This document shows, in pieces, positions 1 to 64,000 of a DNA stretch of 64,000 nucleotides; positions within the stretch are counted from its first letter, which is position 1; each line of letters opens with the position of its first letter. The notes below the pieces were generated by a model. It was not told where the DNA came from. It made no database searches and saw only the letters and a list, made by a program, of their open reading frames with translations. Both the position numbers and the translations under genes were made by a program. This DNA is from Hymenobacter busanensis (GTDB lineage: Bacteria; Bacteroidota; Bacteroidia; Cytophagales; Hymenobacteraceae), in assembly GCF_008727865.1 (NCBI RefSeq), contig NZ_VTWU01000001.1, forward strand, positions 806,001 through 870,000, read 5' to 3'.

Positions 1-419
1 AGAATTTCGCCCTGCGGGTTGATGAGCAGCGCGGCGTTGTAGATGCGGCCGTCGGCGGCTTTTTCGGTGAGGCCGGCGCATACGTAGATGTTGTTGCGGC
101 GGGCTTCCTGGCAGAGGCGGTCGGAGTAAAGGCCGGGAATGGGCTGGGCTTCGGTGAGGGCGCTGGGGTGCGTCCAGGCAAAGTCGAGGGTTTCGGGCAG
201 CAACACCAGGTCGCACTGCTGCTCGGCGGCTTCGGCAATCATGCGGGCCGCGCGGTCGAGGTTGCGCGCCGGCTCGCCACCTTCCACCAGCAGCTGGCCC
301 ATGCCCACCCGCAGCGTGCCGTGGGTGAGCGGGGCGGGCGAATCGGACTGGGGAGAGGCAGACGGGTGCGGTGGCGCAACCGCGGCATCGGTCTTTTTCC
401 GACGGGTAAACAGATTCAT
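1..419 (-). CDS. Carbon-nitrogen hydrolase (nitrilase family), 3' part cut by window edge
   Basis: Only the N-terminal ~139 residues are inside the window; the gene runs off the left edge. After a basic, Pro/Ser-rich leader (MNLFTRRKK...) comes a typical nitrilase-superfamily start: a beta strand (LRVGMGQL), a helix (ARNLDRAARMIAEAA) and the strand with the catalytic-glutamate motif LVLLPETLDFAW. A stretch IYVCAGLTEKAADGRIYNAALLI follows, as in omega-amidase and N-carbamoyl or NAD synthetase-type amidases. The family hydrolyses C-N bonds with a Glu-Lys-Cys triad; the Lys and Cys lie outside the window, so substrate cannot be judged. It is divergent from valS across a 243-base gap. The ATG at 417-419 was chosen because it is the first in-frame start. 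Confidence 0.8.
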   Translation of the reverse strand, partial: MNLFTRRKKTDAAVAPPHPSASPQSDSPAPLTHGTLRVGMGQLLVEGGEPARNLDRAARMIAEAAEQQCDLVLLPETLDFAWTHPSALTEAQPIPGLYSDRLCQEARRNNIYVCAGLTEKAADGRIYNAALLINPQGEI

Positions 420-476
420 GGGGAAACTACGGCGTCTGCAGACGGAAGCGGAAAAGGGGCAACGCGAATTTTAAAA

Positions 477-496
477 TTAATCAGGAACCTGATTAA
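477..496. promoter_or_regulatory. Perfect palindrome in divergent promoter region
   Basis: TTAATCAGG, AA, CCTGATTAA: a perfect 9-bp inverted repeat with a 2-base centre, lying in the gap between the divergent nitrilase-family gene and valS. Its size and symmetry suit a dimeric repressor or activator site. No T-run follows and the stem is A+T-rich, so it is not a terminator. The cognate factor is unknown. Confidence 0.45.
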
Positions 497-624
497 ACCC
501 TTGCGCCTTGCCTTTGTCGGGTCTCAAAATTAACGGTATTCTACGCCAAAAGCGGAATTTTCTATTCCAACAACGCCTCATCCGATGGGAATGAGCGAAA
601 CTTCCGCTGCCGCCCCGAAATGCC

Positions 625-632
625 TACTTTTG
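625..632 (+). promoter_or_regulatory. -7 promoter box of valS
   Basis: TACTTTTG matches the Bacteroidota primary sigma factor -7 consensus TAnnTTTG exactly and lies 30 bases before the valS ATG. No convincing -33 TTTG is seen 19-21 bases upstream. Confidence 0.5.
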
Positions 633-662
633 CGGCTTCCCAATCAGAATTAGCGCCGCCCT

Positions 663-3296
663 ATGGAGCCTATTGCCAAAACCTACCAGCCCGCCGAGGT
701 CGAAGAAAAGTGGTACCAACGCTGGCAGGAGCAAGGCTTTTTTCAGTCGAAGCCCAACCCGCGCAAGCCCGCCTACTCGGTGGTGATTCCGCCGCCCAAC
801 GTGACGGGCGTGCTGCACATGGGCCACATGCTCAACAACACCATTCAGGACGTGCTGGTGCGCCGGGCCCGTATGCTGGGCAAGGAAGCCTGCTGGGTGC
901 CCGGCACCGACCACGCTTCCATTGCCACCGAGGCCAAGGTGGTGCAGATGCTCAAGGAGCGCGGCATTGCCAAAACCGACCTCACCCGCGAGGAATTCCT
1001 GAAGTACGCCTGGGAGTGGAAGGAGAAGTACGGCGGCATCATCCTGGAGCAGCTCAAGAAGCTTGGCGCCTCGTGTGACTGGTCGCGCACGCGCTTCACC
1101 ATGGAGCCCGACCTGACCGAAGCCGTGCTGCGCGTGTTCGTCGACCTCTACCAGAAGGGGCTGATTTACCGCGGCGTGCGCATGGTCAACTGGGACCCGC
1201 AGGGCCTCACCGCCATCAGCGACGAGGAAGTGGTGTCGAAGGAAAGCCAGCTGAAGATGTTCTACCTGCGCTACCCCGTGGTGGGTGCGGAGGGCGAATT
1301 CCTGACCGTGGCTACCTCCCGCCCCGAAACCATCATGGCCGACGTGGCCGTGTGCGTGAACCCCCACGACGAGCGGTACCAGCACCTGATCGGCCAGCAA
1401 GTGCAGATTCCGCTGCTCGGCCGCGCCATCCCGGTTATTGCCGACGAATACGTGACCATGGACTTCGGCACCGGCGCTCTGAAGGTGACGCCCGCGCACG
1501 ATTTGAACGACTACGAGCTGGGCCAGAAGCACAACCTGCCCGTCATCGATATTCTGAACGACAACGGCACGCTCAACGAAAAAGCGGTGCTCTACGTGGG
1601 GCAGGACCGCTTTGCCGTGCGCAAGCAGATTGCCAAGGACCTCGACGCCGCCGGCCTGCTGGTGAAAGTCGACGAGTACCAGAGCATCCTGCAGACCTCC
1701 GAGCGCACCGGCGCCGTGATTGAGCCGCGCCTGAGCATGCAGTGGTTTCTGAAGATGGCCGAAATGGCCGGCCCCGCCCTGCAAGTGGTGGAGGACGACC
1801 GCGTGAAGCTCTACCCCGCCAAGTTCAAGAACACCTACCGCGTGTGGATGGAAAACATCCGCGACTGGTGCATCTCGCGCCAGCTCTGGTGGGGCCAGCG
1901 CATACCCGCGTTCTACCTGCCCGACGGCTCCTTCGTGGTGGCCCTCACGGCCGAAGAGGCGCTTGAACAAGCACGTGAGCAGAGCGGCAACAGTGCGCTG
2001 CAAATAAGCGACTTGCGCCAGGACGAAGACGTGCTCGATACCTGGTTCTCGTCGTGGCTGTGGCCCATCTCGGTGTTCGACGGTTTCAAGGACCCCGACA
2101 ACGCCGATATTAACTATTACTACCCAACCGACGACTTGGTAACCGCCCCCGAAATCCTGTTCTTCTGGGTGGCGCGCATGATCATGGCCGGGTTGGAATA
2201 CCGCCACGACGTACCCTTCCGCAACGTGTACCTCACGGGCATCGTGCGCGACGACCAGGGCCGCAAAATGAGCAAGCAGCTCGGCAACTCGCCCGACCCC
2301 TTAGACCTCATTGCCCAGTACGGGGCCGACGGCGTGCGCACCGGCATGCTGTTCTCGTCGCCGGCCGGCAACGATTTGCTCTTCGACATCAAGCTCGTGG
2401 AGCAGGGCCGCAACTTCACCAACAAGATCTGGAACGCCTTCCGCCTCACGCAGGGCTGGGAAGTAAATGCCGAGCTGCTCTTCCCCAACGAGAAGGCCAC
2501 CGAGTGGTTCCAAGCCAAGCTGCAGGACGCGCTTGCGCAGCTGGAAGACCACTTCGACAAGTTCCGCATGTCGGATTCCTTGATGACGGTCTACAAGCTG
2601 GTGTGGGACGACTTCTGCTCGGTGTACCTGGAAATGGTGAAGCCCGCCTACCAGCAGCCCATCGACCCGGAAACGCTGCGCCGCACCACCGGGTTCTTCG
2701 AGCAGCTGCTTAAGCTCCTGCACCCGTTCATGCCCTTCATCACCGAGGAAATCTGGCATTTGCTGGCCGAGCGCGGCCCCAAGGACTACGTGTGCGTGGC
2801 ACCCTGGCCCAAGCAGCAGGCCGTAGCCGGCAGCGCCGATATTCTCTCGAACATGGACCGCGCGCTGGACATTGTGGCCGGCGTGCGCAACATCCGCAAC
2901 CAGAAAGGCCTCGGCCCCAACAAGCCGCTGACGCTGGCCGCCAAAACCGACGACACGGCCCTGTTGCGCGAGTACGACGCCATCATCCGCAAGCTCTCGG
3001 CCCTCACCGAAATCAACGCTGTGGACGCGGCGCCGGCTGCTTCCGTGGGCTTCGTGTCGGGTGGCGTGGAGTTCTTTGTGCCGCTGGAAGGCCAGATCGA
3101 CCTCGGCGCCGAAAAGGAACGCCTCGGCAAAGAGCTGGAATACACCCAGGGCTTCCGCGCCTCGGTGCTGCAGAAGCTCGGCAACGAGAAGTTTGTGCAA
3201 AACGCCAAGCCCGAGCTGGTGGAGAAGGAACGGCAGAAGCTGGCCGACGCCGAAGCCAAAATTGCGGCCTTGGAGCAGAGCCTCGCGGCGCTGTAG
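663..3296 (+). CDS. valS: Valyl-tRNA synthetase
   Basis: Class I aminoacyl-tRNA synthetase that charges tRNA-Val in the cytoplasm. The 877-residue length is normal for ValRS. The HIGH signature appears as HMGH in [14 protein letters not shown] (about residue 45), followed by the ValRS-typical GTDHASIAT. The KMSKS loop is KMSKQ in [15 protein letters not shown] (about residue 535). The CP1 editing domain lies between (for example [13 protein letters not shown]). The C-terminal ~70 residues form the charged, Leu-rich coiled coil that contacts tRNA-Val ([11 protein letters not shown]... to the end). The ATG at 663 fits the family start [19 protein letters not shown] strong hairpin terminator follows the stop codon. 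Confidence 0.97.
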
Positions 3297-3305
3297 TATT
3301 CGTCC

Positions 3306-3363
3306 CGTTGCAAGCAAAAGCGGCTGCCTCCTATTAGGGAAGCAGCCGCTTTTGCTTGCAACG
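3306..3363. terminator. Long hairpin downstream of valS
   Basis: A perfect 22-bp inverted repeat (3306-3327 with 3342-3363) around a 14-base loop, ten bases after the valS stop. The stem is A/T-tailed inside (GCAAAAGC / GCTTTTGC) rather than followed by a clean T-run. It sits between convergent genes and may act in both directions. Confidence 0.65.
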
Positions 3364-3403
3364 GACTCACCTGCTTGCTTCCGCAACAAGTTCTATGACG
3401 GAG

Positions 3404-3622
3404 CTACTCTTGCTCGCCGGGCAAGGGTTGCCCGGCTTTGGCGGCCTTCTCCCGGCTCTGTTGCGTCAGTTGATTCTGGAGCTGAAAAGTCACTTGCTCG
3501 CAGTCGGTGATGTGCCGCTGAGCCAGGGCTAGCTCCTGTTGCGAGGTCGAGAGTTGCAGGTACAGGTAGATGATGGTGCCCAGCGACAATACCAGTGCCA
3601 GCAGGGTAAGAATGTTTTTCAT
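3404..3622 (-). CDS. Small membrane-anchored coiled-coil protein
   Basis: A 72-residue protein of unknown function. Residues 3-23 (ILTLLALVLSLGTIIYLYLQL) form one hydrophobic helix, likely a signal anchor in the inner membrane. The rest is Gln/Glu-rich with heptad-like leucine and alanine spacing (QQELALAQRHITDCEQVTFQLQ...), suggesting a short coiled coil, and ends in a charged tail. It lies downstream of the E2 gene on the same strand, but a clear terminator separates the two, so it is probably transcribed separately. The codon use resembles its neighbours. Small single-helix proteins of this kind are often membrane-complex accessory subunits, but nothing here identifies a partner. Confidence 0.6.
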   Translation of the reverse strand: MKNILTLLALVLSLGTIIYLYLQLSTSQQELALAQRHITDCEQVTFQLQNQLTQQSREKAAKAGQPLPGEQE

Positions 3623-3645
3623 AACGTGAAGTAAGTCAAAAAGAA

Positions 3646-3668
3646 AAGCCCGTCGAAGTGACGGGCTT
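3646..3668 (-). terminator. Intrinsic terminator of the E2 gene
   Basis: On the minus strand a 9-bp stem (AAGCCCGTC / GACGGGCTT) with a 5-base loop is followed by TTCTTTTTG. It begins 20 bases past the E2 stop codon. Confidence 0.8.
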
Positions 3669-3688
3669 GTTCAAGTAAAGGCAGTGGC

Positions 3689-5074
3689 TTAGATAGCCGT
3701 GTTCGGATCGAATTGCTCCAGGTAGTCGGCCACTTTGCGCACGAACTGGCCACCCAACGAGCCGTCGACCACGCGGTGGTCGTAGCTGTGCGAGAGGAAC
3801 ATGAAGTGACGAATGCCGATAAGGTCGCCCTGCGGGGTTTCGATGACGGCTGGCTTCTTCTTGATGGCGCCCACGGCCATGATGGCCACCTGCGGCTGCA
3901 TGATGATGGGCGTGCCCATCACGTTGCCGAACGAACCCACGTTCGAAAGTGTGTAGGTACCGCCTTCGAGGTCTTCGGGCTTTAGCTTGTTGGCGCGGGC
4001 GCGGGTGGCCAGGTCATTCACGCGCTTCGAGAGGCCGTTCAGGTTCAGCTGGTCGGCGTTGTGAATGACGGGCACGATGAGGTTGCCCGAGGGCAGGGCC
4101 ACGGCCACCCCAATGTTGATGTCGCGCTTCTTGATGATGTAGTCCCCGTCAACCGATACGTTGATGTTCGGGAAGTCCTGAATGGCGCGGGCCACGGCCT
4201 GAATGAAGATGGGCGTAAAGGTCAGGTTTTCGCCTTCGCGCTTCTTGTAGGCGTCCTTGTGCTTGTTGCGCCAGTTCACGATTTCCGTTACGTCGGCTTC
4301 CACGAAGGACGTCACGTGCGGCGAAATGCGTTTCGAGTCGACCATGCGCTGGGCAATCATCTTGCGCATGCGGTCCATTTCTATCAACTCCTGGTTGCCG
4401 GAAACCGACGGCGTCGGCTTGCTGGCAGCTGGCTGGTTGTTAACCGCGGCTGGCTGCGCCTGCGGAGCTGCGGCGGGTGCCGGAGAAACCGGGGCCGCGG
4501 CCGCAGCAGGGGCAGCTTGCGCAGAAGCCGCCGGTTGCTGGCCGCGGTTGGCCACAAAGTCGAGGATGTCTTTCTTGGTTACGCGGCCTTGCTGGCCGGT
4601 GCCGGGCAGGCGCTCCAAGTCCGCCATCGAAATGCCTTCTTCGCGGGCAATGTTGAGCACCAGCGGCGAATAGAAGCGGCCGGGCTGGGCCTCGCCTAGC
4701 TGCGCGCTACCGGCCGAAGCAGCAGGCACAAACGGCACGTTGTCGGCGGTTTCTTCGGCTTCGTTGGCAGCGGGCGTGGCCGCCGGCGCTGTTTCAGCAG
4801 CAGAAGCTTGCCCGTTGGAGGAAGCCGCCGCGGCGTCGGTTTCGATAACGGCAATGGGAGCACCGACAGCTACTACCTGGCCTTCCTGCACCAAAATCTG
4901 CTGCAGCACGCCGGCGTGAATGGCGGGTACCTCCGTGTCCACTTTGTCGGTGGCCACCTCCAGCACCGATTCGTCCTGGTCGATGGTGTCGCCCACCTGC
5001 TTGAGCCATTTCAGAACGGTGCCTTCCATGATACTTTCGCCCATCTTGGGCATCACCATTTCGACTCGTGCCAT
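3689..5074 (-). CDS. 2-oxoacid dehydrogenase dihydrolipoamide acyltransferase (E2)
   Basis: Core E2 of a pyruvate-, 2-oxoglutarate- or branched-chain 2-oxoacid dehydrogenase complex; it passes the acyl group from lipoyl-lysine to CoA. About 461 residues. Domain order: N-terminal lipoyl domain (residues 1-76) with the lipoylated Lys44 in ATDKVDTEVP; an Ala/Pro-rich linker; a peripheral subunit-binding domain (about 130-170, YSPLVLNIAREEGI... GTGQQGRVTKKDIL); a second Ala/Pro/Gln linker; and the catalytic domain (about 225-461) with the active-site DHRVVDG near the C terminus. Only one lipoyl domain is present. The internal ATG at 5074 (MARVEMVMPKMGES) is preferred over an upstream in-frame start because lipoyl domains begin there. 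No E1 or E3 gene lies nearby, so the acyl substrate is undetermined; similar Bacteroidota proteins are often assigned to the branched-chain complex. Confidence 0.93.
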   Translation of the reverse strand: MARVEMVMPKMGESIMEGTVLKWLKQVGDTIDQDESVLEVATDKVDTEVPAIHAGVLQQILVQEGQVVAVGAPIAVIETDAAAASSNGQASAAETAPAATPAANEAEETADNVPFVPAASAGSAQLGEAQPGRFYSPLVLNIAREEGISMADLERLPGTGQQGRVTKKDILDFVANRGQQPAASAQAAPAAAAAPVSPAPAAAPQAQPAAVNNQPAASKPTPSVSGNQELIEMDRMRKMIAQRMVDSKRISPHVTSFVEADVTEIVNWRNKHKDAYKKREGENLTFTPIFIQAVARAIQDFPNINVSVDGDYIIKKRDINIGVAVALPSGNLIVPVIHNADQLNLNGLSKRVNDLATRARANKLKPEDLEGGTYTLSNVGSFGNVMGTPIIMQPQVAIMAVGAIKKKPAVIETPQGDLIGIRHFMFLSHSYDHRVVDGSLGGQFVRKVADYLEQFDPNTAI

Positions 5075-5156
5075 GCGTGTTTTCTTGGGTATTGGGAATT
5101 GGGGAAACGAAGGGAGCGGGTGGCCGATGCCCGGCGGCAAGGGCTGAAATCGGGGC

Positions 5157-5164
5157 CAAAGGTA
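5157..5164 (-). promoter_or_regulatory. -7 promoter box of the E2 gene
   Basis: On the minus strand TACCTTTG, an exact TAnnTTTG match, lies 82 bases upstream of the chosen E2 start. Confidence 0.45.
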
Positions 5165-5275
5165 GCTGATTTGCCCATTGCCGCCAGCATCGGCCGAACA
5201 CTTGTTAGCCAGACCTTACTTCGCCGGGCCGACGTCAGCAATGCGCCGGCTCAGGCGGGAGGCCAAACCCGCTGC

Positions 5276-6532
5276 TTAGCCCAGCGCCGGCAAGTTCTGG
5301 CGCACCAGGTTCAGGGCCTGCGTGGTCACGTATTCGATGTTGAGCTGGCGGCCGCGGTCGAAGCTGATTATGCGGGCTACGGTCTGGTGGGCATCGGCGT
5401 AGGCAATCCAGAACGTGCCGACGGGTTTTGCCTCAGACCCGCCGCCGGGGCCGGCAATGCCGCTGGTGGCCACCGCCACATCCACGCCGAGCTGCGTCCG
5501 CAGGCCCTCGGCCATCTGGCGCACGGTCTCCTCGCTCACGGCCCCGTGCTGAGTGAGCGTGTCGGGCTGCACGCCCAGTTGGCGCACTTTTACGTCGTTG
5601 TGGTAGGCCACCACGCTGCCCAGGAAATAGGCCGAGCTGCCGGCTACTTCGGTGATTTTGTGCGCAATGTAGCCGCCGGTGCAGCTTTCGGCCGTGCCAA
5701 TAGTGAGGTTGCGTTCCTGCAGGAGCCGGCCAATGGCGGCGGCCAGGCTTACTTCGCCCTCGGCGTAGAGGTAGGGACCGATAATGGCGCGCAGCGGTGG
5801 CAGTTGGGCGGCGAGGCGCTGGCGCAGGTTGGGCTGGCCGTCGTCGGTGGCGGTGAGGCGCAGGCGCACGCCGCCGAGGTAAGGCAGGTAGGCCAGTTTC
5901 ATGTTTGGGGGTAGCTGATCCTCCCAGTCGGCAATTTGCGCGGCCAAGAACGATTCGCCCTGGCCCACCGTCTGCAGCACGGCGTGCTCGATGGGGGGCA
6001 CGTGGAAATGCTGCTGCAGCCGGGGCAGCACCGAGTCGGTCATGATGCGCTTCATCTCGAAGGGTACGCCGGGCATGGACACGAACACCGTACCCTGGTC
6101 CTCGAACCACATGCCGGGCGCGGTGCCCACGGGGTTGCGCAGGGCGGTGCAGGTTTTGGGCAGGAAGGCCTGCTGACGGTTCACCTCCAGCATGGGGCGG
6201 TTGAAGCGAGCAAAAATCTGCTCCACGTCGCGCAGGCTGGGCTCGTGCAGGGCCAGCTCGGTGCCGAAATAGCGGGCCAGTACGTGCTTGGTGAGGTCGT
6301 CTTTGGTGGGGCCGAGGCCGCCGGTGATGAGCACGACTTGCGCGCGGGTGCGGGCCAGATCGAGGGCCGCCACGATTTCGTCGGCGCGGTCGGAGACGCT
6401 GGAAATCTGGCGCACGCGCAGGCCAATGCGGCCCAACTCCTGGCCCATCCAGGCCGAGTTGGTGTCGACGACCTGCCCGTAGAGTAGTTCGTCGCCAATG
6501 GTCATGATTTCAACGTCGGGAGGAGGGAGCAT
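5276..6532 (-). CDS. cinA: CinA-family protein (MocF-like domain plus NMN amidohydrolase domain)
   Basis: About 418 residues with two domains. The N-terminal half is a molybdopterin-binding-like domain (about 1-170) with EIMTIGDELLYGQVVDTNS and the ITGGLGPTKDDLTK loop. The C-terminal half (about 255-418) is the CinA amidohydrolase domain, with TAESCTGGYIAHKIT and TSGIAGPGGGS. Proteins of this class deamidate nicotinamide mononucleotide (pyridine-nucleotide salvage) or hydrolyse ADP-ribose, and are competence- or damage-linked in some bacteria. The ATG at 6532 (MLPPPDVEIMTIGDELL) fits the family better than the longer upstream reading. It is divergent from the DUF4197 gene at 6632 with about 100 bases between them. 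Confidence 0.92.
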   Translation of the reverse strand: MLPPPDVEIMTIGDELLYGQVVDTNSAWMGQELGRIGLRVRQISSVSDRADEIVAALDLARTRAQVVLITGGLGPTKDDLTKHVLARYFGTELALHEPSLRDVEQIFARFNRPMLEVNRQQAFLPKTCTALRNPVGTAPGMWFEDQGTVFVSMPGVPFEMKRIMTDSVLPRLQQHFHVPPIEHAVLQTVGQGESFLAAQIADWEDQLPPNMKLAYLPYLGGVRLRLTATDDGQPNLRQRLAAQLPPLRAIIGPYLYAEGEVSLAAAIGRLLQERNLTIGTAESCTGGYIAHKITEVAGSSAYFLGSVVAYHNDVKVRQLGVQPDTLTQHGAVSEETVRQMAEGLRTQLGVDVAVATSGIAGPGGGSEAKPVGTFWIAYADAHQTVARIISFDRGRQLNIEYVTTQALNLVRQNLPALG

Positions 6533-6631
6533 GGCGCGTGGAGTTGGGAAAAGCGAATATTGGGCGCAATTTGGGCCCACGTTTGCAAAGACAAGCGCTG
6601 CCGGCATTCGGTTTTCCTTCTTTCCTCCTCT

Positions 6632-7468
6632 ATGAACTCCTTTCGCGTAACACTTCTGGCGCTGGCCCTCGGGCTGACCACTGCTTCGGCTGCCTCGGCC
6701 CAAACCAAAACCACGGCCAAGAAAACCACCACGACCACCAAGAAAACGACGACCACGGCCAAGAAGCCGGCGGCGAAAACCACCGCCAAAACCACGACCA
6801 CCAAAACCACCGTCAAGCCCGCTACCCCGGTTACGCCACCCGCGCCCGTGGTGCAGCCCCTCACCGCCGACGAGGCCACGGCTGCCGTGCGCGAGGCTCT
6901 GAACCTGAGCGTGACCCGGGCCGTGGAAGCCGGCGGCCAGCCCGATGCCTTCAACACCAACCCCGACATCCGCCTCGGCTTTCCGCCCGAAGCCGAGCTG
7001 GTATCGACGACTCTACGCGGCCTGAAAATGGGTGCCGTGGTCGATAAGTTTGAGGTGCAGATGAACCGCGCCGCCGAGGCCGTGGCGCCGCAGGCCGCCA
7101 CCATTTTGGCCGGGGCCGTGCAGCGCCTCACCATTGCCGATGCGCTGGCTTTGGTGAATACCCGCGAAAGCCGCGTGGCCGCGCAGCTACTCAAACAACA
7201 AGCGCAGGCCCAGGTGCAACAGGAGCTGCGCCCTCTGATGGATGCGGCCTTGGAGCAAACCGGCGCCAAGCAAGCCTACGGCGAGCTGATGCTGCGCTAC
7301 AAGAAAATTCCGCTCGTGACGCCCATTACCACCAATCTGACCGACTACGCCACCCAGAAAACCGCTGAGGGCCTCTTCACGCTCATTGCCGACGAAGAAA
7401 GCCGCATTCGCCTGAATTCCTCGGCCCGAACCACGGCCACGCTCAAGCGGGCGTTCGGCAGCAATTAA
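6632..7468 (+). CDS. Secreted DUF4197 protein with Lys/Thr-rich linker
   Basis: A predicted exported protein of 278 residues. It has a signal peptide (MNSFRVTLLALALGLTTASAASAQ), then a low-complexity Lys/Thr/Ala stretch of about 50 residues (repeats of TTKKTTTTAKK type), then a Pro-rich spacer. A mainly helical DUF4197 domain follows (about 80-278), with the family features AAVREALNLSVTRAV, FPPEAE, VDKFEVQMNRAAE and the C-terminal TAEGLFTLIADEE. The family is found across proteobacteria and Bacteroidota and has no firm function. The basic tail may contact the cell surface or nucleic acid (inference). It is followed by a terminator and a paralogue at 7677. The ATG at 6632 was chosen because it starts the signal peptide. 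Confidence 0.85.
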   Translation: MNSFRVTLLALALGLTTASAASAQTKTTAKKTTTTTKKTTTTAKKPAAKTTAKTTTTKTTVKPATPVTPPAPVVQPLTADEATAAVREALNLSVTRAVEAGGQPDAFNTNPDIRLGFPPEAELVSTTLRGLKMGAVVDKFEVQMNRAAEAVAPQAATILAGAVQRLTIADALALVNTRESRVAAQLLKQQAQAQVQQELRPLMDAALEQTGAKQAYGELMLRYKKIPLVTPITTNLTDYATQKTAEGLFTLIADEESRIRLNSSARTTATLKRAFGSN

Positions 7469-7506
7469 GCCGGGTGCTTCGCTAGCTTTCCTGCTGGAAC
7501 TACTGC

Positions 7507-7540
7507 AAAGGGCAACGCCGGTCAAGCGGCGTTGCCCTTT
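7507..7540 (+). terminator. Hairpin after first DUF4197 gene
   Basis: A perfect 14-bp stem (7507-7520 with 7527-7540) with a 6-base loop; the right arm ends in CCCTTT and is followed by CGTTT. Confidence 0.75.
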
Positions 7541-7676
7541 CGTTTACCTTCTCGAACTGTCTTTCAGGGCTGATTATAGCTCGCAAAACACCCCGGCCGG
7601 AACGCAGCGCGGTTTGGTCCGGTTTCTGCAAACGCTGATCTGAACCGCCCACCACCGGGCACCCTTGCCTTGCTCC

Positions 7677-8435
7677 ATGAGAACCACCCGCACCGCCCTT
7701 CTGCTTTCCGGCCTTTTCGCACTGCTGACCTTCTCCACAGCGCAAGCCCAGATTATTCGCTTGCCTAAAATCGGGGGCATTAAACTGCCGACGCCGCCTA
7801 CCACCAAAACCAGCACCGGCAGCGTAACCCAGGACGAAGCCGCGCGCGGCCTGAAAGAAGCCCTGACGCAGGGCATTACCAAAGGTGCCGACCAGGCCTC
7901 GAAACAGGACGGATTCTACCTCAACAAGCTCATCCGCATTCCTTTCCCGCCCGACGCCCAACGCGTGGCCACCACGCTGCGCAGCATCGGCCTGGGCTCG
8001 GAGGTTGATAAGTTTGAGCTGGCGCTGAACCGCGGGGCCGAGCAGGCCGCCATCAAAGCCAAGCCCATCTTTCTGTCGGCCATCAAGAGCCTCACGTTTT
8101 CCGACGTGTGGAACATCCTGACGGGGCAGAAAGACGCCGCTACGCAGTTTCTGAAGCGTACCACATCCACGCAACTCGTGTCGGCGTTTTCGCCCATCAT
8201 GCAGCAAGCCCTCGACCAAACCAGTGCCACCAAGTACTACACGGGCTTGGTGACGCGCTACAACATGATTCCGCTGGTGAAGCCTGTTAACCCGAACCTG
8301 AACGAGTACGCCACCGGCAAGGCCGTCGATGGGCTGTTTACGCTCATTGCGCAGGAGGAAGCCAACATCCGCGAAAACCCGGTGGCCCGTACCACTGAGC
8401 TGCTCCGCCGCGTGTTCGGCAGCAAGAAAAGTTAG
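7677..8435 (+). CDS. Secreted DUF4197 protein, second copy
   Basis: A 252-residue paralogue of the preceding gene. The signal peptide is MRTTRTALLLSGLFALLTFSTAQAQ, and a short basic Gly/Pro segment replaces the long Lys/Thr linker. The DUF4197 domain (about 50-252) has AARGLKEALTQGITKGADQAS, IPFPPDAQRVATTLRSIGLG, VDKFELALNRGAEQAA and AVDGLFTLIAQEEANIREN, colinear with the first copy. The two copies are clearly diverged, so the duplication is old. The internal ATG at 7677 was preferred over an upstream TTG because it opens directly on the signal peptide. A separate terminator before it suggests independent transcription. Confidence 0.87.
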   Translation: MRTTRTALLLSGLFALLTFSTAQAQIIRLPKIGGIKLPTPPTTKTSTGSVTQDEAARGLKEALTQGITKGADQASKQDGFYLNKLIRIPFPPDAQRVATTLRSIGLGSEVDKFELALNRGAEQAAIKAKPIFLSAIKSLTFSDVWNILTGQKDAATQFLKRTTSTQLVSAFSPIMQQALDQTSATKYYTGLVTRYNMIPLVKPVNPNLNEYATGKAVDGLFTLIAQEEANIRENPVARTTELLRRVFGSKKS

Positions 8436-8460
8436 CGTATGGTGCTTGGTTTGAACATTA

Positions 8461-8496
8461 AAAAAGGCCCGCTGGACGATTCCAGCGGGCCTTTTT
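8461..8496. terminator. Bidirectional terminator
   Basis: A 16-bp perfect stem (AAAAAGGCCCGCTGGA with its complement, 8461-8476 and 8481-8496), 4-base loop, ending in T6 on the plus strand and T5 on the minus strand. It separates the convergent DUF4197 gene and the acidic-protein gene. Confidence 0.92.
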
Positions 8497-8535
8497 TGTC
8501 ATGAATTACTTACAGACGATGCACTAGGTAAAAGG

Positions 8536-8907
8536 CTAGTAGTCGTCGTCATCGTCGCGGCCACCGCGGCGGCTGCGGCGCTGCGACTCGTAGCTGTCGT
8601 CATCGTCAAGGCCAAGGTCGTCGTCATCGTCGTCGAGGCCGCCGGCGTAGCGGTTGCTGCCTTCGGGGTCTTCTTGGGCTTCGGCCGCGGCAAATTCGTC
8701 TTCGGTCAGGTTGGCCAGGTCCAGGGCTTCGTCGTGCGACGAGCCGGTGTCCCGCCACATCAGGTAGTCGGCGTACTTGGCGCCAAGGGAGTCTTCGGAA
8801 GAGGCGCCTTTGCGGCCGCCGCGGGCGGCACCACGGCTAGGCGTCACCTCGTCCAGTTCGTCGTCGTCGTCCAGCAGATCGTCGTCGAGGTCGTCGTAGC
8901 TTCTCAT
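8536..8907 (-). CDS. Highly acidic small protein, function unknown
   Basis: A 123-residue protein dominated by Asp runs at both ends (DDLDDDLLDDDDELDE near the start; GLDDDDDDLGLDDDD and a DDDDDY terminus). A short basic patch (RGAARGGRKG) and a more ordinary helical middle (AKYADYLMWRDTGSSHDEALDLANLTEDEF) lie between. No signal peptide or membrane segment is present. A -7-like box (8939-8946) 31 bases before the ATG and a good terminator behind the gene support its being real. Acidic-tail proteins may bind basic proteins or metal ions, but no function is assigned. Confidence 0.65.
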   Translation of the reverse strand: MRSYDDLDDDLLDDDDELDEVTPSRGAARGGRKGASSEDSLGAKYADYLMWRDTGSSHDEALDLANLTEDEFAAAEAQEDPEGSNRYAGGLDDDDDDLGLDDDDSYESQRRSRRGGRDDDDDY

Positions 8908-8938
8908 GGGAGCGGTGAATTGATGGGTTAAGCGGAGG

Positions 8939-8946
8939 CAAAAATA
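8939..8946 (-). promoter_or_regulatory. -7 promoter box of acidic-protein gene
   Basis: TATTTTTG on the minus strand, an exact TAnnTTTG match, 31 bases before the ATG at 8907; it supports that start. Confidence 0.45.
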
Positions 8947-9169
8947 ACGGACAGGCGCCGAATCAAGGCCGAAAACGTAGGCGCCCGCAGCGGGGTTACA
9001 GAAAATACTGTGCGGCGCTGCGCCGCAAAAAACGGGCTAATTTCGGCGCTTAGCCTTCAGAATCAGCTGTTCCGGCTTCGCGTTCTGCCGGCGCAGAAAT
9101 CCAGCTGCAACCGTGCCAACCAGATTTGGCAGCACGCATCGAGTGGCCGAAACGCTCGGAAAAGTGTGC

Positions 9170-9799
9170 TTAGCTCCGCCGCACGGCAAAGTCCGTAACC
9201 AACAGTCGGGCCCCGCAAAACGCGTATTCCTCCTCCACGTTGGAGCTGACGAGTACCGTGCGGCCTGCCGTGGTAGCCGCCACATGCTCGTGGTACCACG
9301 CCACACCGGCACGGTCGAGGTTGGTGGTGGGCTCGTCGAGCAAGAGCAGGGGCGCGTCGGTATACAGCGCCAGTCCCAGTTTCACGCGCTGCTTCATACC
9401 CGAGGAAAAGTCGCGGATGAGCTTGTGGCGGGCGTTTCCCAACTGCAACAGCTCGATGAGCTGGGCCGGCGACAAACCGGCCCGCAGCGGCCGGAAACGG
9501 GTGTGAAACTGCAGCTGCTCCTGCAGCGTCAGCTCCTCAATCAGCTCCAGGTAGGGCGCGCACAGCGCCAGCTGCATGGCTACCTCTTCGGGCCGAACAG
9601 CACGGCTGTTCACCGTGTAGCGCAGTTCGCCGGCCGAGGGCAGGGTATAGGCGGCCAGCACCTGCAGCAGTGTGCTTTTGCCGGCACCGTTCGGGCCCAG
9701 CAGGGCCGTAGCCGAACCGGGCTCGAAAGCGTAAGTCAGGTCCCGGAAAATCCAGTCGCGGCCGAAGCGTTTGCCCAGGCCGTGGGCCTCAATCCGCAC
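9170..9799 (-). CDS. ABC transporter ATP-binding protein with altered Q- and H-loops
   Basis: A 209-residue single nucleotide-binding domain. Walker A is GPNGAGKST (residues 35-43), the signature is FSSGMKQR, and Walker B is LLLLDEPT followed by the D-loop TTNLD. The Q-loop position reads CAPYLELIEELT, and the switch region reads VLVSSNVEEEYA where most ABC ATPases have a histidine after the beta strand. The ATG overlaps the 3' end of lpxA by 11 bases, which indicates translational coupling with the lipid A genes. No permease gene is adjacent. It may energise an unlinked ABC-2-type permease, possibly for envelope lipid or polysaccharide export (inference). Confidence 0.88.
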   Translation of the reverse strand: MRIEAHGLGKRFGRDWIFRDLTYAFEPGSATALLGPNGAGKSTLLQVLAAYTLPSAGELRYTVNSRAVRPEEVAMQLALCAPYLELIEELTLQEQLQFHTRFRPLRAGLSPAQLIELLQLGNARHKLIRDFSSGMKQRVKLGLALYTDAPLLLLDEPTTNLDRAGVAWYHEHVAATTAGRTVLVSSNVEEEYAFCGARLLVTDFAVRRS

Positions 9800-10586
9800 C
9801 GTTGCCGTTGCGCGAGTAGCCCTTGATGACGCCGCGGCCGGAGTTGCGCACGAAGTTCACCACTTCGTCGCGCTCGGGCGAAGGCGGCAGCTCCAGTTCA
9901 ATCTGGTCGAGGGCGGCGTTGTTGTTCAGCCCGTTCAGGAAGAGCAGGCGGTAGCACTGCTGCACCTGCATAATCTTGTCGTCGGAGAAGCCGCGGCGGC
10001 GCAGACCGATGGAATTGATACCGGCGTAGGCCAGCGGCTCGCGCCCGGCCTTCACAAACGGCGGCACATCTTTGCGCACCAACGAGCCGCCCGAAATCAT
10101 GGCGTGCTGCCCGATGCGCACGAACTGGTGCACAGCCGAGGCCCCGCCCAGAATGGCCCAGTCGCCGATTTCTACGTGCCCGGCCAGCTGCACGGTGTTG
10201 GCCAGAATGCAGTTGTCGCCGATGTGGCAGTCGTGGGCCACGTGCACGTAGGCCATCAGCAGGCAGTTTTTGCCGATGGTGGTCTTGAGCCGGTCGACCG
10301 TGCCGCGGTTGATGGTCACGCACTCCCGAATGACGGTGTTGTCGCCGATGTGCACCGTGGTTTTCTCCCCCGCGAACTTGAGGTCCTGCGGCACGGCGGC
10401 AATAACGGCGCCGGGGAAAATCTTGACGTTTTTACCGATGCGGGCACCCGACATGATGGTCACGTTGGGACCAATCCACGTGCCTTCGCCGATTTCGACG
10501 TCCTGCGCGATGGTGGTGAAGGGCTCGACCACGACGTTCTGCGCAATCTTGGCTTCGGGGTGGATATAGGCGAGGGGCTGGGTCAT
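9789..10586 (-). CDS. lpxA: Acyl-ACP--UDP-N-acetylglucosamine O-acyltransferase
   Basis: First enzyme of lipid A synthesis: it transfers a 3-hydroxyacyl chain from ACP to the 3-OH of UDP-GlcNAc in the cytoplasm. The 265 residues are nearly all left-handed beta-helix hexapeptide repeats (IGEGTWIGPNVTIM, IGKNVKIFPGAVI, IGDNTVIRECVTI). LpxA hallmarks are AYVHVAHDCHIGDN with the catalytic His, LAGHVEIGDWAILGG and NSIGLRRRGFS. A helical C-terminal domain ends the protein. It is the fourth gene of a minus-strand run HD protein, lpxD, lpxC/fabZ, lpxA, ABC ATPase. The gap to lpxC/fabZ holds a heptamer-built hairpin. Confidence 0.97.
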   Translation of the reverse strand: MTQPLAYIHPEAKIAQNVVVEPFTTIAQDVEIGEGTWIGPNVTIMSGARIGKNVKIFPGAVIAAVPQDLKFAGEKTTVHIGDNTVIRECVTINRGTVDRLKTTIGKNCLLMAYVHVAHDCHIGDNCILANTVQLAGHVEIGDWAILGGASAVHQFVRIGQHAMISGGSLVRKDVPPFVKAGREPLAYAGINSIGLRRRGFSDDKIMQVQQCYRLLFLNGLNNNAALDQIELELPPSPERDEVVNFVRNSGRGVIKGYSRNGNGAD

Positions 10587-10590
10587 TCAG

Positions 10591-10686
10591 GCAATGAACA
10601 ATTATCAATGATCAAGGAGCAATGACCGGGCCGGATGCGGCGGAAACAGGTGCATTGTTCATTGACCATTGCTCATTGATAATTGA
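10591..10686. repeat. Hairpin built of 7-base repeats, A+T-rich type
   Basis: The left arm is five consecutive heptamers of the form nCAATnA (GCAATGA, ACAATTA, TCAATGA, TCAAGGA, GCAATGA; 10591-10625). The right arm is five of the complementary form (GCATTGT, TCATTGA, CCATTGC, TCATTGA, TAATTGA; 10652-10686). A 26-base G+C-rich loop lies between. The arms pair imperfectly over about 28 bp when offset by one unit. It fills the lpxC/fabZ-lpxA gap. Confidence 0.75.
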
Positions 10687-10688
10687 GG

Positions 10689-12083
10689 TTAGACGTCTTT
10701 GCGTACGATGCTGGCCGACATTTCCGCCTCCATCACCACTTTGCCGTTCACGAAGGCCTGGCCTTTCATCTTGGCAATGCCGCGCTTAACGGGCGAGAGG
10801 AGCGTGCACTTGAAAATGAGGGTGTCGCCGGGAATAACCTTGCGGCGGAACCGGCAGTTTTCGATGCCCAGGAAATACGTCCAGTAATTCTCGGGGTCGG
10901 GCACCGTGTTGAGCACCAGAATGCCACCCGTTTGGGCCATGGCCTCGATTTGCAGCACGCCGGGCATCACCGGGTTGCCGGGGAAGTGGCCGTTGAAAAA
11001 CTCCTCGTTCATCGTCACGTTCTTCACGCCCGTTACCGTGGTCTGGTCGAGGTGAATGATTTTGTCGATGAGCAGGAAGGGGTAGCGGTGCGGCAGAATC
11101 TGGGCAATCTGGTTGACGTCCATCACCGGCGGCTGCGCGGGGTCGTAGCGCGGCACGGGCGAGGAGTCCATCTCCAGCATCTTCTTCTTGATCTTCTTGG
11201 CGAAGGCGACGTTGGCGGCGTGGCCCGGCCGAGCGGCCAGAATCTGGCCCTTCAGCGGGCGGCCCACCAAGGCCAAGTCGCCCACCAAATCGAGCAGCTT
11301 GTGGCGCGCGGGCTCGTTTTTGTGGCGCAGGTCCACGTTGTTCAGAATGCCTTCTTTCTTAACGGCCACTTTGGGCTTGCCCAGCATGGTGGCCAGCTCG
11401 CCCAGCTCTTCCTCGCTCACCGCGCGGTCGACCACCACAATGGCGTTCGACAGGTCACCGCCGCGGATGAGGTTCGACTTGTAGAGCATTTCCAGCTCGT
11501 GCAAAAAGCAGAAGGTGCGCGAAGCGGCAATTTCGTCGGTGAACTGCGTGATGTTGTTCAGCGAGGCGTGCTGCGAGCCAAGCACCGGCGAATTGTAATC
11601 CACCATCACCGTCACGCGGTAGTCGTTGAGCGGCAGGGCGGCTATTTCCACGCCGCGGGCGTGGTCGACGAAATGCACCGAATCGGGAATTTCGAAGTAG
11701 TTGCGCAGCGCGTTCTGCTCTTCGAGGCCCACTTGCTGCAGCGCCTCAATGAACGGCAGCGACGAGCCGTCCATAATGGGCGGCTCGGGACCGTCGAGCT
11801 GAATGAGTACGTTGTCGATTTGCAAGCCGACCAGGGCTGCCAGCGTGTGCTCCACGGTGTTCACGCGGGCGCCGTTCTGCTCGATGGTGGTGCCGCGGGA
11901 GAGGTCTACCACGTTGTCCACGTCGGCATCCACGATGGGCTGGCCCTCGAGGTCGATGCGCTGGAATTTGTAGCCGTGGTTTACGGGAGCGGGGCAGAAG
12001 GTCATGGTGGCCTGCACGCCCGTGTGCAACCCCACGCCGCTCACGGTCACCGGGGCAATAATCGTATGCTGTTTGTCGAACAT
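10689..12083 (-). CDS. lpxC/fabZ: Bifunctional UDP-3-O-acyl-N-acetylglucosamine deacetylase / 3-hydroxyacyl-ACP dehydratase
   Basis: A fusion, known from Bacteroidota, that joins the committed zinc deacetylase of lipid A synthesis (LpxC, residues 1 to about 300) to the fatty-acid dehydratase FabZ (about 310-464). The LpxC part shows VGLHTG, VEHTLAAL with the first zinc His, and ARHKLLDLVGDLAL with the second His and Asp ligands. The FabZ part shows LPHRYPFLLIDKI with the catalytic His and GHFPGNPVMPGVLQIEAMAQ with the catalytic Glu. The ATG at 12083 (MFDKQHTIIAPVTVSGVG) is the right start: the in-frame extension upstream is encoded by a heptamer repeat hairpin and has no family counterpart. 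Confidence 0.97.
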   Translation of the reverse strand: MFDKQHTIIAPVTVSGVGLHTGVQATMTFCPAPVNHGYKFQRIDLEGQPIVDADVDNVVDLSRGTTIEQNGARVNTVEHTLAALVGLQIDNVLIQLDGPEPPIMDGSSLPFIEALQQVGLEEQNALRNYFEIPDSVHFVDHARGVEIAALPLNDYRVTVMVDYNSPVLGSQHASLNNITQFTDEIAASRTFCFLHELEMLYKSNLIRGGDLSNAIVVVDRAVSEEELGELATMLGKPKVAVKKEGILNNVDLRHKNEPARHKLLDLVGDLALVGRPLKGQILAARPGHAANVAFAKKIKKKMLEMDSSPVPRYDPAQPPVMDVNQIAQILPHRYPFLLIDKIIHLDQTTVTGVKNVTMNEEFFNGHFPGNPVMPGVLQIEAMAQTGGILVLNTVPDPENYWTYFLGIENCRFRRKVIPGDTLIFKCTLLSPVKRGIAKMKGQAFVNGKVVMEAEMSASIVRKDV

Positions 12084-12089
12084 GATGTC

Positions 12090-12177
12090 GGTTACCGGTT
12101 GCCGGTCGTCAGTTGCCAGACTGAGATGAACCAGACGTGTGAACGGACTGGCAACTGGCAACGCGCAACGGGCAACT
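12090..12177. repeat. Hairpin built of 7-base repeats, G+C-rich type
   Basis: Left arm: GGTTACC, GGTTGCC, GGTCGTC, AGTTGCC (12090-12117). Right arm: GGCAACT, GGCAACG, CGCAACG, GGCAACT (12150-12177). Each arm is four heptamers; the two arms are reverse complements in consensus (nGTTGCC / GGCAACn). The loop is 32 bases. It fills the lpxD-lpxC/fabZ gap and has the same architecture, with a different heptamer, as the repeat at 10591-10686. Confidence 0.75.
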
Positions 12178-12190
12178 TAGGAGCGCAAAG

Positions 12191-13240
12191 CTATGACTTT
12201 TCCGGCTCGTCTGCCTTGTTCCGGGCGCGTTCCAGCTCGGTGAGCCGGCGCTCCAGCTCGGGCAGGTGGCGGAATACGGCGTTGGCGCGCAGCGAGTCGC
12301 GCAGGTTGAAGGCCGGGGAGCCTTGCAGCAATACGCCTTCTTCCTTGATGGATTTGCCCACGCCCGACTGTGCCGTGACGGTGGTGCGGTTGGCCAGCGT
12401 GAGGTGCCCGGCCAGGCCGGTCTGGCCCGCCAGCACGCAAAAGTCCCCGATTTTGGTGGAGCCCGAAATGCCCGATTGGGCCGCTACCACCGTGTGCCGA
12501 CCGATTTCCACGTTGTGGGCAATCTGCACGAGGTTGTCAATTTTGGCACCCTCACGAATCACCGTCGAGCCCATGGTGGCGCAGTCGATGGTGGCGTTGG
12601 CGCCGATGCTCACGTTGTCTTCGAGCACCACGTTGCCGATTTGCGGAATCGTGCGGTAGGAGCCGTCGGGCTGCGGCGCGAAGCCAAAGCCGTCGGAGCC
12701 GATGACGGCGCCGGCGTGCACCACGCAGCGCGCCCCGATAACGGTGTCGGCGTAGATTCTGGCGCCAGCGTAGATGATGGTGCCGTCGCCGATGCGGCAC
12801 CGGTCGCCGATGGTGGCGTGCGGGAAGATGAGCACGCCGCGGCCGATCTGGCAGTTTTCGCCGATGTAGGAAAACGCGCCGCGGTAACCGTCGTCGCCTA
12901 TTTCAGAACCCGAACCCAGGAAGCTAGGCTGCTCGACGCCACGTTTACCGGTGCGGGCAAACTGCTGGTAGAACTCCAGAAGCGCGGTAAAACCGGTGTA
13001 GGGGTCATCGACGCGGATGAGAGCGGCTTGCACGGGCTGCTTGAGCACCAGCGCCTTGCTCACGATGACGGCCGACGCCTCGGTGGTGTAGAGGTGGGGC
13101 TCGTACTTGGGGTTCGACAAAAACGCCACGGCGCCCGCGCGGGCTTCTTCGATTTTTGCCAACCGGTCGACGCGCAGCGAGGCGTCGCCTTCTACCGAGC
13201 CGTTCAATACGCCCGCAATCTGGCCTACTGTGAATTCCAT
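12191..13240 (-). CDS. lpxD: UDP-3-O-(3-hydroxyacyl)glucosamine N-acyltransferase
   Basis: Third step of lipid A synthesis: it adds the N-linked hydroxyacyl chain to the LpxC product. 349 residues. An N-terminal uridine-binding domain ([42 protein letters not shown]) precedes a long left-handed beta helix ([79 protein letters not shown] with the catalytic His). A short charged helix ends the protein. The ATG at 13240 matches the family start better than the alternative TTG at 13249. An exact -7 box (13247-13254) only six bases upstream suggests a nearly leaderless transcript. Confidence 0.96.
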
Positions 13241-13246
13241 AGGCGG

Positions 13247-13254
13247 CAAAAGTA
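13247..13254 (-). promoter_or_regulatory. -7 promoter box of lpxD
   Basis: TACTTTTG on the minus strand, an exact TAnnTTTG match, ending six bases before the lpxD ATG. If used, transcription would start at or next to the start codon. Confidence 0.4.
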
Positions 13255-13256
13255 AT

Positions 13257-13284
13257 CAGTAGCCGGTTGTCAGTTGCCTGCTGC
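13257..13284. repeat. Degenerate 7-base repeats upstream of lpxD
   Basis: CAGTAGC, CGGTTGT, CAGTTGC, CTGCTGC: four degenerate units of the same nGTTGCn heptamer seen at 12090-12117, here without an obvious complementary arm. Confidence 0.5.
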
Positions 13285-13297
13285 CTGTGTAAGAGCT

Positions 13298-13397
13298 GTC
13301 ATCCTGAGCAGCGCGAAGGACCTGCTCACCGCTGAACGAGTCATTGCAACGACATTCGTTCTGGCGGGAGAAGGTCTTTCGCGCTGCTCAGGATGAC
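13298..13397. repeat. Palindromic REP-like intergenic repeat
   Basis: A 25-base inverted repeat (13298-13322 with 13373-13397) with one G/T difference; the arms begin GTCATCCTGAGCAGCGCG. The 50-base loop contains a second small palindrome (GAACGA ... TCGTTC, about 13332-13360). It lies between lpxD and the HD-domain gene, both on the minus strand. Its motif resembles widespread bacterial intergenic repeats of the GTCATCCTGAGC type (recognition from memory). Confidence 0.75.
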
Positions 13398-13418
13398 CGA
13401 TAAAACAAGTGCTACAGC

Positions 13419-14654
13419 CTACGAGGTAATTTCCTTGGGGTAGCAGACGTAGTATTTCTCCACGCGCTTGCTCAGGGCGCGGATGTTGGGCAGGTCCGAC
13501 GCCTCGGCGGCGTCGATGACGTGGCCACGCTTGGTAAGCACGTTGATGGTGTCGCCGCCGGTGTCGTAGGCGTTGTTGCTGATGCGGCCGGCAATCATGA
13601 GCAGGGCCGCTTCATCCAGCGGCAGGTTGAAGTGCTCGGCAATCAGCTCGGTGACGCCCAGCTTGAAGTCGTCGTCGAAGGGCTCGGGAGCGAGGGTGAT
13701 TTTGAACAGGTGGCGCTCCAGCAGGCTGTGGGCCAGGAATGATAAGACGAAATCGGGGTGGGCGGCCCAGAGCTTCACGGCGGCCCAGATGTCGACGTCG
13801 TCGAGGCGCACAAAGCGCTGCATGATGGCCGGGTCCTGCTCGAAATCGAGCATGGTGCTGGGGTGCAGCAGGAAGTAGCCCAACTCGGGCGAAGCCGGCA
13901 CGGGCACGCCGGCGCGCGTCAGGTCGCGGGCGCGCTCCATGATGCGGATGATCATCTGCTCGGCCGACGTGACGGCCTTGTGCATGTACACCTGCCAGTA
14001 CATCACGCGGCGGCTCACCAGGAAATTCTCGACCGAGTAGATGGCCTTTTCTTCGAGCACCAGCCGCTCGTCGTCGGGGCTGATAGTGAGCATTTTGATG
14101 AGGCGGTCGGCGCCGGGTTGGCCTTCCTTCACGCCGCTGTAAAACGAGTCGCGGTTGAGATAGTCGAGCCGGTCCATGTCGAGCTGGCTCGACACGAGCT
14201 GGTGGAAAAACGGCCGCGGGTAAGTGCCCTGGAAGATGTCGATGGCCAGCTGCAAGTGGCCACCAAACTCCGCGTTCAGCAGCCGCATCAGGTGCAACGA
14301 CACGTCTTCGTGGTGCACGTTTTCGAAAATGGCGTGCTCCAGCGCGTGGGAAAGGGGGCCGTGGCCGATGTCGTGCAGCAGAATGGCAATCTGGGCCGCC
14401 TCGCCTTCCTGGGCCGAAATGCGCACGCCTTTGTCTTTGAGCGTGCGCAGCGCCAGCGACATGAGGTGCATGGCGCCCAGCGCGTGGTGAAAGCGCGTGT
14501 GCAGGGCGCCGGGGTACACAAAATCCGTGAGGCCGAGCTGCTTGATGCGCCGCAGCCGCTGGAAGTAGCGGTGCTCGATGAGGTCAAAAATCAGTTCGGT
14601 GGGTACCGAGACGAAGCCGTAAACCGGGTCGTTCAGGATTTTTTTCTTGTTCAA
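13419..14654 (-). CDS. HD-domain phosphohydrolase (dGTPase-like)
   Basis: About 411 residues. The N-terminal half carries an HD domain: TRFHHALGAMHL gives the first His, and LHDIGHGPLSHALEH gives the HD pair and following His, the metal ligands of dNTP triphosphohydrolase-like enzymes. The rest is helical, with LVSSQLDMDRLDYLNRDSFYSGV typical of this family. Likely substrates are deoxynucleotide triphosphates or other nucleotides, but the exact activity cannot be read. A TTG start at 14654 (LNKKKILNDPVYGFV) is proposed because the family begins there and a near-consensus -7 box lies at 14681-14688; a longer in-frame ATG reading to 14786 adds a non-conserved Pro-rich leader. Confidence 0.85.
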   Translation of the reverse strand: MNKKKILNDPVYGFVSVPTELIFDLIEHRYFQRLRRIKQLGLTDFVYPGALHTRFHHALGAMHLMSLALRTLKDKGVRISAQEGEAAQIAILLHDIGHGPLSHALEHAIFENVHHEDVSLHLMRLLNAEFGGHLQLAIDIFQGTYPRPFFHQLVSSQLDMDRLDYLNRDSFYSGVKEGQPGADRLIKMLTISPDDERLVLEEKAIYSVENFLVSRRVMYWQVYMHKAVTSAEQMIIRIMERARDLTRAGVPVPASPELGYFLLHPSTMLDFEQDPAIMQRFVRLDDVDIWAAVKLWAAHPDFVLSFLAHSLLERHLFKITLAPEPFDDDFKLGVTELIAEHFNLPLDEAALLMIAGRISNNAYDTGGDTINVLTKRGHVIDAAEASDLPNIRALSKRVEKYYVCYPKEITS

Positions 14655-14969
14655 GGGGCGGCTGGGAAGAATTGGCGGCCGAAAAGTAGCTCGATTCGGT
14701 GGTACGGAAAGGAATGGGGGCGTGGCTGAATGAAAAGGAGCGGAGTTCTGGCCCTGCCCGCCGCGCATAGCGCAAGGGCTATGCAACCCTAAGCCCGCTT
14801 TTGGGGTTAGCTTTTCTCACAGTTGCCGCAACCCGCGCCGCCCGGCGTGTATCACAATACCGACGCTATGCGTTAGGTTGCGCACCGCAAGCCGCCTCGG
14901 CGCTTTGCACTCCTTGCCGCACGTGGAGCCCCGCCGGGGCTGCTCATCTCTCAACCCGAAACAAACTGC
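14655..14969. other. Divergent intergenic region, HD gene / porX
   Basis: No credible gene. On the minus strand TACTTTTC at 14681-14688 resembles a -7 box for the HD gene. A small hairpin (GCATAG / CTATGC, 14765-14784) and a weak inverted match between 14781-14792 and 14870-14882 are visible. No clear porX promoter was found. Confidence 0.5.
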
Positions 14970-16541
14970 ATGCAACGTTACAGCATCCTCTGGGCCGACG
15001 ACGAAATTGACCTTCTCAAGCCGCACATCCTGTTTTTGCAGGAGCGCGGCTACGACGTGACCGGCGTCAACTCCGGGGCCGATGCCGTGGAGGAAATCCA
15101 GGGGCAGAACTACGACCTCGTGTTTCTCGACGAGAACATGCCCGGCCTCACAGGCCTCGAAACGCTCAGCGAAATCAAGGCCGCGCGCCCCACGGTGCCG
15201 GTTATCATGATTACCAAGAGCGAGGAAGAGCACATCATGGAAGAGGCCATCGGCTCCAAAATTGCCGATTACCTCATCAAGCCGGTGAATCCGAACCAGA
15301 TTCTGCTGTCGGTAAAGAAGGTGCTCGACTACAACCGCCTGGTGTCGGAAAAAACCAACTCGGGCTACCAGCGCGACTTCCGCCAGCTGGGTATGCAGCT
15401 TTCCGACCGTCTGAGCCCGAGCGAGTGGGCCGACGTGTACAAGAAATTGGTGTACTGGGAGCTGGAAATCAACGAGACGGAGGGCAAGAGCATGGCCGAG
15501 GTCTTCAACATGCAGAAAGACGAGGCCAACACCTACTTCGGGCGCTTCATTCAGGAAAACTACGAGGACTGGGTGAACGGCGACGACAAGGACGCCCCGC
15601 TCATGTCGCACGAGCTGTTTAAGGAGCGTGTGTTTCCGCTGATGAAAGCCACCGGCGACACGCCCGTGTACTTCCTGCTCATCGATAACCTGCGCTACGA
15701 CCAGTGGAAGATTCTCGAGCCCATCATCGCCGAGCTCTTCACGGTCGACTCGGAGGAAATGTACTATTCCATTCTGCCCACCACCACGGCCTACGCCCGC
15801 AACGCCATCTTCTCGGGCATGATGCCGGGCGACATCCAGAAGAAATACCCCAACCTGTGGGTGTGGGACGACGACGACGAGGGCAAAAACCTGCACGAGG
15901 CCGAGTTCATGGAAATCATGTTCCAGAAGGCCTCGCAGAAGCAGAAGTTCAGCTACAACAAGGTGACCAACCTGCAGGCTGGCAAGGATTTGCTGGGCAA
16001 AATGAGCAACCTGCATTCCAACTACAAGCTCAACGCCATCGTCTACAACTTCGTGGACATGCTCTCGCACGCCCGCACCGACATGGCCATGATCCGCGAG
16101 TTGGCCGCCGACGAATCGGCCTACCGCAGCATCACCCGCTCGTGGTTCCTGCACTCGCCCTTGTATGAGATGCTGCAGGTTATTGCCGAGAAAAAAGGCA
16201 AGCTCATCATCACCACCGACCACGGCACGATTCGGGTGAAACGCCCCTACAAGATTGTGGGCGACCGGAACACGAACACCAACCTGCGCTACAAGCACGG
16301 CAAAAACCTGGGCTTCGACGACTCCAAGGACGTGTACACCGTGCGCAAGCCGGAGCGCGTGTTCTTGCCCCGCGAAAACGTGTCGACGGCCTACGTCTTC
16401 ACCGTCGGCGACTATTTCTTCGCCTACCCCAACAACTACAATTACTACGTGAACTACTACAAGGACACGTTCCAGCACGGTGGCATTTCCCTGGAGGAAT
16501 GCATCATTCCGTACATCACGCTCAGCCCGAAAGGAGCGTAG
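14970..16541 (+). CDS. porX: PorX-type response regulator with PglZ domain
   Basis: A two-component response regulator that in Porphyromonas and Flavobacterium controls the type IX secretion system with PorY and SigP. 523 residues. The receiver domain (1 to about 120) has the acidic pair D10-D11, phospho-acceptor D54 (LVFLDENMPG) and K104 (YLIKPVNP). A helical linker follows, then a PglZ alkaline-phosphatase-like domain (about 200-520) with LLIDNLRYDQWK, ILPTTTAYARNAIFSGMMPG and ITTDHGTI as metal- and nucleotide-binding elements. PorX hydrolyses oligonucleotide second messengers through this domain (known for the family). The N-terminal start MQRYSILWADDE is the family start. No histidine kinase gene is adjacent. 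It is convergent with the plug-domain gene. Confidence 0.95.
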   Translation: MQRYSILWADDEIDLLKPHILFLQERGYDVTGVNSGADAVEEIQGQNYDLVFLDENMPGLTGLETLSEIKAARPTVPVIMITKSEEEHIMEEAIGSKIADYLIKPVNPNQILLSVKKVLDYNRLVSEKTNSGYQRDFRQLGMQLSDRLSPSEWADVYKKLVYWELEINETEGKSMAEVFNMQKDEANTYFGRFIQENYEDWVNGDDKDAPLMSHELFKERVFPLMKATGDTPVYFLLIDNLRYDQWKILEPIIAELFTVDSEEMYYSILPTTTAYARNAIFSGMMPGDIQKKYPNLWVWDDDDEGKNLHEAEFMEIMFQKASQKQKFSYNKVTNLQAGKDLLGKMSNLHSNYKLNAIVYNFVDMLSHARTDMAMIRELAADESAYRSITRSWFLHSPLYEMLQVIAEKKGKLIITTDHGTIRVKRPYKIVGDRNTNTNLRYKHGKNLGFDDSKDVYTVRKPERVFLPRENVSTAYVFTVGDYFFAYPNNYNYYVNYYKDTFQHGGISLEECIIPYITLSPKGA

Positions 16542-16553
16542 TGAGCGACACAG

Positions 16554-16597
16554 AAACCAGACGGCCCGGTTGCGAAAGCAGCCGGGCCGTCTGGTTT
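16554..16597. terminator. Terminator after porX
   Basis: A 16-bp perfect stem (16554-16569 with 16582-16597), 12-base loop, ending in TTTT. Its right arm touches the stop codon of the convergent gene, so it may serve both directions. Confidence 0.9.
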
Positions 16598-16965
16598 TAC
16601 GGGACTTTCTTTTCCTCCAGGTAGCGGGGCAACTGCTTCTTTCGGGTGGTAGTAATCAGGAATGCGCCATACGCTGCGCGGCTGCCGTAAATGGACATGG
16701 CCTGGGCACTCTTTAGAACCTCGATGTGGCTTATCTCATTAGGGTTGATGCTCTTGAGGTCCTGAGCCGAAATAGGACGACCGTTTAAAACACAAAAAGG
16801 CTCGTTGCCAGGCTGCAGGGTGGGGGCGCACCGAATACGGATGGATGTTGACCGGGCGGGATTGACTTGTTGGGTTGCTTGGTTGGGCTGTTGTGCCAAG
16901 GTGCTATGGCAGCGCAGTAGCAGCGCCAAAATCAACCCTGGGAAAGTGTAATGGAGAAGAAGCAT
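16597..16965 (-). CDS. Orphan TonB-receptor plug-like protein
   Basis: A 122-residue exported protein. A hydrophobic signal segment (MLLLHYTFPGLILALLLRC) is followed by a short Gln/Asn/Pro stretch. The remainder matches the end of a TonB-dependent receptor plug domain: PFCVLNGRPISAQDLKSINPNEISHIEVLKSAQAMSIYGSRAAYGAFLITT, including the typical I-x-V-L-K and YGSRAAYG-hhhITT elements. There is no beta barrel. It may be a free-standing plug or adaptor protein, or the remnant of a larger receptor; the frame is open and ends in a clean stop. The ATG at 16965 starts the signal peptide. Confidence 0.7.
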   Translation of the reverse strand: MLLLHYTFPGLILALLLRCHSTLAQQPNQATQQVNPARSTSIRIRCAPTLQPGNEPFCVLNGRPISAQDLKSINPNEISHIEVLKSAQAMSIYGSRAAYGAFLITTTRKKQLPRYLEEKKVP

Positions 16966-17104
16966 GCGGGCGACGAGGTAAGTTGAGGAATGACGTACCT
17001 GGTAGATGCAGCTACCCGGCGTATTCCACACGCGTTGTGTCAATGCCCTGCATTTTCAACGGCGGGTTTATTCAGAAGCCTGCTGTTTTTCCGTTCTTGA
17101 GGCA

Positions 17105-17641
17105 ATGAAACGTTGCTTTTTTGCTACGCTGCTATTGATGTGGAGCTGCCAGCAGGCCGAGCCCAGCAAAGAAGTGTTACCGGAGAAGCCCAAGAAGCTT
17201 CAGAAAGTAGCCGTAGAAATGCCGGACACGACACGCTTTGCTATCATGCCGCCACAGGCAGCCTCCGCTCATCGACTGCCTCAGTCTTTTAAGCCCGCAA
17301 TGCTTTCGGCCGTCGAGTTAGCTGCAATCGACCATATGCTGCAAGCCTGCGTTGCTGACTTCAATACCATGCAGCGCCAAGAGCTGAGCAAGCGGGAACT
17401 AGCGCCTTATATCGATAAAAAGCAGTTTTTTATCGACTTGCCGAGATACAAGCGGCAGTACGTAGCAGTACTTAACAGCCGCGGTGAAAAGGAGGTGTGG
17501 GTGAATTGCTTTTGTAGCGACGAAACAAACTGGCGCACCCAAATAGTGGATGTGGACGATGGGGGCAATTGCTTCTTCAATGTAACCATTAACCTCAGCA
17601 AGGGTATCTGGCACGATATGGCTGCCAATGGCACCGCATGA
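17105..17641 (+). CDS. Predicted lipoprotein, function unknown
   Basis: 178 residues. The short signal peptide MKRCFFATLLLMWSC ends in a lipobox-like LMWSC, so Cys15 should be lipidated. A Lys/Pro/Glu-rich linker follows (EPSKEVLPEKPKKLQK). The globular part (about 60-178) has a helical segment (LSAVELAAIDHMLQACVADFN) and a beta-rich C-terminal half (RQYVAVLNSRGEKEVWVNCFCSDE ... VDDGGNCFFNVTINLSKG) with a CFC motif. No family is recognised. The codon use and base composition are less G+C-rich than most neighbours. The ATG at 17105 was chosen because it starts the signal peptide. Confidence 0.75.
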   Translation: MKRCFFATLLLMWSCQQAEPSKEVLPEKPKKLQKVAVEMPDTTRFAIMPPQAASAHRLPQSFKPAMLSAVELAAIDHMLQACVADFNTMQRQELSKRELAPYIDKKQFFIDLPRYKRQYVAVLNSRGEKEVWVNCFCSDETNWRTQIVDVDDGGNCFFNVTINLSKGIWHDMAANGTA

Positions 17642-17642
17642 A

Positions 17643-17673
17643 AAAAGGTCCGGCATGTATTACCGGACCTTTT
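17643..17673. terminator. Bidirectional terminator
   Basis: An 11-bp stem AAAAGGTCCGG with its complement, 9-base loop, A- and T-flanked, between the convergent lipoprotein and protease genes. Confidence 0.88.
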
Positions 17674-17698
17674 GATTTCCTTTTTCGAACAGCTGTAC

Positions 17699-19837
17699 CT
17701 ACCCGCCCAGCGCATCCTCCAGCACCGCCACGGCCTCGTGCAAGGTCAAATCTTTCTTTAGCGGTTTCACGAAGCGCGCCGTGCGGCCGGTTTGCAGCGA
17801 ATCGGTACTGGCTTTCTGCACGTCGGCTGACACGGCCACGACGTCGAGTGCCGGCGCGGCTTTTTGGGCGGCGTCGAACTTGTTAGCGTCGGTTTGGCGC
17901 CGCTGCTGCTCGGTGCGGTAAGCGGTCAGGTTCAGCGGCACCTGGGTATTGGCCTTGCGCTGCTGCACGGTTTGCAGGGCTTCGTTGAGCAGGCGGAAGC
18001 CGGGGCTGGCGGCCACGCGCTGCTGGCTGGCGGTGCGCAATTTGGCCAGCTTGGGGGCGTTGGCCCAGGGCTGGTAGGTGGCCGGCGCAATTTCGTCCCA
18101 GCCCAGGGCGTAGTCCATTTGCTGCTCGGTCTGGCCGAAGCTGTAGGCATCGGGCAGAGCAATGTCGGGCACAATGCCCTTGAACTGCGTCGAGCCGCCA
18201 TTCACGCGGTAGTACTTCTGAATGGTGACCTTGAGCGAGCCAAACGGCCGCAGGCTTTCCCATTCCTGGGGCATCATGGCGTCGAGGTCGAGCACGCGCT
18301 GCACCGTACCCTTGCCAAAGGTGTTGCCGCCCACGATGATGGCGCGCTTGTGGTCTTGCAGGGCGGCGGCCAGCACTTCGGAGGCCGAGGCGCTGTAGCG
18401 GTTCACCAGCAGTACCAGCGGGCCGCCGTATTGCACGGTGGGGTCGGCGTCGCGCAGTACCTGGGCGGGGCCGCGGCTGCCTTTCACCTGTACCATGGGG
18501 CCTTGTGGCAGAAACAAGCCGGCCATGTCCACGGCGTCTTGCAACGAGCCGCCGCCGTTGGAGCGCAGGTCGATCACCACGCCCTCCACGTTTTCCTTCT
18601 TGAGTTTTTCCAGCTCCTGCTTCACGTCGTCGGCCGAGTTGCGGCCGCCGGTGCGGTTGAAATCGGCGTAGAACGCGGGCAGGTAGATGTAGCCCAGCTT
18701 GTGGCCGTGCTCGTTCACCACCGCCGACTGCGCGTAGGTATCTTCCAGCACCACCACGTCGCGGATGATGGAAACGACCTTCACGCTCGCGTCGGGCTTG
18801 CGCACGGTCAGGCGCACTTCGGTGCCCTTCTTGCCGCGCACCATGGCCACCACTTTGTCGAAGCGCATGCCTTCCACGGGCACGGGGTCGGCGTCGCCTT
18901 GGGCTACTTTCAGAATCACGTCGCCCACTTTCGGCTCGCCCAGCCGGAACGAGGCGCTGCCGGGCACAATGTAGGTGACGGTAATCTTGCCTTCCTGCTC
19001 GCCCAACTGGGCGCCGGTGCCTTCGAGGCGGCCGGTGAGGGCAATGTCGAAGTTGTCTTTGGCCTGCGGGGCAAAGTATTCGGTGTGCGGGTCGTAGGCC
19101 TGCACCACGGCGTTGGCGTACTGGTTCAGGCGGTCCTGCGCGTCGAGTTGCAGCAGGTCGTGGAAGTACTCGTCGTAGCGCTTCAGCACGCGCTTGCGGG
19201 CATCGGCCTCCAGTGCGGCGGGCGTGGGCTGCGCAAAAGTGGCTGGCGAGGGTTTCACCGAGGTAGCCGCGAGGGTTTTCTCCGGCCGCTTGGCCTGCTC
19301 GTCCATCAGGTCGGAGAGCTGCGTGAGGGTCTGGTACTTGAGCAGCTTGCGCCACCGGTCCCGCAGGGCGGCCGCGTCGGCGGGGTAATCCAGGCGGTCG
19401 GGCTCGGTTTCCAACGACTCCGTCACGGTGAAATCGAACGGCTTGGCCAGCACCTCGCGGTAGATGCTTTGCACCTCACCTAGGCGTTGGGTCAGCAGCT
19501 GGGTGCTTAGGTCGAGAAAAGCGTGGGTGCCGTGCTGGGTTTCGTCGTCCAGCTCGGTCTGGTAGCGGGCCAGGCGGGCCACATCGGCTTGCAGCAAAAA
19601 GCGTTTCTGGCCGTCGATGCGCTTCAGGTACAGGTCGTAAATGCGTTTGGAGAGCTTGTCGTCGACTTTCACCGGCTCGTAGTGCGCAAACCGCAGCCCT
19701 TCCAGCAGGGCTTGCAGCAGAATGGCATCTTTGGGCGGCGGGGTGCCCAACTGGTCCCGGAAAGTGTAGGACGCCAGCGCCAGGCCGGCCACCGAAAGCG
19801 CGGCGTACCGCTTGAAGGTCGTAGGGAAAAACGCCAT
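17699..19837 (-). CDS. prc: Carboxy-terminal (tail-specific) processing protease
   Basis: A periplasmic S41 serine protease that trims envelope proteins from the C terminus. 712 residues, the length of Prc/Tsp rather than of short CtpA. It has an N-terminal signal/anchor (RYAALSVAGLALASYTF), a helical N-terminal region (about 30-235, with YHxQ-like LLQADVARLARYQTELDD), a PDZ domain (about 250-340, IVPGSASFRLGEPKVGDVILKV), and the S41 core. The core shows YIYLPAFYADFNR, GVVIDLRSNGGGSLQDAVDMAGLF, the catalytic Ser in NRYSASASEVLAAALQDHKRA and the catalytic Lys in GNTFGKGTVQ. A C-terminal DUF3340-like extension follows. No adjacent partner is apparent. Confidence 0.95.
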   Translation of the reverse strand: MAFFPTTFKRYAALSVAGLALASYTFRDQLGTPPPKDAILLQALLEGLRFAHYEPVKVDDKLSKRIYDLYLKRIDGQKRFLLQADVARLARYQTELDDETQHGTHAFLDLSTQLLTQRLGEVQSIYREVLAKPFDFTVTESLETEPDRLDYPADAAALRDRWRKLLKYQTLTQLSDLMDEQAKRPEKTLAATSVKPSPATFAQPTPAALEADARKRVLKRYDEYFHDLLQLDAQDRLNQYANAVVQAYDPHTEYFAPQAKDNFDIALTGRLEGTGAQLGEQEGKITVTYIVPGSASFRLGEPKVGDVILKVAQGDADPVPVEGMRFDKVVAMVRGKKGTEVRLTVRKPDASVKVVSIIRDVVVLEDTYAQSAVVNEHGHKLGYIYLPAFYADFNRTGGRNSADDVKQELEKLKKENVEGVVIDLRSNGGGSLQDAVDMAGLFLPQGPMVQVKGSRGPAQVLRDADPTVQYGGPLVLLVNRYSASASEVLAAALQDHKRAIIVGGNTFGKGTVQRVLDLDAMMPQEWESLRPFGSLKVTIQKYYRVNGGSTQFKGIVPDIALPDAYSFGQTEQQMDYALGWDEIAPATYQPWANAPKLAKLRTASQQRVAASPGFRLLNEALQTVQQRKANTQVPLNLTAYRTEQQRRQTDANKFDAAQKAAPALDVVAVSADVQKASTDSLQTGRTARFVKPLKKDLTLHEAVAVLEDALGG

Positions 19838-19964
19838 GTAGAATCAGGCTAGGTAAGTTCAGAAGGGGGAGCAGGGCAAGTTTCGGCCCGGTGGAGCAAT
19901 ATACCGCCGCCCAGCCGCCGCCTCGCATTCTACAGACCCCGCTCCGGCCGCCGGGTTGCGCGGC

Positions 19965-22532
19965 TTAGCCGTTGTTGCCGCTGCCTTGTTTTTGGTCGTC
20001 GTTCTGGATGCTCTTCTTCGGCCGAGCGGGGCCGTTATCGAGCTTGCCAAACCGGTAGCTGAAACTCACCCGCAGCTGCCGGTTGTAGAAGTAGGAGTTG
20101 TTCACGTAGTCAAAGCTCGGCGCCGACAGCTCGTTGCGGAACGCCAGCTGGCCGTTAAAGGGGTTGATAACCAGCACCGTCACGTTGGCTTTCTTCTCCC
20201 AAAACTCTTTTTTGGCCCCCAGGCTGTAGATGCGGTAGCCCGAGGTGCGGCCCTGCAAGGCCACCTGCCGCGAGTTGAAAAAGCCGAAGAACTGCGCGCT
20301 CCAGCCTTTTTCAAATTGCCACGACGAGTTCAAGTTCATGTTGAACATGCCCCCGCCGTTCGACAGATTTAGCGCCGGGCTGCTCACCTGCCGGTAGTAG
20401 AAGTTGGCGTTGCCGCTCAGGCTCCACTTCGGCGTGAGCTTGGTCGAGCCGAACGCCGACAAGCCGTAGTTGCTGTTGCGGGCCAGGTTGCGGTAGGTCG
20501 TGTACAGAATGCGCGTGGTGTCGATGGTGGGCAGCAGCTCGTTGCCGGACACCAGCCGCGCCACGCTCTCGATGGCGTTGTTGGTCTGGCGCCAGTAGCC
20601 CGAAAACGTGACCGAGCTTTTCTTCACGAACGTGGTATACGTCAGCTCGTAGGCGTCCGTCAGCTCGGCGTTCAGGTTCGGGTTGCCCGACGACACGTTG
20701 CGGCGGTCGGCGGTGTTCACGTACGGGTTCAGAAACCAGATGCCCGGCCGCTGAATGCGCCGCGAGTAGCTCAGCTTCACGGTGTGGTCGGGCGTCACGG
20801 ACCAGGCCGCCTGCAGGTTGGGCGCCAGGTTGGTGTAGCTGGTGCGCAGGTCGGTGCCGCTGCTCCTAAACTCGCCGCCGATGCGGGTGTGCTCCAGCCG
20901 GGCGCCGCCCTTAAACGTCCACTGCTTGCCCAGTGCAAACCCGTAGGATGCGTAGCCCGCGTACACGTTTTGCTCGTAGCGAAACTCGTTGGAGCGCGCC
21001 GGCACCGGCAGGTAGCCGCGCCCGTCCAGGCTATCGGCCTCAATGCGGTAGTCGCTGTCGACGTGGCGCAGAATGGTTTTCAGGCCGGTTTCCAGCGTTT
21101 GGGTGCTGTCGACGGGGTGCACGTAATCGGCCTGCAGCGTGATTTCGCGGTTGCGGTTGTCGTTGTGGCTTTTCTCGCGGTAGTCATTCACCTCGCCGCG
21201 CTGCTGGTCGAGCTGGTAGCGCTGCCGGCCCACGTTCACGCTGTACAAACCCAGCACGCTCAGCTCCTGCCGGGGCTTGGCCAGTGTTTTGGTGTAGCCG
21301 AAGTTCACGTCCACGTTGCCGTTGCCGTCGTGGGTATCGATGTCGCGGTTGTAGGCGTCCAGAAACAACCGCCGCTGCGTGCCCTCTTCGGTGCGAAACA
21401 GCTGGTAGCTGGTGTACTGCGACCGGTCGTTCAGAAATCCGCGGTAGTTGCCCTGCACGCCCAGGGTCAGCAGGTCCTTCGGCGTCAGGTCGTAATCGAG
21501 GCCGAGCTGGCCCCACATGCCCCAGCCCGAATTGCGAAACCTACCATTCTGGGCTAGTTGGCTCTGGGTAGTGTCGGTCAGGAAATCGGTGCGCCGGGCC
21601 TCGCTGCGCGCCAGGTTGAAGAACGGATTCACGCCCACCCCACTGTTGAGTCCGAGCTTCCCGCGCCGCCGGTTGAAATTGCCGTTGACGAAGGCGTTGC
21701 GGTTGCTGATGCCGGCATTCGTATTGCCGTTCATGCCCTCCACGGTGTTCTTCTTCAGAATAATGTTCACCACACCCGCCGTGCCCTCTGCGTCGTACTT
21801 CGCCGACGGCGCCGTAATGACTTCCACCGATTTGATCTGGTCGGCCGGAATCTGCTTCAGGGCCTCGGCCAGGTTGGTAGCCAGCAGGGTAGAGGGTTTG
21901 CCGTTCACCAGCACCCGAATGTTGGAGGAGCCGCGCAGCTGCAGGTTGCCTTCCAGGTCCACCGTCAGCAACGGCGCCTTTTGCAGCACGTCGGCGGCCG
22001 TGCCGCCGCTGTTGGTCAGGTCTTTTTCGGCGTTGTATACGAGGCGGTCCACCTTGCTTTCTACCAAGTCCCGCTCGCCTACCACTTTCACCTCGCCCAG
22101 CTGCTGCACGGTGGCTGCTAGTAGCACCGGCGGCAGCTGCCGCACGGGCTCGGCAGCCGTTACGGCCACGGCTACCCGCTGCGGCTGGTAACCCACAAAA
22201 CTGACCACCAGGATGTAGTCGCCCACAGGTACGCCCGCCAGCACAAATTCACCCTGCGCGTCGCAGGTGCCAGCCAGCACGGCCTTCTCGCTGCCCGCGG
22301 CCAGCAGGGCCACCGTGGCAAACTCCACCGGCTGCCTGGTAGCCGCATCCTGCACCCGGCCCATGAGGCGGCCGGCTGCTTTGGCCGAGGTCGTGCCGGC
22401 GGGCGTCGGCGTCTGGGCCATCAGCGGCGCGCTGGCTCCCAGTAGCAGGCTCAGGGCCACGCCGGCGGCGCAAGCGGCGGTAGGGCAGGGCAGCCACGCA
22501 ATCGGCTGGGCAAGGGTAAAGTCTGCTTTCAT
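19965..22532 (-). CDS. TonB-dependent-receptor-like outer membrane protein (first copy)
   Basis: About 855 residues. A signal peptide is followed by a carboxypeptidase-regulatory-like beta-sandwich (about 55-140, GRVQDAATRQPVEFATVALL...), then a plug domain (VLQKAPLLTVDLEGNLQLRGSSNIRVLVNGKPS; KSVEVITAPSAKYDAEGTAGVVNIILKK). A 22-strand-type barrel of the OMP_b-brl_3 family runs to an aromatic C-terminal strand (LRVSFSYRFGKLD) and a polar Asn/Gln tail. No TonB box was identified by eye. The substrate is unknown. The palindrome TACGAA-N4-TTCGTA lies 12 bases before the ATG at 22532 and would be inside the gene if the longer reading from 22589 were used, which favours the shorter start. It shares architecture and operator motif with the gene at 22839-25334. 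Confidence 0.9.
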   Translation of the reverse strand: MKADFTLAQPIAWLPCPTAACAAGVALSLLLGASAPLMAQTPTPAGTTSAKAAGRLMGRVQDAATRQPVEFATVALLAAGSEKAVLAGTCDAQGEFVLAGVPVGDYILVVSFVGYQPQRVAVAVTAAEPVRQLPPVLLAATVQQLGEVKVVGERDLVESKVDRLVYNAEKDLTNSGGTAADVLQKAPLLTVDLEGNLQLRGSSNIRVLVNGKPSTLLATNLAEALKQIPADQIKSVEVITAPSAKYDAEGTAGVVNIILKKNTVEGMNGNTNAGISNRNAFVNGNFNRRRGKLGLNSGVGVNPFFNLARSEARRTDFLTDTTQSQLAQNGRFRNSGWGMWGQLGLDYDLTPKDLLTLGVQGNYRGFLNDRSQYTSYQLFRTEEGTQRRLFLDAYNRDIDTHDGNGNVDVNFGYTKTLAKPRQELSVLGLYSVNVGRQRYQLDQQRGEVNDYREKSHNDNRNREITLQADYVHPVDSTQTLETGLKTILRHVDSDYRIEADSLDGRGYLPVPARSNEFRYEQNVYAGYASYGFALGKQWTFKGGARLEHTRIGGEFRSSGTDLRTSYTNLAPNLQAAWSVTPDHTVKLSYSRRIQRPGIWFLNPYVNTADRRNVSSGNPNLNAELTDAYELTYTTFVKKSSVTFSGYWRQTNNAIESVARLVSGNELLPTIDTTRILYTTYRNLARNSNYGLSAFGSTKLTPKWSLSGNANFYYRQVSSPALNLSNGGGMFNMNLNSSWQFEKGWSAQFFGFFNSRQVALQGRTSGYRIYSLGAKKEFWEKKANVTVLVINPFNGQLAFRNELSAPSFDYVNNSYFYNRQLRVSFSYRFGKLDNGPARPKKSIQNDDQKQGSGNNG

Positions 22533-22543
22533 GGCAAGGTCGG

Positions 22544-22559
22544 TACGAATTTTTTCGTA
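22544..22559. promoter_or_regulatory. Operator copy A, TACGAA-N4-TTCGTA
   Basis: A perfect 6-4-6 palindrome, TACGAA TTTT TTCGTA, 12 bases upstream of the first receptor ATG. It is the same motif as at 25388-25403 and 25411-25426. Confidence 0.75.
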
Positions 22560-22713
22560 TACTCTGAGCGACGATTCACGCATGGTCACTGACCGAATGG
22601 CAAAAGGTTACAGGAAGCGTGGGTAAATGCGGGCGGCGCGGGTCACTGGCGCACATGCTCGAAGCGGAATCAAGGCCAAAGACCAGCGAAAATCAGCCGC
22701 GCTGCACTAAGAC

Positions 22714-22729
22714 AACGAAAAATTTCGTA
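22714..22729. promoter_or_regulatory. Operator copy B, one mismatch
   Basis: AACGAA AAAT TTCGTA: the same 6-4-6 palindrome with A in place of the first T, 182 bases upstream of the first receptor ATG. It may be an auxiliary site for the same regulator. Confidence 0.6.
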
Positions 22730-22838
22730 TTACTGGAATATGGCCTGATTGTCAATGGAATAAATAATTGCAGTGCGCTATCGAGGCCGCCCTACGAACC
22801 AACAGTCCGTACGGCGGCCTCAATGATAAGGACTGGGC

Positions 22839-25334
22839 TTAGTTGCCGCCGGCGCGTCGTTTCTCGTCCTCGGCACCACCGCCACGGCGTTTGGTCGGCG
22901 CCACTTTGTCGTTGCCGAAGCGGTAGCTCAGGGCCAGCGTCACCACCCGCGACTCGTAGCGCTGGTAGAAGCGCTCCACGTAGTTGTTGAAGGTCACCGT
23001 CGACCGGTTTTTGTTGGTGAAGAATACGTCCGTTGCATTCAGTTTCAGGGTGGCCTTGTTATGCCACAGACCTTTCTGCACCCCTACTGATACCTGCCCC
23101 TGCGGCCGGCTCACGAAGTACGCGTAGCGGTTCTTCGAGTCGTAGCTCGCGTTCAGGTCCGCCTTCCAGTCGTGGCCCAGCACGAAGGTGCTGTTGCTGC
23201 TTAGGTTGAAGGCCGGCCGACCGGCATTGAGCGACGTGCCGGCCAAATCACCCACAAACCGGGTGTAGTAGAACACGGCATTGTTGTACACGTTCCACCA
23301 CTTGGCCAGCTCCACCGGCGCCGTAAGCGTCAGGGCGTAGTTGTATTGGCTGTCCAGGTTTTGGGAAGTCGAAACCACCACGCGGCCGCCCTCCGGCGCG
23401 GGCTGCACCGTGCCCACAATGGGGTTGGCCGTTACGGCGTAGCTCACCCCGATGCTGTATTTCTGCGCCAGCGTATGCGTCAGCTCGACGTTGTAGCTGG
23501 TCTGCGGGCGCAGCTCCGGGCGGCCTTCGCCATACGTCGTCACGTCAATGTAGCTTCGGAACGGGTTCAACTGCCCGTAGGAAGGCCGGTCGATGCGCCG
23601 GCTCAGCGACAACGAGGTTTCCTGCTGCTCCGAGAAGGTGTGCTTGACGGCCGCGCTCGGAAACAGCTGGAAATAGTGGCGGTCGAAGTTGGGGTCTTTG
23701 CCCGGCTGCACCACGTCCTGCTTGCCCACGGCATTGGTTTGCTCGCCGCGCAAGCCGGCCTGCAGCGTCCATTTGGGCAGGGTCTGGTTGAAGTTGACGT
23801 AACCGGCCACAATGTTTTCGTCGTAGCGGAAGCGGTTGGAGCGCAACGGGTCGGGCTTCAGCACGTCCACATTGCCGGGCGTAACCGGAATGCGGAAGTC
23901 CAAATCATTGTCGGCCGCCACCCAGCTAATCTTGCCGCCGGCCTCCAGACGGGCCGTCTTGCTGAGCGGCCGCGTGTAATCGGTTTTGAAAGACTGAATG
24001 GTCAGCAGGTTGTGCTGATCGACGGTAAGGCGGTCCGCCGATGCGGTGGGGAACGTGAAGCGCGTATCTAGCAGCTGCCCGCGGCGCGAGTCGTAGCGGG
24101 CATAGTCAGCGTCGGCCGACAGCTCGTGCAGGCCCAGTGAATCCTTAAATGTGTGGCGGAAGTTGGCATTGGCCGAGACGTTCGGCAGGTTGCCGTCGCG
24201 AATGTTGTCGGATTGGTATCGGCTTGTGGTGGCACCCTCCGCGGTATATAGCTCCGAGTCGTTGCTGCCCTTGCTGTCGGTTTGGAGCGCCAGCCCGTTG
24301 GCCACTACGCCCACCGTGGTGCGCTCCGTCAGGTTGTAGTCGAGGCCCAGTTTCCAGTTGTGCGAACGGCCGTGCCCAACGCCGTTGTTGTCCTGGAAGG
24401 AACGGCCGACGAGGGTTTTTACGCCGTCGGGGTATTCGTAGAATTCACGGTTGATGGTCAGCGCGTTCCAGTTGCGCCGCTCGGCGAAATTATACGTCCC
24501 AAACAGATTCAGCTTCTGGCGGCGGTGGTTGAGCGAGAGGCCCGCGGTGAACTTGCCGTAGCGCCCGTAGCCGTAGCTGGTATTCACCGAGCCGTTGGTG
24601 CCCAGCTTCTGGTCTTTCTTGAGGTTGATGGCGATAATGCCCGCACCGCCCTGCGCGTCGTACTTGGCGGGCGGGTTGGTGATGAGCTCGATGCTCTTGA
24701 GCTGGTCGGCGGGCAGGGCGCGCAGGTAGTCGGCCAGCTCGGTGCCGCTCATGGGCTGGCGCTTGCCGTCGATGAGCACCAGCAGGCCCTGCCGCCCGCG
24801 CAGGGCCAGGTTGTCGTTGCCGTCCACCGTCACGCCCGGCGAGCGGCGCAACACATCCAGCGAGGTGTTGCCCGCCGCCAGGGTCGAGCCTTCCACGTTC
24901 ACCACCGTGCGGTCGGCCAGGCGCTCAAATTGCGGCTTCTGGCCCACCACCTGCACTTCCTTTAGCTGCGTGGCCGCACTGGCCGCCAGCCGTAGCACCG
25001 GCACTTGTACCTCGCCGCCTGCCACATCGAATCCGGCCGACCAAGCCCGCGCAAACCCCACCTGCGCCGCCGACACCAAATAGCGCCCGGCCGGGGCCTG
25101 CTCAAACCGAAACACGCCTTTTTCGTCGCTGAACTCCGTCTTCACCACCGTCGAGTCGGCGGCGCGGTGGAGCGTCACGGTGGCAAAGTCCACGGCTGCG
25201 CCCGCCGCGGCCACGCTGCCGCTGACGGTGCCCCGCGTTTGGGCTTCGCTGCTGAAGCTGGTAGTGGCCAGCAGGGCTGGGGTCAGGAACAAGGCCGCCG
25301 AAAGCGGCCGGAAAGGGGTAAACAGCGTTTTCAT
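22839..25334 (-). CDS. TonB-dependent-receptor-like outer membrane protein (second copy)
   Basis: 831 residues. Signal peptide (MKTLFTPFRPLSAALFLTPALLATTSFSSEAQ), carboxypeptidase-regulatory-like domain (about 35-120, GTVSGSVAAAGAAVDFATVTLHR), plug domain (VLRRSPGVTVDGNDNLALRGRQGLLVLIDGKR; LKSIELITNPPAKYDAQGGAGIIAINLKK), then an OMP_b-brl_3 barrel ending LALSYRFGNDKV with a short basic tail. It differs markedly in sequence from the first copy but shares its order of domains. Two tandem operators and a promoter lie 54-100 bases upstream. The MarR gene is the next gene upstream on the same strand. The ATG at 25334 was chosen as the start of the signal peptide. The substrate is unknown; iron or siderophore and peptide uptake are both possible. 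Confidence 0.92.
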   Translation of the reverse strand: MKTLFTPFRPLSAALFLTPALLATTSFSSEAQTRGTVSGSVAAAGAAVDFATVTLHRAADSTVVKTEFSDEKGVFRFEQAPAGRYLVSAAQVGFARAWSAGFDVAGGEVQVPVLRLAASAATQLKEVQVVGQKPQFERLADRTVVNVEGSTLAAGNTSLDVLRRSPGVTVDGNDNLALRGRQGLLVLIDGKRQPMSGTELADYLRALPADQLKSIELITNPPAKYDAQGGAGIIAINLKKDQKLGTNGSVNTSYGYGRYGKFTAGLSLNHRRQKLNLFGTYNFAERRNWNALTINREFYEYPDGVKTLVGRSFQDNNGVGHGRSHNWKLGLDYNLTERTTVGVVANGLALQTDSKGSNDSELYTAEGATTSRYQSDNIRDGNLPNVSANANFRHTFKDSLGLHELSADADYARYDSRRGQLLDTRFTFPTASADRLTVDQHNLLTIQSFKTDYTRPLSKTARLEAGGKISWVAADNDLDFRIPVTPGNVDVLKPDPLRSNRFRYDENIVAGYVNFNQTLPKWTLQAGLRGEQTNAVGKQDVVQPGKDPNFDRHYFQLFPSAAVKHTFSEQQETSLSLSRRIDRPSYGQLNPFRSYIDVTTYGEGRPELRPQTSYNVELTHTLAQKYSIGVSYAVTANPIVGTVQPAPEGGRVVVSTSQNLDSQYNYALTLTAPVELAKWWNVYNNAVFYYTRFVGDLAGTSLNAGRPAFNLSSNSTFVLGHDWKADLNASYDSKNRYAYFVSRPQGQVSVGVQKGLWHNKATLKLNATDVFFTNKNRSTVTFNNYVERFYQRYESRVVTLALSYRFGNDKVAPTKRRGGGAEDEKRRAGGN

Positions 25335-25387
25335 AGTCAGAAAGGGAGCGAGAGGGAGTGCAGAAGCGGTGGGAGGAGGAAAAATCA

Positions 25388-25403
25388 TACGAATGATTTC
25401 GTA
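25388..25403. promoter_or_regulatory. Operator copy C, TACGAA-N4-TTCGTA
   Basis: TACGAA TGAT TTCGTA, a perfect 6-4-6 palindrome just downstream of the -7 box of the second receptor gene, where it would cover the transcription start. Confidence 0.8.
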
Positions 25404-25404
25404 G

Positions 25405-25435
25405 TAAACGTACGAACAGTTTCGTATTTTCAAAA
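25405..25435 (-). promoter_or_regulatory. Promoter of the second receptor gene
   Basis: On the minus strand a -33 element TTTTG (25431-25435) is followed after 18 bases by TACGTTTA (25405-25412), one base off the TAnnTTTG -7 consensus. Operator D lies between the two elements and operator C lies just downstream, the geometry expected for repression. Confidence 0.6.
25411..25426. promoter_or_regulatory. Operator copy D, TACGAA-N4-TTCGTA
   Basis: TACGAA CAGT TTCGTA, a perfect 6-4-6 palindrome between the -33 and -7 elements of the second receptor promoter; its centre is 23 bp from that of copy C, about two helical turns. Confidence 0.8.
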
Positions 25436-25497
25436 GCTTAGTTGAATTTTGAATTCAGTAGGGCGCCAAGACTCTACACAGGTGGTCGATTCAGCGT

Positions 25498-25950
25498 TTA
25501 GGGCTGCGCAAGAAGGTTGGCGGCAGGTTGGGCACAGTTCAGCGAAATACGGTCGAGAAGCTCCCGCAGCAGGGCTTGGTCGGTATCACTCAGGCCGCTG
25601 AGCGCCTGGTGGCGGTTGCTGAGCACGATGGGTTGCACGGCTTCCAGAATCTGGTGGCCGGCTTCGCTCACCCGCAGCTTGGTGCGGCGCCCGTCGTGGG
25701 GCAGCGGCACGGCGGAGAGCAGCCCCCGTTGGGTAAGCAGCGCCAGGATGCGGGCCACCGAGGCTTGGTCCTTGAACACGCGCTCGGCAATTTCGAGCTG
25801 GGTGAGGTCGTCGTGCTCCAGAATTACGCGCAGCACCAGCCACTGGTCGATGGTGATGGGAATGCCGGCCCGGTCGATGTTGGCCTGGGCAAAGCGCCGG
25901 TAGCTACGAATGGCCTTGTCGAGCGAGTAAAACAGGATGGAGGAAAGCAT
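25498..25950 (-). CDS. MarR-family transcriptional regulator
   Basis: 150 residues. The winged-helix core is clear: ITIDQWLVLRVILEHDDLTQLEIAERVFKDQASVARILALLTQRGLLS (helix-turn-helix and recognition helix), then the wing PLPHDGRRTKLRVSEAG with the conserved D-x-R-R. N- and C-terminal helices form the dimer interface. MarR proteins bind 16-20-bp palindromes as dimers and are released by small ligands or oxidation. It lies upstream of, and on the same strand as, the two outer membrane receptor genes, and is the obvious candidate to bind the TACGAA-N4-TTCGTA sites (inference). A different palindrome (25976-25989) precedes its own start. The ATG at 25950 is preferred to an in-frame TTG at 25971. 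Confidence 0.93.
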   Translation of the reverse strand: MLSSILFYSLDKAIRSYRRFAQANIDRAGIPITIDQWLVLRVILEHDDLTQLEIAERVFKDQASVARILALLTQRGLLSAVPLPHDGRRTKLRVSEAGHQILEAVQPIVLSNRHQALSGLSDTDQALLRELLDRISLNCAQPAANLLAQP

Positions 25951-25975
25951 GGTGTCGGGATGTTGGGTCAAAGAC

Positions 25976-25989
25976 TATGATATATCATA
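25976..25989. promoter_or_regulatory. Perfect palindrome upstream of the MarR gene
   Basis: TATGATATATCATA, a perfect 14-bp palindrome, 26 bases before the MarR ATG and directly followed (minus strand) by GTCTTTG, a possible off-consensus -7 element. A likely autoregulatory operator; it differs from the TACGAA-N4-TTCGTA motif. Confidence 0.55.
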
Positions 25990-26307
25990 CAAGTTGCGTG
26001 GCCAGGCGAAAAATCTGCTTGCTGGAAGCGCAGGGGCGGGAAATCAGGCGGGTGGGGTTGGCGTCAGTGTCCGGTTTTGTGCCAGGCGAAGCCTCCCTGT
26101 TAGATGAATGGCCAAGGACGATGCCAATCTTGTAAAATATTAATCATTAGTTGATTATGGATTATCAGGTAAAATAAGCAGCCGTTTGTGTCGTCCGAAA
26201 ACGGACACAGTGTTCGGAAATGGAAAGCATAGCAAGAAGTGCCAATTACCCCGCCGAATGCATTGCCGAAGTGCTACTCGCACATCGACGTGTCGACGGC
26301 AATGCAT

Positions 26308-26315
26308 TACTTTTG
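26308..26315 (+). promoter_or_regulatory. -7 promoter box of VF530 gene
   Basis: TACTTTTG, an exact TAnnTTTG match 22 bases before the ATG at 26338; it argues against the longer in-frame reading that begins further upstream. Confidence 0.5.
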
Positions 26316-26337
26316 GGCTTTACCAGCACCCCGCACT

Positions 26338-26664
26338 ATGCCATCAGCAGCCGACGAAGTACGCGACGAATCGGGTCACCTCATCCGGGAACTGCACGGC
26401 GTTAAACTCGCGCAGATTCTGGATTACCTGGTGCAGCACTACGGCTGGGCCGAACTCGACCGGCTGATTCGCATCAACTGCTTCGCCAACAACCCTACCA
26501 TCAAATCGAGCCTGAACTTTCTGCGCCGGATGCCGTGGGCCCGGGAGAAAGTGGAGCAGCTCTACGTGCAAACGCGCATCGACGAGGTGCTGCGGCAGCG
26601 ACGCGCCAATGCAAAGGCCGCCGACGCCAATAGCGCCGACGGCCCGGAAAACGCTCAGCAGTAG
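26338..26664 (+). CDS. VF530 (DUF2132) family DNA-binding protein
   Basis: 108 residues. The central 70 match the small VF530 fold: LHGVKLAQILDYLVQHYGWAELDRLIRINCFANNPTIKSSLNFLRRMPWAREKVEQLY, including the family-typical INCF..NP..KSSL.FLR..PWAR pattern. The family has a structure and has been described as double-stranded DNA binding; its role in the cell is not known. A basic, Ala-rich tail (RQRRANAKAADANS) follows. The start at 26338 is supported by the -7 box and by the family N terminus. It is convergent with the aminotransferase gene, with only about 9 bases between stops. Confidence 0.88.
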   Translation: MPSAADEVRDESGHLIRELHGVKLAQILDYLVQHYGWAELDRLIRINCFANNPTIKSSLNFLRRMPWAREKVEQLYVQTRIDEVLRQRRANAKAADANSADGPENAQQ

Positions 26665-26673
26665 GGCGGCCGC

Positions 26674-27930
26674 TTACCGAAGCGCGTCGAGGGCGGCTTT
26701 CAGGCGGGGCAAGGCGGCTTCGATGGAGGCCAGCGAAGCGCCACCAACCGACATGCGGAACCACGGCGCGGTATCGGAAGTACCAAAGGCGCTGAACGGC
26801 ACCAGGGCCAACCGGGCGTCGCTGATGAGGTAGGAGGTGAGGTCTTTGGTGGTGGCCAGCACCTGGCCGGCCGGGGTGGTTTTACCCAACACATCGAGCT
26901 TGGCGGTGAGGTAGATGGCGCCCATCGGCACAATGGCGTCGACGGGGTAGCCCTGCTGCTGGAGGTCCTTCAGCCCGGTGTAGAGGGCCACGAGGCTCTG
27001 TTGAATGCGCTGACGAAACTGGTCCATAAACGCATCCACGGTCTGCTGCTGCGGCAGGTAGTTGCCCACGGCCACCTGCTCGGCTTTGGGCGCCCAGGCA
27101 CCTACGTGGCCCAAAATGGCCTTCATCTTGTCGATAACCGGGGCCGGGCCGAAGGCATAGCCCACGCGGATGCCGGTGGCGGCGAGGCTTTTGGAAATGC
27201 CGTCGATGTAGATGACGTAGTCGCGCAGGGCGGGGCGCAGGTTCACCGGGTCGTGGTGCTCGGTGTCGCCGAAGGTCAGGAGCCAGTAAATCTGGTCGTA
27301 GAGAATGTAGAGCGGCTTGTCGTCGGGGCCGCGGCGCTGGTTTTCGGCCAGCACCAGGTCGCAGATTTCCTCCAGGTCGTGCTTGCTGAACACGGTGCCG
27401 GTGGGGTTCAGCGGGGAGCAGAGGGCCAGCAGCGTGGCGCCGGCCAGGTGCGGGGCCACGTCGGCGGCGGTGGGCATGAAGTTGTTTTCGGGGCGCGTTT
27501 CCACCATCACGGGGGCGGCGCCGGAGAGGTGGCAGTAGTGATTGTTGTTCCACGACGGCACCGGAAACACCACCCGGTCGCCGGGGTCGACGAGGGCTAG
27601 GTAGGTGGCGTAGATGAGCGGGCGCGAGCCGCCGGCCACCAGCAAGTCGTTGGGCGAATACTGCAGGCCCAGGCGCTGCTCCAGAAACCGCGCGGCACTT
27701 TGGCGCAGCTCCAGCATGCCGTTGGCGGGCGGGTAGTTGGTGTTGCCGGCTTGGTAGGCTTGGGTTATTTCGGCTTCCAGCTCGGCGGGAATCGGGAAAA
27801 TGCCGGGGTCGAAGTCGCCGATGGTGAGGTTGCAGATTTGCTCCCCCTTGCGGATCATGTCGTTGACTTCGTTGCCGATTTTGATGATTTCGGAGCCGAT
27901 GAGGCCGGCCGCCATGGTTGAGACTTGCAT
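26674..27930 (-). CDS. Pyridoxal-phosphate aminotransferase, class I/II
   Basis: 418 residues of fold type I. Visible elements are NYPPANGMLELRQSAARFL (N-terminal arm), SRPLIYATYLALVDPGDRVVFPVPSWNNN, CSPLNPTGTVFSKHDL with the PLP-ring-contacting Asn, YDQIYWLLTF with the conserved Asp/Tyr, and the Schiff-base Lys in IDGISKSLAATGIRVGY. The C-terminal domain ends in FRMSVGGAS, with the Arg that holds the substrate carboxylate. The exact amino donor is unclear; members close to this type use aspartate or aromatic amino acids. A TAACTTGC element upstream is a weak -7 match. It stands alone on its strand, next to divergent tsaE. Confidence 0.9.
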   Translation of the reverse strand: MQVSTMAAGLIGSEIIKIGNEVNDMIRKGEQICNLTIGDFDPGIFPIPAELEAEITQAYQAGNTNYPPANGMLELRQSAARFLEQRLGLQYSPNDLLVAGGSRPLIYATYLALVDPGDRVVFPVPSWNNNHYCHLSGAAPVMVETRPENNFMPTAADVAPHLAGATLLALCSPLNPTGTVFSKHDLEEICDLVLAENQRRGPDDKPLYILYDQIYWLLTFGDTEHHDPVNLRPALRDYVIYIDGISKSLAATGIRVGYAFGPAPVIDKMKAILGHVGAWAPKAEQVAVGNYLPQQQTVDAFMDQFRQRIQQSLVALYTGLKDLQQQGYPVDAIVPMGAIYLTAKLDVLGKTTPAGQVLATTKDLTSYLISDARLALVPFSAFGTSDTAPWFRMSVGGASLASIEAALPRLKAALDALR

Positions 27931-28143
27931 GGAATAAGGGCTGGTACGCGTGCAAAAGCGGCAGCCCCGGCCGGGCCACGGCGCCGCAAGTTAGAAGGGT
28001 AGGCGGAGCGGATACGAAAAAAAGTGGCGCCCGATGGGATGCGGCCCGAATTGAAAGTTCGCAACGATGCGCTTTCGGGCACCCAGGCAAGGGTACTTTC
28101 GGCTGCAGCCGCTAAACTTGCGGACCCAACCACTGCCGTTGCT

Positions 28144-28584
28144 ATGCTGCCTGTCGATATAGAGGTGCCTACGCTTACCGCTTTGCCCGCCGCCGCCGCG
28201 CAACTGGGCGCCGTTATCGAAGCCGCCAACTGCCCCGTGGTGTTGCTGGAAGGAGAGATGGGCGCGGGCAAAACGACCCTCATCCGGGCGCTGTGCGCCG
28301 TGCTGGGCGTGCGCGACGAAGTGAGCAGCCCCACGTTTTCGCTCGTCAACGAGTACCGCAACGCGCAGAACCGGCCGGTGTATCACTTCGATTTTTACCG
28401 CATCGACTCGGTGGATGAGGCGCTGCGGATTGGCGCGGCGGAGTACTTCGATTCTGGCTATCTTTGCCTGATAGAGTGGCCCAGCCGCGTGGCGCCGCTG
28501 CTGCCGCCGGATCGACTGCTCGTGACCGTGGAGGTGACGGGGCCGGAGTCGCGCCGGATGCTGGTGGAGCGCGTTACCGAGTAG
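28144..28584 (+). CDS. tsaE: tRNA threonylcarbamoyladenosine biosynthesis ATPase
   Basis: Small P-loop protein that works with TsaB and TsaD to add the t6A modification to ANN-decoding tRNAs. 146 residues, normal for the family. Walker A is LLEGEMGAGKTTL (K43). The switch-like region is SSPTFSLVNEY and the catalytic HFDFYRIDSVDEA follows, then a YLCLIEWPSRV strand. The ATG at 28144 was chosen because it starts the family N terminus; a longer in-frame reading upstream adds an unrelated leader. It is followed after 44 bases by the alanine dehydrogenase-like gene and may be co-transcribed with it. Confidence 0.93.
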   Translation: MLPVDIEVPTLTALPAAAAQLGAVIEAANCPVVLLEGEMGAGKTTLIRALCAVLGVRDEVSSPTFSLVNEYRNAQNRPVYHFDFYRIDSVDEALRIGAAEYFDSGYLCLIEWPSRVAPLLPPDRLLVTVEVTGPESRRMLVERVTE

Positions 28585-28628
28585 CAACGGCCGTTTTTGC
28601 CACCTTCTTTTTTAGCCCGCCCGCCCGA

Positions 28629-29858
28629 ATGCCCGATCAGCTACCCCCTGGTTTTTCCTCGCTCACGGCGCCGGCCCGCGCCTATGTGCCGCAGGAATCG
28701 ATGCTGGCCGTGGAAACGCGCCGCCGCAAGCTGTTCATTGGGCTGCCCCGCGAAACTTCGTTGCAGGAAAACCGCCTCGGCCTGACGCCCGAAGCCGTGA
28801 AGCACCTCGTGAACGAGGGCCACGAAGTGGTGATGGAAAGCGGGGCCGGGGAGCCCAGCAAGTACTCCGACCACGATTATTCCGAGGCCGGGGCCAGCAT
28901 CGTGTACACGGCCAAGGAAGTGTACGAGGCCGATTTGCTGCTGAAGATTGCGCCGCCCACGCTGGAGGAAATGGAGTACCTGCGCGCCGGGCAAACGCTG
29001 CTCTCGGCGCTGCAGTTTGGCTCGCTCACGGTGGAATACCTGCTGGCGCTGCAGCGCAAGAAAATTAACGCCATCAGCTTCGAGCTGATCAAGGATCCTT
29101 CGGGTGCCAAGCCGGTGGTGCGGGCCATGAGCGAAATTGCCGGCTCGACGGTGATGCTGGTGGCAGCCGAGTACCTGGCGCGCTCCAACGAAGGCAAGGG
29201 CATTATTCTAGGCGGTATCACGGGTGTGCCACCGTCGCAGGTGGTTATTCTGGGGGCCGGCACGGTGGCCGAATACGCTGCCCGCGCCGCCATCGGGCTG
29301 GGTGCCGACGTGAAGGTGTTCGACAACCACCTCTACAAGTTGCGCCGCCTCAAGCAAAACCTTGGTTCGCAGCTCTACACCAGCACCCTCGATACCTACA
29401 CGCTCAACCAGCAGATTCGCCGTGCCGATGTGGTTATTGGCTGCCTGAACGCCGAGGACGGTCGCATTCCGTTTATGGTGCCCGAGGAAGCGGTGGCCAG
29501 CATGGCGCCGGGCTCGGTCATAATCGACGTGAGCATCGACCAGGGCGGCTGCTTCGAAACCAGCGAAATTACCACGCACTCGAAGCCGGTGTTCCGCAAG
29601 TACGACGTGATTCACTACTGCGTGCCCAACATTGCCTCGCGGGTGCCGCGCACGGCCACCACGGCGCTCAGCAACATCTTTACGCCCATTTTGCAGCAAA
29701 TCAGCCAGCACGGCGGCATCAACGAAGCCCTGTTTGCCGACGAGCATTTCCGTTCGGGCGTGTACCTCTACAAAGGCTCCCTCACCAACGCGACCATTGC
29801 CCGGCGCTTCAACCTCCGCTACAAGGAACTGGGGCTGATGATTGCCGTGCGCAACTAG
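28629..29858 (+). CDS. ald: Alanine dehydrogenase
   Basis: About 409 residues. It belongs to the alanine dehydrogenase / transhydrogenase alpha-subunit family: an N-terminal substrate lobe (FIGLPRETSLQENRLGLTPEAV, with the substrate Arg and Lys region), then the Rossmann fold with VVILGAGTVAEYAARAAIGLGADVKVFD as the NAD-binding loop, and IDVSIDQGGCFETS. The active-site stretch HYCVPNIASRVPRTAT is typical of Ald. It converts L-alanine to pyruvate and ammonia with NAD+. An N-terminal extension of about 35 residues before the family start (MLAVETRRRKLFIGLPRE) is present; an internal ATG at the M of MLAVETRR would also fit. Confidence 0.88.
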   Translation: MPDQLPPGFSSLTAPARAYVPQESMLAVETRRRKLFIGLPRETSLQENRLGLTPEAVKHLVNEGHEVVMESGAGEPSKYSDHDYSEAGASIVYTAKEVYEADLLLKIAPPTLEEMEYLRAGQTLLSALQFGSLTVEYLLALQRKKINAISFELIKDPSGAKPVVRAMSEIAGSTVMLVAAEYLARSNEGKGIILGGITGVPPSQVVILGAGTVAEYAARAAIGLGADVKVFDNHLYKLRRLKQNLGSQLYTSTLDTYTLNQQIRRADVVIGCLNAEDGRIPFMVPEEAVASMAPGSVIIDVSIDQGGCFETSEITTHSKPVFRKYDVIHYCVPNIASRVPRTATTALSNIFTPILQQISQHGGINEALFADEHFRSGVYLYKGSLTNATIARRFNLRYKELGLMIAVRN

Positions 29859-29891
29859 TTTGCGCATTTTCCGGATTTTTCGACCACATTG

Positions 29892-29920
29892 AAAAGCCTG
29901 GCCCGTGTGGCCGGGCTTTT
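29892..29920 (+). terminator. Terminator after ald
   Basis: A 12-bp stem, AAAAGCCTGGCC with its partner GGCCGGGCTTTT including one G-T pair, 5-base loop, followed by two more T. Confidence 0.85.
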
Positions 29921-29971
29921 TTACGCCACCGCCGTCGCGCCCCTTCGTCAGTTGCGCCCAACTGGATTTCT

Positions 29972-30823
29972 ATGCCTTTCTCCGCCGAAACCCTGACCTC
30001 CCGCACGGTGCTCGAATGCTCAGCCGCCGAGCAGGCCGAGGCCATGAACCGCTCCTTTGAGCAGTACCTGGTGCCCATGCAATTCGACGTGACCTCGTTT
30101 CAGCGGCGCTTCCGCGGCGAAAACCTCGACGCTGCCGCCAGCCGGCTTTGGTACTGCGGCGAGGAGTTGGTGGGGGTGGTATACATTGCCCGGCGCGGCT
30201 GGACGAGCCGCGTGGCGGCCATGGGCTTGGTTTTGGAAGCGCGCGGACGCGGTTTGGGTCGGCCGATGCTGCAAACTGCCATCGACGAAGCAGCGGCCCG
30301 CGGCGACCGGCTGTTGATGCTGGAGGTGTTTACCGACAACGTGCCGGCCATCCGGCTCTACGAGCGGCTGGGCTTCCGCACCACCCGCCGTTTGGTGGGA
30401 TTCCAACGCAACGCCTCGCCGCAACCCGGGCCGCTGGTAGAAACCCTGACGCACTGCGACCCACTGGAAGTAGCCCGCCAAGTAGCGCGGGAGGGCGACG
30501 CGGCGCTGCCGTGGATGCTGGCCGCCGAAACGCTGGCGGCTACGGTGCCGCCGTTTGTGGAAGCGTGGCAGCTAGCTGAAAACGCCTATGCCCTGGTGCG
30601 CCCTGAGCCCGACCGGGTGATGGTGCTGGGCCTGGTGGTGCCGCGGGCGGTGCGCCGGCAGGGGTGGGGGCGGCGCCTGGTGCGCGCTTTGGAAAGCCAG
30701 TATGCCGGTCGGCGGCTCACGGCACATTCGCTGCTGCCGAAAAGTGCTGTGTCGGAGTTGCTGCAGCATTGCGGGTGGGAGCCGCAGGCGCTGGAGCTGT
30801 ATGAAATGGAGCGGCCGCTGTAA
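29972..30823 (+). CDS. GNAT-family acetyltransferase, two tandem domains
   Basis: 283 residues. The N-terminal GNAT domain (about 10-150) has the acetyl-CoA loop GLVLEARGRGLGRPMLQTAI and the later AIRLYERLGFRTTR motif. A second, weaker GNAT-like domain lies at about 165-283, with MVLGLVVPRAVRRQGWGRRLVRAL as its CoA loop and a final ELLQHCGWEPQALELYEM. The substrate is unknown; duplicated-domain GNATs act on peptides, drugs or small amines. The C-terminal part lacks an obvious catalytic residue by eye and may be structural. It sits alone between terminators. Confidence 0.85.
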   Translation: MPFSAETLTSRTVLECSAAEQAEAMNRSFEQYLVPMQFDVTSFQRRFRGENLDAAASRLWYCGEELVGVVYIARRGWTSRVAAMGLVLEARGRGLGRPMLQTAIDEAAARGDRLLMLEVFTDNVPAIRLYERLGFRTTRRLVGFQRNASPQPGPLVETLTHCDPLEVARQVAREGDAALPWMLAAETLAATVPPFVEAWQLAENAYALVRPEPDRVMVLGLVVPRAVRRQGWGRRLVRALESQYAGRRLTAHSLLPKSAVSELLQHCGWEPQALELYEMERPL

Positions 30824-30879
30824 CCCGTTAAACACTGGGCTGACCGCTCGCTTAAAACCAACACTTTGCATTTCTTCTG

Positions 30880-31833
30880 ATGGGAAATATGCTGGCAATA
30901 CACGGTAGCGTTTGTTTTTGGCTGATGGGGGCAGTGGCTTGCCAAACCGGCGAGTCGGAGGCAGACCGGCAGCAACTGCAGGCCCTGGATGCCACGCTGC
31001 AAACGCTGAACCGGCAACAAAATCGGGAAGCCGACAGGCTGATGGGCAGAATGCAGGAGGCGGTTGCGTTGACCCGGTTTTACCCGGCCGATGTAACCGT
31101 GCTGGAGAAAGCCGAAACCGTACGTAGCCGCGCCAATACCGTGCGCGGCCGCATAAAAGCGCTACGGAATAAGCTACTGCAAGCAGCAAACCAGGCCGGA
31201 GGCGCGGGGCTTGGCGGTACCCAACCCGTAGCTGCCACATTGCTAGGTCCCGACGAAGCCGCCAACCTGCTGCAACAAAGCCTGCGGCAGTATGCCCGCC
31301 ACATTCGGCAGGTTGTGCCCGACATGAGCGACCTGCTGGCCGCCGATGCCAAAGACGACCCCAGCATTCGGGCAGCGGTGGGGGATGCCTTCGACGGGCA
31401 GAGTTTTGGGGAGTTTTACTTTGGGAGTGCGTCTGTGGCAGCGGCACTGACCACGCTTTCGCAAAAAGAAGGAGAAGTGCTACGCATGGAGTTGCTGGCC
31501 CTTGAAGAGCTGAGCAAGAAAATTCAGCATGCGGATGCGTTTTTCAAGATCGGTGCCTACGCCATACCCAACAGCAACACCGTGCGGGAAGGGCAGCATT
31601 ACGAGGCAGATCTGTTTCTGACGACTTCCCGGCAGGAGGTTTTTCGCGTGGCCATGCAGGCCAATGGCCGGTCCGTGAAAATCGGGCCGTACGGTGCCGG
31701 GCAAATAGCATTTCCGGTGCCGGCAACTGCGCCCAGCGGCCCGGCATTTTGGGAAGCGAGCATCAGTGGCAGCTACCGCGGACGGGACACGACCTTCCGG
31801 TTCCGCGTGCCTTACACCATCCAGCGCCAGTAG
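30880..31833 (+). CDS. GldM-like predicted lipoprotein, first of a tandem pair
   Basis: 317 residues. A signal peptide ends in a lipobox (LMGAVAC), so Cys21 should be lipidated. Residues about 25-220 are Leu/Gln/Glu-rich helices. Within them ALTTLSQKEGEVLRMELLALEELSKKI resembles the end of the GldM helical domain. Residues about 224-317 look like the second, Ig-like domain of GldM: AIPNSNTVREGQHYEADLFLTTS ... ANGRSVKIGPYGAGQIAFPVP ... RFRVPYTI. GldM is the inner-membrane-anchored periplasmic rod of the type IX secretion and gliding motor. Here the membrane helix is replaced by a lipobox and the third and fourth domains are absent. A lipoprotein partner or modulator of that machine is one idea (inference). 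Confidence 0.75.
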   Translation: MGNMLAIHGSVCFWLMGAVACQTGESEADRQQLQALDATLQTLNRQQNREADRLMGRMQEAVALTRFYPADVTVLEKAETVRSRANTVRGRIKALRNKLLQAANQAGGAGLGGTQPVAATLLGPDEAANLLQQSLRQYARHIRQVVPDMSDLLAADAKDDPSIRAAVGDAFDGQSFGEFYFGSASVAAALTTLSQKEGEVLRMELLALEELSKKIQHADAFFKIGAYAIPNSNTVREGQHYEADLFLTTSRQEVFRVAMQANGRSVKIGPYGAGQIAFPVPATAPSGPAFWEASISGSYRGRDTTFRFRVPYTIQRQ

Positions 31834-31861
31834 TCCGCATCAGCTCATTTGCTCCAAACCC

Positions 31862-32791
31862 ATGCGTTTTCCTTTCCCCTTTGTTCGTCGTGTTGCGCAA
31901 CTAAGCTTCGGAGCGGTTGCCCTCTTGGGCACGGCCTGCCAGAGCCGCCACGCCCGCGAAGCAGCCGAACTCAAACTGCTGCAGATCGACGGACTCTTGC
32001 TGAACAGCAACAACGCGCTGATTCACAGCAACGAGGTGCTGCTGCGAGGCCTGCAGGCCAAAGCCGAGAAGAACCGCAATACGCCTGCCGACTTGGCTTT
32101 ACTGAAGCAAGGCAAGGCCGTGCACGATACTTCGCACGCTTTGGTGGAACGTCTGCGCGAGGTGCGGGAAATGCTCTTGCGCCAGACGGACAACCAAGCT
32201 GGTATCAAGCACCTGGGGGGCGAGAAAGAAGTGGCCGCCCTGATGCAGAGCGAAGCGCCGCGCCTGCAGAAAGTGTTGGCCCGACATGCCGGTTTCCTGC
32301 AAAGGGCAGCCTCCGCGAAGAACACCACCTCCGTTGCCCCGACTACCAAGACAACGAAGGGCGCAATCGACTTTACCGATGTTTCTTTGGCCGCAGCCCT
32401 GACGGCACTTTCGCAGCAGGAAGCGGAGGCCCTGCTGCTCGAAACCCGAACGCTGACGGAATTGCAAACCAGAATAGGAGCTGCCGAGCTAACAACCACG
32501 CTGCGCCCCCTGGTAACGGCCGAAGCCAACACCGTAGCACCGGGCGAGACGTACCGGGCGCAACTGGTACTGGCGCACGCCCTGAATAGCCCCGGCGCCC
32601 TCACCATGACGGCCAATGGCCAGCCGCTGACGGTGGGTGCCGATGGTATTGCGCACGTCAGGTTCGTTGTGCCGTCGTTGGGCGGCGCGGCCCGCAAGCA
32701 GGCTTCTTGGCTAGGTGTTATTCGAGGCCGTTGGAACGGTTTGGATACCACATTCCAGATACGGGTGCCTTACACCATCGTTCGGAAATAG
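31862..32791 (+). CDS. GldM-like predicted lipoprotein, second of a tandem pair
   Basis: 309 residues, a paralogue of the preceding gene. Signal peptide MRFPFPFVRRVAQLSFGAVALLGTAC has a lipobox (LLGTAC), Cys26. Helical region about 30-215 (LKLLQIDGLLLNSNNALIHSNEVLL..., ALTALSQQEAEALLLETRTLTELQ). The Ig-like end (about 217-309) has AEANTVAPGETYRAQLVLAHA ... TANGQPLTVGADGIAHVRFVVP ... FQIRVPYTI, which lines up with the first copy. Sequence identity between the copies is modest. The start at 31862 begins the signal peptide and leaves a 28-base gap after the first gene, so the two are probably an operon. The stop lies two bases from the stop of the convergent flavin reductase gene. Confidence 0.75.
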   Translation: MRFPFPFVRRVAQLSFGAVALLGTACQSRHAREAAELKLLQIDGLLLNSNNALIHSNEVLLRGLQAKAEKNRNTPADLALLKQGKAVHDTSHALVERLREVREMLLRQTDNQAGIKHLGGEKEVAALMQSEAPRLQKVLARHAGFLQRAASAKNTTSVAPTTKTTKGAIDFTDVSLAAALTALSQQEAEALLLETRTLTELQTRIGAAELTTTLRPLVTAEANTVAPGETYRAQLVLAHALNSPGALTMTANGQPLTVGADGIAHVRFVVPSLGGAARKQASWLGVIRGRWNGLDTTFQIRVPYTIVRK

Positions 32792-32793
32792 GG

Positions 32794-33723
32794 CTACTGG
32801 GCCAGCAAGAGCACTTTCCAGGCGTCGAGCAGCCGGCCTTCCTCCAGTACTTTTTTCCCCAGCAGCACCAGCTGCCGGCGCAGCTCGGGGGCATCGTTGC
32901 GGTACTTGTTGAGCGTGTAGGCTACCAGCGCCTCCTGCCGGAATGCCTGCACGTCGTCGGCTGATGGCAGGGCTTGCGGCTCGATGTTGGCGAGGCGGCC
33001 GAGGTTGTTGCCGGTCAGCACGTCGCTCCGGCGGATGTGCTCGGGCAGCTGGTCGATGCCGATGCCCTTGTTGCGGTTGGGCTTGGGCACTTCAAACAGG
33101 CTTTCGGGCACCACGCGCGCGTACCAGTCGCCGCCGAGGCGGGCTACCGCGTCGAACTTGTGCGGGTCGACGCCGTGGCCGTTGTCGAGCAGGATATCCT
33201 CGCGGAAATGCGCCTGCACGACCCGGCAAATAACCAGGTTGCCGCCGCCGTTGGAGTCGCCGATGGCAATGACCTGCTCCACTACGCACTCAAACGACAC
33301 CGGGCACTCGGCCACGCGCGGCGGGCGCACCTTGTCGGAGGCCAGTTCGGTAAGGCCGGCTTTGCGGAATTCGTTGACGTCCCGCTCGTACTCAGTGCTG
33401 GCCAGCGACATTTGCTCAACCAGGGCGTAGTCGCAGATGTTCACGACACACTCGGGCACTTCGTCGCGCACGTTGTAGAGGGTGTGCTTCTGGGTGTTGT
33501 CGCGCACGCGGTTGGCGGGCGAGAAGATGAGCGTAGCAGGGTTGGAACTGAACACGTTGAAAAACGAGAACGGACTCAGGTTCACGTTGCCCGCGCGGTC
33601 GATGGTGCTGACGAAGGCAATGGGGCGCGGGGCCACGGCGCCGAGCATGAACTGGTGCCACTCGGGACCGGGCAACGTGCCGGGCGTGATGGTGCGAAAC
33701 GAAGCAGGGGAGACGGTGGGCAT
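32794..33723 (-). CDS. Flavin reductase-like FMN-binding protein
   Basis: 309 residues. The N-terminal ~200 match the flavin reductase-like split-barrel domain: FMLGAVAPRPIAFVSTIDRAGNVNLSPFSFFNVFSSNPATLIFSP, which contacts FMN, and later PVSFECVVEQVIAIGDSNGGGNLVICRVVQAHF. Members carry FMN and often reduce flavins or aromatic substrates with NAD(P)H. The C-terminal ~110 residues are less conserved and helical. The ATG at 33723 starts the family N terminus. The 3' end is two bases from the stop of the GldM-like gene and no terminator separates them. Confidence 0.9.
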   Translation of the reverse strand: MPTVSPASFRTITPGTLPGPEWHQFMLGAVAPRPIAFVSTIDRAGNVNLSPFSFFNVFSSNPATLIFSPANRVRDNTQKHTLYNVRDEVPECVVNICDYALVEQMSLASTEYERDVNEFRKAGLTELASDKVRPPRVAECPVSFECVVEQVIAIGDSNGGGNLVICRVVQAHFREDILLDNGHGVDPHKFDAVARLGGDWYARVVPESLFEVPKPNRNKGIGIDQLPEHIRRSDVLTGNNLGRLANIEPQALPSADDVQAFRQEALVAYTLNKYRNDAPELRRQLVLLGKKVLEEGRLLDAWKVLLLAQ

Positions 33724-33765
33724 AGCAGGCGGGATTGGCGGCCGAAGTTCTGGCTTTGGCGGCAA

Positions 33766-34299
33766 TTAATCCTCGTAGCTCCACTGGTTGCTGCGGCTGC
33801 TGTAGCTGGCCTCGACCATAGCGCCCGCGTAGTACTGGAGCCAAAAGGCTTGGGGCGCCCGCGCTGTGTCGGTGGAGTACTGAAACGCGGGCGGATTGAT
33901 CAGCCCTTGGGAAGTGACGGGCAGCCGCGGTAGGAAGCGGGGCACCAGTTGTGGCAAGGAGTCAGGATAGTGGCCCTGCTGCCTTTTGTAGTTTTCCAAC
34001 CCCTGGATGATGGCATGGGCATGCTGCTGGGTGCGAGTGTCCTGCCAATCCCAGACTAGCATCATCAGCGGAATGCTAAGGAGGCTTGCAGCTACTGTGG
34101 GGACCAGCAGGCGGCGCACCTTCGTTTGGGGTTTGCGTAAGGAAAGCTCTAAACCAATGTATACGACAGGCATTGCCGCCGTAGCAAGCAGTTGCAACAT
34201 CAGCAGCAGCGGTTCACTCCCTGCGGTTTGTACTACCAGCAACCCAGCCAGCAGCAGGACGAAAAAGCGCACTGATGAACGTCGAACGGATAATTTCAC
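33766..34299 (-). CDS. Predicted membrane protein with pseudopilin-like C-terminal segment
   Basis: 177 residues. Three hydrophobic segments (about 11-27, 32-53 and 63-83) cover the first half, so the protein is an inner-membrane protein with a soluble tail of about 90 residues. The tail reads YKRQQGHYPDSLPQLVPRFLPRLPVTSQGLINPPAFQYSTDT, a pattern seen in type II pseudopilin and related C-terminal domains (YpdsL..L). No pilin-type N-terminal methylation motif is present. Function unknown. It lies 42 bases upstream of the flavin reductase gene on the same strand and could be co-transcribed with it. Confidence 0.7.
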   Translation of the reverse strand: MKLSVRRSSVRFFVLLLAGLLVVQTAGSEPLLLMLQLLATAAMPVVYIGLELSLRKPQTKVRRLLVPTVAASLLSIPLMMLVWDWQDTRTQQHAHAIIQGLENYKRQQGHYPDSLPQLVPRFLPRLPVTSQGLINPPAFQYSTDTARAPQAFWLQYYAGAMVEASYSSRSNQWSYED

Positions 34300-34359
34300 G
34301 GTTCAAAGTAATACCAGTTTGCGGCACACGTCAGTTGGCGTAGAATTACTGATAGCCTT

Positions 34360-35283
34360 ATGCTCCTTCGCTTTGCCCTGGTCAGCGCGGCTCTGTTGCT
34401 GCGGTGTGCCACCGCCACCGCAGTTTCTTCGGCCGATACCCTGCGCCTGCGGCAGCATCTCGTTTACCTCACCACCACGCCGCAGCCGCGCAACCACCAG
34501 CACGTGGCCGTGCTCGACACCGTGGCTGCTTACCTAGGCCGGCAACTACGCCAGGCAGGCGCCCGCGTCACGGAGCAGCCCTACGAAGTCAACGGGAAAA
34601 TCTACCGCAACGTCATCGGCTCGTTCGGTCCCGAAACCGGCCCGCGACTCATCGTCGGGGCGCACTACGACGTGTGCGACAACCAGCCCGGCGCCGACGA
34701 CAACGGCACCGGCACGGCCGCGCTGCTGGAGCTGGCGCGGCTATTGGGCCAGCAGACACAGTTGCCGCAGCGCATCGATTTGGTGGCCTACACCCTGGAG
34801 GAGCCGCCGTATTTCCGCACCCCCCACATGGGCAGCTACGTGCACGCCAAGTCGCTGCACGACCAGAACGTGGCCGTAACCGGCATGGTGGTGCTCGAAA
34901 TGCTGGGCTACTACGACGACCGGCGCGGCTCGCAGAAATATCCCTTCGCCCCGCTGAAGCTGGTGTACGGCGGCCGCGGCAACTACGTGACGGCCGTGCG
35001 CAAGCTGGCCGGCGGCCGGTTCGCCCGCCGCTTCAGCCGCCACTACGACCAAGCCGCTGCCTTGCCCGTCAAGCGGTTCATCGGCCCCGCTTGGCTGCCC
35101 GGCATCGACTTTTCCGACCACCTCAGCTACTGGCACTTCGGCTACTCGGCCCTGATGCTGACCGACACGGCCTTTTACCGCAACCGCAACTACCACCACG
35201 CCACCGACACGCTGGAAAAGCTGGACCTGCGCCGCCTCGCGCTGGCCGTGGATGCCGTGCTGGCCGCCCTGCTGGCTGTGTAG
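34360..35283 (+). CDS. M28-family metallopeptidase, exported
   Basis: 307 residues with a signal peptide (MLLRFALVSAALLLRCATATA). The M28 core is clear: VGAHYDVCDNQPGADDNGTGTAALLELARLL provides the first His, the bridging Asp and the conserved metal loop. ...VAYTLEEPPYF carries the catalytic Glu pair. HHATDTLEKLD near the C terminus supplies the last zinc His. The likely reaction is removal of N-terminal residues from peptides by a two-zinc centre in the periplasm or outside the cell. No T9SS-type C-terminal domain follows the catalytic domain. The related but longer M28 gene at 62883 runs off the window. Confidence 0.92.
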   Translation: MLLRFALVSAALLLRCATATAVSSADTLRLRQHLVYLTTTPQPRNHQHVAVLDTVAAYLGRQLRQAGARVTEQPYEVNGKIYRNVIGSFGPETGPRLIVGAHYDVCDNQPGADDNGTGTAALLELARLLGQQTQLPQRIDLVAYTLEEPPYFRTPHMGSYVHAKSLHDQNVAVTGMVVLEMLGYYDDRRGSQKYPFAPLKLVYGGRGNYVTAVRKLAGGRFARRFSRHYDQAAALPVKRFIGPAWLPGIDFSDHLSYWHFGYSALMLTDTAFYRNRNYHHATDTLEKLDLRRLALAVDAVLAALLAV

Positions 35284-35388
35284 CCGATCGGGTAGGAGCC
35301 GACGCCGCGGGAGCAGGCAGGTACAGGCGGGTTTGGGACCTACGAAGCGCTTACATTGGCTACCGAGCCACCAACCAAACGCCTCCCA

Positions 35389-36870
35389 ATGCCTGCATCA
35401 TTACCCCAGCGCGCCCCCCAAACGGCGTCTTCCGAAGCCGCCGCCCTGGCCACCGCCCACGACAACAACGCCGTGGCGCCCGGCAAAATCTGGCAGGTCA
35501 TCACGGCCTCATCGGTGGGCACCGTCATCGAGTGGTACGACTTCTACATTTTCGGCTCGCTCACGCCCATCATTTCCACGCTGTTTTTTCCCGAAGGCAA
35601 CCCCGTGGCGGCGCTGCTGAGCACCCTGGCGCTGTTTGCCACCGGCTTCGTGGTGCGGCCGTTCGGCGCCATCGTGTTCGGTCGCCTCGGTGATTTGGTG
35701 GGCCGGAAATACACCTTTCTGCTCACGCTGCTGCTGATGGGCGGCTCCACGTTTTGCATTGGGGTCGTGCCGACGTACGCGCAAATCGGGCTGTCCGCGC
35801 CCCTGATTCTGCTGGTGCTGCGCCTCGTGCAGGGCCTGGCCCTGGGCGGCGAATACGGCGGGGCCGCTACCTACGTGGCCGAGCACGCGCCGGATAACCG
35901 CCGCGGCTACTACACCAGCTTCATCCAGACGACGGCCACCGTGGGCTTGTTCGTGAGCATCGCCGTGATTGTGGGTACCCGCATGGCCGTCGGCGACGCC
36001 GCGTTCAAGGACTGGGGCTGGCGCATTCCGTTTCTGGTGTCGTTTTTCCTCATTATTGCCTCCTACTACATTCGCCGCCGGCTGCACGAGTCGCCGCTGT
36101 TTGCGCAGATGAAAGCCCAGGGCAAAACCAGCACTTCGCCCGTGCGCGACTCGTTTGTGAAGCCCGAAAACCGCCGCCTGGTGCTGCTGGCCTTGTTTGG
36201 AGCCACCATGGGCCAGGGCGTGGTGTGGTACACGGGGCAGTTCTATGCCTACTTCTTCCTGCAAACGGTGCTGAAAATCGACCTGGTGCCGGCCAGCACC
36301 ATTTTGTGCCTGGCGTTGCTGCTGGGCACGCCGTTTTTCGTCTACTTCGGCGGCCTCTCCGACCGCATCGGCCGCAAGCGCATCATCATGACGGGGCTGC
36401 TGTGCGCCGTGCTGTTCACTTTTCCGCTATTCTACGGCCTGCACGCCTTCGCCGGACCCATTACGGAAGTGACGCCCGCCAGCGTAGATGCTGCCGGCAA
36501 AGCCGTGCCCGCCGTGCTCAAAGCCCTGTCGCCGAACATTCCCATGCTCACCGTGCTGGTGTTTTGCCTGGTGCTGTTCGTGACGATGGTATACGGGCCG
36601 ATTGCGGCCTACCTCGTGGAGCTGTTTCCCACTAAGGTGCGCTACACGTCGCTGTCGTTGCCCTACCACGTGGGCAACGGCATTTTCGGCGGCCTCGTCC
36701 CGCTGATTGCCACCGCGCTGGTGGCCTGGGCCGCCGCGCAGCCCAGCGGCTTTTTGCGGGAGTACAGCATCTATTTCGGCCTCTTGTACCCCGTGGTGGT
36801 GGCGCTGATATGCCTGCTGATTGGTTCGGCCAAGATGAAGGACATCCGCAACGTGCGGATTATGGATTGA
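35389..36870 (+). CDS. MFS transporter, metabolite:H+ symporter (MHS) type
   Basis: 493 residues with about 12 membrane segments. The MHS family motif GTVIEWYDFYIFG lies in the first helix region, and the MFS loop motif GRLGDLVGRKYTF lies between helices 2 and 3. A longer cytoplasmic loop sits in the middle. Similar carriers take up organic acids such as alpha-ketoglutarate, proline, shikimate or acetate/propionate with protons. The next gene, 121 bases downstream, is acetyl-CoA synthetase, so an acetate or short-chain acid substrate is a reasonable inference. The ATG at 35389 was preferred to a TTG at 35356; both give an N-terminal cytoplasmic leader. Confidence 0.9.
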   Translation: MPASLPQRAPQTASSEAAALATAHDNNAVAPGKIWQVITASSVGTVIEWYDFYIFGSLTPIISTLFFPEGNPVAALLSTLALFATGFVVRPFGAIVFGRLGDLVGRKYTFLLTLLLMGGSTFCIGVVPTYAQIGLSAPLILLVLRLVQGLALGGEYGGAATYVAEHAPDNRRGYYTSFIQTTATVGLFVSIAVIVGTRMAVGDAAFKDWGWRIPFLVSFFLIIASYYIRRRLHESPLFAQMKAQGKTSTSPVRDSFVKPENRRLVLLALFGATMGQGVVWYTGQFYAYFFLQTVLKIDLVPASTILCLALLLGTPFFVYFGGLSDRIGRKRIIMTGLLCAVLFTFPLFYGLHAFAGPITEVTPASVDAAGKAVPAVLKALSPNIPMLTVLVFCLVLFVTMVYGPIAAYLVELFPTKVRYTSLSLPYHVGNGIFGGLVPLIATALVAWAAAQPSGFLREYSIYFGLLYPVVVALICLLIGSAKMKDIRNVRIMD

Positions 36871-36991
36871 GTTGTACAGCGCCGCGCTACGGCCTATTCT
36901 GCGACTCCAGCGCCCCCTTTTGCGACGATACGGCAGCTTTGCCCAGCGACTTTTTCGTAAACTGCCGCCCTCAATCCGACCTCCGCGCACC

Positions 36992-38911
36992 ATGCCCGCC
37001 ACCCACCCTCGCATCCGAACCACCGAAGAATACCACGAGGCCTACCGCCGCAGCGTAGAAACGCCCGACGCGTTCTGGGCCGAAGTGGCGGAGCCCTTCA
37101 CCTGGCGCCGCAAGTGGGACTCTGTGCGCGGCGGCGAGTTTTCGCCCGCCGGCACCAGCACTTGGTTCGACGGCGCCAAGCTCAACATCACCGAAAACTG
37201 CCTCGACCGGCACTTGGCTGCGCGCGGCAACAAACTGGCCCTCATCTGGGAGCCCAACGACCCCAAGCAGCGCCACTTGCGCCTGACCTACCGCGAACTG
37301 TACCAGGAGGTCTGCCGCTTTGCCAACGTGCTGCACAACCTGGGCGTGGAAAAGGGCGACCGGGTGTGCCTCTATATGCCCATGATTCCGCCGCTGGCCA
37401 TTGCCGTGCTGGCCTGCGCCCGCATCGGCGCCATTCACTCGGTGGTTTTCGCCGGTTTCAGCAGCACCGCCATTGCCGACCGCGTCAACGACGCCCAAGC
37501 TGCCTTCGTCATCACGGCGGACGGGCTGAACCGCGGCCCCAAGCAGATTCCGGTCAAGCGTGTGGTCGACGAGGCATTGGAAAGCTGCCCCTCGGTGCGC
37601 AAAGTGCTGGTGGTGGAACACCTGGGCTGGCCCGTGCACATGCAGGAAGGCCGCGACGTATGGTACCACGACGAAGCCAAGGACGTGAGTCGCAGCTTCA
37701 AGGCCGAAGAAATGGCGGCCGAGGATCCGCTGTTCATCCTCTACACCTCGGGCAGCACCGGCAAGCCCAAAGGCGTGGTGCACACCACCGCCGGCTACAT
37801 GGTATGGGCCGACTACACCTTCCGCAACGTGTTTCAGGTGGAGGAAAACGACGTGTACTGGTGCACCGCCGACGTGGGCTGGGTAACGGGCCATAGCTAC
37901 CTGCTGTACGGACCGCTGCTGGCCGGCGCTACCACGCTCATGTTTGAGGGTGTGCCCACGTACCCCGATGCCGGCCGCTTCTGGGAGGTCATCGACAAGC
38001 ACTCGGTGAGCATTTTCTACACCGCGCCCACTGCCATCCGCTCACTCATGGCCGCGCCGCTCGATAATGTGCTCAGCTATTCGCTCGATTCGCTGCGGGT
38101 GCTGGGGTCGGTTGGGGAGCCCATCAACGAAGAAGCCTGGCACTGGTACCACCAGCACGTGGGCAAAGGCCGCTGCCCGATTGTAGATACCTGGTGGCAA
38201 ACCGAAACCGCCGGCATCATGATTTCGGCCATGGCGGGCATCACGCCCAGCAAACCCACCCACGCGGGTTTGCCGATGCCGGGCGTCGAGCCGGTACTGC
38301 TCACGCAGGAAGGCCAGGAAATCGAAGGCAACGACCAGGAAGGCTACCTCGCCATCCGGGCTTCGTGGCCCGGCGTCATTCGCACCACCTGGGGCGACCA
38401 TGAGCGCGCCGCGCAAACCTATTTCCGCCCGTACCCCGGCTACTACTTCACCGGCGACGGTGCCCGCCGCGACGAAAACGGCCTCTACCGCATCATCGGC
38501 CGCGTCGACGACGTCATCAACGTATCGGGACACCGCTTCGGTACGGCCGAAATCGAAAACGCCATCAACCAAGATCCGCACGTGGTGGAGTCGGCCGTGG
38601 TGGGCTACCCGCACGACGTAAAGGGCCAGGGAATTTACGCCTACGTGATTTTGCAGGACGGCGTGCCCGACAAGGAGACCGAACGGCAACGCATCGAAGC
38701 CAGCGTAATTGAAACCGTGGTTGCTGAAATCGGCAAAATTGCCCGGCCCGACAAAATTCAGATTGTGTCGGGCCTACCGAAAACGCGCTCGGGCAAAATC
38801 ATGCGCCGCATTCTGCGCAAAGTAGCCGAGGGCGAAACGAGCAATATAGGCGACACCACCACGCTGCTAGACCCGGCTGTGGTGGATGAAATTGTCAATG
38901 GAAGGAAGTAG
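36992..38911 (+). CDS. acs: Acetyl-CoA synthetase (acetate--CoA ligase)
   Basis: AMP-forming enzyme that activates acetate to acetyl-CoA. 639 residues, the normal Acs length. Motifs in order are the N-terminal FWAEVAEPFTWRRKWD, the ATP loop YTSGSTGKPKGVVHTTAGYM, the acetate pocket DVGWVTGHSYLLYGPL, DTWWQTETAG, YFTGDGARRDENGLYRIIGRVDDVINVSGHR as the hinge region, and TRSGKIMRRILRK with the catalytic (acetylatable) Lys near the C terminus. The ATG at 36992 starts the family N terminus; the in-frame reading upstream is not conserved. It is probably functionally linked to the MHS transporter before it. No lysine acetylase or deacetylase gene lies nearby to hint at its control. Confidence 0.96.
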   Translation: MPATHPRIRTTEEYHEAYRRSVETPDAFWAEVAEPFTWRRKWDSVRGGEFSPAGTSTWFDGAKLNITENCLDRHLAARGNKLALIWEPNDPKQRHLRLTYRELYQEVCRFANVLHNLGVEKGDRVCLYMPMIPPLAIAVLACARIGAIHSVVFAGFSSTAIADRVNDAQAAFVITADGLNRGPKQIPVKRVVDEALESCPSVRKVLVVEHLGWPVHMQEGRDVWYHDEAKDVSRSFKAEEMAAEDPLFILYTSGSTGKPKGVVHTTAGYMVWADYTFRNVFQVEENDVYWCTADVGWVTGHSYLLYGPLLAGATTLMFEGVPTYPDAGRFWEVIDKHSVSIFYTAPTAIRSLMAAPLDNVLSYSLDSLRVLGSVGEPINEEAWHWYHQHVGKGRCPIVDTWWQTETAGIMISAMAGITPSKPTHAGLPMPGVEPVLLTQEGQEIEGNDQEGYLAIRASWPGVIRTTWGDHERAAQTYFRPYPGYYFTGDGARRDENGLYRIIGRVDDVINVSGHRFGTAEIENAINQDPHVVESAVVGYPHDVKGQGIYAYVILQDGVPDKETERQRIEASVIETVVAEIGKIARPDKIQIVSGLPKTRSGKIMRRILRKVAEGETSNIGDTTTLLDPAVVDEIVNGRK

Positions 38912-39034
38912 TAAATTTATTTACCACAGGTAGATCCACATGATAACCATGTTTACTAAATGTTTAAATAGCGTGTAATCGTCACGTAGTGATACAGAAT
39001 CAGCAAGTGTAGACCGATTGGTTGAACCTGCATC

Positions 39035-39071
39035 AAAAAGCCCGACCGGTAATTTACCGGTCGGGCTTTTT
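39035..39071. terminator. Bidirectional terminator
   Basis: A 17-bp perfect stem AAAAAGCCCGACCGGTA with its complement, 3-base loop, T5 end on either strand, between convergent acs and the 184-residue membrane protein gene. The ~120 bases before it, after acs, are A+T-rich and hold no gene. Confidence 0.93.
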
Positions 39072-39096
39072 GATAAAGCTTGTGTTCAGGCCTTTC

Positions 39097-39651
39097 TTAG
39101 GCTTGGTCGTCGTAGTAAGCGCTGCGGTAGCCTTTGCGCTTTTTCGACTTCTTGCCGTTGGAACTGAGCAACACCAAGGCCCCGGTGGCCACGGCTGCCA
39201 CCGTGGTCAGCTTCAGGATGAGGCTGGTGCGGTTGTGCTTCCACTCCACGGGGTAGCCTTTTTCGGCGTAGATGTTAGGTAGTTTGCCGTGCACCAAATC
39301 GTCGAGCACGCCTTCCACCACGTCCACGCGGTCGGCCAAAAGCAGGGGCAGCCAGTGGGCGTATTCGTTTTCGCTGAAATGGAAGGCCGCCCGCCGAATC
39401 AGGCCGCTCAGACCCTTGGGCGGCTCCGGCGTGCCGAACACGGCCGATACGTTGGGCCGCTCTACCGAGCGCAGCACCTCGGTGTCCACCGGCTGCAGCG
39501 ACTCGGGCCGGTGCTTGTAGTCGGGGTCCTGGGTGATGTTCATGCGGGGCTGCCGCATGGGGTAGGTGGGGTCGTTTTTGGGGTCGGCATCAATGCCCCA
39601 GCCCTTGATCTGCTTGGGGTCGATGGGCGTGTTGATCTTATTGCTTTCCAT
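39097..39651 (-). CDS. Protein with C-terminal membrane anchor, function unknown
   Basis: 184 residues. The N-terminal half is polar and Pro/Asp-rich (DPKQIKGWGIDADPKNDPTYPMRQ...) with no signal peptide. A middle helical segment (RRAAFHFSENEYAHWLPLLLADRVDVVEGVLDDL) follows, then one hydrophobic helix (about 145-162, ILKLTTVAAVATGALVLL) and a basic tail (NGKKSKKRKG). A tail-anchored inner-membrane protein facing the cytoplasm is likely. It begins 13 bases after the zinc alcohol dehydrogenase gene on the same strand, so the two form an operon. No family is recognised. Confidence 0.75.
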   Translation of the reverse strand: MESNKINTPIDPKQIKGWGIDADPKNDPTYPMRQPRMNITQDPDYKHRPESLQPVDTEVLRSVERPNVSAVFGTPEPPKGLSGLIRRAAFHFSENEYAHWLPLLLADRVDVVEGVLDDLVHGKLPNIYAEKGYPVEWKHNRTSLILKLTTVAAVATGALVLLSSNGKKSKKRKGYRSAYYDDQA

Positions 39652-39664
39652 AGTCGGGGCGGCG

Positions 39665-40822
39665 TTATTGGTGGTTGGCAGTAGGAGGAATCATCACGGT
39701 TTTGATGCAGTTGTCCAGCTTAGCGGAGAACATGCGGTAACCGTCGGCCACTTCCTCCAGCGGAATGCGGTGCGTAATCAGGGCTTTGGGGTTGAGCACG
39801 CCGTTTTGGATGTGCTCAATCAGGCGCGGCAGCAAGCGTTTCACCGAAGCTTGGTTGGCCCGAATGGTGAGGCCTTTGTTGAGCACGTTGCCGATGGGCA
39901 CGAGGTTGTCGGTGGGGCCGTACACGCCCACTACCGACACCACGCCGCCTTTCTTCACCGAGTTGATGGCCCAGTGCAGCGCCGTGGCCGAGCCGGCCTG
40001 CAGCAGCAGTTTGCGGCCCGTAATGGTTTGCATGGTGTTGCCGGCGGCTTCGGCACCTACGGCATCGATAACCACGTCGGCACCGAGCCAGTCGGTGGCC
40101 TTTTTGAAGAACAGCACCGGGTCGCCAATTTCCTTGAAGTTGTAGGCCTCGCAATAGGAATAGTTGCGGGCAAACTCCAGGCGGTAGTCTTCCTGGTCGA
40201 CAATCATGACGCGGCCGGCGCCGAACAGCCAGGCGCAACGCGCCGCCATGATGCCGATAGGGCCGGCGCCGAACACCAGGACGGTGTCGCCGGGCTGAAT
40301 GCCGGCCATTTCGGCGGCCTGATAGCCGGTGGGCACCACGTCGGTCAGCAGCACGGCATCGTCGAGGTCCATGCCGGCGGGTATGATGGTCGGACCCACG
40401 TTGGCGTAGGGTACGCGGGCGTATTCGGCCTGCCCGCCGTTGAAGCCGCCGGCGGTGTGCGAGTAGCCGAAAATAGCCCCTACAGCGGTGGCCTCGGTGT
40501 TCGACTCGTGGCAGTTACCAAACATGCCCTGGCGGCAGAAGTGACACTCGCCGCAGGCAATGTTGAAGGGCACAATCACCCGGTCGCCCACTTTCACTTT
40601 GGTCACTTCCGAGCCGATTTCCACGACCTCGCCGATGAATTCGTGGCCGAAAGTGGAGCCCACGCGGGTGTCGGGCACGTTGCCGTTGTAGAGGTGCAGG
40701 TCGGAGCCGCAAATGCAGGTGCGCAGCACTTTCACGATGGCATCCTGCGGATGCTTGATTTCCGGCATGGGTTTCTGCACGGCACGGACCCTTTTGGGGC
40801 CCCGGTATTCCATGGCTAGCAT
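39665..40822 (-). CDS. Zinc-dependent alcohol dehydrogenase (medium-chain)
   Basis: 385 residues. Catalytic zinc ligands are visible in TCICGSDLHLY (Cys) and FGHEFIGEV (His-Glu). The structural-zinc lobe is GECHFCRQGMFGNC with four Cys. The Rossmann loop is VLVFGAGPIGIMAARCA. The length and the insert after the structural zinc resemble glutathione-independent formaldehyde dehydrogenases and threonine dehydrogenases more than classical ethanol enzymes, so the substrate is uncertain. It lies first in a two-gene operon with the 184-residue membrane-anchored protein. A family-consistent start is at 40822, with a second ATG three codons later. Confidence 0.92.
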   Translation of the reverse strand: MLAMEYRGPKRVRAVQKPMPEIKHPQDAIVKVLRTCICGSDLHLYNGNVPDTRVGSTFGHEFIGEVVEIGSEVTKVKVGDRVIVPFNIACGECHFCRQGMFGNCHESNTEATAVGAIFGYSHTAGGFNGGQAEYARVPYANVGPTIIPAGMDLDDAVLLTDVVPTGYQAAEMAGIQPGDTVLVFGAGPIGIMAARCAWLFGAGRVMIVDQEDYRLEFARNYSYCEAYNFKEIGDPVLFFKKATDWLGADVVIDAVGAEAAGNTMQTITGRKLLLQAGSATALHWAINSVKKGGVVSVVGVYGPTDNLVPIGNVLNKGLTIRANQASVKRLLPRLIEHIQNGVLNPKALITHRIPLEEVADGYRMFSAKLDNCIKTVMIPPTANHQ

Positions 40823-41116
40823 AGGTGTTTGGTTTTAGGAGAAGGAATGCTGGACACCACAGCCGCCAGTGCGCGAACAACGCAAGCTTGCAACCGGTGG
40901 CAGCGGTATGCAAGTAGTACTGCTGGCGTAAGTCAAGGTTACAACTGTCGAGTATGCCAAAGGCAAACGCGAGGTCATCCTGCCGCTTGTGGGCATCCTC
41001 TCGGCGCGTGCGCGCTGGCCCTAAAGGCCCGTGAGGCGCTCCATGTCGGTCATTTTGCCCGCGGCCGCGTATCAAGCAAAGTTGCGCGCTCTTCATCCGC
41101 CTTTTCCACCCGGCCC

Positions 41117-41725
41117 ATGATTCACCCGCACACGGAACTTCGCTTCATTTCCTCCGAAATCGGCTACGGCGTCGTTGCCACACAGTTCATTCCGAAAGGC
41201 ACCATTTGCTGGGCCTTCGATGCGTTCGACCAAGTATTCAGCCCGGCGCAGGTCGGGGCACTGGACCAACTGCACAAGGACATTCTCAACAAGTACAGCT
41301 ACCGCGACGCGGCGGGCAACCTGGTGCTGTGCTGGGACAACGCCCGCTTCGTCAACCATTCCTTCAACTCCAGCCTGGTGTCGACGGCCTACAACTTCGA
41401 GCTGGCCGTGCGCGATATTCAGCCCGGGGAGGAACTCACCGACGATTACGGGTACCTGAACGTGTGGGAGCCGTTCGACGCGCTGACCGAGCCCGGCAGC
41501 CCCCGCACCCGTGTACTTCCCAATGACCTGCTGCACTTTCACGCTGCCTGGGACGCCCAACTCATCGAGGCTTTTCGCCACTTCCACCACGTAGCGCAGC
41601 CCCTGGTGGGCTTAATTGAGCCGGCGTATGCCGCCAAAGTGCAAGCCGTGGCCGCGGGTCAGGCGCCCATGGACTCCATCGTAAACTGTTACTACCACGG
41701 CCAGGATGTGCCCGCGCTGCGCTAG
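41117..41725 (+). CDS. SET-domain protein (putative protein lysine methyltransferase)
   Basis: 202 residues. The SET fold is recognisable: IGYGVVATQFIPKGTICWAFD (first strands), RFVNHSFNSS with the NHS motif (residues 80-82, S-adenosylmethionine and Tyr contact), and the C-terminal IQPGEELTDDYGYLNVWEPF with the catalytic Tyr (DYGY, 110-113). The post-SET part lacks a Cys cluster for zinc. Bacterial SET proteins modify ribosomal or chromatin-like proteins in a few cases; no substrate can be named here. A long in-frame reading upstream of 41117 is not conserved in character and was dropped. It is convergent with fumarylacetoacetase. Confidence 0.85.
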   Translation: MIHPHTELRFISSEIGYGVVATQFIPKGTICWAFDAFDQVFSPAQVGALDQLHKDILNKYSYRDAAGNLVLCWDNARFVNHSFNSSLVSTAYNFELAVRDIQPGEELTDDYGYLNVWEPFDALTEPGSPRTRVLPNDLLHFHAAWDAQLIEAFRHFHHVAQPLVGLIEPAYAAKVQAVAAGQAPMDSIVNCYYHGQDVPALR

Positions 41726-41764
41726 CACGCCACCAACGACCTCCCCAAACGTTGTACAACCAAA

Positions 41765-41790
41765 AAGAGCCGACCCTTGGGCCGGCTCTT
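41765..41790. terminator. Bidirectional terminator
   Basis: AAGAGCCG (41765-41772) pairs with CGGCTCTT (41783-41790), and inside it CCC pairs with GGG after one mismatch. It lies between the convergent SET-domain gene and the fumarylacetoacetase gene. Confidence 0.8.
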
Positions 41791-41816
41791 GTAGGCAAAT
41801 AACCAGAGTGCTGACT

Positions 41817-43100
41817 TTATAGCTCCGAGGCCGGCAGCACTGTGCCGCGCACCTCGCCAAAGCCAATGCGCAGGCCGTTTCGCTCGCAGTAGCCGCGCAT
41901 GATTACCGCGTCGCCGTCTTGGATAAACTTGCGCTGCGAGCCGTCGGGCAGCGTTAGGGGCTTGGTGCCGCGCCAAGTCAGCTCCAGCATTGAACCGAAG
42001 GAATCGGGGCTTTGGCCGCTGATGGTGCCCGAGGCGTACAGGTCGCCCACTTCCAGGTTGCAGCCGTTGGAGGCGTGGTGGGTGAGCTGCTGGGCCATGC
42101 TCCAGTACATGTACTTGAAGTTGGAGCGGCAGATAGTGGTTTCGGGGCCGCCGGCCGGGGCCAGGCACACTTCCAGGTTGATGTCGAGGTTGTGCTGGCC
42201 GGTTTGGTGCAGGTAGGGCAGGGGCGCGGGGTCTTGTGCGGGGCCGGCTACGCGGAAGGGTTCCAGCGCGTCGAGCGTAACGACCCAGGGCGAGATGCTG
42301 CTGCCGAAGTTTTTGCCCAGAAACGGCCCCAGCGGCACGTATTCCCAGCTTTGCAGGTCGCGGGCGCTCCAGTCGTTGAACAGGGCCAGCCCGAAAATGT
42401 GGTCTTCGGCTTGCCCGATGGGCACGGTGTCGCCGAGCTTGGTGCCCTGGCCCACCACGAAGGCCACTTCCAGCTCAAAATCGAGCTGCTGCGAGGGGCC
42501 GAAAGTGGGCACAGCGGCATCGGGGGCCTTGCGCTGGCCGTTGGGCCGCCGGATATCGGTGCCGCTGACCACGATGCTGCTGATGCGGCCGTGGTAGCCG
42601 ATGGGAATCCACTTCCAGTTGGGCAGCAGGGCGTTGGCCGGGTCGCGGAACATGATGCCCACGTTGGTGGCGTGCTCGATGCTGGAGTAGAAATCGGTGT
42701 AGTTCTGGGGCTTCACCGGGCGCAGCATCTGCACGTCGCGCTGCCGGATGAGGCAGGTGCGCATGGCTTCCTCGTGGTCCCGCAATTCCGGGTTGTCGTG
42801 GCGCAGCAGCTCACTCACGCGCTGGCGCACGGCCCGCCACACCGGCCGCCCCAGCCGAATGAAGCTGTTGAGCGAGCGGCGTCGGAATACCTTCGGCTCG
42901 GTGGGCAGATCGAGCCCTCGGAAAAAGCCGAACTGGCTTACGGCGTACAAATCGAGCACGTACTCGCCAATGGCCACGCCCACGCGGGTGCCGCGCTCCT
43001 CGGTGGTAAACACGCCGAAGGGTAGGTTCTGGATGGGAAAGTCGCTGTGAGGCGGAATGTCAATCCAGGAACGGAGTGCGGGGTTGTTGGGGTTAGCCAT
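41817..43100 (-). CDS. fahA: Fumarylacetoacetase
   Basis: Final enzyme of tyrosine and homogentisate breakdown; it splits fumarylacetoacetate to fumarate and acetoacetate. About 427 residues, the usual length. An N-terminal SH3-like domain (SDFPIQNLPFGVFTTEERGTRVGVAIGEYVLDL) is followed by the FAH core with FYSSIEHATNVGIMFRD, the catalytic His in this stretch, PIGYHGRISSIVVSGTDIRRPNGQ, and the metal ligands in LDFELEVAFVVG and FGLALFNDWSARDLQSWEYVPLGPFLGKNFG. An exact -7 box (43129-43136) lies 28 bases upstream of the ATG at 43100. Other tyrosine-catabolism genes are not adjacent. Confidence 0.96.
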   Translation of the reverse strand: MANPNNPALRSWIDIPPHSDFPIQNLPFGVFTTEERGTRVGVAIGEYVLDLYAVSQFGFFRGLDLPTEPKVFRRRSLNSFIRLGRPVWRAVRQRVSELLRHDNPELRDHEEAMRTCLIRQRDVQMLRPVKPQNYTDFYSSIEHATNVGIMFRDPANALLPNWKWIPIGYHGRISSIVVSGTDIRRPNGQRKAPDAAVPTFGPSQQLDFELEVAFVVGQGTKLGDTVPIGQAEDHIFGLALFNDWSARDLQSWEYVPLGPFLGKNFGSSISPWVVTLDALEPFRVAGPAQDPAPLPYLHQTGQHNLDINLEVCLAPAGGPETTICRSNFKYMYWSMAQQLTHHASNGCNLEVGDLYASGTISGQSPDSFGSMLELTWRGTKPLTLPDGSQRKFIQDGDAVIMRGYCERNGLRIGFGEVRGTVLPASEL

Positions 43101-43128
43101 GACGAGCAGAGTGGAATGCGGAGACGGG

Positions 43129-43136
43129 CAAAGATA
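43129..43136 (-). promoter_or_regulatory. -7 promoter box of fumarylacetoacetase gene
   Basis: TATCTTTG on the minus strand, an exact TAnnTTTG match, 28 bases before the ATG. Confidence 0.5.
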
Positions 43137-43176
43137 GGCGGCCGGCGCCTGCGGCGGCGCGCAAACGGTCAGGAGC

Positions 43177-43343
43177 AAGTCCCCGAGGCGGTACGGGCAG
43201 CCGGCACTGCCCGCGGGAAGTCCCCGAAGGCTCCCGGCTCCCCGGCAGACTTCGGGGACTTCCCCCGAGGCATCCCGGCGCCCCGTACCCTCTCGGGGAC
43301 TTCCCCCGGGCCCTGCCGGGGTGCCGGGAGTCTTGGGGGACTT
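43177..43343. repeat. Cluster of AAGTCCCCGA repeats forming a nested palindrome
   Basis: Four exact copies of a 10-mer: AAGTCCCCGA at 43177-43186 and 43218-43227, and its complement at 43252-43261 and 43293-43302, plus a variant at 43333-43343. The inner pair gives a perfect 15-bp stem (43215-43229 with 43250-43264). The outer pair extends it, with arms 43177-43204 and 43275-43302 pairing as AAGTCCCCGA, GGTACGGG and CCGG separated by 3-base bubbles. Confidence 0.8.
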
Positions 43344-43556
43344 CGGCTCAATTTGACCGGCTCTGACTGGCGGGGCGTCTTTCTTCCTCGGGCAAAACCT
43401 GTCCCAGCCGCTATCTTGGCGGGCTTGCCTGTTGCTGGTTACTGCTGCGGCTATGGGGAAGCGTGGGGTCGCAAGCTGGTGTTGGTATTATACGTGCCAT
43501 TCAATATTTTCGGAGTACTGGCCATACGGATGTTTACTGCCATATTTAAATCGAAT

Positions 43557-44297
43557 ATGAAAGCTTTAATTACCACGATACTAGTAATTTACCACCTAGT
43601 CACTTTTGGACAAACTAAGGAGAAACCAAATGTGTATGAACTTCCAATACCAAAGGCTCTTAATGAGTGTTACTCTCTGCTTGATAGAACGATGCCCGAT
43701 GATGAAATTCTATTAATTAAGACCTTGCCTGAAGACAGTATTTATTGCAATCAGTCTTTCAGAAATGGAATTGATTTTTTTCATGCATGGAAATTGTATG
43801 ATGGCTCAAGGCTGACACAGTACTTTAATAAAATAGGATTGCATGAGTCTTATTCAATTTATAATACAATACTCGTTTCTTATCATCGTTATCTGAATAA
43901 AAAGGATGTCAGACTTGAAGAACAGATTAAGCAGTACCACGCAATCCAAAGAAAAGAAGAGCAGGAGTTTTTGGCTAAGGTTAAAAAAGATACACTGAAT
44001 GGTATTTACGTGCCTAAGGATTTAAAGGACTGTTTTATTCAATTGGATAAAATGCTTTCTGAAAATAGTAAGGTAGAAATAAAAAGTCTGGAGAGTAAAG
44101 AAGAAACTATTAAATACCATCACGACTTAGGTATGACTCTTAGAAATGCTTGGGGCCTTTGGGGTGGTTCAAGGCTTTCGAAATATTTCCTCGATAAAAA
44201 AGTTAATCATCCAGATACTATGTCTGCATTGATACTGGCGTTTTACTACGATTGGCTTCATAATAATAATGAAGGTTGGCGAAAGTGGGTACAATGA
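43557..44297 (+). CDS. Exported protein with duplicated DUF6794-like domain, A+T-rich
   Basis: 246 residues. The signal peptide is MKALITTILVIYHLVTFGQ. Two similar domains follow, each about 95 residues: LPIPKALNECYSLLDRTMPDDEILLIKTLPED...FRNGIDFFHAWKLYDGSRLTQYFNKIGL... and YVPKDLKDCFIQLDKMLSENSKVEIKSLESKEE...LGMTLRNAWGLWGGSRLSKYFLDKKV. The shared signature (LxxCxxxLDxxL, R N x W x L W x G S R L) recalls the DUF6794 family, which has no known function. Codon use and base composition are strikingly A+T-rich compared with neighbours, so this is probably a transferred gene. It follows a nested palindrome. The start at 43557 is the signal-peptide ATG; one at 43530 is also possible. Confidence 0.78.
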   Translation: MKALITTILVIYHLVTFGQTKEKPNVYELPIPKALNECYSLLDRTMPDDEILLIKTLPEDSIYCNQSFRNGIDFFHAWKLYDGSRLTQYFNKIGLHESYSIYNTILVSYHRYLNKKDVRLEEQIKQYHAIQRKEEQEFLAKVKKDTLNGIYVPKDLKDCFIQLDKMLSENSKVEIKSLESKEETIKYHHDLGMTLRNAWGLWGGSRLSKYFLDKKVNHPDTMSALILAFYYDWLHNNNEGWRKWVQ

Positions 44298-44403
44298 TAA
44301 AAAGACCAGTATTGCATGAGTTTAAGTAGCTCTGGCAATAGTTGAATCAAAAATGTTAATTGGAATCATTGAATAAATCCATGTCGTATTCCAATAAAAA
44401 CCA

Positions 44404-44444
44404 CCGCGCCCCGCCTCCGCCGAAACGGCAGAAGCGGGGCGCGG
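44404..44444 (-). terminator. Terminator of the NifU-like gene
   Basis: An 11-bp stem (CCGCGCCCCGC / GCGGGGCGCGG) with a 19-base loop that itself holds a small GCCG-AAA-CGGC hairpin. On the minus strand it is followed by TGGTTTTTATT. Confidence 0.85.
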
Positions 44445-44463
44445 CTCTACTGCAAAAACGTAC

Positions 44464-44760
44464 TTAGCGGCCTTCCTGACCAGCGGGCTGCAGCGTAGTA
44501 GCCACGTTCACGGCTTCCACGGCCCGAATTTCGGGTACGGCCCGTTTCACCGATTCTTCCACGCCGGCTTTCAGCGTCATCGGCGACATGGGGCAGGTGC
44601 CGCAGGCGCCCAGCAACTCCAAGCGCAGCACCATATCATCCGAAATATCAAGCACGCGCACGTTGCCGCCGTCGGCTTCCAGGTAGGGCCGGATGCCGTC
44701 GAGGGCCTGCTCGATGCGCGGCAACAGCGGATGATCAAGAAGAGAAGCGGAAACGGACAT
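44464..44760 (-). CDS. NifU-type Fe-S scaffold domain protein
   Basis: 98 residues, only the NifU C-terminal domain. The [4Fe-4S] cysteines are C53 and C56 in LLGACGTCPMSPMTLKAGVE, and IRPYLEADGGNVRVLDI is the family beginning. It assembles or carries Fe-S clusters for transfer to target proteins. It follows apbC by about 66 bases on the same strand, and the two act in the same process, so they are likely an operon. The 98-residue length matches free-standing Nfu-like proteins. Confidence 0.93.
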   Translation of the reverse strand: MSVSASLLDHPLLPRIEQALDGIRPYLEADGGNVRVLDISDDMVLRLELLGACGTCPMSPMTLKAGVEESVKRAVPEIRAVEAVNVATTLQPAGQEGR

Positions 44761-44826
44761 GCTGCTAAAACAAGGAAATCAACCGTGAAGTTCGGGCTTT
44801 TTGCCGAAGCGGGGAAGCTCGACGGG

Positions 44827-45927
44827 CTACGACTTCATTTCGACCACGTTGGTGCGCGGGGCCACGGCATTGCGGATGGACACCTGCCGGGCTACTTCCT
44901 CGGCCAGCAGCGTAAACAGCTCGGCCGTGGGCGTGCCGGGGTGCATGATGGCGGGAATACCCTCGTCGCCGTTTTCGCGGATGCTCTGCACCAGCGGAAT
45001 CTGGCCCAGCAGCGGTACCTGGTGCTTCTCGGCCAGCGCGCGGCCTCCGCCTTCACCGAAGATGTAGTACTTGTTCTCGGGCAGCTCGGCGGGCGTGAAC
45101 CACGCCATGTTTTCGACCACGCCCAGCACCGGCACGTTGATCTGCGGCTGGCGGAACATCTGCAAACCCTTCTGGGCATCGGCCAGGGCCACTTTCTGCG
45201 GCGTGGTTACGATGACGGCGCCCGTGACAGGCACGGTCTGCACCAAGGTCAGGTGAATGTCGGAGGTGCCGGGGGGCAAGTCGAGCAACAGGTAATCCAG
45301 CTCGCCCCAGTCGACTTCGGTAATGAACTGCTTGAGCGCCGACGAGGCCATGGGGCCGCGCCACACAATTGCCGATTCGGCCGGGGCCAGGAACCCAATG
45401 CTCATGATTTTGATGCCGTACTGCTCGATGGGCTCGATCAGGTTGCGGCCATCGGGCCCTTGGTACACGTGGGGGCGCGAGTCTTCCACGTTGAACATGG
45501 TGGGCATCGAAGGGCCGCTGATATCGGCATCGACGAGGCCGACTTTGGCGCCGGTGCGGGCCAGGGCCACGGCCAGGTTGGCCGTAACGGTGCTTTTGCC
45601 CACGCCGCCCTTGCCCGAGGCAATGGCAATGATGTTCTTCACGCCGGGCAGGATGTCGCGGTTCTGGCGCATGCTGGTCACGCGCGAGGTCATGTTCACC
45701 GTCACCTGCGCGTCTTTGTTCACCATCGTGGTGATGGCGCGCACGCAGGCGTTGCGGATGAGGTCTTTCAGCGGGCAGGCGGGCGTGGTCAGAATCACGG
45801 TGAACGTCACGTTCAGGCCATCAATCTGCACGTCCTCAATCATGTTGAGCGTGACGAGGTCTTTGCCCAAATCGGGCTCCTCGACGTAGCTCAGGGCTTT
45901 CAGAACGTCTTCTTGGGTAATGCTCAT
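44827..45927 (-). CDS. apbC: Mrp/NBP35-type Fe-S carrier P-loop ATPase
   Basis: 366 residues. An N-terminal MIP18/DUF59-type domain (about 1-90, MSITQEDVLKALSYVEEPDLGKDLVTLNMI, with TPACPLKDL) is fused to a deviant-Walker ATPase (about 100-366). Walker A is IASGKGGVGKSTVTANLA, followed by GLVDADISGPSMPTMF, and YLLLDLPPGTSD is the Walker B region. Mrp proteins bind a bridging [4Fe-4S] cluster and hand it to apo-enzymes. It precedes the NifU-like gene. An exact -7 box (45966-45973) lies upstream. The ATG at 45927 starts the MIP18 domain. Confidence 0.94.
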   Translation of the reverse strand: MSITQEDVLKALSYVEEPDLGKDLVTLNMIEDVQIDGLNVTFTVILTTPACPLKDLIRNACVRAITTMVNKDAQVTVNMTSRVTSMRQNRDILPGVKNIIAIASGKGGVGKSTVTANLAVALARTGAKVGLVDADISGPSMPTMFNVEDSRPHVYQGPDGRNLIEPIEQYGIKIMSIGFLAPAESAIVWRGPMASSALKQFITEVDWGELDYLLLDLPPGTSDIHLTLVQTVPVTGAVIVTTPQKVALADAQKGLQMFRQPQINVPVLGVVENMAWFTPAELPENKYYIFGEGGGRALAEKHQVPLLGQIPLVQSIRENGDEGIPAIMHPGTPTAELFTLLAEEVARQVSIRNAVAPRTNVVEMKS

Positions 45928-45965
45928 AGGTCGGAATTCGAGCGGCCTGTAAGCCGGCCGAAGCA

Positions 45966-45973
45966 CAAAGATA
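45966..45973 (-). promoter_or_regulatory. -7 promoter box of apbC
   Basis: TATCTTTG on the minus strand, an exact TAnnTTTG match 38 bases before the ATG at 45927; it falls inside the longer in-frame reading and so supports the shorter start. Confidence 0.5.
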
Positions 45974-46076
45974 AACCCGAAACCGTGGCGACGGTTCGGC
46001 GAAGCCACCAGAACAAACTCCCTTGCTTAGCTTCGCCGACTTGCACTACAAAAAGGAGGTGAGCTGGTTCCTGCCG

Positions 46077-46084
46077 TACCTTTG
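46077..46084 (+). promoter_or_regulatory. -7 promoter box of dnaG
   Basis: TACCTTTG, an exact TAnnTTTG match 26 bases before the dnaG GTG start. Confidence 0.5.
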
Positions 46085-46110
46085 CACTCCATTCCGCTTA
46101 CTCTTCGCCC

Positions 46111-48162
46111 GTGGCCCTCATTCCCAAAGAAACCATCGACCAAGTTCTCCACTACGCCGACATTGTGGAGGTGGTGGGCGACTTCGTGACGCTCAAGAAA
46201 AAGGGACAGAATCTGTGGGCCTGCTGCCCGTTTCACCACGAAAAGTCGCCCTCGTTTTCGGTGGCGCCGGCCAAGGGCATCTACAAGTGCTTCGGCTGCG
46301 GCAAGGCCGGCGATGTGGTGCGCTTTGTGATGGACGTGGAGGGCGCCAGCTACCCCGAGGCCATCAAGTGGCTGGCCAAGAAGTACGGCGTCGAGATTAA
46401 GGAAGAAGAGAAAACGCCCGAGCAGCAACTGGCGCAGAACGAGCGGGACTCGCAGTTCATCGTGTCGGACTGGGCCAAAAACCGCTACAAAAAGCTACTG
46501 CAGGAGTCGGAGGAAGGGGAGAGCATCGGCTGGGCGTATCTGAAGGAGCGCGGGCTGAACCAGGCTACCATCGAAACCTTTGAGCTGGGCTACTCGCTCG
46601 ATAAGTGGGACGACGTACTCACCGAAGCCCAGCAGGCCGGCTTCGATGTGAAGTACCTCGAAAAAACCGGCCTCGTCATCAAGCGTGAGGAAGACGGCCG
46701 CCGCTACGACCGGTTCCGGGGCCGCGTGATGTTCCCGATCCACAACGTTTCGGGCCGTGTGGTAGGCTTTGGCGCGCGCACTCTGCGCCGCGACGAAAAG
46801 GCCGGGGCCAAGTATTTGAACTCGCCCGAGTCGGAGATTTACCACAAGTCCGACGTGCTCTACGGCCTCTACCAGGCCAAGCAGTCCATTCGGCAGGAAG
46901 AGCTGTGCTACCTCGTGGAGGGCTACCTCGACGTCATCAGCCTCTACCAGGGCGGCGTCAAAAACGTGGTGGCCTCGTCGGGCACCTCGCTCACCGAGGG
47001 CCAGATCCGGCTCATTGCCCGCTACACCGACAACGTGACCGTGCTCTACGACGGCGACGCGGCCGGCGTAAAAGCAGCCCTGCGCGGCCTCGACATCATC
47101 CTGGAAAACGGCCTGAACGTGCGCGTGGTGCTGTTTCCCGACGGCGACGACCCCGACTCGTACATCCGCAAGGTGGGCGACGCGCGCTTCCGCAAATTTG
47201 TGGAAGAGCAAAGTCAGGACTTCATCACCTTCAAAACCCAGCTCGTGGCCCGTGAAGCCGCGCAGGACCCGGTGAAGAAGGCCGAGGCCATTCGGGAAGT
47301 GCTCCAGAGCATTGCTAAAGTGCCCGATCCGCTCAAGCGGCAGGTGTTTCTGCAGCAAACCTCGATGGCCTTCCACATCGACGAGCAGGTGCTTATCAGC
47401 GAATACAACAAGCTGGTGAAGCAAACCGCGCCCGGCCCGCGCGCCGCCAGCAGCAACGCGCCCAGCGCCCGGCCACACAGCGGCGGTGGCAGCCGTTCGC
47501 CGAGCACGGGCCAGCACGCGCCCTCGCAAACCGTGGTTACGCCCACCGGCCTGAGCCAGCGCCCCGCCGACGACGCGATGCCCGACGAGGCCTACGGCAT
47601 CATGGAGGACGAGTCGGGCTACGAAACCGAGACCATCCCCGACGTGCAGATGTCGGTGGAGCGCGAAATCGTGCGCCTGGTGCTCAACTACCCCGCTCAG
47701 CCGCTGCACGAGGGCGTGAGCGTGGCCGCCTACCTGCTCGGCCAAACCGACGAAACGCCCTTCCGCACGCCCATCTTCGCCGATTTGCTGCACCTGTGCC
47801 GCGAAACCCTGGCCGAAGGCAAGTTCCCCGACGCCCGCGAGCTGGTGCGCCACCACCGCGCCGACATCCGCGCCGCCATCAGCGACCTGGTGACGGACCC
47901 CTGGGAGCTGAGCCCGAACTGGATTACGCACAGCATATACGTGCCCCGCGAAATTGACCTGCTCCAGCAAGCCTGCGACAACGCCATTCTGCGCCTCAAC
48001 AAGTGCAACGTGGAGCGCGAGCTGGGCGACTGCCTCGCCGCCATGAACGAGCTGGACCCGAGCAACATCGAGGAATACCTGGCCCAAATGGCCATTTATA
48101 AGTCCTTGAAGCAGCTGGATATGCAGCTGGCGGGGTTGCTCGGAACGATTATTTCGCGCTGA
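46111..48162 (+). CDS. dnaG: DNA primase
   Basis: Synthesises RNA primers for chromosome replication. 683 residues. The N-terminal zinc-binding domain has the CHC2 ligands C39, H42, C60 and C63 (ACCPFHHEKSPSF ... KCFGCG). The RNA polymerase/TOPRIM core includes GRVMFPIHNVSGRVVGFGARTL, EGYLDVISLYQGG and VTVLYDGDAAG with the metal-binding acidic residues. A Pro/Ser/Gly-rich linker (about 435-490, for example SARPHSGGGSRSPSTG) leads to a helical C-terminal DnaB-binding domain. The GTG at 46111 is the start: it opens on VALIPKETIDQVLHYADIVEVVGD, the family N terminus, and has a -7 box in place. Confidence 0.97.
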   Translation: MALIPKETIDQVLHYADIVEVVGDFVTLKKKGQNLWACCPFHHEKSPSFSVAPAKGIYKCFGCGKAGDVVRFVMDVEGASYPEAIKWLAKKYGVEIKEEEKTPEQQLAQNERDSQFIVSDWAKNRYKKLLQESEEGESIGWAYLKERGLNQATIETFELGYSLDKWDDVLTEAQQAGFDVKYLEKTGLVIKREEDGRRYDRFRGRVMFPIHNVSGRVVGFGARTLRRDEKAGAKYLNSPESEIYHKSDVLYGLYQAKQSIRQEELCYLVEGYLDVISLYQGGVKNVVASSGTSLTEGQIRLIARYTDNVTVLYDGDAAGVKAALRGLDIILENGLNVRVVLFPDGDDPDSYIRKVGDARFRKFVEEQSQDFITFKTQLVAREAAQDPVKKAEAIREVLQSIAKVPDPLKRQVFLQQTSMAFHIDEQVLISEYNKLVKQTAPGPRAASSNAPSARPHSGGGSRSPSTGQHAPSQTVVTPTGLSQRPADDAMPDEAYGIMEDESGYETETIPDVQMSVEREIVRLVLNYPAQPLHEGVSVAAYLLGQTDETPFRTPIFADLLHLCRETLAEGKFPDARELVRHHRADIRAAISDLVTDPWELSPNWITHSIYVPREIDLLQQACDNAILRLNKCNVERELGDCLAAMNELDPSNIEEYLAQMAIYKSLKQLDMQLAGLLGTIISR

Positions 48163-48164
48163 AT

Positions 48165-48650
48165 ATGCCTGGGTTCAAGGGCGATATTCTGAATCTGGCG
48201 CGGGCGCTTGGAATTACAGCCGATCAATTCGACGCGGTGGGCATACATGCGTGGCCTTCCATCATGAAGCGGATTGAAGCAGCTTTCATCATCAAAACCG
48301 ATTCCAACACCAAGTTTAACTGGTGGTGGGAATCTTTTAAGGGGCAGCAAGTCAGTATTTTTTTTGAAGATGGAATGGCTTTCGAGCAATTAAGCCAATT
48401 AGTTGATGCTGAAGAACCGGTTTGGTTTATCGGATGCGATACTGATAGAGACCCAAGTAAATTCTGGCTTTTTGAAGGCACTATAAACCCCATTCAACAG
48501 GTCATCAGTGAGTTTTATCATTTTGAATATTATATCGTTTCAAAAAAATATGAGTGGCTTTTGTGCGAAACTGACCACAGTGTATTAACAGGATTGGGCA
48601 GCGTCATTCCAAAGATGAAAAGGTTAAAATCAGCCTTCGACTTGCATTAA
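48165..48650 (+). CDS. Small soluble protein, possibly DUF6756-like, A+T-rich
   Basis: 161 residues without a signal peptide or membrane helix. Features are an N-terminal helical part, a Trp-rich middle (KFNWWWESFKGQQVSIFFEDGMAFEQLSQLV), an acidic loop (GCDTDRDPSKFWLFEGT) and a C-terminal helix (GSVIPKMKRLKSAFDLH). The pattern recalls the DUF6756 family, a weak recognition from memory. The reading frame is visibly A+T-rich compared with dnaG and the next gene. Its start lies three bases after the dnaG stop, so it is likely translated from the same mRNA despite its foreign look. Immunity-type proteins of toxin systems are often this size, but no toxin gene is adjacent. Confidence 0.7.
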   Translation: MPGFKGDILNLARALGITADQFDAVGIHAWPSIMKRIEAAFIIKTDSNTKFNWWWESFKGQQVSIFFEDGMAFEQLSQLVDAEEPVWFIGCDTDRDPSKFWLFEGTINPIQQVISEFYHFEYYIVSKKYEWLLCETDHSVLTGLGSVIPKMKRLKSAFDLH

Positions 48651-48687
48651 TTACCGGGAGACAATAGCTACAAGCTACCTTCGCCCC

Positions 48688-49713
48688 ATGTGGAAACGCG
48701 CCAACCTGAGCCGCCTGCTCGTCGCCATTGTGCTGTCGGTGCTGAGCATGGGCATTGGCATGGTGGGCTTCATGCTCATCGAAGGCTACACCGCGATGGA
48801 GGCCTTCTACATGACCATCATCACCATCAGCACCACGGGTTTCGGCGAGGTGCGGAAGTTGTCCTCGAACGGGCAGCTGTTCGTGGCGCTCTACATCATC
48901 TACAACCTCGTGGTGGTGGCCTACTTGGTGTCGGTGCTCACCACCTATATTTTCGACGGCGAGCTGCGCAACCTCTTCAAGATGTTTATGACCGATCAGG
49001 AAATCCGGAGCATTTCGGGCCACGTTATCGTGTGCGGCTTCGGGCGCAACGGCAGCAAGGCCTACCACGAGCTGCGCGCCAACGGCGCCCGCGTGGTGGT
49101 AGTCGAGCAAAGCCAGGAGCTCATGCGCGCCGTGGCCGATACGCTCGGCCACGAGCAGGTGCCCGTGGTGTTTGGCGACGCCACCACCGACGAAGCCCTG
49201 CGCCAGGCCGGCATCGAGCGGGCCACGGCCCTGATTACAGCCCTGCCCAAGGATTCCGACAACGTTTTCGTCACGCTTACGGCCCGCGAGCTGAACCCGC
49301 GCCTCAAAATCATTGCCCGGGCCTCGCTCAAAACCTCGGAGAGCAAGCTGCTGCGCGCCGGCGCCGATTCGGTGGTGATGCCCGACGAAATCGGCGGCTC
49401 GCACATGGCCAACCTCATCACGCGGCCCGAGGTGATTCGCTTCCTGGAAATGATCAGCGGGTTGGGCCCTAACAAGCTGCGCCTCGAAGAGCTGGGCTAC
49501 CAGGACATGCGCCCCGAGGTGCGCAACCTGTCGATTCGCGAGCTGGACATCCGGTCCCGCACCGGCGCCACCGTCATCGGCCTGAAGCCCGCCGAGGGCC
49601 AGTTCGTCGTCAGCCCGTCGGCCGACACCCGCCCTGCGCCCGGCGACGTGCTGCTGCTGCTCGGCACCGACGCGCAGATTGCCACCGTCGTCGACGAGTT
49701 TCGGTTGCGGTAA
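48688..49713 (+). CDS. Two-helix K+ channel with TrkA-N/RCK regulatory domains
   Basis: 341 residues. Two membrane segments (about 9-31 and 63-87) flank a pore loop with the filter TISTTGFGEV (T49-T50-G51-F52-G53), a variant of the TVGYG signature. An RCK/TrkA-N domain (about 108-235) has the Rossmann motif HVIVCGFGRNGSKAYHELR and a VVVEQ acidic end that selects NAD-type ligands. A TrkA-C domain (about 255-341, IRELDIRSRTGATVIGLK ... GDVLLLLGTDAQIATV) ends it. Likely a ligand-gated K+ or cation channel of the inner membrane. Selectivity cannot be claimed from the altered filter. Confidence 0.9.
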   Translation: MWKRANLSRLLVAIVLSVLSMGIGMVGFMLIEGYTAMEAFYMTIITISTTGFGEVRKLSSNGQLFVALYIIYNLVVVAYLVSVLTTYIFDGELRNLFKMFMTDQEIRSISGHVIVCGFGRNGSKAYHELRANGARVVVVEQSQELMRAVADTLGHEQVPVVFGDATTDEALRQAGIERATALITALPKDSDNVFVTLTARELNPRLKIIARASLKTSESKLLRAGADSVVMPDEIGGSHMANLITRPEVIRFLEMISGLGPNKLRLEELGYQDMRPEVRNLSIRELDIRSRTGATVIGLKPAEGQFVVSPSADTRPAPGDVLLLLGTDAQIATVVDEFRLR

Positions 49714-49796
49714 GCAGTGCGGGCTGTGCGGTTCGCGTGTTCTGCACCATATGGCCGTTCTGGCAAGCGAACTACCCGGTTCGCGCTCCTGCCGGC

Positions 49797-49804
49797 TATA
49801 TTTG
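49797..49804 (+). promoter_or_regulatory. -7 promoter box of the glycosyltransferase pair
   Basis: TATATTTG, an exact TAnnTTTG match, 23 bases before the GTG at 49828; it supports that start. Confidence 0.5.
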
Positions 49805-49827
49805 TAGTTCGTTAGCTACGCCCTGCC

Positions 49828-51039
49828 GTGAATATCCTGCAAATATGCCCGCGCGTGCCTTTTCCGCCCCACGACGGCGGGGCCATTGCCATGTACGACG
49901 TTGCGGCCGGGCTGGTGCGCGCCGGCCACCGCGTAACGGTGCTGGCCGCCAACACCCCCAAGCACCGGCAAGACGCTACCGTGCTCGACCACCTCGGCCC
50001 GAATGCGCGGCTGGTGACGGTGGACGTGGACACGAGCCTTTCGCCCGTGGCCGCGTTGCGCAACCTGCTGTTTCGCCGCACGCCCTACAACGTGGAGCGG
50101 TTCATGTCGGCCGATTTCGCGGCCCGGCTGGAGCAGCTCTTGCGCACCGAAACCTTCGACGTGGTGCAGATCGAAGGTACCTTTGTGGCGTGGTACGTGG
50201 ACGTGGTGCGCCGCGTGGCCCCGCACACGCCGGTGGTGCTGCGCGCCCACAACGTGGAGCACGAAATATGGGACCAGTTGGCCCGCAACGAGCGGCACCC
50301 GCTGAAAGCCACCTACCTGCGCCATCTGGCCCGTCGCTTGCGCCGTTTCGAGCAGCAGTATCTGCCGCGCTTTTCGGCCATTGCCGCCATTACCGAGCCC
50401 GACAAGCGCCGGCTGCTGCAACTGGGCTGCCAGGAGCCGGTGGTGTTCATTCCGGCCGGTGTCGACTTGTCCCGTTTTCAGCCCGACCCCAGCATCAAGC
50501 CCAAGCCGAAGTCGTTGTTTTTCCTCGGCTCCCTCAACTGGCGGCCCAACGTGGAAGGGCTGGAGTGGTTTTTGGCCGAAGTATGGCCCCGCGCCAAGCG
50601 CCGCTGGCCCGCGCTGGAACTGCACGTAGCTGGCAAAGACATGCCCGCCCACATTGAGCGCTTGCACGAGCCCGGCGTGCACATGCACGGCTTCGTCGAT
50701 TCGGCCCCGCGCTTCATGCAGGAAAACGAGGTGATGATTGTGCCCTTGCTGTCGGGCGGCGGCATGCGCGTCAAAATCATCGAGGGCATGGCCATGGGCA
50801 AGTGCATCATCAGCACCGGCCTGGGCTCCGAAGGCATTGCCGTGCGCCACCTCGAAGATATCATCGTGTGCGACGACCCCGGCGACTGGATTGAGTGCAT
50901 CGGCAAGTACGTGGAGGGCGAATTCTGCCACGAGGGCGTGGGCCAGAAGGCCCGCCTCACCGCCCAAAACCTCTACGACAACGCCCGCGTGGTGGCGCGT
51001 TTTGTGGCCTTGTATGAGCAGATAGGCGCGAAGGCGTAA
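49828..51039 (+). CDS. Glycosyltransferase, GT4/GT-B type (first of pair)
   Basis: 403 residues. GT-B fold: the N-terminal Gly-rich start NILQICPRVPFPPHDGGAIAMYDVAAGLVRAGHRVTVLA, then the middle LRAHNVEHEIWDQLA, and the nucleotide-sugar domain with PAGVDLSRFQP, SLFFLGSLNWRPNVEGLEWF, and the C-terminal IVPLLSGGGMRVKIIEGMAMGKCIISTGLGSEGI, where the E-x7-E-type motif holds the sugar nucleotide. The start is GTG. It lies 13 bases before a second, related glycosyltransferase, so the pair probably adds successive sugars to a cell-surface glycan. The acceptor and sugar are unknown. Confidence 0.9.
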   Translation: MNILQICPRVPFPPHDGGAIAMYDVAAGLVRAGHRVTVLAANTPKHRQDATVLDHLGPNARLVTVDVDTSLSPVAALRNLLFRRTPYNVERFMSADFAARLEQLLRTETFDVVQIEGTFVAWYVDVVRRVAPHTPVVLRAHNVEHEIWDQLARNERHPLKATYLRHLARRLRRFEQQYLPRFSAIAAITEPDKRRLLQLGCQEPVVFIPAGVDLSRFQPDPSIKPKPKSLFFLGSLNWRPNVEGLEWFLAEVWPRAKRRWPALELHVAGKDMPAHIERLHEPGVHMHGFVDSAPRFMQENEVMIVPLLSGGGMRVKIIEGMAMGKCIISTGLGSEGIAVRHLEDIIVCDDPGDWIECIGKYVEGEFCHEGVGQKARLTAQNLYDNARVVARFVALYEQIGAKA

Positions 51040-51052
51040 GTTTGCGCCCCCA

Positions 51053-52228
51053 ATGAAGCTCCTCGTTCTGCTTTCCCGCTTTCCGTACCCGCTCGACAAA
51101 GGCGACAAGCTGCGTGCGTTTCACCAACTGCGCCACCTGGCCCGCCGCTTCGAGGTGTGCCTCTTCGCCCTCACCGACGAAGACGTGACGCCCGAAGCCC
51201 ACGCGGCCGTAGCGCCGCTGTGCGCCGGCGGGGTGCACGTGCACCGGCTGCGCAAGCCCGGCATTGGGCTGAACATGGGCCTAGGGGTGCTGAAGGGCTG
51301 GCCATTCCAGGTCGGTTATTTCTATGATGCCGCCGCCGCCCGCCAGCTGGCCGCCGTGGTGCAGCAGTTTGCGCCCGAGCGGCTCTACTGCCAGCTCATT
51401 CGCATGGCCGAGTACGCCCGGCCCTACGCCGCGCAACTGCCCATGACGCTCGATTACATGGATGTGTTTTCGACCGGCATGACGCGCCGCGCCGCCAAAG
51501 CCCCGGTCTGGCAGCGCCCCGTTTTCGCCCTCGAAGCCCACCGCCTGCAGCAGTACGAAGCCGAGTGCTTCGCCTGGTTTCGCCACCACACCATCATCAG
51601 CGACCAGGACCGGCAGCTCATCGACCACGAAGACCGGCAGCGCATTCAGGTGGTGCCCAACGGCATCGACACCGAGCATTTTCGGCCCGGCGCCACCCCC
51701 GCCGACGAACCCTACGAGCTGGTGTTCTGCGGCAACATGGCCTACCACCCCAACGTGGAAGCCGCCGAGTGGCTGGCCCAGGAAATATTGCCCGCCGTGC
51801 ACCAGCAGCACCCGCAGGCCCGCCTGCTGCTGGCCGGTACCACGCCTGCCGCGCGGGTACTGGCGCTGCGCTCCGCGCACGTGCAGGTCAGCGGCTGGCT
51901 GCCCGATATCCGCACGGCCTACGCCTCGGCGCGGGTGTTTGTGGCCCCCATGCGCACCGGCACCGGTCTGCAGAACAAGCTCCTCGAAGCCATGGCCATG
52001 GGCCGCCCCAGCGTGACGACCCCGCTGGCCAACAACGCCCTGCACGCCACCGCCGGCCAGCACGTGCTCGTGGGCCGCACCACCGAAGAGCTGGCCGCGC
52101 ACGTGCGGCACCTGTTGGAAAAGCCCACCGAAGCCGCCGGCCTGGGCGCCAACGGCCGCGAATTCGTGCGCGAGCAGTACAACTGGGAAGCGTCTACCGA
52201 GCGGTTGGCCGATTTGCTGAGGCTTTAA
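51053..52228 (+). CDS. Glycosyltransferase, GT4/GT-B type (second of pair)
   Basis: 391 residues, distantly similar to the preceding gene. It starts LLVLLSRFPYPLDKGDKLRAFHQLRHLARRFEVCLFAL, then has LDYMDVFSTGMTRRA, QVVPNGIDTEHFRP and VFCGNMAYHPNVEAAEWLAQEILPAVHQ, and ends the donor-binding site with VAPMRTGTGLQNKLLEAMAMGRPSVTTPLANNALH. The layout matches retaining GT4-like enzymes that build surface polysaccharides. It is co-directional with the first and 13 bases from it, so they are very likely an operon. ribBA follows after about 150 bases. Confidence 0.9.
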   Translation: MKLLVLLSRFPYPLDKGDKLRAFHQLRHLARRFEVCLFALTDEDVTPEAHAAVAPLCAGGVHVHRLRKPGIGLNMGLGVLKGWPFQVGYFYDAAAARQLAAVVQQFAPERLYCQLIRMAEYARPYAAQLPMTLDYMDVFSTGMTRRAAKAPVWQRPVFALEAHRLQQYEAECFAWFRHHTIISDQDRQLIDHEDRQRIQVVPNGIDTEHFRPGATPADEPYELVFCGNMAYHPNVEAAEWLAQEILPAVHQQHPQARLLLAGTTPAARVLALRSAHVQVSGWLPDIRTAYASARVFVAPMRTGTGLQNKLLEAMAMGRPSVTTPLANNALHATAGQHVLVGRTTEELAAHVRHLLEKPTEAAGLGANGREFVREQYNWEASTERLADLLRL

Positions 52229-52380
52229 TACGGCTTGCTGGAGCACCTCCCCGGGCGTTTGCCGCCTTTTGCCGGCCGGTCCTGTAACTTCGCCCCGCCG
52301 CTGGCGGTTGTCAACGGAAAGCTTCCCCACCCCGCGGCTGGCCCGCCCGGCCGCACATTCCCGCAAGCCTGCTCCCCGCT

Positions 52381-53631
52381 ATGCTTGATTCCATTGAAGA
52401 CGCCATTGCCGACATCCGGGCCGGCAAAGTAGTAGTGGTGGTCGACGACGAAGACCGCGAAAACGAAGGCGACTTTATCTGCGCCGCCCGCTGCGCCACG
52501 CCCGAAGTCATCAACTTTATGGCCACCCACGGCCGCGGCCTGGTGTGCGCGCCGCTGCTCGAAGACCGGTGCGAAGAGCTGGGCCTGGAGCTGATGGTGG
52601 GCCGCAACACGGCCCTGCACGCCACGCCCTTCACCGTATCGGTGGACCTCCTGAAGAACGGCGTGACGACCGGCATTTCGGCCTCCGACCGCTCCAAGAC
52701 CATCCTGGCCCTCATCGACCCCGAAACCAAGCCTGACGAGCTGGGCAAGCCGGGGCATATTTTCCCGCTGAAAGCCCGCAAGGAAGGCGTGCTGCGCCGC
52801 GCCGGCCACACCGAAGCCGCTGTGGATCTGGCCCGGTTGGCCGGTTTCGAGCCGGCCGGCGTGCTGGTGGAGATTCTGAAGGAAGACGGCGAAATGGCCC
52901 GCCTGCCCGAGCTGCGCCAAATTGCCAACCACTGGGGCCTGAAGCTGATTTCGGTGCAGGACCTCATCAAGTACCGCCTCGACAAAGAAAGCCTGATTCA
53001 CCGCGAAATTTCGGTGAAGATGCCCACCGAGTACGGCGACTTCGACCTCTACGCCTACACCCAACGCTCCAACGGTGCCCAGCACCTGGCTTTGGTGAAA
53101 GGTGAGCTGACGCCCGGCGAACCGATTCTGGTGCGCGTGCATTCCTCCTGCGTGACGGGCGACATTTTCGGCTCGTGCCGCTGCGACTGCGGCCCGCAGC
53201 TGCACCACGCCATGCAGCAGATTGAGCGCGAAGGCCGCGGCGTGGTGGTGTACATGAACCAGGAAGGCCGCGGCATTGGTCTGCTCAACAAGCTGAAAGC
53301 CTACAAGCTGCAGGAGCAGGGCCGCGACACCGTGGAAGCCAACCTGGAGCTGGGCTTCGGCATGGACGAGCGCGACTACGGCGTGGGCGCCCAGATTTTG
53401 CGCGACCTGGGCATCACCAAAATGCGGCTGCTCACCAACAACCCGCGCAAGCGCACCGGCCTCATCGGCTACGGGCTCGAAATTGTGGACACCGTGCCCA
53501 TTGAAGTAGTGCCCAACCAGCACAACGAGCAATACCTGACCACCAAGCGCGACAAACTGGGCCATACTATTCTGGCCAAGGACCGCGGACCGCATCCGGC
53601 CAAAGCGCCCGAAAATCAGCCGGCGGCTTAG
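52381..53631 (+). CDS. ribBA: Riboflavin biosynthesis: DHBP synthase / GTP cyclohydrolase II fusion
   Basis: Bifunctional enzyme for two early steps of riboflavin synthesis. 416 residues. The N-terminal RibB part (1 to about 200) has [17 protein letters not shown] with the metal-binding acidic residues, [31 protein letters not shown] and [16 protein letters not shown]. The C-terminal RibA part (about 210-400) has [28 protein letters not shown] with the zinc Cys ligands, [21 protein letters not shown] and [12 protein letters not shown]. The fusion is common in this phylum. A perfect 24-bp hairpin begins just past the stop. No RFN riboswitch was recognised upstream. Confidence 0.96.
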
Positions 53632-53639
53632 CACTTATT

Positions 53640-53697
53640 GCGGCGGCGGGGCGTTTTCATCGTATCTTTTATCACGATGAAAACGCCCCGCCGCCGC
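53640..53697 (+). promoter_or_regulatory. 24-bp perfect hairpin spanning a start codon
   Basis: The left arm 53640-53663 and the right arm 53674-53697 are exact reverse complements over 24 bases with a 10-base loop (ATCTTTTATC). The start codon ATG at 53677-53679 of the downstream gene lies in the right arm, and the arm codes for its first residues (MKTPRR). The left arm starts eight bases past the ribBA stop. A structure this strong would act as a terminator-like stop for ribBA and would bury the next start. Confidence 0.7.
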
Positions 53698-54462
53698 TTT
53701 TTGGTAGTCTTCCTGTTGGTGGCCGTCGGCGGCCGGTGGCCGGCCATGGCCCAGCGGGCGTTGGTGCAGGAGTTTTCCGGCAGCACCGTGCTGCTGGCCT
53801 CCGGCGACACCCTCAACGGCCCGCTTACCTTTCATGCCGACCGCGACGTGGTGCTGGTGACGCTGCCCGACCAAACGGTGCGCACGGTGTCGGCGGTGGC
53901 GGTAAAGCTGTTTGCCGTGAAAGGCGAGAAAACCCAGCGCGACAACGATTATTACGACTACTACAACTTCTACGACTCCCGGCGTGGCTACTACAACGGC
54001 AACCCGTACTGGAACGGGCCGCGCCCTACGCAGCGGCGCGACACGGCCTTGGTGCGGGTGTTTCGTACCTACCGCTGGGACAAAGGCAACGACTATTCCG
54101 ACTTCAAAACGCCTGCGTTTTTCGAGCAGCTCAGCACCGGGCCGGTCATCCTGCTGCGGCGCGAAGCCTTGGTAGAGCGCATGGTCAACAGCAGCCCCTA
54201 CTACGCGGGCTACGGCTACGGGCTGCCGCGCGGGCCCGTGGGGTACTACACCGACATCCGGGACTACTTTTTCCTCGGTACGCCGCAGGGCAACGTGGTG
54301 GAGCTGCGCAACCCCAAGAAGGATCTGCTGGCTTATTTCAGCAAGGAAGCCCGGCAGCTTGAACAATACGCCAAGACCAACAAGCTCAGCTTCACCGACG
54401 CCCACGAACTGGCTTACCTGGTGAACTACGCCAACTCCCTGCGCAAGCAGCCCGAGCAATAG
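53677..54462 (+). CDS. Secreted Tyr-rich protein, start buried in hairpin
   Basis: 261 residues with a signal peptide of basic n-region and hydrophobic core, MKTPRRRFLVVFLLVAVGG, ending near AMAQ. The mature protein begins with a beta-rich stretch (VQEFSGSTVLLASGDTLNGPLTFH ... VKLFAVKGEK), followed by a Tyr/Asp/Asn/Gly-rich segment (NDYYDYYNFYDSRRGYYNGNPYWNG) and a second Tyr-rich part (SSPYYAGYGYGLPRGPVGYY). The C-terminal part is helical (DLLAYFSKEARQLEQYAKT). The first ~40 residues after the signal look like a DUF-type surface domain, but no family is recognised. Signal-peptide features support the ATG at 53677, although it lies inside a long hairpin. Confidence 0.78.
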   Translation: MKTPRRRFLVVFLLVAVGGRWPAMAQRALVQEFSGSTVLLASGDTLNGPLTFHADRDVVLVTLPDQTVRTVSAVAVKLFAVKGEKTQRDNDYYDYYNFYDSRRGYYNGNPYWNGPRPTQRRDTALVRVFRTYRWDKGNDYSDFKTPAFFEQLSTGPVILLRREALVERMVNSSPYYAGYGYGLPRGPVGYYTDIRDYFFLGTPQGNVVELRNPKKDLLAYFSKEARQLEQYAKTNKLSFTDAHELAYLVNYANSLRKQPEQ

Positions 54463-54489
54463 CGCCCGCATACGGCTCTGCTACTAAAT

Positions 54490-54522
54490 GCAACGGGCCC
54501 CGCCAGCCGCGGGGCCCGTTGC
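54490..54522. terminator. Hairpin terminator
   Basis: A 14-bp G+C-rich perfect stem (GCAACGGGCCCCGC with its complement), 5-base loop, then GTGTTTTATGGGGTTTT on the plus strand. It lies between convergent genes. Confidence 0.88.
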
Positions 54523-54547
54523 GTGTTTTATGGGGTTTTGTGGACCG

Positions 54548-55318
54548 CTACAAATCCCGGTTCCGAAGCAGCAGGTAACTCAGGCCCCAGAAAACAGCTG
54601 TGTAGGCCAGGGCAATTGGGAGGGCCTGGCTGGGCAGCAGGTCGCCGCTGGCACCCACCATGGAGGTGAGCATTTCCTGGCCGGGCGTGGGCGTGAGGGC
54701 ACCCAGCACTTTGGTAGGCATGTATTGGTCGATGACGTCGGGCAGGAGCAGGTAGCGCAGCAGCGGCTCGGCCACCCACACGTAGAGCAGAAACAGCAGA
54801 ATGGCCGCCCCGCTGCGCCGTACCAGCACCGCCAGCAAAGCCGCCAGCCCCAGGTAGCCGAGGGTTTGCACCGCATACAGCGCCACGGCCGGCAGCTGGG
54901 CCGTTACGGCGCCCGAAGCCGGGGCCTGCGCCCCGCGAATCAGCCCGAAGTAGACGCCGGCTGCTAGCACCACCAGCACTCCGAAGAGTACCAAGCCCAC
55001 CGATACAGCAAACTTGGCCACCAGCAGGTCGCCCACCGAGCGGCCGTCGATGACCTGCTGGCGGAAGGTGCGGAACTGAAATTCGTCGGTGATGAGAATG
55101 ATGAGCAGAATGCCCAGCAGCAAAGTGAAATAGTGCGCCACGTAGGCCAGGCGCGGCCACAGCTCGGGAAAAGCGTAGAGCGTGTCGCCCATGCGCTGCC
55201 CGTTGACGGTGAAGGAACTGCCGGCCGACACAAAGCCGACGAACAGCACGGCAAACAGCACCAGAATAACCCACACCGTGCGGTAGGGCAAGAGTTTGCG
55301 AAGTTCGGTTCGGAGCAT
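54548..55318 (-). CDS. ABC transporter permease (ABC-2 type)
   Basis: 256 residues with about six membrane segments (about 15-35, 58-78, 101-125, 141-166, 171-188, 232-250) and a periplasmic loop after the first. The arrangement fits ABC-2 exporter permeases of the NatB/bacitracin-export type. The partner ATPase is encoded at 55962-56861 on the same strand, but a lipoprotein gene interrupts the pair. The substrate is unknown; resistance, Na+ or lipid export are all possible. The ATG at 55318 gives the usual N-terminal MLRTELRKLLPYRT-type basic leader. Confidence 0.88.
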   Translation of the reverse strand: MLRTELRKLLPYRTVWVILVLFAVLFVGFVSAGSSFTVNGQRMGDTLYAFPELWPRLAYVAHYFTLLLGILLIILITDEFQFRTFRQQVIDGRSVGDLLVAKFAVSVGLVLFGVLVVLAAGVYFGLIRGAQAPASGAVTAQLPAVALYAVQTLGYLGLAALLAVLVRRSGAAILLFLLYVWVAEPLLRYLLLPDVIDQYMPTKVLGALTPTPGQEMLTSMVGASGDLLPSQALPIALAYTAVFWGLSYLLLRNRDL

Positions 55319-55372
55319 GCTTGGAAGGGGGTGAACGTACGCTTTGAAAGCAGAACCAAAGGATGCTGTGGG

Positions 55373-55927
55373 TTACAGCAGTTGTTTGTGGTGGCTCTTT
55401 ATGGAAGAGGAATCCGCCCGTGAATTCGCGAAGAAGAATTCGCCATCAAACTCAAAATCGTATAGGTTTGATATAATCTTCCATCGGTTTTTGGATAGTT
55501 TTTTTATTTGAATGCTTTCATTCGGTATTAAATTATTCAGGCCCCGCCTGGGTGTCATACCTAGGATTTCGCGGTATATTTTTGAATGACCTAAGTAAGT
55601 TGGGGTTATTAGGCTATCCTTGGCGCTCAATTCGATTAGTAAATTTCTCCCGGAAGCCAGATCCATTATCTCTCTTCCTTCAGGCTTGAATAGTGGCAGC
55701 GTCTCCTTTTCAATTATGAGGACGCTGTTGTTGCCCTCGGCGACCTTGGCGTGTTTGCCGAAAACGATAATAGTGCTTGCGGGCAAGGTTCTGATGAGAG
55801 TTGAGTTATCCCAGACGTAGAGGTCTTCTTTTAATTCTGATTCTTTTGAACGACACCCAATCAAGGATGCTGAAAACGCAAATGCTGTTGCGAGAATCAG
55901 CATGCTCTTATTTACTTTTCTGGACAT
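55373..55927 (-). CDS. Predicted lipoprotein inserted in an ABC operon, A+T-rich
   Basis: 184 residues. The signal peptide MSRKVNKSMLILATAFAFSASLIGC has a lipobox SLIGC with lipidated Cys25. The mature part is beta-rich (VWDNSTLIRTLPASTIIVFG... LIIEKETLPLFK...) with a charged C-terminal end. No family is recognised. The gene sits exactly between the ATPase (55962) and permease (54548) genes of an ABC exporter and on their strand. Its base composition is visibly A+T-rich, unlike either neighbour. This indicates that it was inserted later, and either works with the exporter or interrupts its operon. Confidence 0.78.
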   Translation of the reverse strand: MSRKVNKSMLILATAFAFSASLIGCRSKESELKEDLYVWDNSTLIRTLPASTIIVFGKHAKVAEGNNSVLIIEKETLPLFKPEGREIMDLASGRNLLIELSAKDSLITPTYLGHSKIYREILGMTPRRGLNNLIPNESIQIKKLSKNRWKIISNLYDFEFDGEFFFANSRADSSSIKSHHKQLL

Positions 55928-55961
55928 ATATTTTCTTTTAAATATTTATGCGGGCTGATGC

Positions 55962-56861
55962 TTAATTCTTTATCAGTTCCAAAAACTGGTCTTCCAGGCG
56001 GCGGTGGCGCATTTCAAGGTGGGCCAGCGCCAAACCTTGCGCAAACAGCGCCTGGTTGAGCGAGGCCGGCGAATGGCCGATAGCCAGCGCGCAGCTCACG
56101 CGGCCGTCGGTTTCGGGGCGCACGTCCTGCACGAAAGGCAGGCTACTGAGGGCCGCCCGCAACACGTCGGCGGCGGTGCCGGGGGCTAGGCCCAGCACCA
56201 CGCGGTCGGCGGTGGCAAGGCTGGCGGCTACGGGGCCGGCCGAGCGCAACTGCCCCTGATGCAGCACCGCTACGTGGGTGCAAACTTTTTCAATCTCGTC
56301 GAGCAGGTGACTGGCCATGATGACGGTGCGGCCCTCGGCGGCGAGGCGCTGCACGAGGGCGCGCACGTCGGCAATACCCTGTGGGTCGAGGCCGTTGGTG
56401 GGTTCGTCGAGCACCAGCACTTCGGGCCGGCCTAGCAGCGCCGCCCCAATGGCCAGGCGCTGCTTCATGCCCAGCGAAAAGCCGCTGACGGGTTCGCGCT
56501 GCCGCTGCGCCAGGCCCACGGTTTCCAGCGCCGCTTCGAGGCTGCGGGCGTCGGTCTGCTTCACGTCGGCGGCAATCTGCAGGTTTTGGCGGGCCGAGAG
56601 GTAAGGGTAGAAGTTGGGCGTTTCGAGCAAGGCGCCCACCCGGCGGCGGGTAGCGGCCGTGGCCGGGGCCCCAAACCAGCGTACGGTGCCGCCCGAGGGC
56701 TGCAGCACGCCCAAAGCCAGGCCCAGCGTGGTGGTTTTGCCCGAGCCGTTGGGCCCGAGCAAGCCGTACACGCTGCCTTCGGGAATGCTCAGCGTCAGCT
56801 CGCGAAGGGCGGTGGTGCGGCCGTAGCGCTTGGTTAGGTTGTCGAAATCGAGGACGGACAT
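55962..56861 (-). CDS. ABC transporter ATP-binding protein (exporter)
   Basis: 299 residues. The ATPase domain (about 1-215) has Walker A GPNGSGKTT, the Q-loop region ALLETPNFYPYLSARQNL, the signature FSLGMKQRLAIG, Walker B VLVLDEPTNGLDPQG and the H-switch MASHLLDEIEKVC with an intact His. A C-terminal domain of about 80 residues follows, as in exporter ATPases of the bacitracin/NatA type. Its likely permease is the gene at 54548. The ATG at 56861 begins the family start MSVLDFDNLTKRYG. Confidence 0.94.
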   Translation of the reverse strand: MSVLDFDNLTKRYGRTTALRELTLSIPEGSVYGLLGPNGSGKTTTLGLALGVLQPSGGTVRWFGAPATAATRRRVGALLETPNFYPYLSARQNLQIAADVKQTDARSLEAALETVGLAQRQREPVSGFSLGMKQRLAIGAALLGRPEVLVLDEPTNGLDPQGIADVRALVQRLAAEGRTVIMASHLLDEIEKVCTHVAVLHQGQLRSAGPVAASLATADRVVLGLAPGTAADVLRAALSSLPFVQDVRPETDGRVSCALAIGHSPASLNQALFAQGLALAHLEMRHRRLEDQFLELIKN

Positions 56862-56939
56862 GATGTCAATGGGCTGATGTGAGGGAATGCAGTAAGACGG
56901 AATCCACAACTCTTGTCGTCGTATTCCATTCGGCATGGC

Positions 56940-58694
56940 TCATTCAACCGCCAGCTTCTCGCCGCCCGTCAGCCGCACGACGGGGTAGCGGCGGTACCCG
57001 GGCTCGGCGTACTCGGAGCGGCGGTACACCCAGTCCAGCTGCGCGGCGGCATCATTGGCGAAGGCCGAATCGGTTCGTTTTTTGTCTTCGAGCTGCTGGC
57101 GGAGCGGCGGGTTGCGGCGGAGCACCTCAGCGGCCAGGTCTTCGAACACGTAGTCGGAGAAGTGCTCTTTCGATTGCAGCACGCTGTCGAAGAAACCCCA
57201 GGCGAAAAACGAGTCGGTGGCCTGCGGCTCCAGCGTTTCCACGATGTAGCGCACGTTGGGCTGGTCGAGGGGCACCACGTAGTCGCCGCGGCGGAAGTGC
57301 TGCTGCTGCCGCTCGGGGCGCAGCTTCACCTGGCTGTGCACATAGTGGCCCTCGAAGGGGCGGGGGCTGGTCTGGAAGTCCTCGATGTACTGCGCCTCCA
57401 CGGCCAGCGTGGCGTCGGCGGTGAGGCGCTGCAGGCGCACGCCGTTGTGGCGCAGCCGCTCAATCACCGTTTCCCAGGCCTGCGGAATCAGGTAGGCCGC
57501 GGGTTTCGCCACCGATACCACCGGTCGGTAGGTGTTGTAATACTTCACGGGCCGCGTGAAGGGGGCCTTTCGGTCGTAGTACAGGCGCGGCAGGCCGCTG
57601 ACCTCGCTCGGGCGGGTGCGGCCCTCGTAGCCGCGGAACTGCACCTCGTCGGCCGCCAACTTATCGAGCTGCCAGGTGAGCGGGAAGGTGGTTTGGGCAA
57701 GCAGCTGCCGGTCGGCTTCGGCGCGGGCAGCGGCCAGCGCGGCGGCGTCGCGGTGCACAAAACGGATGACCTCGTCGAGCAGTGCGTAAGTCGATTCCAC
57801 GCGGGGCTTAAAGGCCTTCAGCATGTGCGTTTCGGGCATGAAACCGATGGTGTTGAACAGCGCCGCGTAGCCGGTGGAGTAGCGCGGCGACTCCAGAAAC
57901 CCGATCAGCCCGCTTTCCGGCGTCTGGCCCTCGAAATCGACGTAGGGCGTCATGGGCCACTGGCGCTTCTCCATGCCTTGGTACAGCGCAGGCAGCAGGC
58001 GCTGCTGCAGGTACTGGCTCAGGGCGGGGTGCAGCTTGTCTTTCTGCGTGGCAATGAGCGTCATGGTGTACTGGTAGTCGGCTCCGTTAGAAGTGTGGGT
58101 TTCCACAAACACCTCGGGCCGCCAGCGCTGAAACAGCTCGGCAAACGAGCGGGCATTGCGCGACTCCTGCTTGATGTAGTCGCGGTTGAGGTCGTAGTGC
58201 CGGCCGTTGCCGCGGAAGCCGTACTGCTCGGGCCCGTTCTGGTTCACGCGGGTGGTGCTGTTGCGGTTCAGCATGCCGTCGACGTTGTACACCGGCACGA
58301 CCACTAGCGTCACGTTCTGCAGCTGCTCGCGGAGTTTTTGCTGCTGCAGATAGTCGCGCACCAGCATCATGGAGGCGTCGATGCCTTCCGGTTCGCCGGG
58401 GTGAATGCCGTTTTGAATGAACACAATGCGCCGGTTTTTACGCCGCACCGAGGCCGGGTCGGCGTCGCCATCAAGCGACACCACCACCTCGTGCAGCGGC
58501 TCACCGCTGTCTGTTAGGCCGACTTCGCGCATGGTTACTTCGGAATAAGCCGCGTCGAGGCGTTTGTAGTAGTCGATGCACTCGGCGTAGGTGGCGGTGG
58601 TGTTGCCGTTGCCGCGTTCAAAGGGCGTGCGCCAGTCGGCGGCAGGAGTGGAAGAAGTCAGCAAGGCCGTAACGAGCAAAAGCGGGAAAAGCAT
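56940..58694 (-). CDS. M14-family zinc carboxypeptidase, exported
   Basis: 584 residues. The signal peptide is MLFPLLLVTALLTSSTPA. The M14 zinc ligands are visible as H-x-x-E in QNGIHPGEPEGIDASMMLVRDYL and the later His in VFVETHTSNGADY. The substrate Arg/Asn region is DLNRDYIKQES. The C-terminal half is beta-rich and outside the catalytic fold; the catalytic Glu of classical enzymes was not located by eye. Members of this group (with the NGIHPGEP signature) are large Bacteroidota peptidases of unclear substrate. It stands alone on its strand between DoxX and the ABC ATPase. Confidence 0.85.
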   Translation of the reverse strand: MLFPLLLVTALLTSSTPAADWRTPFERGNGNTTATYAECIDYYKRLDAAYSEVTMREVGLTDSGEPLHEVVVSLDGDADPASVRRKNRRIVFIQNGIHPGEPEGIDASMMLVRDYLQQQKLREQLQNVTLVVVPVYNVDGMLNRNSTTRVNQNGPEQYGFRGNGRHYDLNRDYIKQESRNARSFAELFQRWRPEVFVETHTSNGADYQYTMTLIATQKDKLHPALSQYLQQRLLPALYQGMEKRQWPMTPYVDFEGQTPESGLIGFLESPRYSTGYAALFNTIGFMPETHMLKAFKPRVESTYALLDEVIRFVHRDAAALAAARAEADRQLLAQTTFPLTWQLDKLAADEVQFRGYEGRTRPSEVSGLPRLYYDRKAPFTRPVKYYNTYRPVVSVAKPAAYLIPQAWETVIERLRHNGVRLQRLTADATLAVEAQYIEDFQTSPRPFEGHYVHSQVKLRPERQQQHFRRGDYVVPLDQPNVRYIVETLEPQATDSFFAWGFFDSVLQSKEHFSDYVFEDLAAEVLRRNPPLRQQLEDKKRTDSAFANDAAAQLDWVYRRSEYAEPGYRRYPVVRLTGGEKLAVE

Positions 58695-58740
58695 GATTCA
58701 GGTGTTCGGACCGGCAAGATGCTACGCCGCGCCGAAAATG

Positions 58741-58774
58741 CGTGGTGCCCCGGCTACGCAGCCGGGGCACCACG
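58741..58774 (-). terminator. Terminator of the DoxX gene
   Basis: A 15-bp perfect stem (CGTGGTGCCCCGGCT and its complement, 58741-58755 and 58760-58774) with a 4-base loop, then CATTTTCGG on the minus strand. Confidence 0.8.
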
Positions 58775-58808
58775 AGGTTCAGGGAATAAACAAAGGCCGG
58801 AAAACGCC

Positions 58809-59243
58809 CTAAAACAGGCGCCGACGGGGCGGAAACAGCGTTTGGTCGATGCTGAACTTGCCGGGACCGATGAAGGTCAGCCCCAGGAACACAATGCCCG
58901 ATTCGACGGCGTGGGAGTAGTCGCCGAATCCTTCGCCCTGCGCCAGGTGCGACACGGCGGCCACCACCATGGTGAAGAGCAACGCCACGCAGGCCCAGCG
59001 GAAAAACAGGCCCAGCACCAGCAGCTGCCCGCCAATGGTTTCGGTAACGGCCGCCATAAACCCCCACACTTTGGGGGCGAAGGCAATGCCGAGGTGCTGC
59101 ATTTCCTGGCCCAGCGTCAGCCACTTCTCAGGGCCGCCCATCAGCTTGGGGTAGCCGTGCAGCACAAACATGACGCCCAATCCCAAGCGCAGCAGCAGCA
59201 GGCCCGTGTCGGCGGTGCGGTAGCGGTTCTCGAGCAGCGGCAT
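58809..59243 (-). CDS. DoxX-family membrane protein
   Basis: 144 residues with four hydrophobic helices (about 12-31, 57-74, 77-96, 108-125). The DoxX start is typical: LLLLRLGLGVMFVLHGYPKLMGGPEKW, followed by AFAPKVWGFMAAVTETIGGQLLVLGLFFRW. Members are inner-membrane proteins related to thiosulfate:quinone oxidoreductase subunits or membrane proteins of redox stress; the exact activity is unknown. The basic C-terminal tail (PPRRRLF) is cytoplasmic. The ATG at 59243 gives a short soluble leader; an earlier start would add a non-conserved stretch. Confidence 0.9.
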   Translation of the reverse strand: MPLLENRYRTADTGLLLLRLGLGVMFVLHGYPKLMGGPEKWLTLGQEMQHLGIAFAPKVWGFMAAVTETIGGQLLVLGLFFRWACVALLFTMVVAAVSHLAQGEGFGDYSHAVESGIVFLGLTFIGPGKFSIDQTLFPPRRRLF

Positions 59244-59333
59244 GGAAAGCAAGCGTAAAAGAGGTGCAAAACAGGATCGGCAACCGCCAAAGTACATAAC
59301 TACGCGCGGATTTACACGCGCTGCGCGGGAGGG

Positions 59334-60050
59334 TTAGCGGAAAAGCAATATCCCGGTGATGCGCGTTGCCGGCGGCACATCTTCTTTGAGCAGGGGCCGG
59401 CCGGCGGGAAACCGGATGCCCGAGGCATCGAGTTTCCATGACATGTTTACGCTTTCCGAAACGGCAACCAGCCCGGCGTCGGCCAATTCCACCGTTTGCA
59501 CGCCGTAGGCCCGGCGGGCGTCGCCGTAGGTGCTGCCAATGCCGATGCCGCCGCGCGCGGTGCGGTAGCGCGGGTCTTGAATTTCGATGCGCCAGATGCG
59601 CAGGCCGGGCCGCCCGGCCATGTCCTCGGCCAGCTCCAGAATCGTGGGCGGCGCCTCGGGATGTTGCGGGTTGCGCAGCTCGTAGGCCGGGTACTCGATG
59701 CCTTCCATTTCGCGGGTTATCCGTTTGAGCTGCGCTTTCGGCACCTTCTCCAGTAGCTCCTGCTCGCGCATGTTCAGCCGGATAAAATCCTGGCCGATGG
59801 CGCCGCGGCTAAGGGTATAGTAGGCGCGTTCCTTGGCATCGACGGCCGCAGCGGCGGGGGCAGTCGGGGCGGCATCGGCTGGGGCGGGAGTGGCTATAGT
59901 GGCGGAATCGGGTGGGCGCGGGGCAGCGGGCTCCTGGGCGGGACGGCGGTTTGGCTCGCAGGCCGTTAGCAACAGCGCACCGGCCAGCGCTGCGCCCGCC
60001 ATTGTGCGCAACGCAGCCGGCAGCAGGGGAGAAGAGCGGGAAGAAAGCAT
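59334..60050 (-). CDS. Predicted lipoprotein, function unknown
   Basis: 238 residues. The signal peptide (to about residue 31, AALAGALLLTAC) carries a lipobox LLLTAC. A Pro/Ala-rich spacer (about 35-70) follows. The globular part (about 75-238) is mixed alpha/beta; LRIWRIEIQDPRYRTARGGIGIGSTYGDARRAYGVQTVELADAGLVAVSESVNMSWKLDASGIRF contains an all-beta segment with a GIGSTY motif. A resemblance to DUF1131-type lipoproteins is only suggestive. It is divergent from surE with about 130 bases between starts. Confidence 0.7.
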   Translation of the reverse strand: MLSSRSSPLLPAALRTMAGAALAGALLLTACEPNRRPAQEPAAPRPPDSATIATPAPADAAPTAPAAAAVDAKERAYYTLSRGAIGQDFIRLNMREQELLEKVPKAQLKRITREMEGIEYPAYELRNPQHPEAPPTILELAEDMAGRPGLRIWRIEIQDPRYRTARGGIGIGSTYGDARRAYGVQTVELADAGLVAVSESVNMSWKLDASGIRFPAGRPLLKEDVPPATRITGILLFR

Positions 60051-60139
60051 GGCGTAAACCTACGCAGCCCATCCGAACTGGTTTGGGCGCTGAGCGGTGG
60101 CATCGGCCTGCCCGGCCCAGCCGTATGGAGGGGAGCGGC

Positions 60140-60147
60140 TACCTTTG
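60140..60147 (+). promoter_or_regulatory. -7 promoter box of surE
   Basis: TACCTTTG, an exact TAnnTTTG match 32 bases before the GTG at 60180. Confidence 0.5.
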
Positions 60148-60179
60148 TCCGCTCGATTTGCCACCCAGCCCTACTGCCC

Positions 60180-61052
60180 GTGACCCGCAAAACCGCCTCC
60201 CAGCCGCTGATTCTGATTTCCAACGACGACAGCATTCAATCGGCCGGCATTGCCACGCTCGTGCGCGTGATGCAGCGCCTGGGCGAAGTGGTGGTGGTGG
60301 CGCCCAACTCGCCGCAATCGGGCATGGGCCACGCCATTACGCTGGGCGAGCCGCTGCGGCTGGAGCGCAACTACCGCTTCGAGGGCGTGGAGGCCTACGA
60401 GTGCTCGGGCACGCCCGCCGACTGCGTGAAAGTGGCCAAGCACCACGTGCTGAAAGACCGCACCGCCGATTTGGTGGTGTCGGGCGTCAACCACGGCTCC
60501 AACTCGTCGGTGAACGTGCTGTATTCGGGCACCATGTCGGCGGCCATCGAAGCGGCCATCGAAGGGCTGCCCGCCATCGGCTTTTCGCTCTGCGACTTCG
60601 CCCACGATGCCGATTTTACGCACGCCGAGCCTTGGATCGAGCACATTGCCCGCGAAGCCCTGGCCAACGGCATTCCGGCCGGCACGGCCCTGAACGTGAA
60701 CATTCCCAAAAAGTCGGACGACCCGATTGTGGGCGCCAAGCTCTGCCGCCAGGCCCGCGCCAAGTGGCAGGAAGAGTTTTTGGTGCGCAACGACCCGTAT
60801 AACCGGCCCTACTATTGGCTGCTGGGCAATTTCGTCAACGAAGACCACGGCACCGACACCGACGAATGGGCGCTGGCGCACAACTACATCAGCATCGTGC
60901 CCTGCCAGTTCGACCTCACCGCCCTGCACGGCCTGACTCAGATGAACGAAAATTGGACCCTGGAACTGCCCGGCCAACCGGCCGCGCCGGTGCCGGCGCA
61001 CCCGCACCCCGTGCGCCCCGAAGACTACGGCCCAGCCAATCCCAACGGCTAG
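60180..61052 (+). CDS. surE: 5'/3'-nucleotidase SurE
   Basis: Survival-protein phosphatase that removes phosphate from nucleoside monophosphates. 290 residues. The family start is ILISNDDSIQSAGIATLV, where the metal-binding NDD is followed by Ser; the canonical sequence has Gly. VVAPNSPQSGMGHAITL, the phosphate loop GTPADCVKVAKH, and VSGVNHGSNSSVNVLYSGTMSAAIEA follow. The C-terminal tail is Pro/Ala-rich (LPGQPAAPVPAHPHP) and longer than in the E. coli protein. The GTG at 60180 is supported by the -7 box. A terminator follows the gene. Confidence 0.94.
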   Translation: MTRKTASQPLILISNDDSIQSAGIATLVRVMQRLGEVVVVAPNSPQSGMGHAITLGEPLRLERNYRFEGVEAYECSGTPADCVKVAKHHVLKDRTADLVVSGVNHGSNSSVNVLYSGTMSAAIEAAIEGLPAIGFSLCDFAHDADFTHAEPWIEHIAREALANGIPAGTALNVNIPKKSDDPIVGAKLCRQARAKWQEEFLVRNDPYNRPYYWLLGNFVNEDHGTDTDEWALAHNYISIVPCQFDLTALHGLTQMNENWTLELPGQPAAPVPAHPHPVRPEDYGPANPNG

Positions 61053-61062
61053 GAAGTACATG

Positions 61063-61095
61063 AAAAAGCCCCGGCATACAGTGTCGGGGCTTTTT
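61063..61095 (+). terminator. Terminator after surE
   Basis: An 11-bp stem AAAAAGCCCCG with CGGGGCTTTTT, 11-base loop, ending in T6. Confidence 0.9.
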
Positions 61096-61164
61096 TGTGG
61101 CGCCAAGAGGGGCGGCGCAATGTTGGCTGGCGCGTATCTTGGCGGACTCATCTTCTGTGCTGTC

Positions 61165-62184
61165 ATGCCTCCTTTTTCCTCCTTTTTCTCGTTGCGCCGC
61201 CTGCTGGTAGCCGGTGCGTTGCTGCTGACCGCTGCCGCCGCGCACGCCCAGCAAGTGTACGCCTACCACGACCCCTTCGCCCACACATTCTCCATCGTTG
61301 CGCGCGACGCCAAGACCGGCGACATGGCTGTGGCCGTGCAAAGCCACTGGTTTTCGGTGGGCACGGCCGTGAGCTGGGGCGAAGCCGGCGTGGGCGTAGT
61401 GGCCACGCAGTCGTTCGTCAACAAATCCTTTGGTCCTCGCGGGCTGGCCCTGCTGAAGAGCGGCAAAACCGCCCAGCAAGCCCTCGACGAGCTGCTGGCC
61501 ACCGACGACGGCCGCGACGTGCGCCAAGTGGCCATTGTGGATAGCAAAGGCAACGTGGCCACGCACACCGGTAAAAAGTGCGTCGACATGGCCGGGCACC
61601 AGCAAGGCCCGCAGTTTTCGGTGCAGGCCAACATGATGCTGAACGCCACCGTGTGGCCGGCCATGGCCACCGCCTACGAGCAAAACGCCGCTCAGCCGCT
61701 GCCCGAGCGGGTGCTGGCTGCTCTCGACGCGGCCCAGGTAGCCGGCGGCGACATCCGCGGCCGCCAATCGGCGGCCCTGCTGGTGGTGCGCGGGCAGGCC
61801 AGCAACGCGCCCTGGGACGACCGGGTAGTGGATTTGCGGGTGGAAGACAACCCCGCGCCGCTCAAAGAGCTGCGTCGCTTGTTGCAGTTGCAGCGCGCCT
61901 ACGACCACATGAACGCCGGCGACCTGGCCGTGGAGAAAAACGACATGCCCACCGCCGTGCGCGAGTACCAGGCCGCCGAAAAAGCCTTTCCGCAGAACCT
62001 GGAAATGCGCTACTGGCACGCCATCACGCTGGCCAACAAAGGGCAGGTGGCCGAAGCCAAAAAGCTGCTGCTGCCCATTTTTAAGCAGGAGCCCAACTGG
62101 CGCACCCTCACCGAGCGCCTGCCCAAAGTAGGGCTGCTCACGGTGAGCGAAGCCGAGCTAAAGCAGATTTTAGCCCTGAAATGA
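61165..62184 (+). CDS. Exported DUF1028 (Ntn-hydrolase-like) protein
   Basis: 339 residues. Signal peptide: MPPFSSFFSLRRLLVAGALLLTAAAAHAQ. The DUF1028 domain (about 32-235) has the family pattern HTFSIVARDAKTGDMAVAVQSHWFSVGTAVSWGEAGVGVVATQS and later GPQFSVQANMMLNATVWPAM. This family has an Ntn-hydrolase fold and unknown substrate. The remaining ~100 residues are helical, with a TPR-like repeat (AVREYQAAEKAFPQNLEMRYWHAITLANKGQVAEAKKLL). The ATG at 61165 begins the signal peptide; a longer reading from 61060 covers the surE terminator and was rejected. It is followed after 59 bases by the histidine phosphatase gene. Confidence 0.9.
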   Translation: MPPFSSFFSLRRLLVAGALLLTAAAAHAQQVYAYHDPFAHTFSIVARDAKTGDMAVAVQSHWFSVGTAVSWGEAGVGVVATQSFVNKSFGPRGLALLKSGKTAQQALDELLATDDGRDVRQVAIVDSKGNVATHTGKKCVDMAGHQQGPQFSVQANMMLNATVWPAMATAYEQNAAQPLPERVLAALDAAQVAGGDIRGRQSAALLVVRGQASNAPWDDRVVDLRVEDNPAPLKELRRLLQLQRAYDHMNAGDLAVEKNDMPTAVREYQAAEKAFPQNLEMRYWHAITLANKGQVAEAKKLLLPIFKQEPNWRTLTERLPKVGLLTVSEAELKQILALK

Positions 62185-62243
62185 TGCAGCTTTAGCAGCC
62201 CGCAACCGTCTTCATTCCTCGTTTTTCGCTGATTCTCCTGCCT

Positions 62244-62786
62244 ATGTTCCTGCTGTTTCGTGGTTTGCTGTTGCTGCTGACGTTGTGGCTGAGCGGCTGC
62301 TCGTCTACCAAACCGGCCGGCTCGGCCGCTTCCACTATTGTATACCTGGTGCGCCACGGCGAAAAAGACACGGCCCTCGACCCCAAAGACCCGCCGCTGA
62401 CGGCTGCCGGCGCGCAGCGTGCCCTAGCCCTGCGCGACTCGCTGCAGCGCCGCCCTGTCACGGCCATTTTCTCCACCGATACCAAGCGCACCCGCGCCAC
62501 GGTGCAGCCACTGGCCGAAGCCAAAAAGCTGGACGTGCAGACCTACGACGCCAAACCCGTGGGACTGGCGGCGCTGGCCAAGCAAATTCGGACGCTGCCC
62601 CGCGGCAAAGCCGTGGTGGTAGTAGGCCACTCCAACACGGTGCTCGAAACCATCGAAGCCCTGGGGGCGCCGCGCCCGGTGCCCAGCATTGCCGATTCCG
62701 AATTCAACTACCTGTTTGAGGTAACCATTCCGTCGAACGACCGGCCGGCCACGGCCCGGGCACTGCGCTACGGGGCTGCGCAATAA
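62244..62786 (+). CDS. Histidine phosphatase lipoprotein
   Basis: 180 residues. The signal peptide ends in a lipobox (LWLSGC, Cys19). The phosphoglycerate-mutase-like core begins with VYLVRHGEKDTA, where H38 is the phospho-acceptor, and continues with STDTKRTRATVQPLAEA and VVVVGHSNTVLETIEAL, the second catalytic His. The substrate is unknown; a SixA-like protein phosphatase or a nonspecific phosphatase acting in the periplasm is possible. Confidence 0.88.
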   Translation: MFLLFRGLLLLLTLWLSGCSSTKPAGSAASTIVYLVRHGEKDTALDPKDPPLTAAGAQRALALRDSLQRRPVTAIFSTDTKRTRATVQPLAEAKKLDVQTYDAKPVGLAALAKQIRTLPRGKAVVVVGHSNTVLETIEALGAPRPVPSIADSEFNYLFEVTIPSNDRPATARALRYGAAQ

Positions 62787-62808
62787 TTTCGGCGCGCCCG
62801 TAGCGGTG

Positions 62809-62816
62809 TAGCTTTG
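62809..62816 (+). promoter_or_regulatory. -7 promoter box of the M28 peptidase gene
   Basis: TAGCTTTG, an exact TAnnTTTG match 66 bases before the ATG at 62883. Confidence 0.45.
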
Positions 62817-62882
62817 CGGCCATTCGTTTTCTGCTCATTCCTTGATAGTCGCCAACTACCAAGCTGCTATTTCTCCTTTCCC

Positions 62883-64000
62883 ATGCTCCACCGCTTCCTC
62901 GTGGCCGGCTCCTTCGCGCTTGGCCTAACGTCTTTTTCGGCGCAGGCCCAAACCACTGCCGACGCCAAAACCGACTCCGTCAACATCCGCAAAATCTACG
63001 ACGAGGCGCTGCTGCACGGCCAGAGCTACGACAACCTGCGCACCCTTTGCACCACCATCGGCGCGCGCCTGAGCGGTTCGCCGCAGGCCGAGCAGGCCGT
63101 GCAATGGGGCAAGCAGACGATGGAAAAGCTCGGCTTCGACCGCGTGTACCTGCAGGAGGTGATAGTGCCGCATTGGGTGCGCGGGGCCAAGGAAAAGGCC
63201 GAAGTGAAATCGAAAAAGCTGGGCAAGACGCCCAAAATCAACCTGTGCGCTCTGGGCGGCTCGGTGGGCGGCAATGCCAAGGCCGGCGTGGTGGAAGTGC
63301 GCAGCTGGGACGAACTGGCCAAGCTGCCCGATGCGCAGGTAAAAGGCAAATTCGTGTTCTTCAACCGCCCTTTCGACGACAAGCTCATTGAGCCCGGCGC
63401 GGCCTACGGCGGGGCCGTGGACCAGCGCGGCCGCGGGGCCATTGAAGCGGCCAAACGCGGGGCCGTGGGCGCCCTGGTGCGCTCCATGACCAGCGCCCAC
63501 GACGACTTTCCGCACACCGGCGCCATGCGCTACGACGAAAAGGTGCCCAAAGTGCCCGCCGCCGCGCTCAGCACCAATTCCGCAGACTGGCTGAGCCAGG
63601 CCCTGAAAGCCGACCCCAACCTGGAGTTTGAGCTGGAAATGAGCTGCCAGACCCTGCCCGAGGTGAAATCCTACAACGTGGTGGGCGAAATCAAAGGCAC
63701 AAAGCGCCCCGATGAAATCATTGTGGTGGGCGGCCACCTCGACTCCTGGGACTTGGCCCAGGGCGCGCACGACGACGGCACGGGCTGCGTACAAAGTATT
63801 GAGGCGCTGCGGCTGCTGCTGGCCTCGGGCTTGCGGCCCGAGCGCACCGTGCGGGCCGTGCTGTTCATGAACGAAGAAAACGGCAACCGCGGCGGCACCA
63901 AGTACGCCGAGCTGGCCAAAGCCGCCGGCGAAAAGCACCTGGCCGCCATCGAGTCGGACGGCGGTGGGTTTACGCCGCGGGGCTTTGGGGTAGAAGCGGC
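62883..64000 (+). CDS. M28-family metallopeptidase with PA insert, 3' end outside window
   Basis: At least 372 residues are encoded before the window ends. Signal peptide MLHRFLVAGSFALGLTSFSAQAQ; helical pro-part (LHGQSYDNLRTLCTTIGARLSGSPQAEQAVQWGKQTM); a PA-type insert (about 105-235, LGKTPKINLCALGGSVGGN ... GKFVFFNRPFDDKLIEPGAAYGG); then the M28 core with VVGGHLDSWDLAQGAHDDGTGCVQSIEALRLL, the first zinc ligands, and VLFMNEENGNRGGTKYAELA, the catalytic Glu region. It resembles plasma glutamate carboxypeptidase-type aminopeptidases, usually exported. The C terminus, where a T9SS signal might sit, is not visible. Confidence 0.93.
   Translation, partial: MLHRFLVAGSFALGLTSFSAQAQTTADAKTDSVNIRKIYDEALLHGQSYDNLRTLCTTIGARLSGSPQAEQAVQWGKQTMEKLGFDRVYLQEVIVPHWVRGAKEKAEVKSKKLGKTPKINLCALGGSVGGNAKAGVVEVRSWDELAKLPDAQVKGKFVFFNRPFDDKLIEPGAAYGGAVDQRGRGAIEAAKRGAVGALVRSMTSAHDDFPHTGAMRYDEKVPKVPAAALSTNSADWLSQALKADPNLEFELEMSCQTLPEVKSYNVVGEIKGTKRPDEIIVVGGHLDSWDLAQGAHDDGTGCVQSIEALRLLLASGLRPERTVRAVLFMNEENGNRGGTKYAELAKAAGEKHLAAIESDGGGFTPRGFGVEA

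Follow-up and report, generated by a model that had tools for sequence, protein, structure and literature searches.

In Staphylococcus and Bacillus, BlaI/MecI and BlaR1/MecR1 combine a PF03965 repressor with an adjacent M56 protease and a site before the repressor's own gene, and the same features recur in the Hymenobacter system described here. Operators are available for comparison from this family and its neighbors: in the excerpts of PMC7253601 that we drew on, the canonical BlaI operator core is TACANNTGTA and the CopY/CopR copper repressors have the 16-bp operator RNYKACANNTGTMRNY, and the part of PMC12565901 available to us gives a mycobacterial BlaI motif as a figure. Among the matches listed from the open-licence literature, taken at the level of titles and abstract openings, none described a BlaI operator from Bacteroidota, which is weak evidence of absence. 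We propose that four palindromes before two outer membrane receptor genes are putative operators of an unlinked BlaI/MecI-family repressor paired with an M56 protease (probability about 0.92, from sequence comparison). The window, meaning the whole 64,000-nucleotide stretch that was analysed, contains all of the following features except the last.

19965..22532, minus strand: receptor 1 (855 aa), an outer-membrane beta-barrel of PF14905 that also has CarboxypepD_reg and Plug
22544-22559, no strand assigned: copy A, a perfect match to TACGAA-N4-TTCGTA, separated from the receptor 1 ATG by 11 bases
22714-22729, no strand assigned: copy B, TACGAA-N4-TTCGTA with one mismatch, also 109 bases past the receptor 2 stop
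22839..25334, minus strand: receptor 2 (831 aa), likewise an outer-membrane beta-barrel of PF14905 that has CarboxypepD_reg and Plug
25388-25403, no strand assigned: copy C, perfect, directly following the -7-like element of receptor 2
25405..25412, minus strand: -7-like element TACGTTTA of receptor 2, by eye, sharing the last TA of copy D
25411-25426, no strand assigned: copy D, perfect, in the receptor 2 promoter between its -33-like TTG and its -7-like element
25431..25433, minus strand: -33-like TTG of receptor 2, by eye
25498..25950, minus strand: regulator of the MarR family, which we do not take to read copies A to D
25976..25989, no strand assigned: TATGATATATCATA, a box in the marR promoter by which MarR probably regulates itself
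C4:320542-320880: BlaI/MecI-type repressor gene (PF03965, E 1.7e-23), outside the window and unlinked to the receptors

A preliminary description of this DNA had recognized two outer membrane receptors and a MarR gene, families that our searches confirmed, together with three perfect copies of the palindrome and one with a single mismatch, all of which were found where it placed them. The motif scan returned the N4 it had given for each copy; copy A does precede the ATG of receptor 1, at a distance of 11 bases rather than the 12 it reported. The genome scan it suggested gave 5 perfect copies in 4.89 Mb versus 0 for a reversed control pattern, and 11 matches versus 5 when up to one mismatch was allowed. 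Within the window, five matches with up to two mismatches compare with a shuffle mean of 0.89, and five were reached in 1 of 100 shuffles. Summed over 52 family genomes outside the genus, real matches numbered 92 versus 25 for the reversed control. Of the six one-mismatch genome copies, the one at C6:179585 falls within a called gene and was put down to chance; matches at G043:C19:37390 and G024:C19:20488 likewise lie inside called genes. The A-B pair, 158 to 173 bp apart, occurs in the five genus genomes in which receptor 1 lies beside receptor 2. The earlier suggestion that the palindromes are bound by a protein is supported in that they look like binding sites, show conservation at the promoters of the two receptors, and belong to a small regulon.

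The promoter of receptor 2, read by eye on the minus strand, consists of a TTG, an 18-nt spacer holding most of copy D, the element TACGTTTA, and then copy C. This bears out the arrangement first described, with D between the promoter elements, C past the -7 element, and the centers of C and D 23 bp apart. The Bacteroidota -7 consensus is TAnnTTTG, and among 13 receptor 2 promoters, each selected because it has a perfect site pair, TAYGTTTR is present in 11 and a TTG at the -33 position in 10 (absent in L043, L044, and L047). The same layout is common to receptor 2 and blaI in the genus. A third receptor locus (C3:654864) is a candidate for direct control of the kind proposed for receptors 1 and 2, although in the genus about 500 to 600 bp separate its sites from where the next called gene begins. 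In relatives, genes of the beta-lactamase family PF00144 are among the candidate targets.

A cluster of three motif copies lies directly upstream of the unlinked blaI-M56 operon on C4, where blaI is followed closely, in the same orientation, by a gene for an M56 membrane metalloprotease whose sequence contains, by eye, the zinc motif HELAH. This three-site array, one perfect and two with one mismatch, precedes the BlaI orthologue in all eight genus genomes, and two extra BlaI-M56 pairs in one of them (G005) have two to three perfect sites each. Structure matches of BlaI_A include the BlaI/MecI chains 1sd4 and 1okr; the best match, 2g9w, was deposited as a conserved hypothetical protein and is, we take it, mycobacterial BlaI.

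Across genomes, the motif follows BlaI. Perfect sites are present in 45 of the 46 family genomes outside the genus that have a BlaI orthologue versus 0 of the 6 without one (Fisher p 3e-7, in related genomes, with one of the six BlaI-less genomes 78% complete). Of 62 BlaI matches, 61 were examined (all but G046:C10, 32% identity); a perfect site lies upstream in 56, and 60 have a site with no more than one mismatch, while the remaining locus has three 2-mismatch variants upstream. A search with peptide patterns taken from the recognition helix and the residues after it yielded 528 loci, and in the best 80, which were named, the motif with up to one mismatch lies within 220 bp upstream of blaI in 77, compared with 0 of 468 control windows, which were mostly coding. 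An M56 gene follows blaI in 79 of these best 80 of 528. The three named loci with no site (L217, L219, and L226) have helices that look ordinary. Some variant recognition helices pair with variant operators, with exceptions such as two Chitinophaga BlaI proteins with a YTST helix (L186 and L193) and an ordinary site. Three PF03965 genes in the genus (G002:C13, G006:C11:779254, and G005:C11:881705) have no perfect site nearby, and the motif therefore marks a BlaI subfamily rather than every BlaI.

Site positions, conservation, BlaI co-occurrence, autoregulatory placement, the M56 neighbor, and partial covariation of helix and operator form the basis for assigning the palindromes to BlaI. Under this model, BlaI dimers would bind TACGAA-N4-TTCGTA, and at receptor 2 one dimer would occupy the promoter spacer and a second the DNA just past the -7 element, so that RNA polymerase is proposed to be excluded. 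A signal from the envelope would activate the M56 protease, BlaI would then presumably be cleaved, and derepression would follow at the blaI operon itself, at both receptor genes, and at a small number of further envelope genes. Because the palindrome is very probably the site of a BlaI-type repressor with a protease partner, the receptors probably answer an envelope signal via proteolysis.

The adjacent MarR probably controls the promoter of its own gene by way of another box. The TATGATATATCATA site is the only exact genome copy of TATGANATNTCATA, and a palindrome distinct from that of copies A to D lies upstream of marR at all 13 MarR loci; it is exact in 9, and in the other 4 it departs at one or both of its end bases. 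No TACGAA site with up to one mismatch was found in the marR promoters of the genus and family loci examined. With a gap of 163 bp between marR and receptor 2, MarR may add to receptor 2 expression by read-through. Dual control of this kind, in which BlaI would read copies A to D and MarR would control marR and part of receptor 2, adds to the BlaI model instead of competing with it, and we regard it as possible at somewhat under even odds. It draws on the co-oriented, adjacent placement of marR and receptor 2 in 13 of 14 receptor 2 loci, all reached via MarR or the sites and not via a search for receptor 2, and on genome G011, where a MarR-type box precedes receptor 2 and BlaI sites are missing. 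However, inheritance would explain the gene order equally well.

The preliminary description had MarR itself binding the palindromes and governing the two receptors according to a ligand that they bring in, and we now consider this very improbable. Our comparisons gave no support for the import of a MarR-sensed ligand by the receptors. A MarR orthologue does adjoin receptor 2 with its site pair in all eight genus genomes and in 4 of the 5 MarR-bearing genomes outside the genus, but the conserved palindrome in the marR promoter is a different one, and blaI has the sites upstream in 77 of the best 80 of 528 loci. When co-occurrence of motif and MarR orthologue was examined, as that description had suggested, no association was found: the orthologue is present in 5 of the 52 family genomes outside the genus and the sites in 45, 40 of them without MarR, so that sites accompany MarR in 5 of 5 genomes and its absence in 40 of 47 (Fisher p 1.0). 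Individual genomes also argue against MarR as the reader, since G028, in which a search at E up to 1e-12 found no orthologue of MarR, has receptor 2 and the site pair, and in G011 MarR adjoins receptor 2 with no TACGAA site there within three mismatches. Equally hard to credit is another regulator, such as a second BlaI paralogue on contig C7, which belongs to the same family and has an own box of the same 16-bp span, but which was rejected as the binder of copies A to D because that box is AACTAA-N4-TTAGTT in the aligned promoters of all eight genus genomes, and its recognition helix also differs.

Assigning the palindromes to BlaI provides a genome-scannable operator for a widespread Bacteroidota BlaI-M56 module, making its regulons predictable in many genomes, and ties outer membrane receptors to a repressor-protease switch. 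We lean toward a broader view, in which a BlaI subfamily marked by a GYTTTLK recognition helix and an M56 partner reads a shared TACGAA-N4-TTCGTA across much of Bacteroidota (and in a few MAGs labelled otherwise), switching surface receptors and envelope enzymes by regulated proteolysis on an envelope signal, with the beta-lactam sensor domain of M56 absent in the one case scanned. The locus also serves as a caution that a regulator gene adjoining a motif need not be its reader.

Set against known systems, the half-site is TACGAA here and of the TACA type in BlaI/MecI, the targets differ in being PF14905 receptors, and the sites depart from the canonical TACANNTGTA core as given in the part of PMC7253601 consulted. 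Unlike BlaR1/MecR1, the C4 M56 protein (848 aa) has no detected penicillin-binding sensor domain; a scan at E up to 0.001 matched M56 and M48 and nothing else. According to the same portion of PMC7253601, the CopY/CopR operator has an equal total span and can be read as 6-N4-6, but its core bases differ, and CopY senses metal through CXC motifs, not via a protease as proposed for BlaI-M56. As in MarR-family autoregulators, the marR promoter here contains a palindrome, 14 bp long, and that box, TATGAYRYRTCATA, differs from the palindrome of copies A to D. In the sections of PMC8457756 available to us, BlaI_0696 of Clostridium thermocellum has other targets and a motif of GTCTAT inverted repeats five nucleotides apart, unlike the sites here, but BlaI_0696 and BlaI_1845 share with the Hymenobacter system small, tight regulons, ordered site arrays, autoregulation, and a blaR1 gene in the operon.

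A search of the window recovered all four copies of the palindrome TACGAA-N4-TTCGTA (N4, the four-base spacer between the half-sites) that the preliminary description had placed around two receptor genes and a MarR gene:

19965..22532, minus strand, receptor 1, a PF14905 outer membrane receptor gene
22544, copy A
22714, copy B, with one mismatch
22839..25334, minus strand, receptor 2, a PF14905 outer membrane receptor gene
25388 and 25411, copies C and D
25498..25950, minus strand, MarR gene

A scan of the 4.89-Mb genome, as that description had suggested, found the motif to be rare, with five perfect copies compared to none for the reversed pattern that serves as a chance baseline, so that three copies within 2.9 kb are not a product of chance. 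Across eight genomes of the genus the count was 55 to 0. None of the 52 copies in fetched loci (a count that omits the three in the window) lies inside a called gene, using a codon-usage-based caller made for this analysis, and their N4 takes 43 different sequences. The nearest gene to the 55 copies was receptor 2 (16), BlaI (13), the third receptor locus described below (8), receptor 1 or a homologue (7), a PF00144 beta-lactamase-family gene (5), an unclassified protein (3), an S41 peptidase (2), or malate:quinone oxidoreductase (1), with sites at one PF00144 locus (L060) and one S41 locus (L065) lying between divergent genes, making their targets uncertain.

Placement elsewhere in the host genome points to BlaI rather than MarR. 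On contig C4, a row of three copies, one perfect and two with a single mismatch, directly precedes a gene for a PF03965 (BlaI/MecI-type) repressor, and this gene is followed by those for an 848-aa M56 metalloprotease and a DUF5916/CBM9 protein. Another perfect copy lies near a third PF14905 receptor (C3:654864), and one-mismatch copies 22 bp apart (C3:327108 and 327130) precede a DUF4097 gene. At the third receptor locus, a conserved element resembling AGTACCTTGC-NNN-ACAAAGTACCT between the TACGAA site and a small CarboxypepD_reg gene (L049, L054, L055, L057, L058, L059, L064, and L017) is apparently another regulator's putative box.

The three-site array precedes the BlaI orthologue in all eight genus genomes, and G005 has two further BlaI-M56 pairs with two and three perfect sites, respectively. 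Among the remaining PF03965 matches of the genus, eight are a second paralogue, the C7 type, with recognition helix AYNTVST and a different box, AACTAA-N4-TTAGTT, present in 8/8 aligned promoters (L012 and L021-L027; extra upstream TTAGTT in 7/8). By coordinates, the genus scan placed no perfect site near the PF03965 genes G002:C13, G006:C11:779254, and G005:C11:881705 or the weak match G005:C33.

In a family sample of 60 genomes (8 of the genus, 52 outside), BlaI orthologues (E up to 1e-15) were found in 54, including 46 of the 52. Outside the genus, perfect sites occurred in 45 of the 46 BlaI-bearing genomes, the exception (G048) having two one-mismatch sites at its own blaI, and in none of the six genomes without BlaI, which represent two genera and include one only 78% complete (G039); Fisher p is 3e-7, uncorrected for relatedness. 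Since the reversed control gave 25 matches to the motif's 92 over these 52 genomes, single sites away from blaI need caution. We examined 61 of 62 BlaI matches (49 distinct genes in 50 loci, one fetched twice, plus 10 by coordinates and 2 from the genus test); a perfect site lay upstream in 56 and a site with at most one mismatch in 60, while the last (L123) had three two-mismatch variants.

A wider scan of named genomes yielded at least 528 relatives, of which the best 80 were analyzed; having been found by peptide patterns (taken from the recognition helix and the residues that follow it), these describe a BlaI subfamily rather than all BlaI. They include Hymenobacter, Pontibacter, Rufibacter, Chitinophaga, Runella, Spirosoma, Marinifilum, Mucilaginibacter, and Saprospiraceae, along with MAGs that carry the labels Aminicenantes, Oligoflexales, and Stygiobacter. 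The 220 bp upstream (199 in L210) contained a perfect site in 64/80 and a site with at most one mismatch in 77/80, compared to 0/468 control windows, mostly coding, taken from further downstream in these loci; L217, L219, and L226 had no such upstream site despite ordinary-looking helices. An M56 match followed blaI in 79/80, and the other locus (L205) has about 450 bases left after the match start.

Ordinary members carry the helix GYTTTLK. The L123 protein has RYTTTLK, and its sites are two TACGAT-N4-ATCGTA and one TACGAG-N4-ATCGTA. In L119, L121, L128, L223, and L224, YTSTLK follows N or H and the site is a lopsided TACGAA-N4-TTCCTA, which might reflect altered specificity, yet L186 and L193 combine QYTSTLK with an ordinary site.

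The preliminary description had instead made MarR the binder of copies A-D. Receptor 2 does adjoin MarR in 13/14 loci examined, all reached via MarR or the sites, and the site pair, 23 bp apart, lies between marR and receptor 2 in 8/8 genus genomes. MarR orthologues (E up to 1e-12), however, occur in only 5 of the 52 genomes outside the genus, all five of one genus, and the expected co-occurrence with the motif is absent (p 1.0); the sites track BlaI. In G003 and G004 a site accompanies the receptor 1 homologue, a long way from the MarR orthologue, and G028 has receptor 2 with its site pair and no MarR orthologue at that threshold. In G011, MarR sits beside receptor 2 with no TACGAA site there within three mismatches, all three perfect sites are at blaI, and the gap upstream of receptor 2 holds a second copy of a MarR-type box in place of BlaI sites, as though regulators had been swapped at one promoter. 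The likely MarR box lies in the marR promoter:

25976-25989, MarR box TATGATATATCATA

When the marR promoters of the eight genus genomes are aligned, all have TATGAYATRTCATA or something very similar, and TATGANATNTCATA occurs once in the genome, at the marR promoter. The box precedes marR in 13/13 MarR loci, as exact TATGAYRYRTCATA in 9, with one end base altered in 3 and both in 1 (L137). The case rests on this position, not on rarity: over 60 genomes the exact pattern gave 15 matches compared to 13 for the reversed control, so single matches elsewhere, including those in 4 of 47 genomes without MarR (G013, G018, G040, and G050), mean little.

As first described, copy D occupies the spacer ahead of a -7-like element at receptor 2, and copy C directly follows it. 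Among 13 receptor 2 promoters, all selected for a perfect site pair, 11 have TAYGTTTR as the -7-like element and 10 have TTG at the -33 place; genus blaI promoters share the arrangement and add a third site upstream. Following the BlaI/BlaR1 scheme outlined in PMC7593790, a BlaI-type repressor would block these promoters sterically, and M56 cleavage would release repression. In relatives, PF00144, S41 peptidase, and DUF2807/DUF4097 genes adjoin sites, a pattern consistent with an envelope response; the single sites close to amidohydrolase and oxidoreductase genes agree with it less well.

The two one-mismatch sites 22 bp apart (L018:6109-6146) precede a DUF4097 gene, and a perfect site in G020 (L136) precedes a DUF2807/DUF4097 gene, suggesting a target class in common. 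G020 also has three perfect sites in a row (L135:2725-2796), with no BlaI-like gene called adjacent, flanked by a 432-aa gene and by another that by eye resembles a response regulator.

These comparisons, drawn from sequence, give good support to a model in which these sites form a family of BlaI operators with a non-canonical sequence and the window's receptors belong to the BlaI regulon. The M56 partner has HELAH, and a Pfam scan found no penicillin-binding domain in it, so the way the signal is sensed probably differs from that of BlaR1. The CopY operator (PMC7253601) spans 16 bp, equal to TACGAA-N4-TTCGTA.
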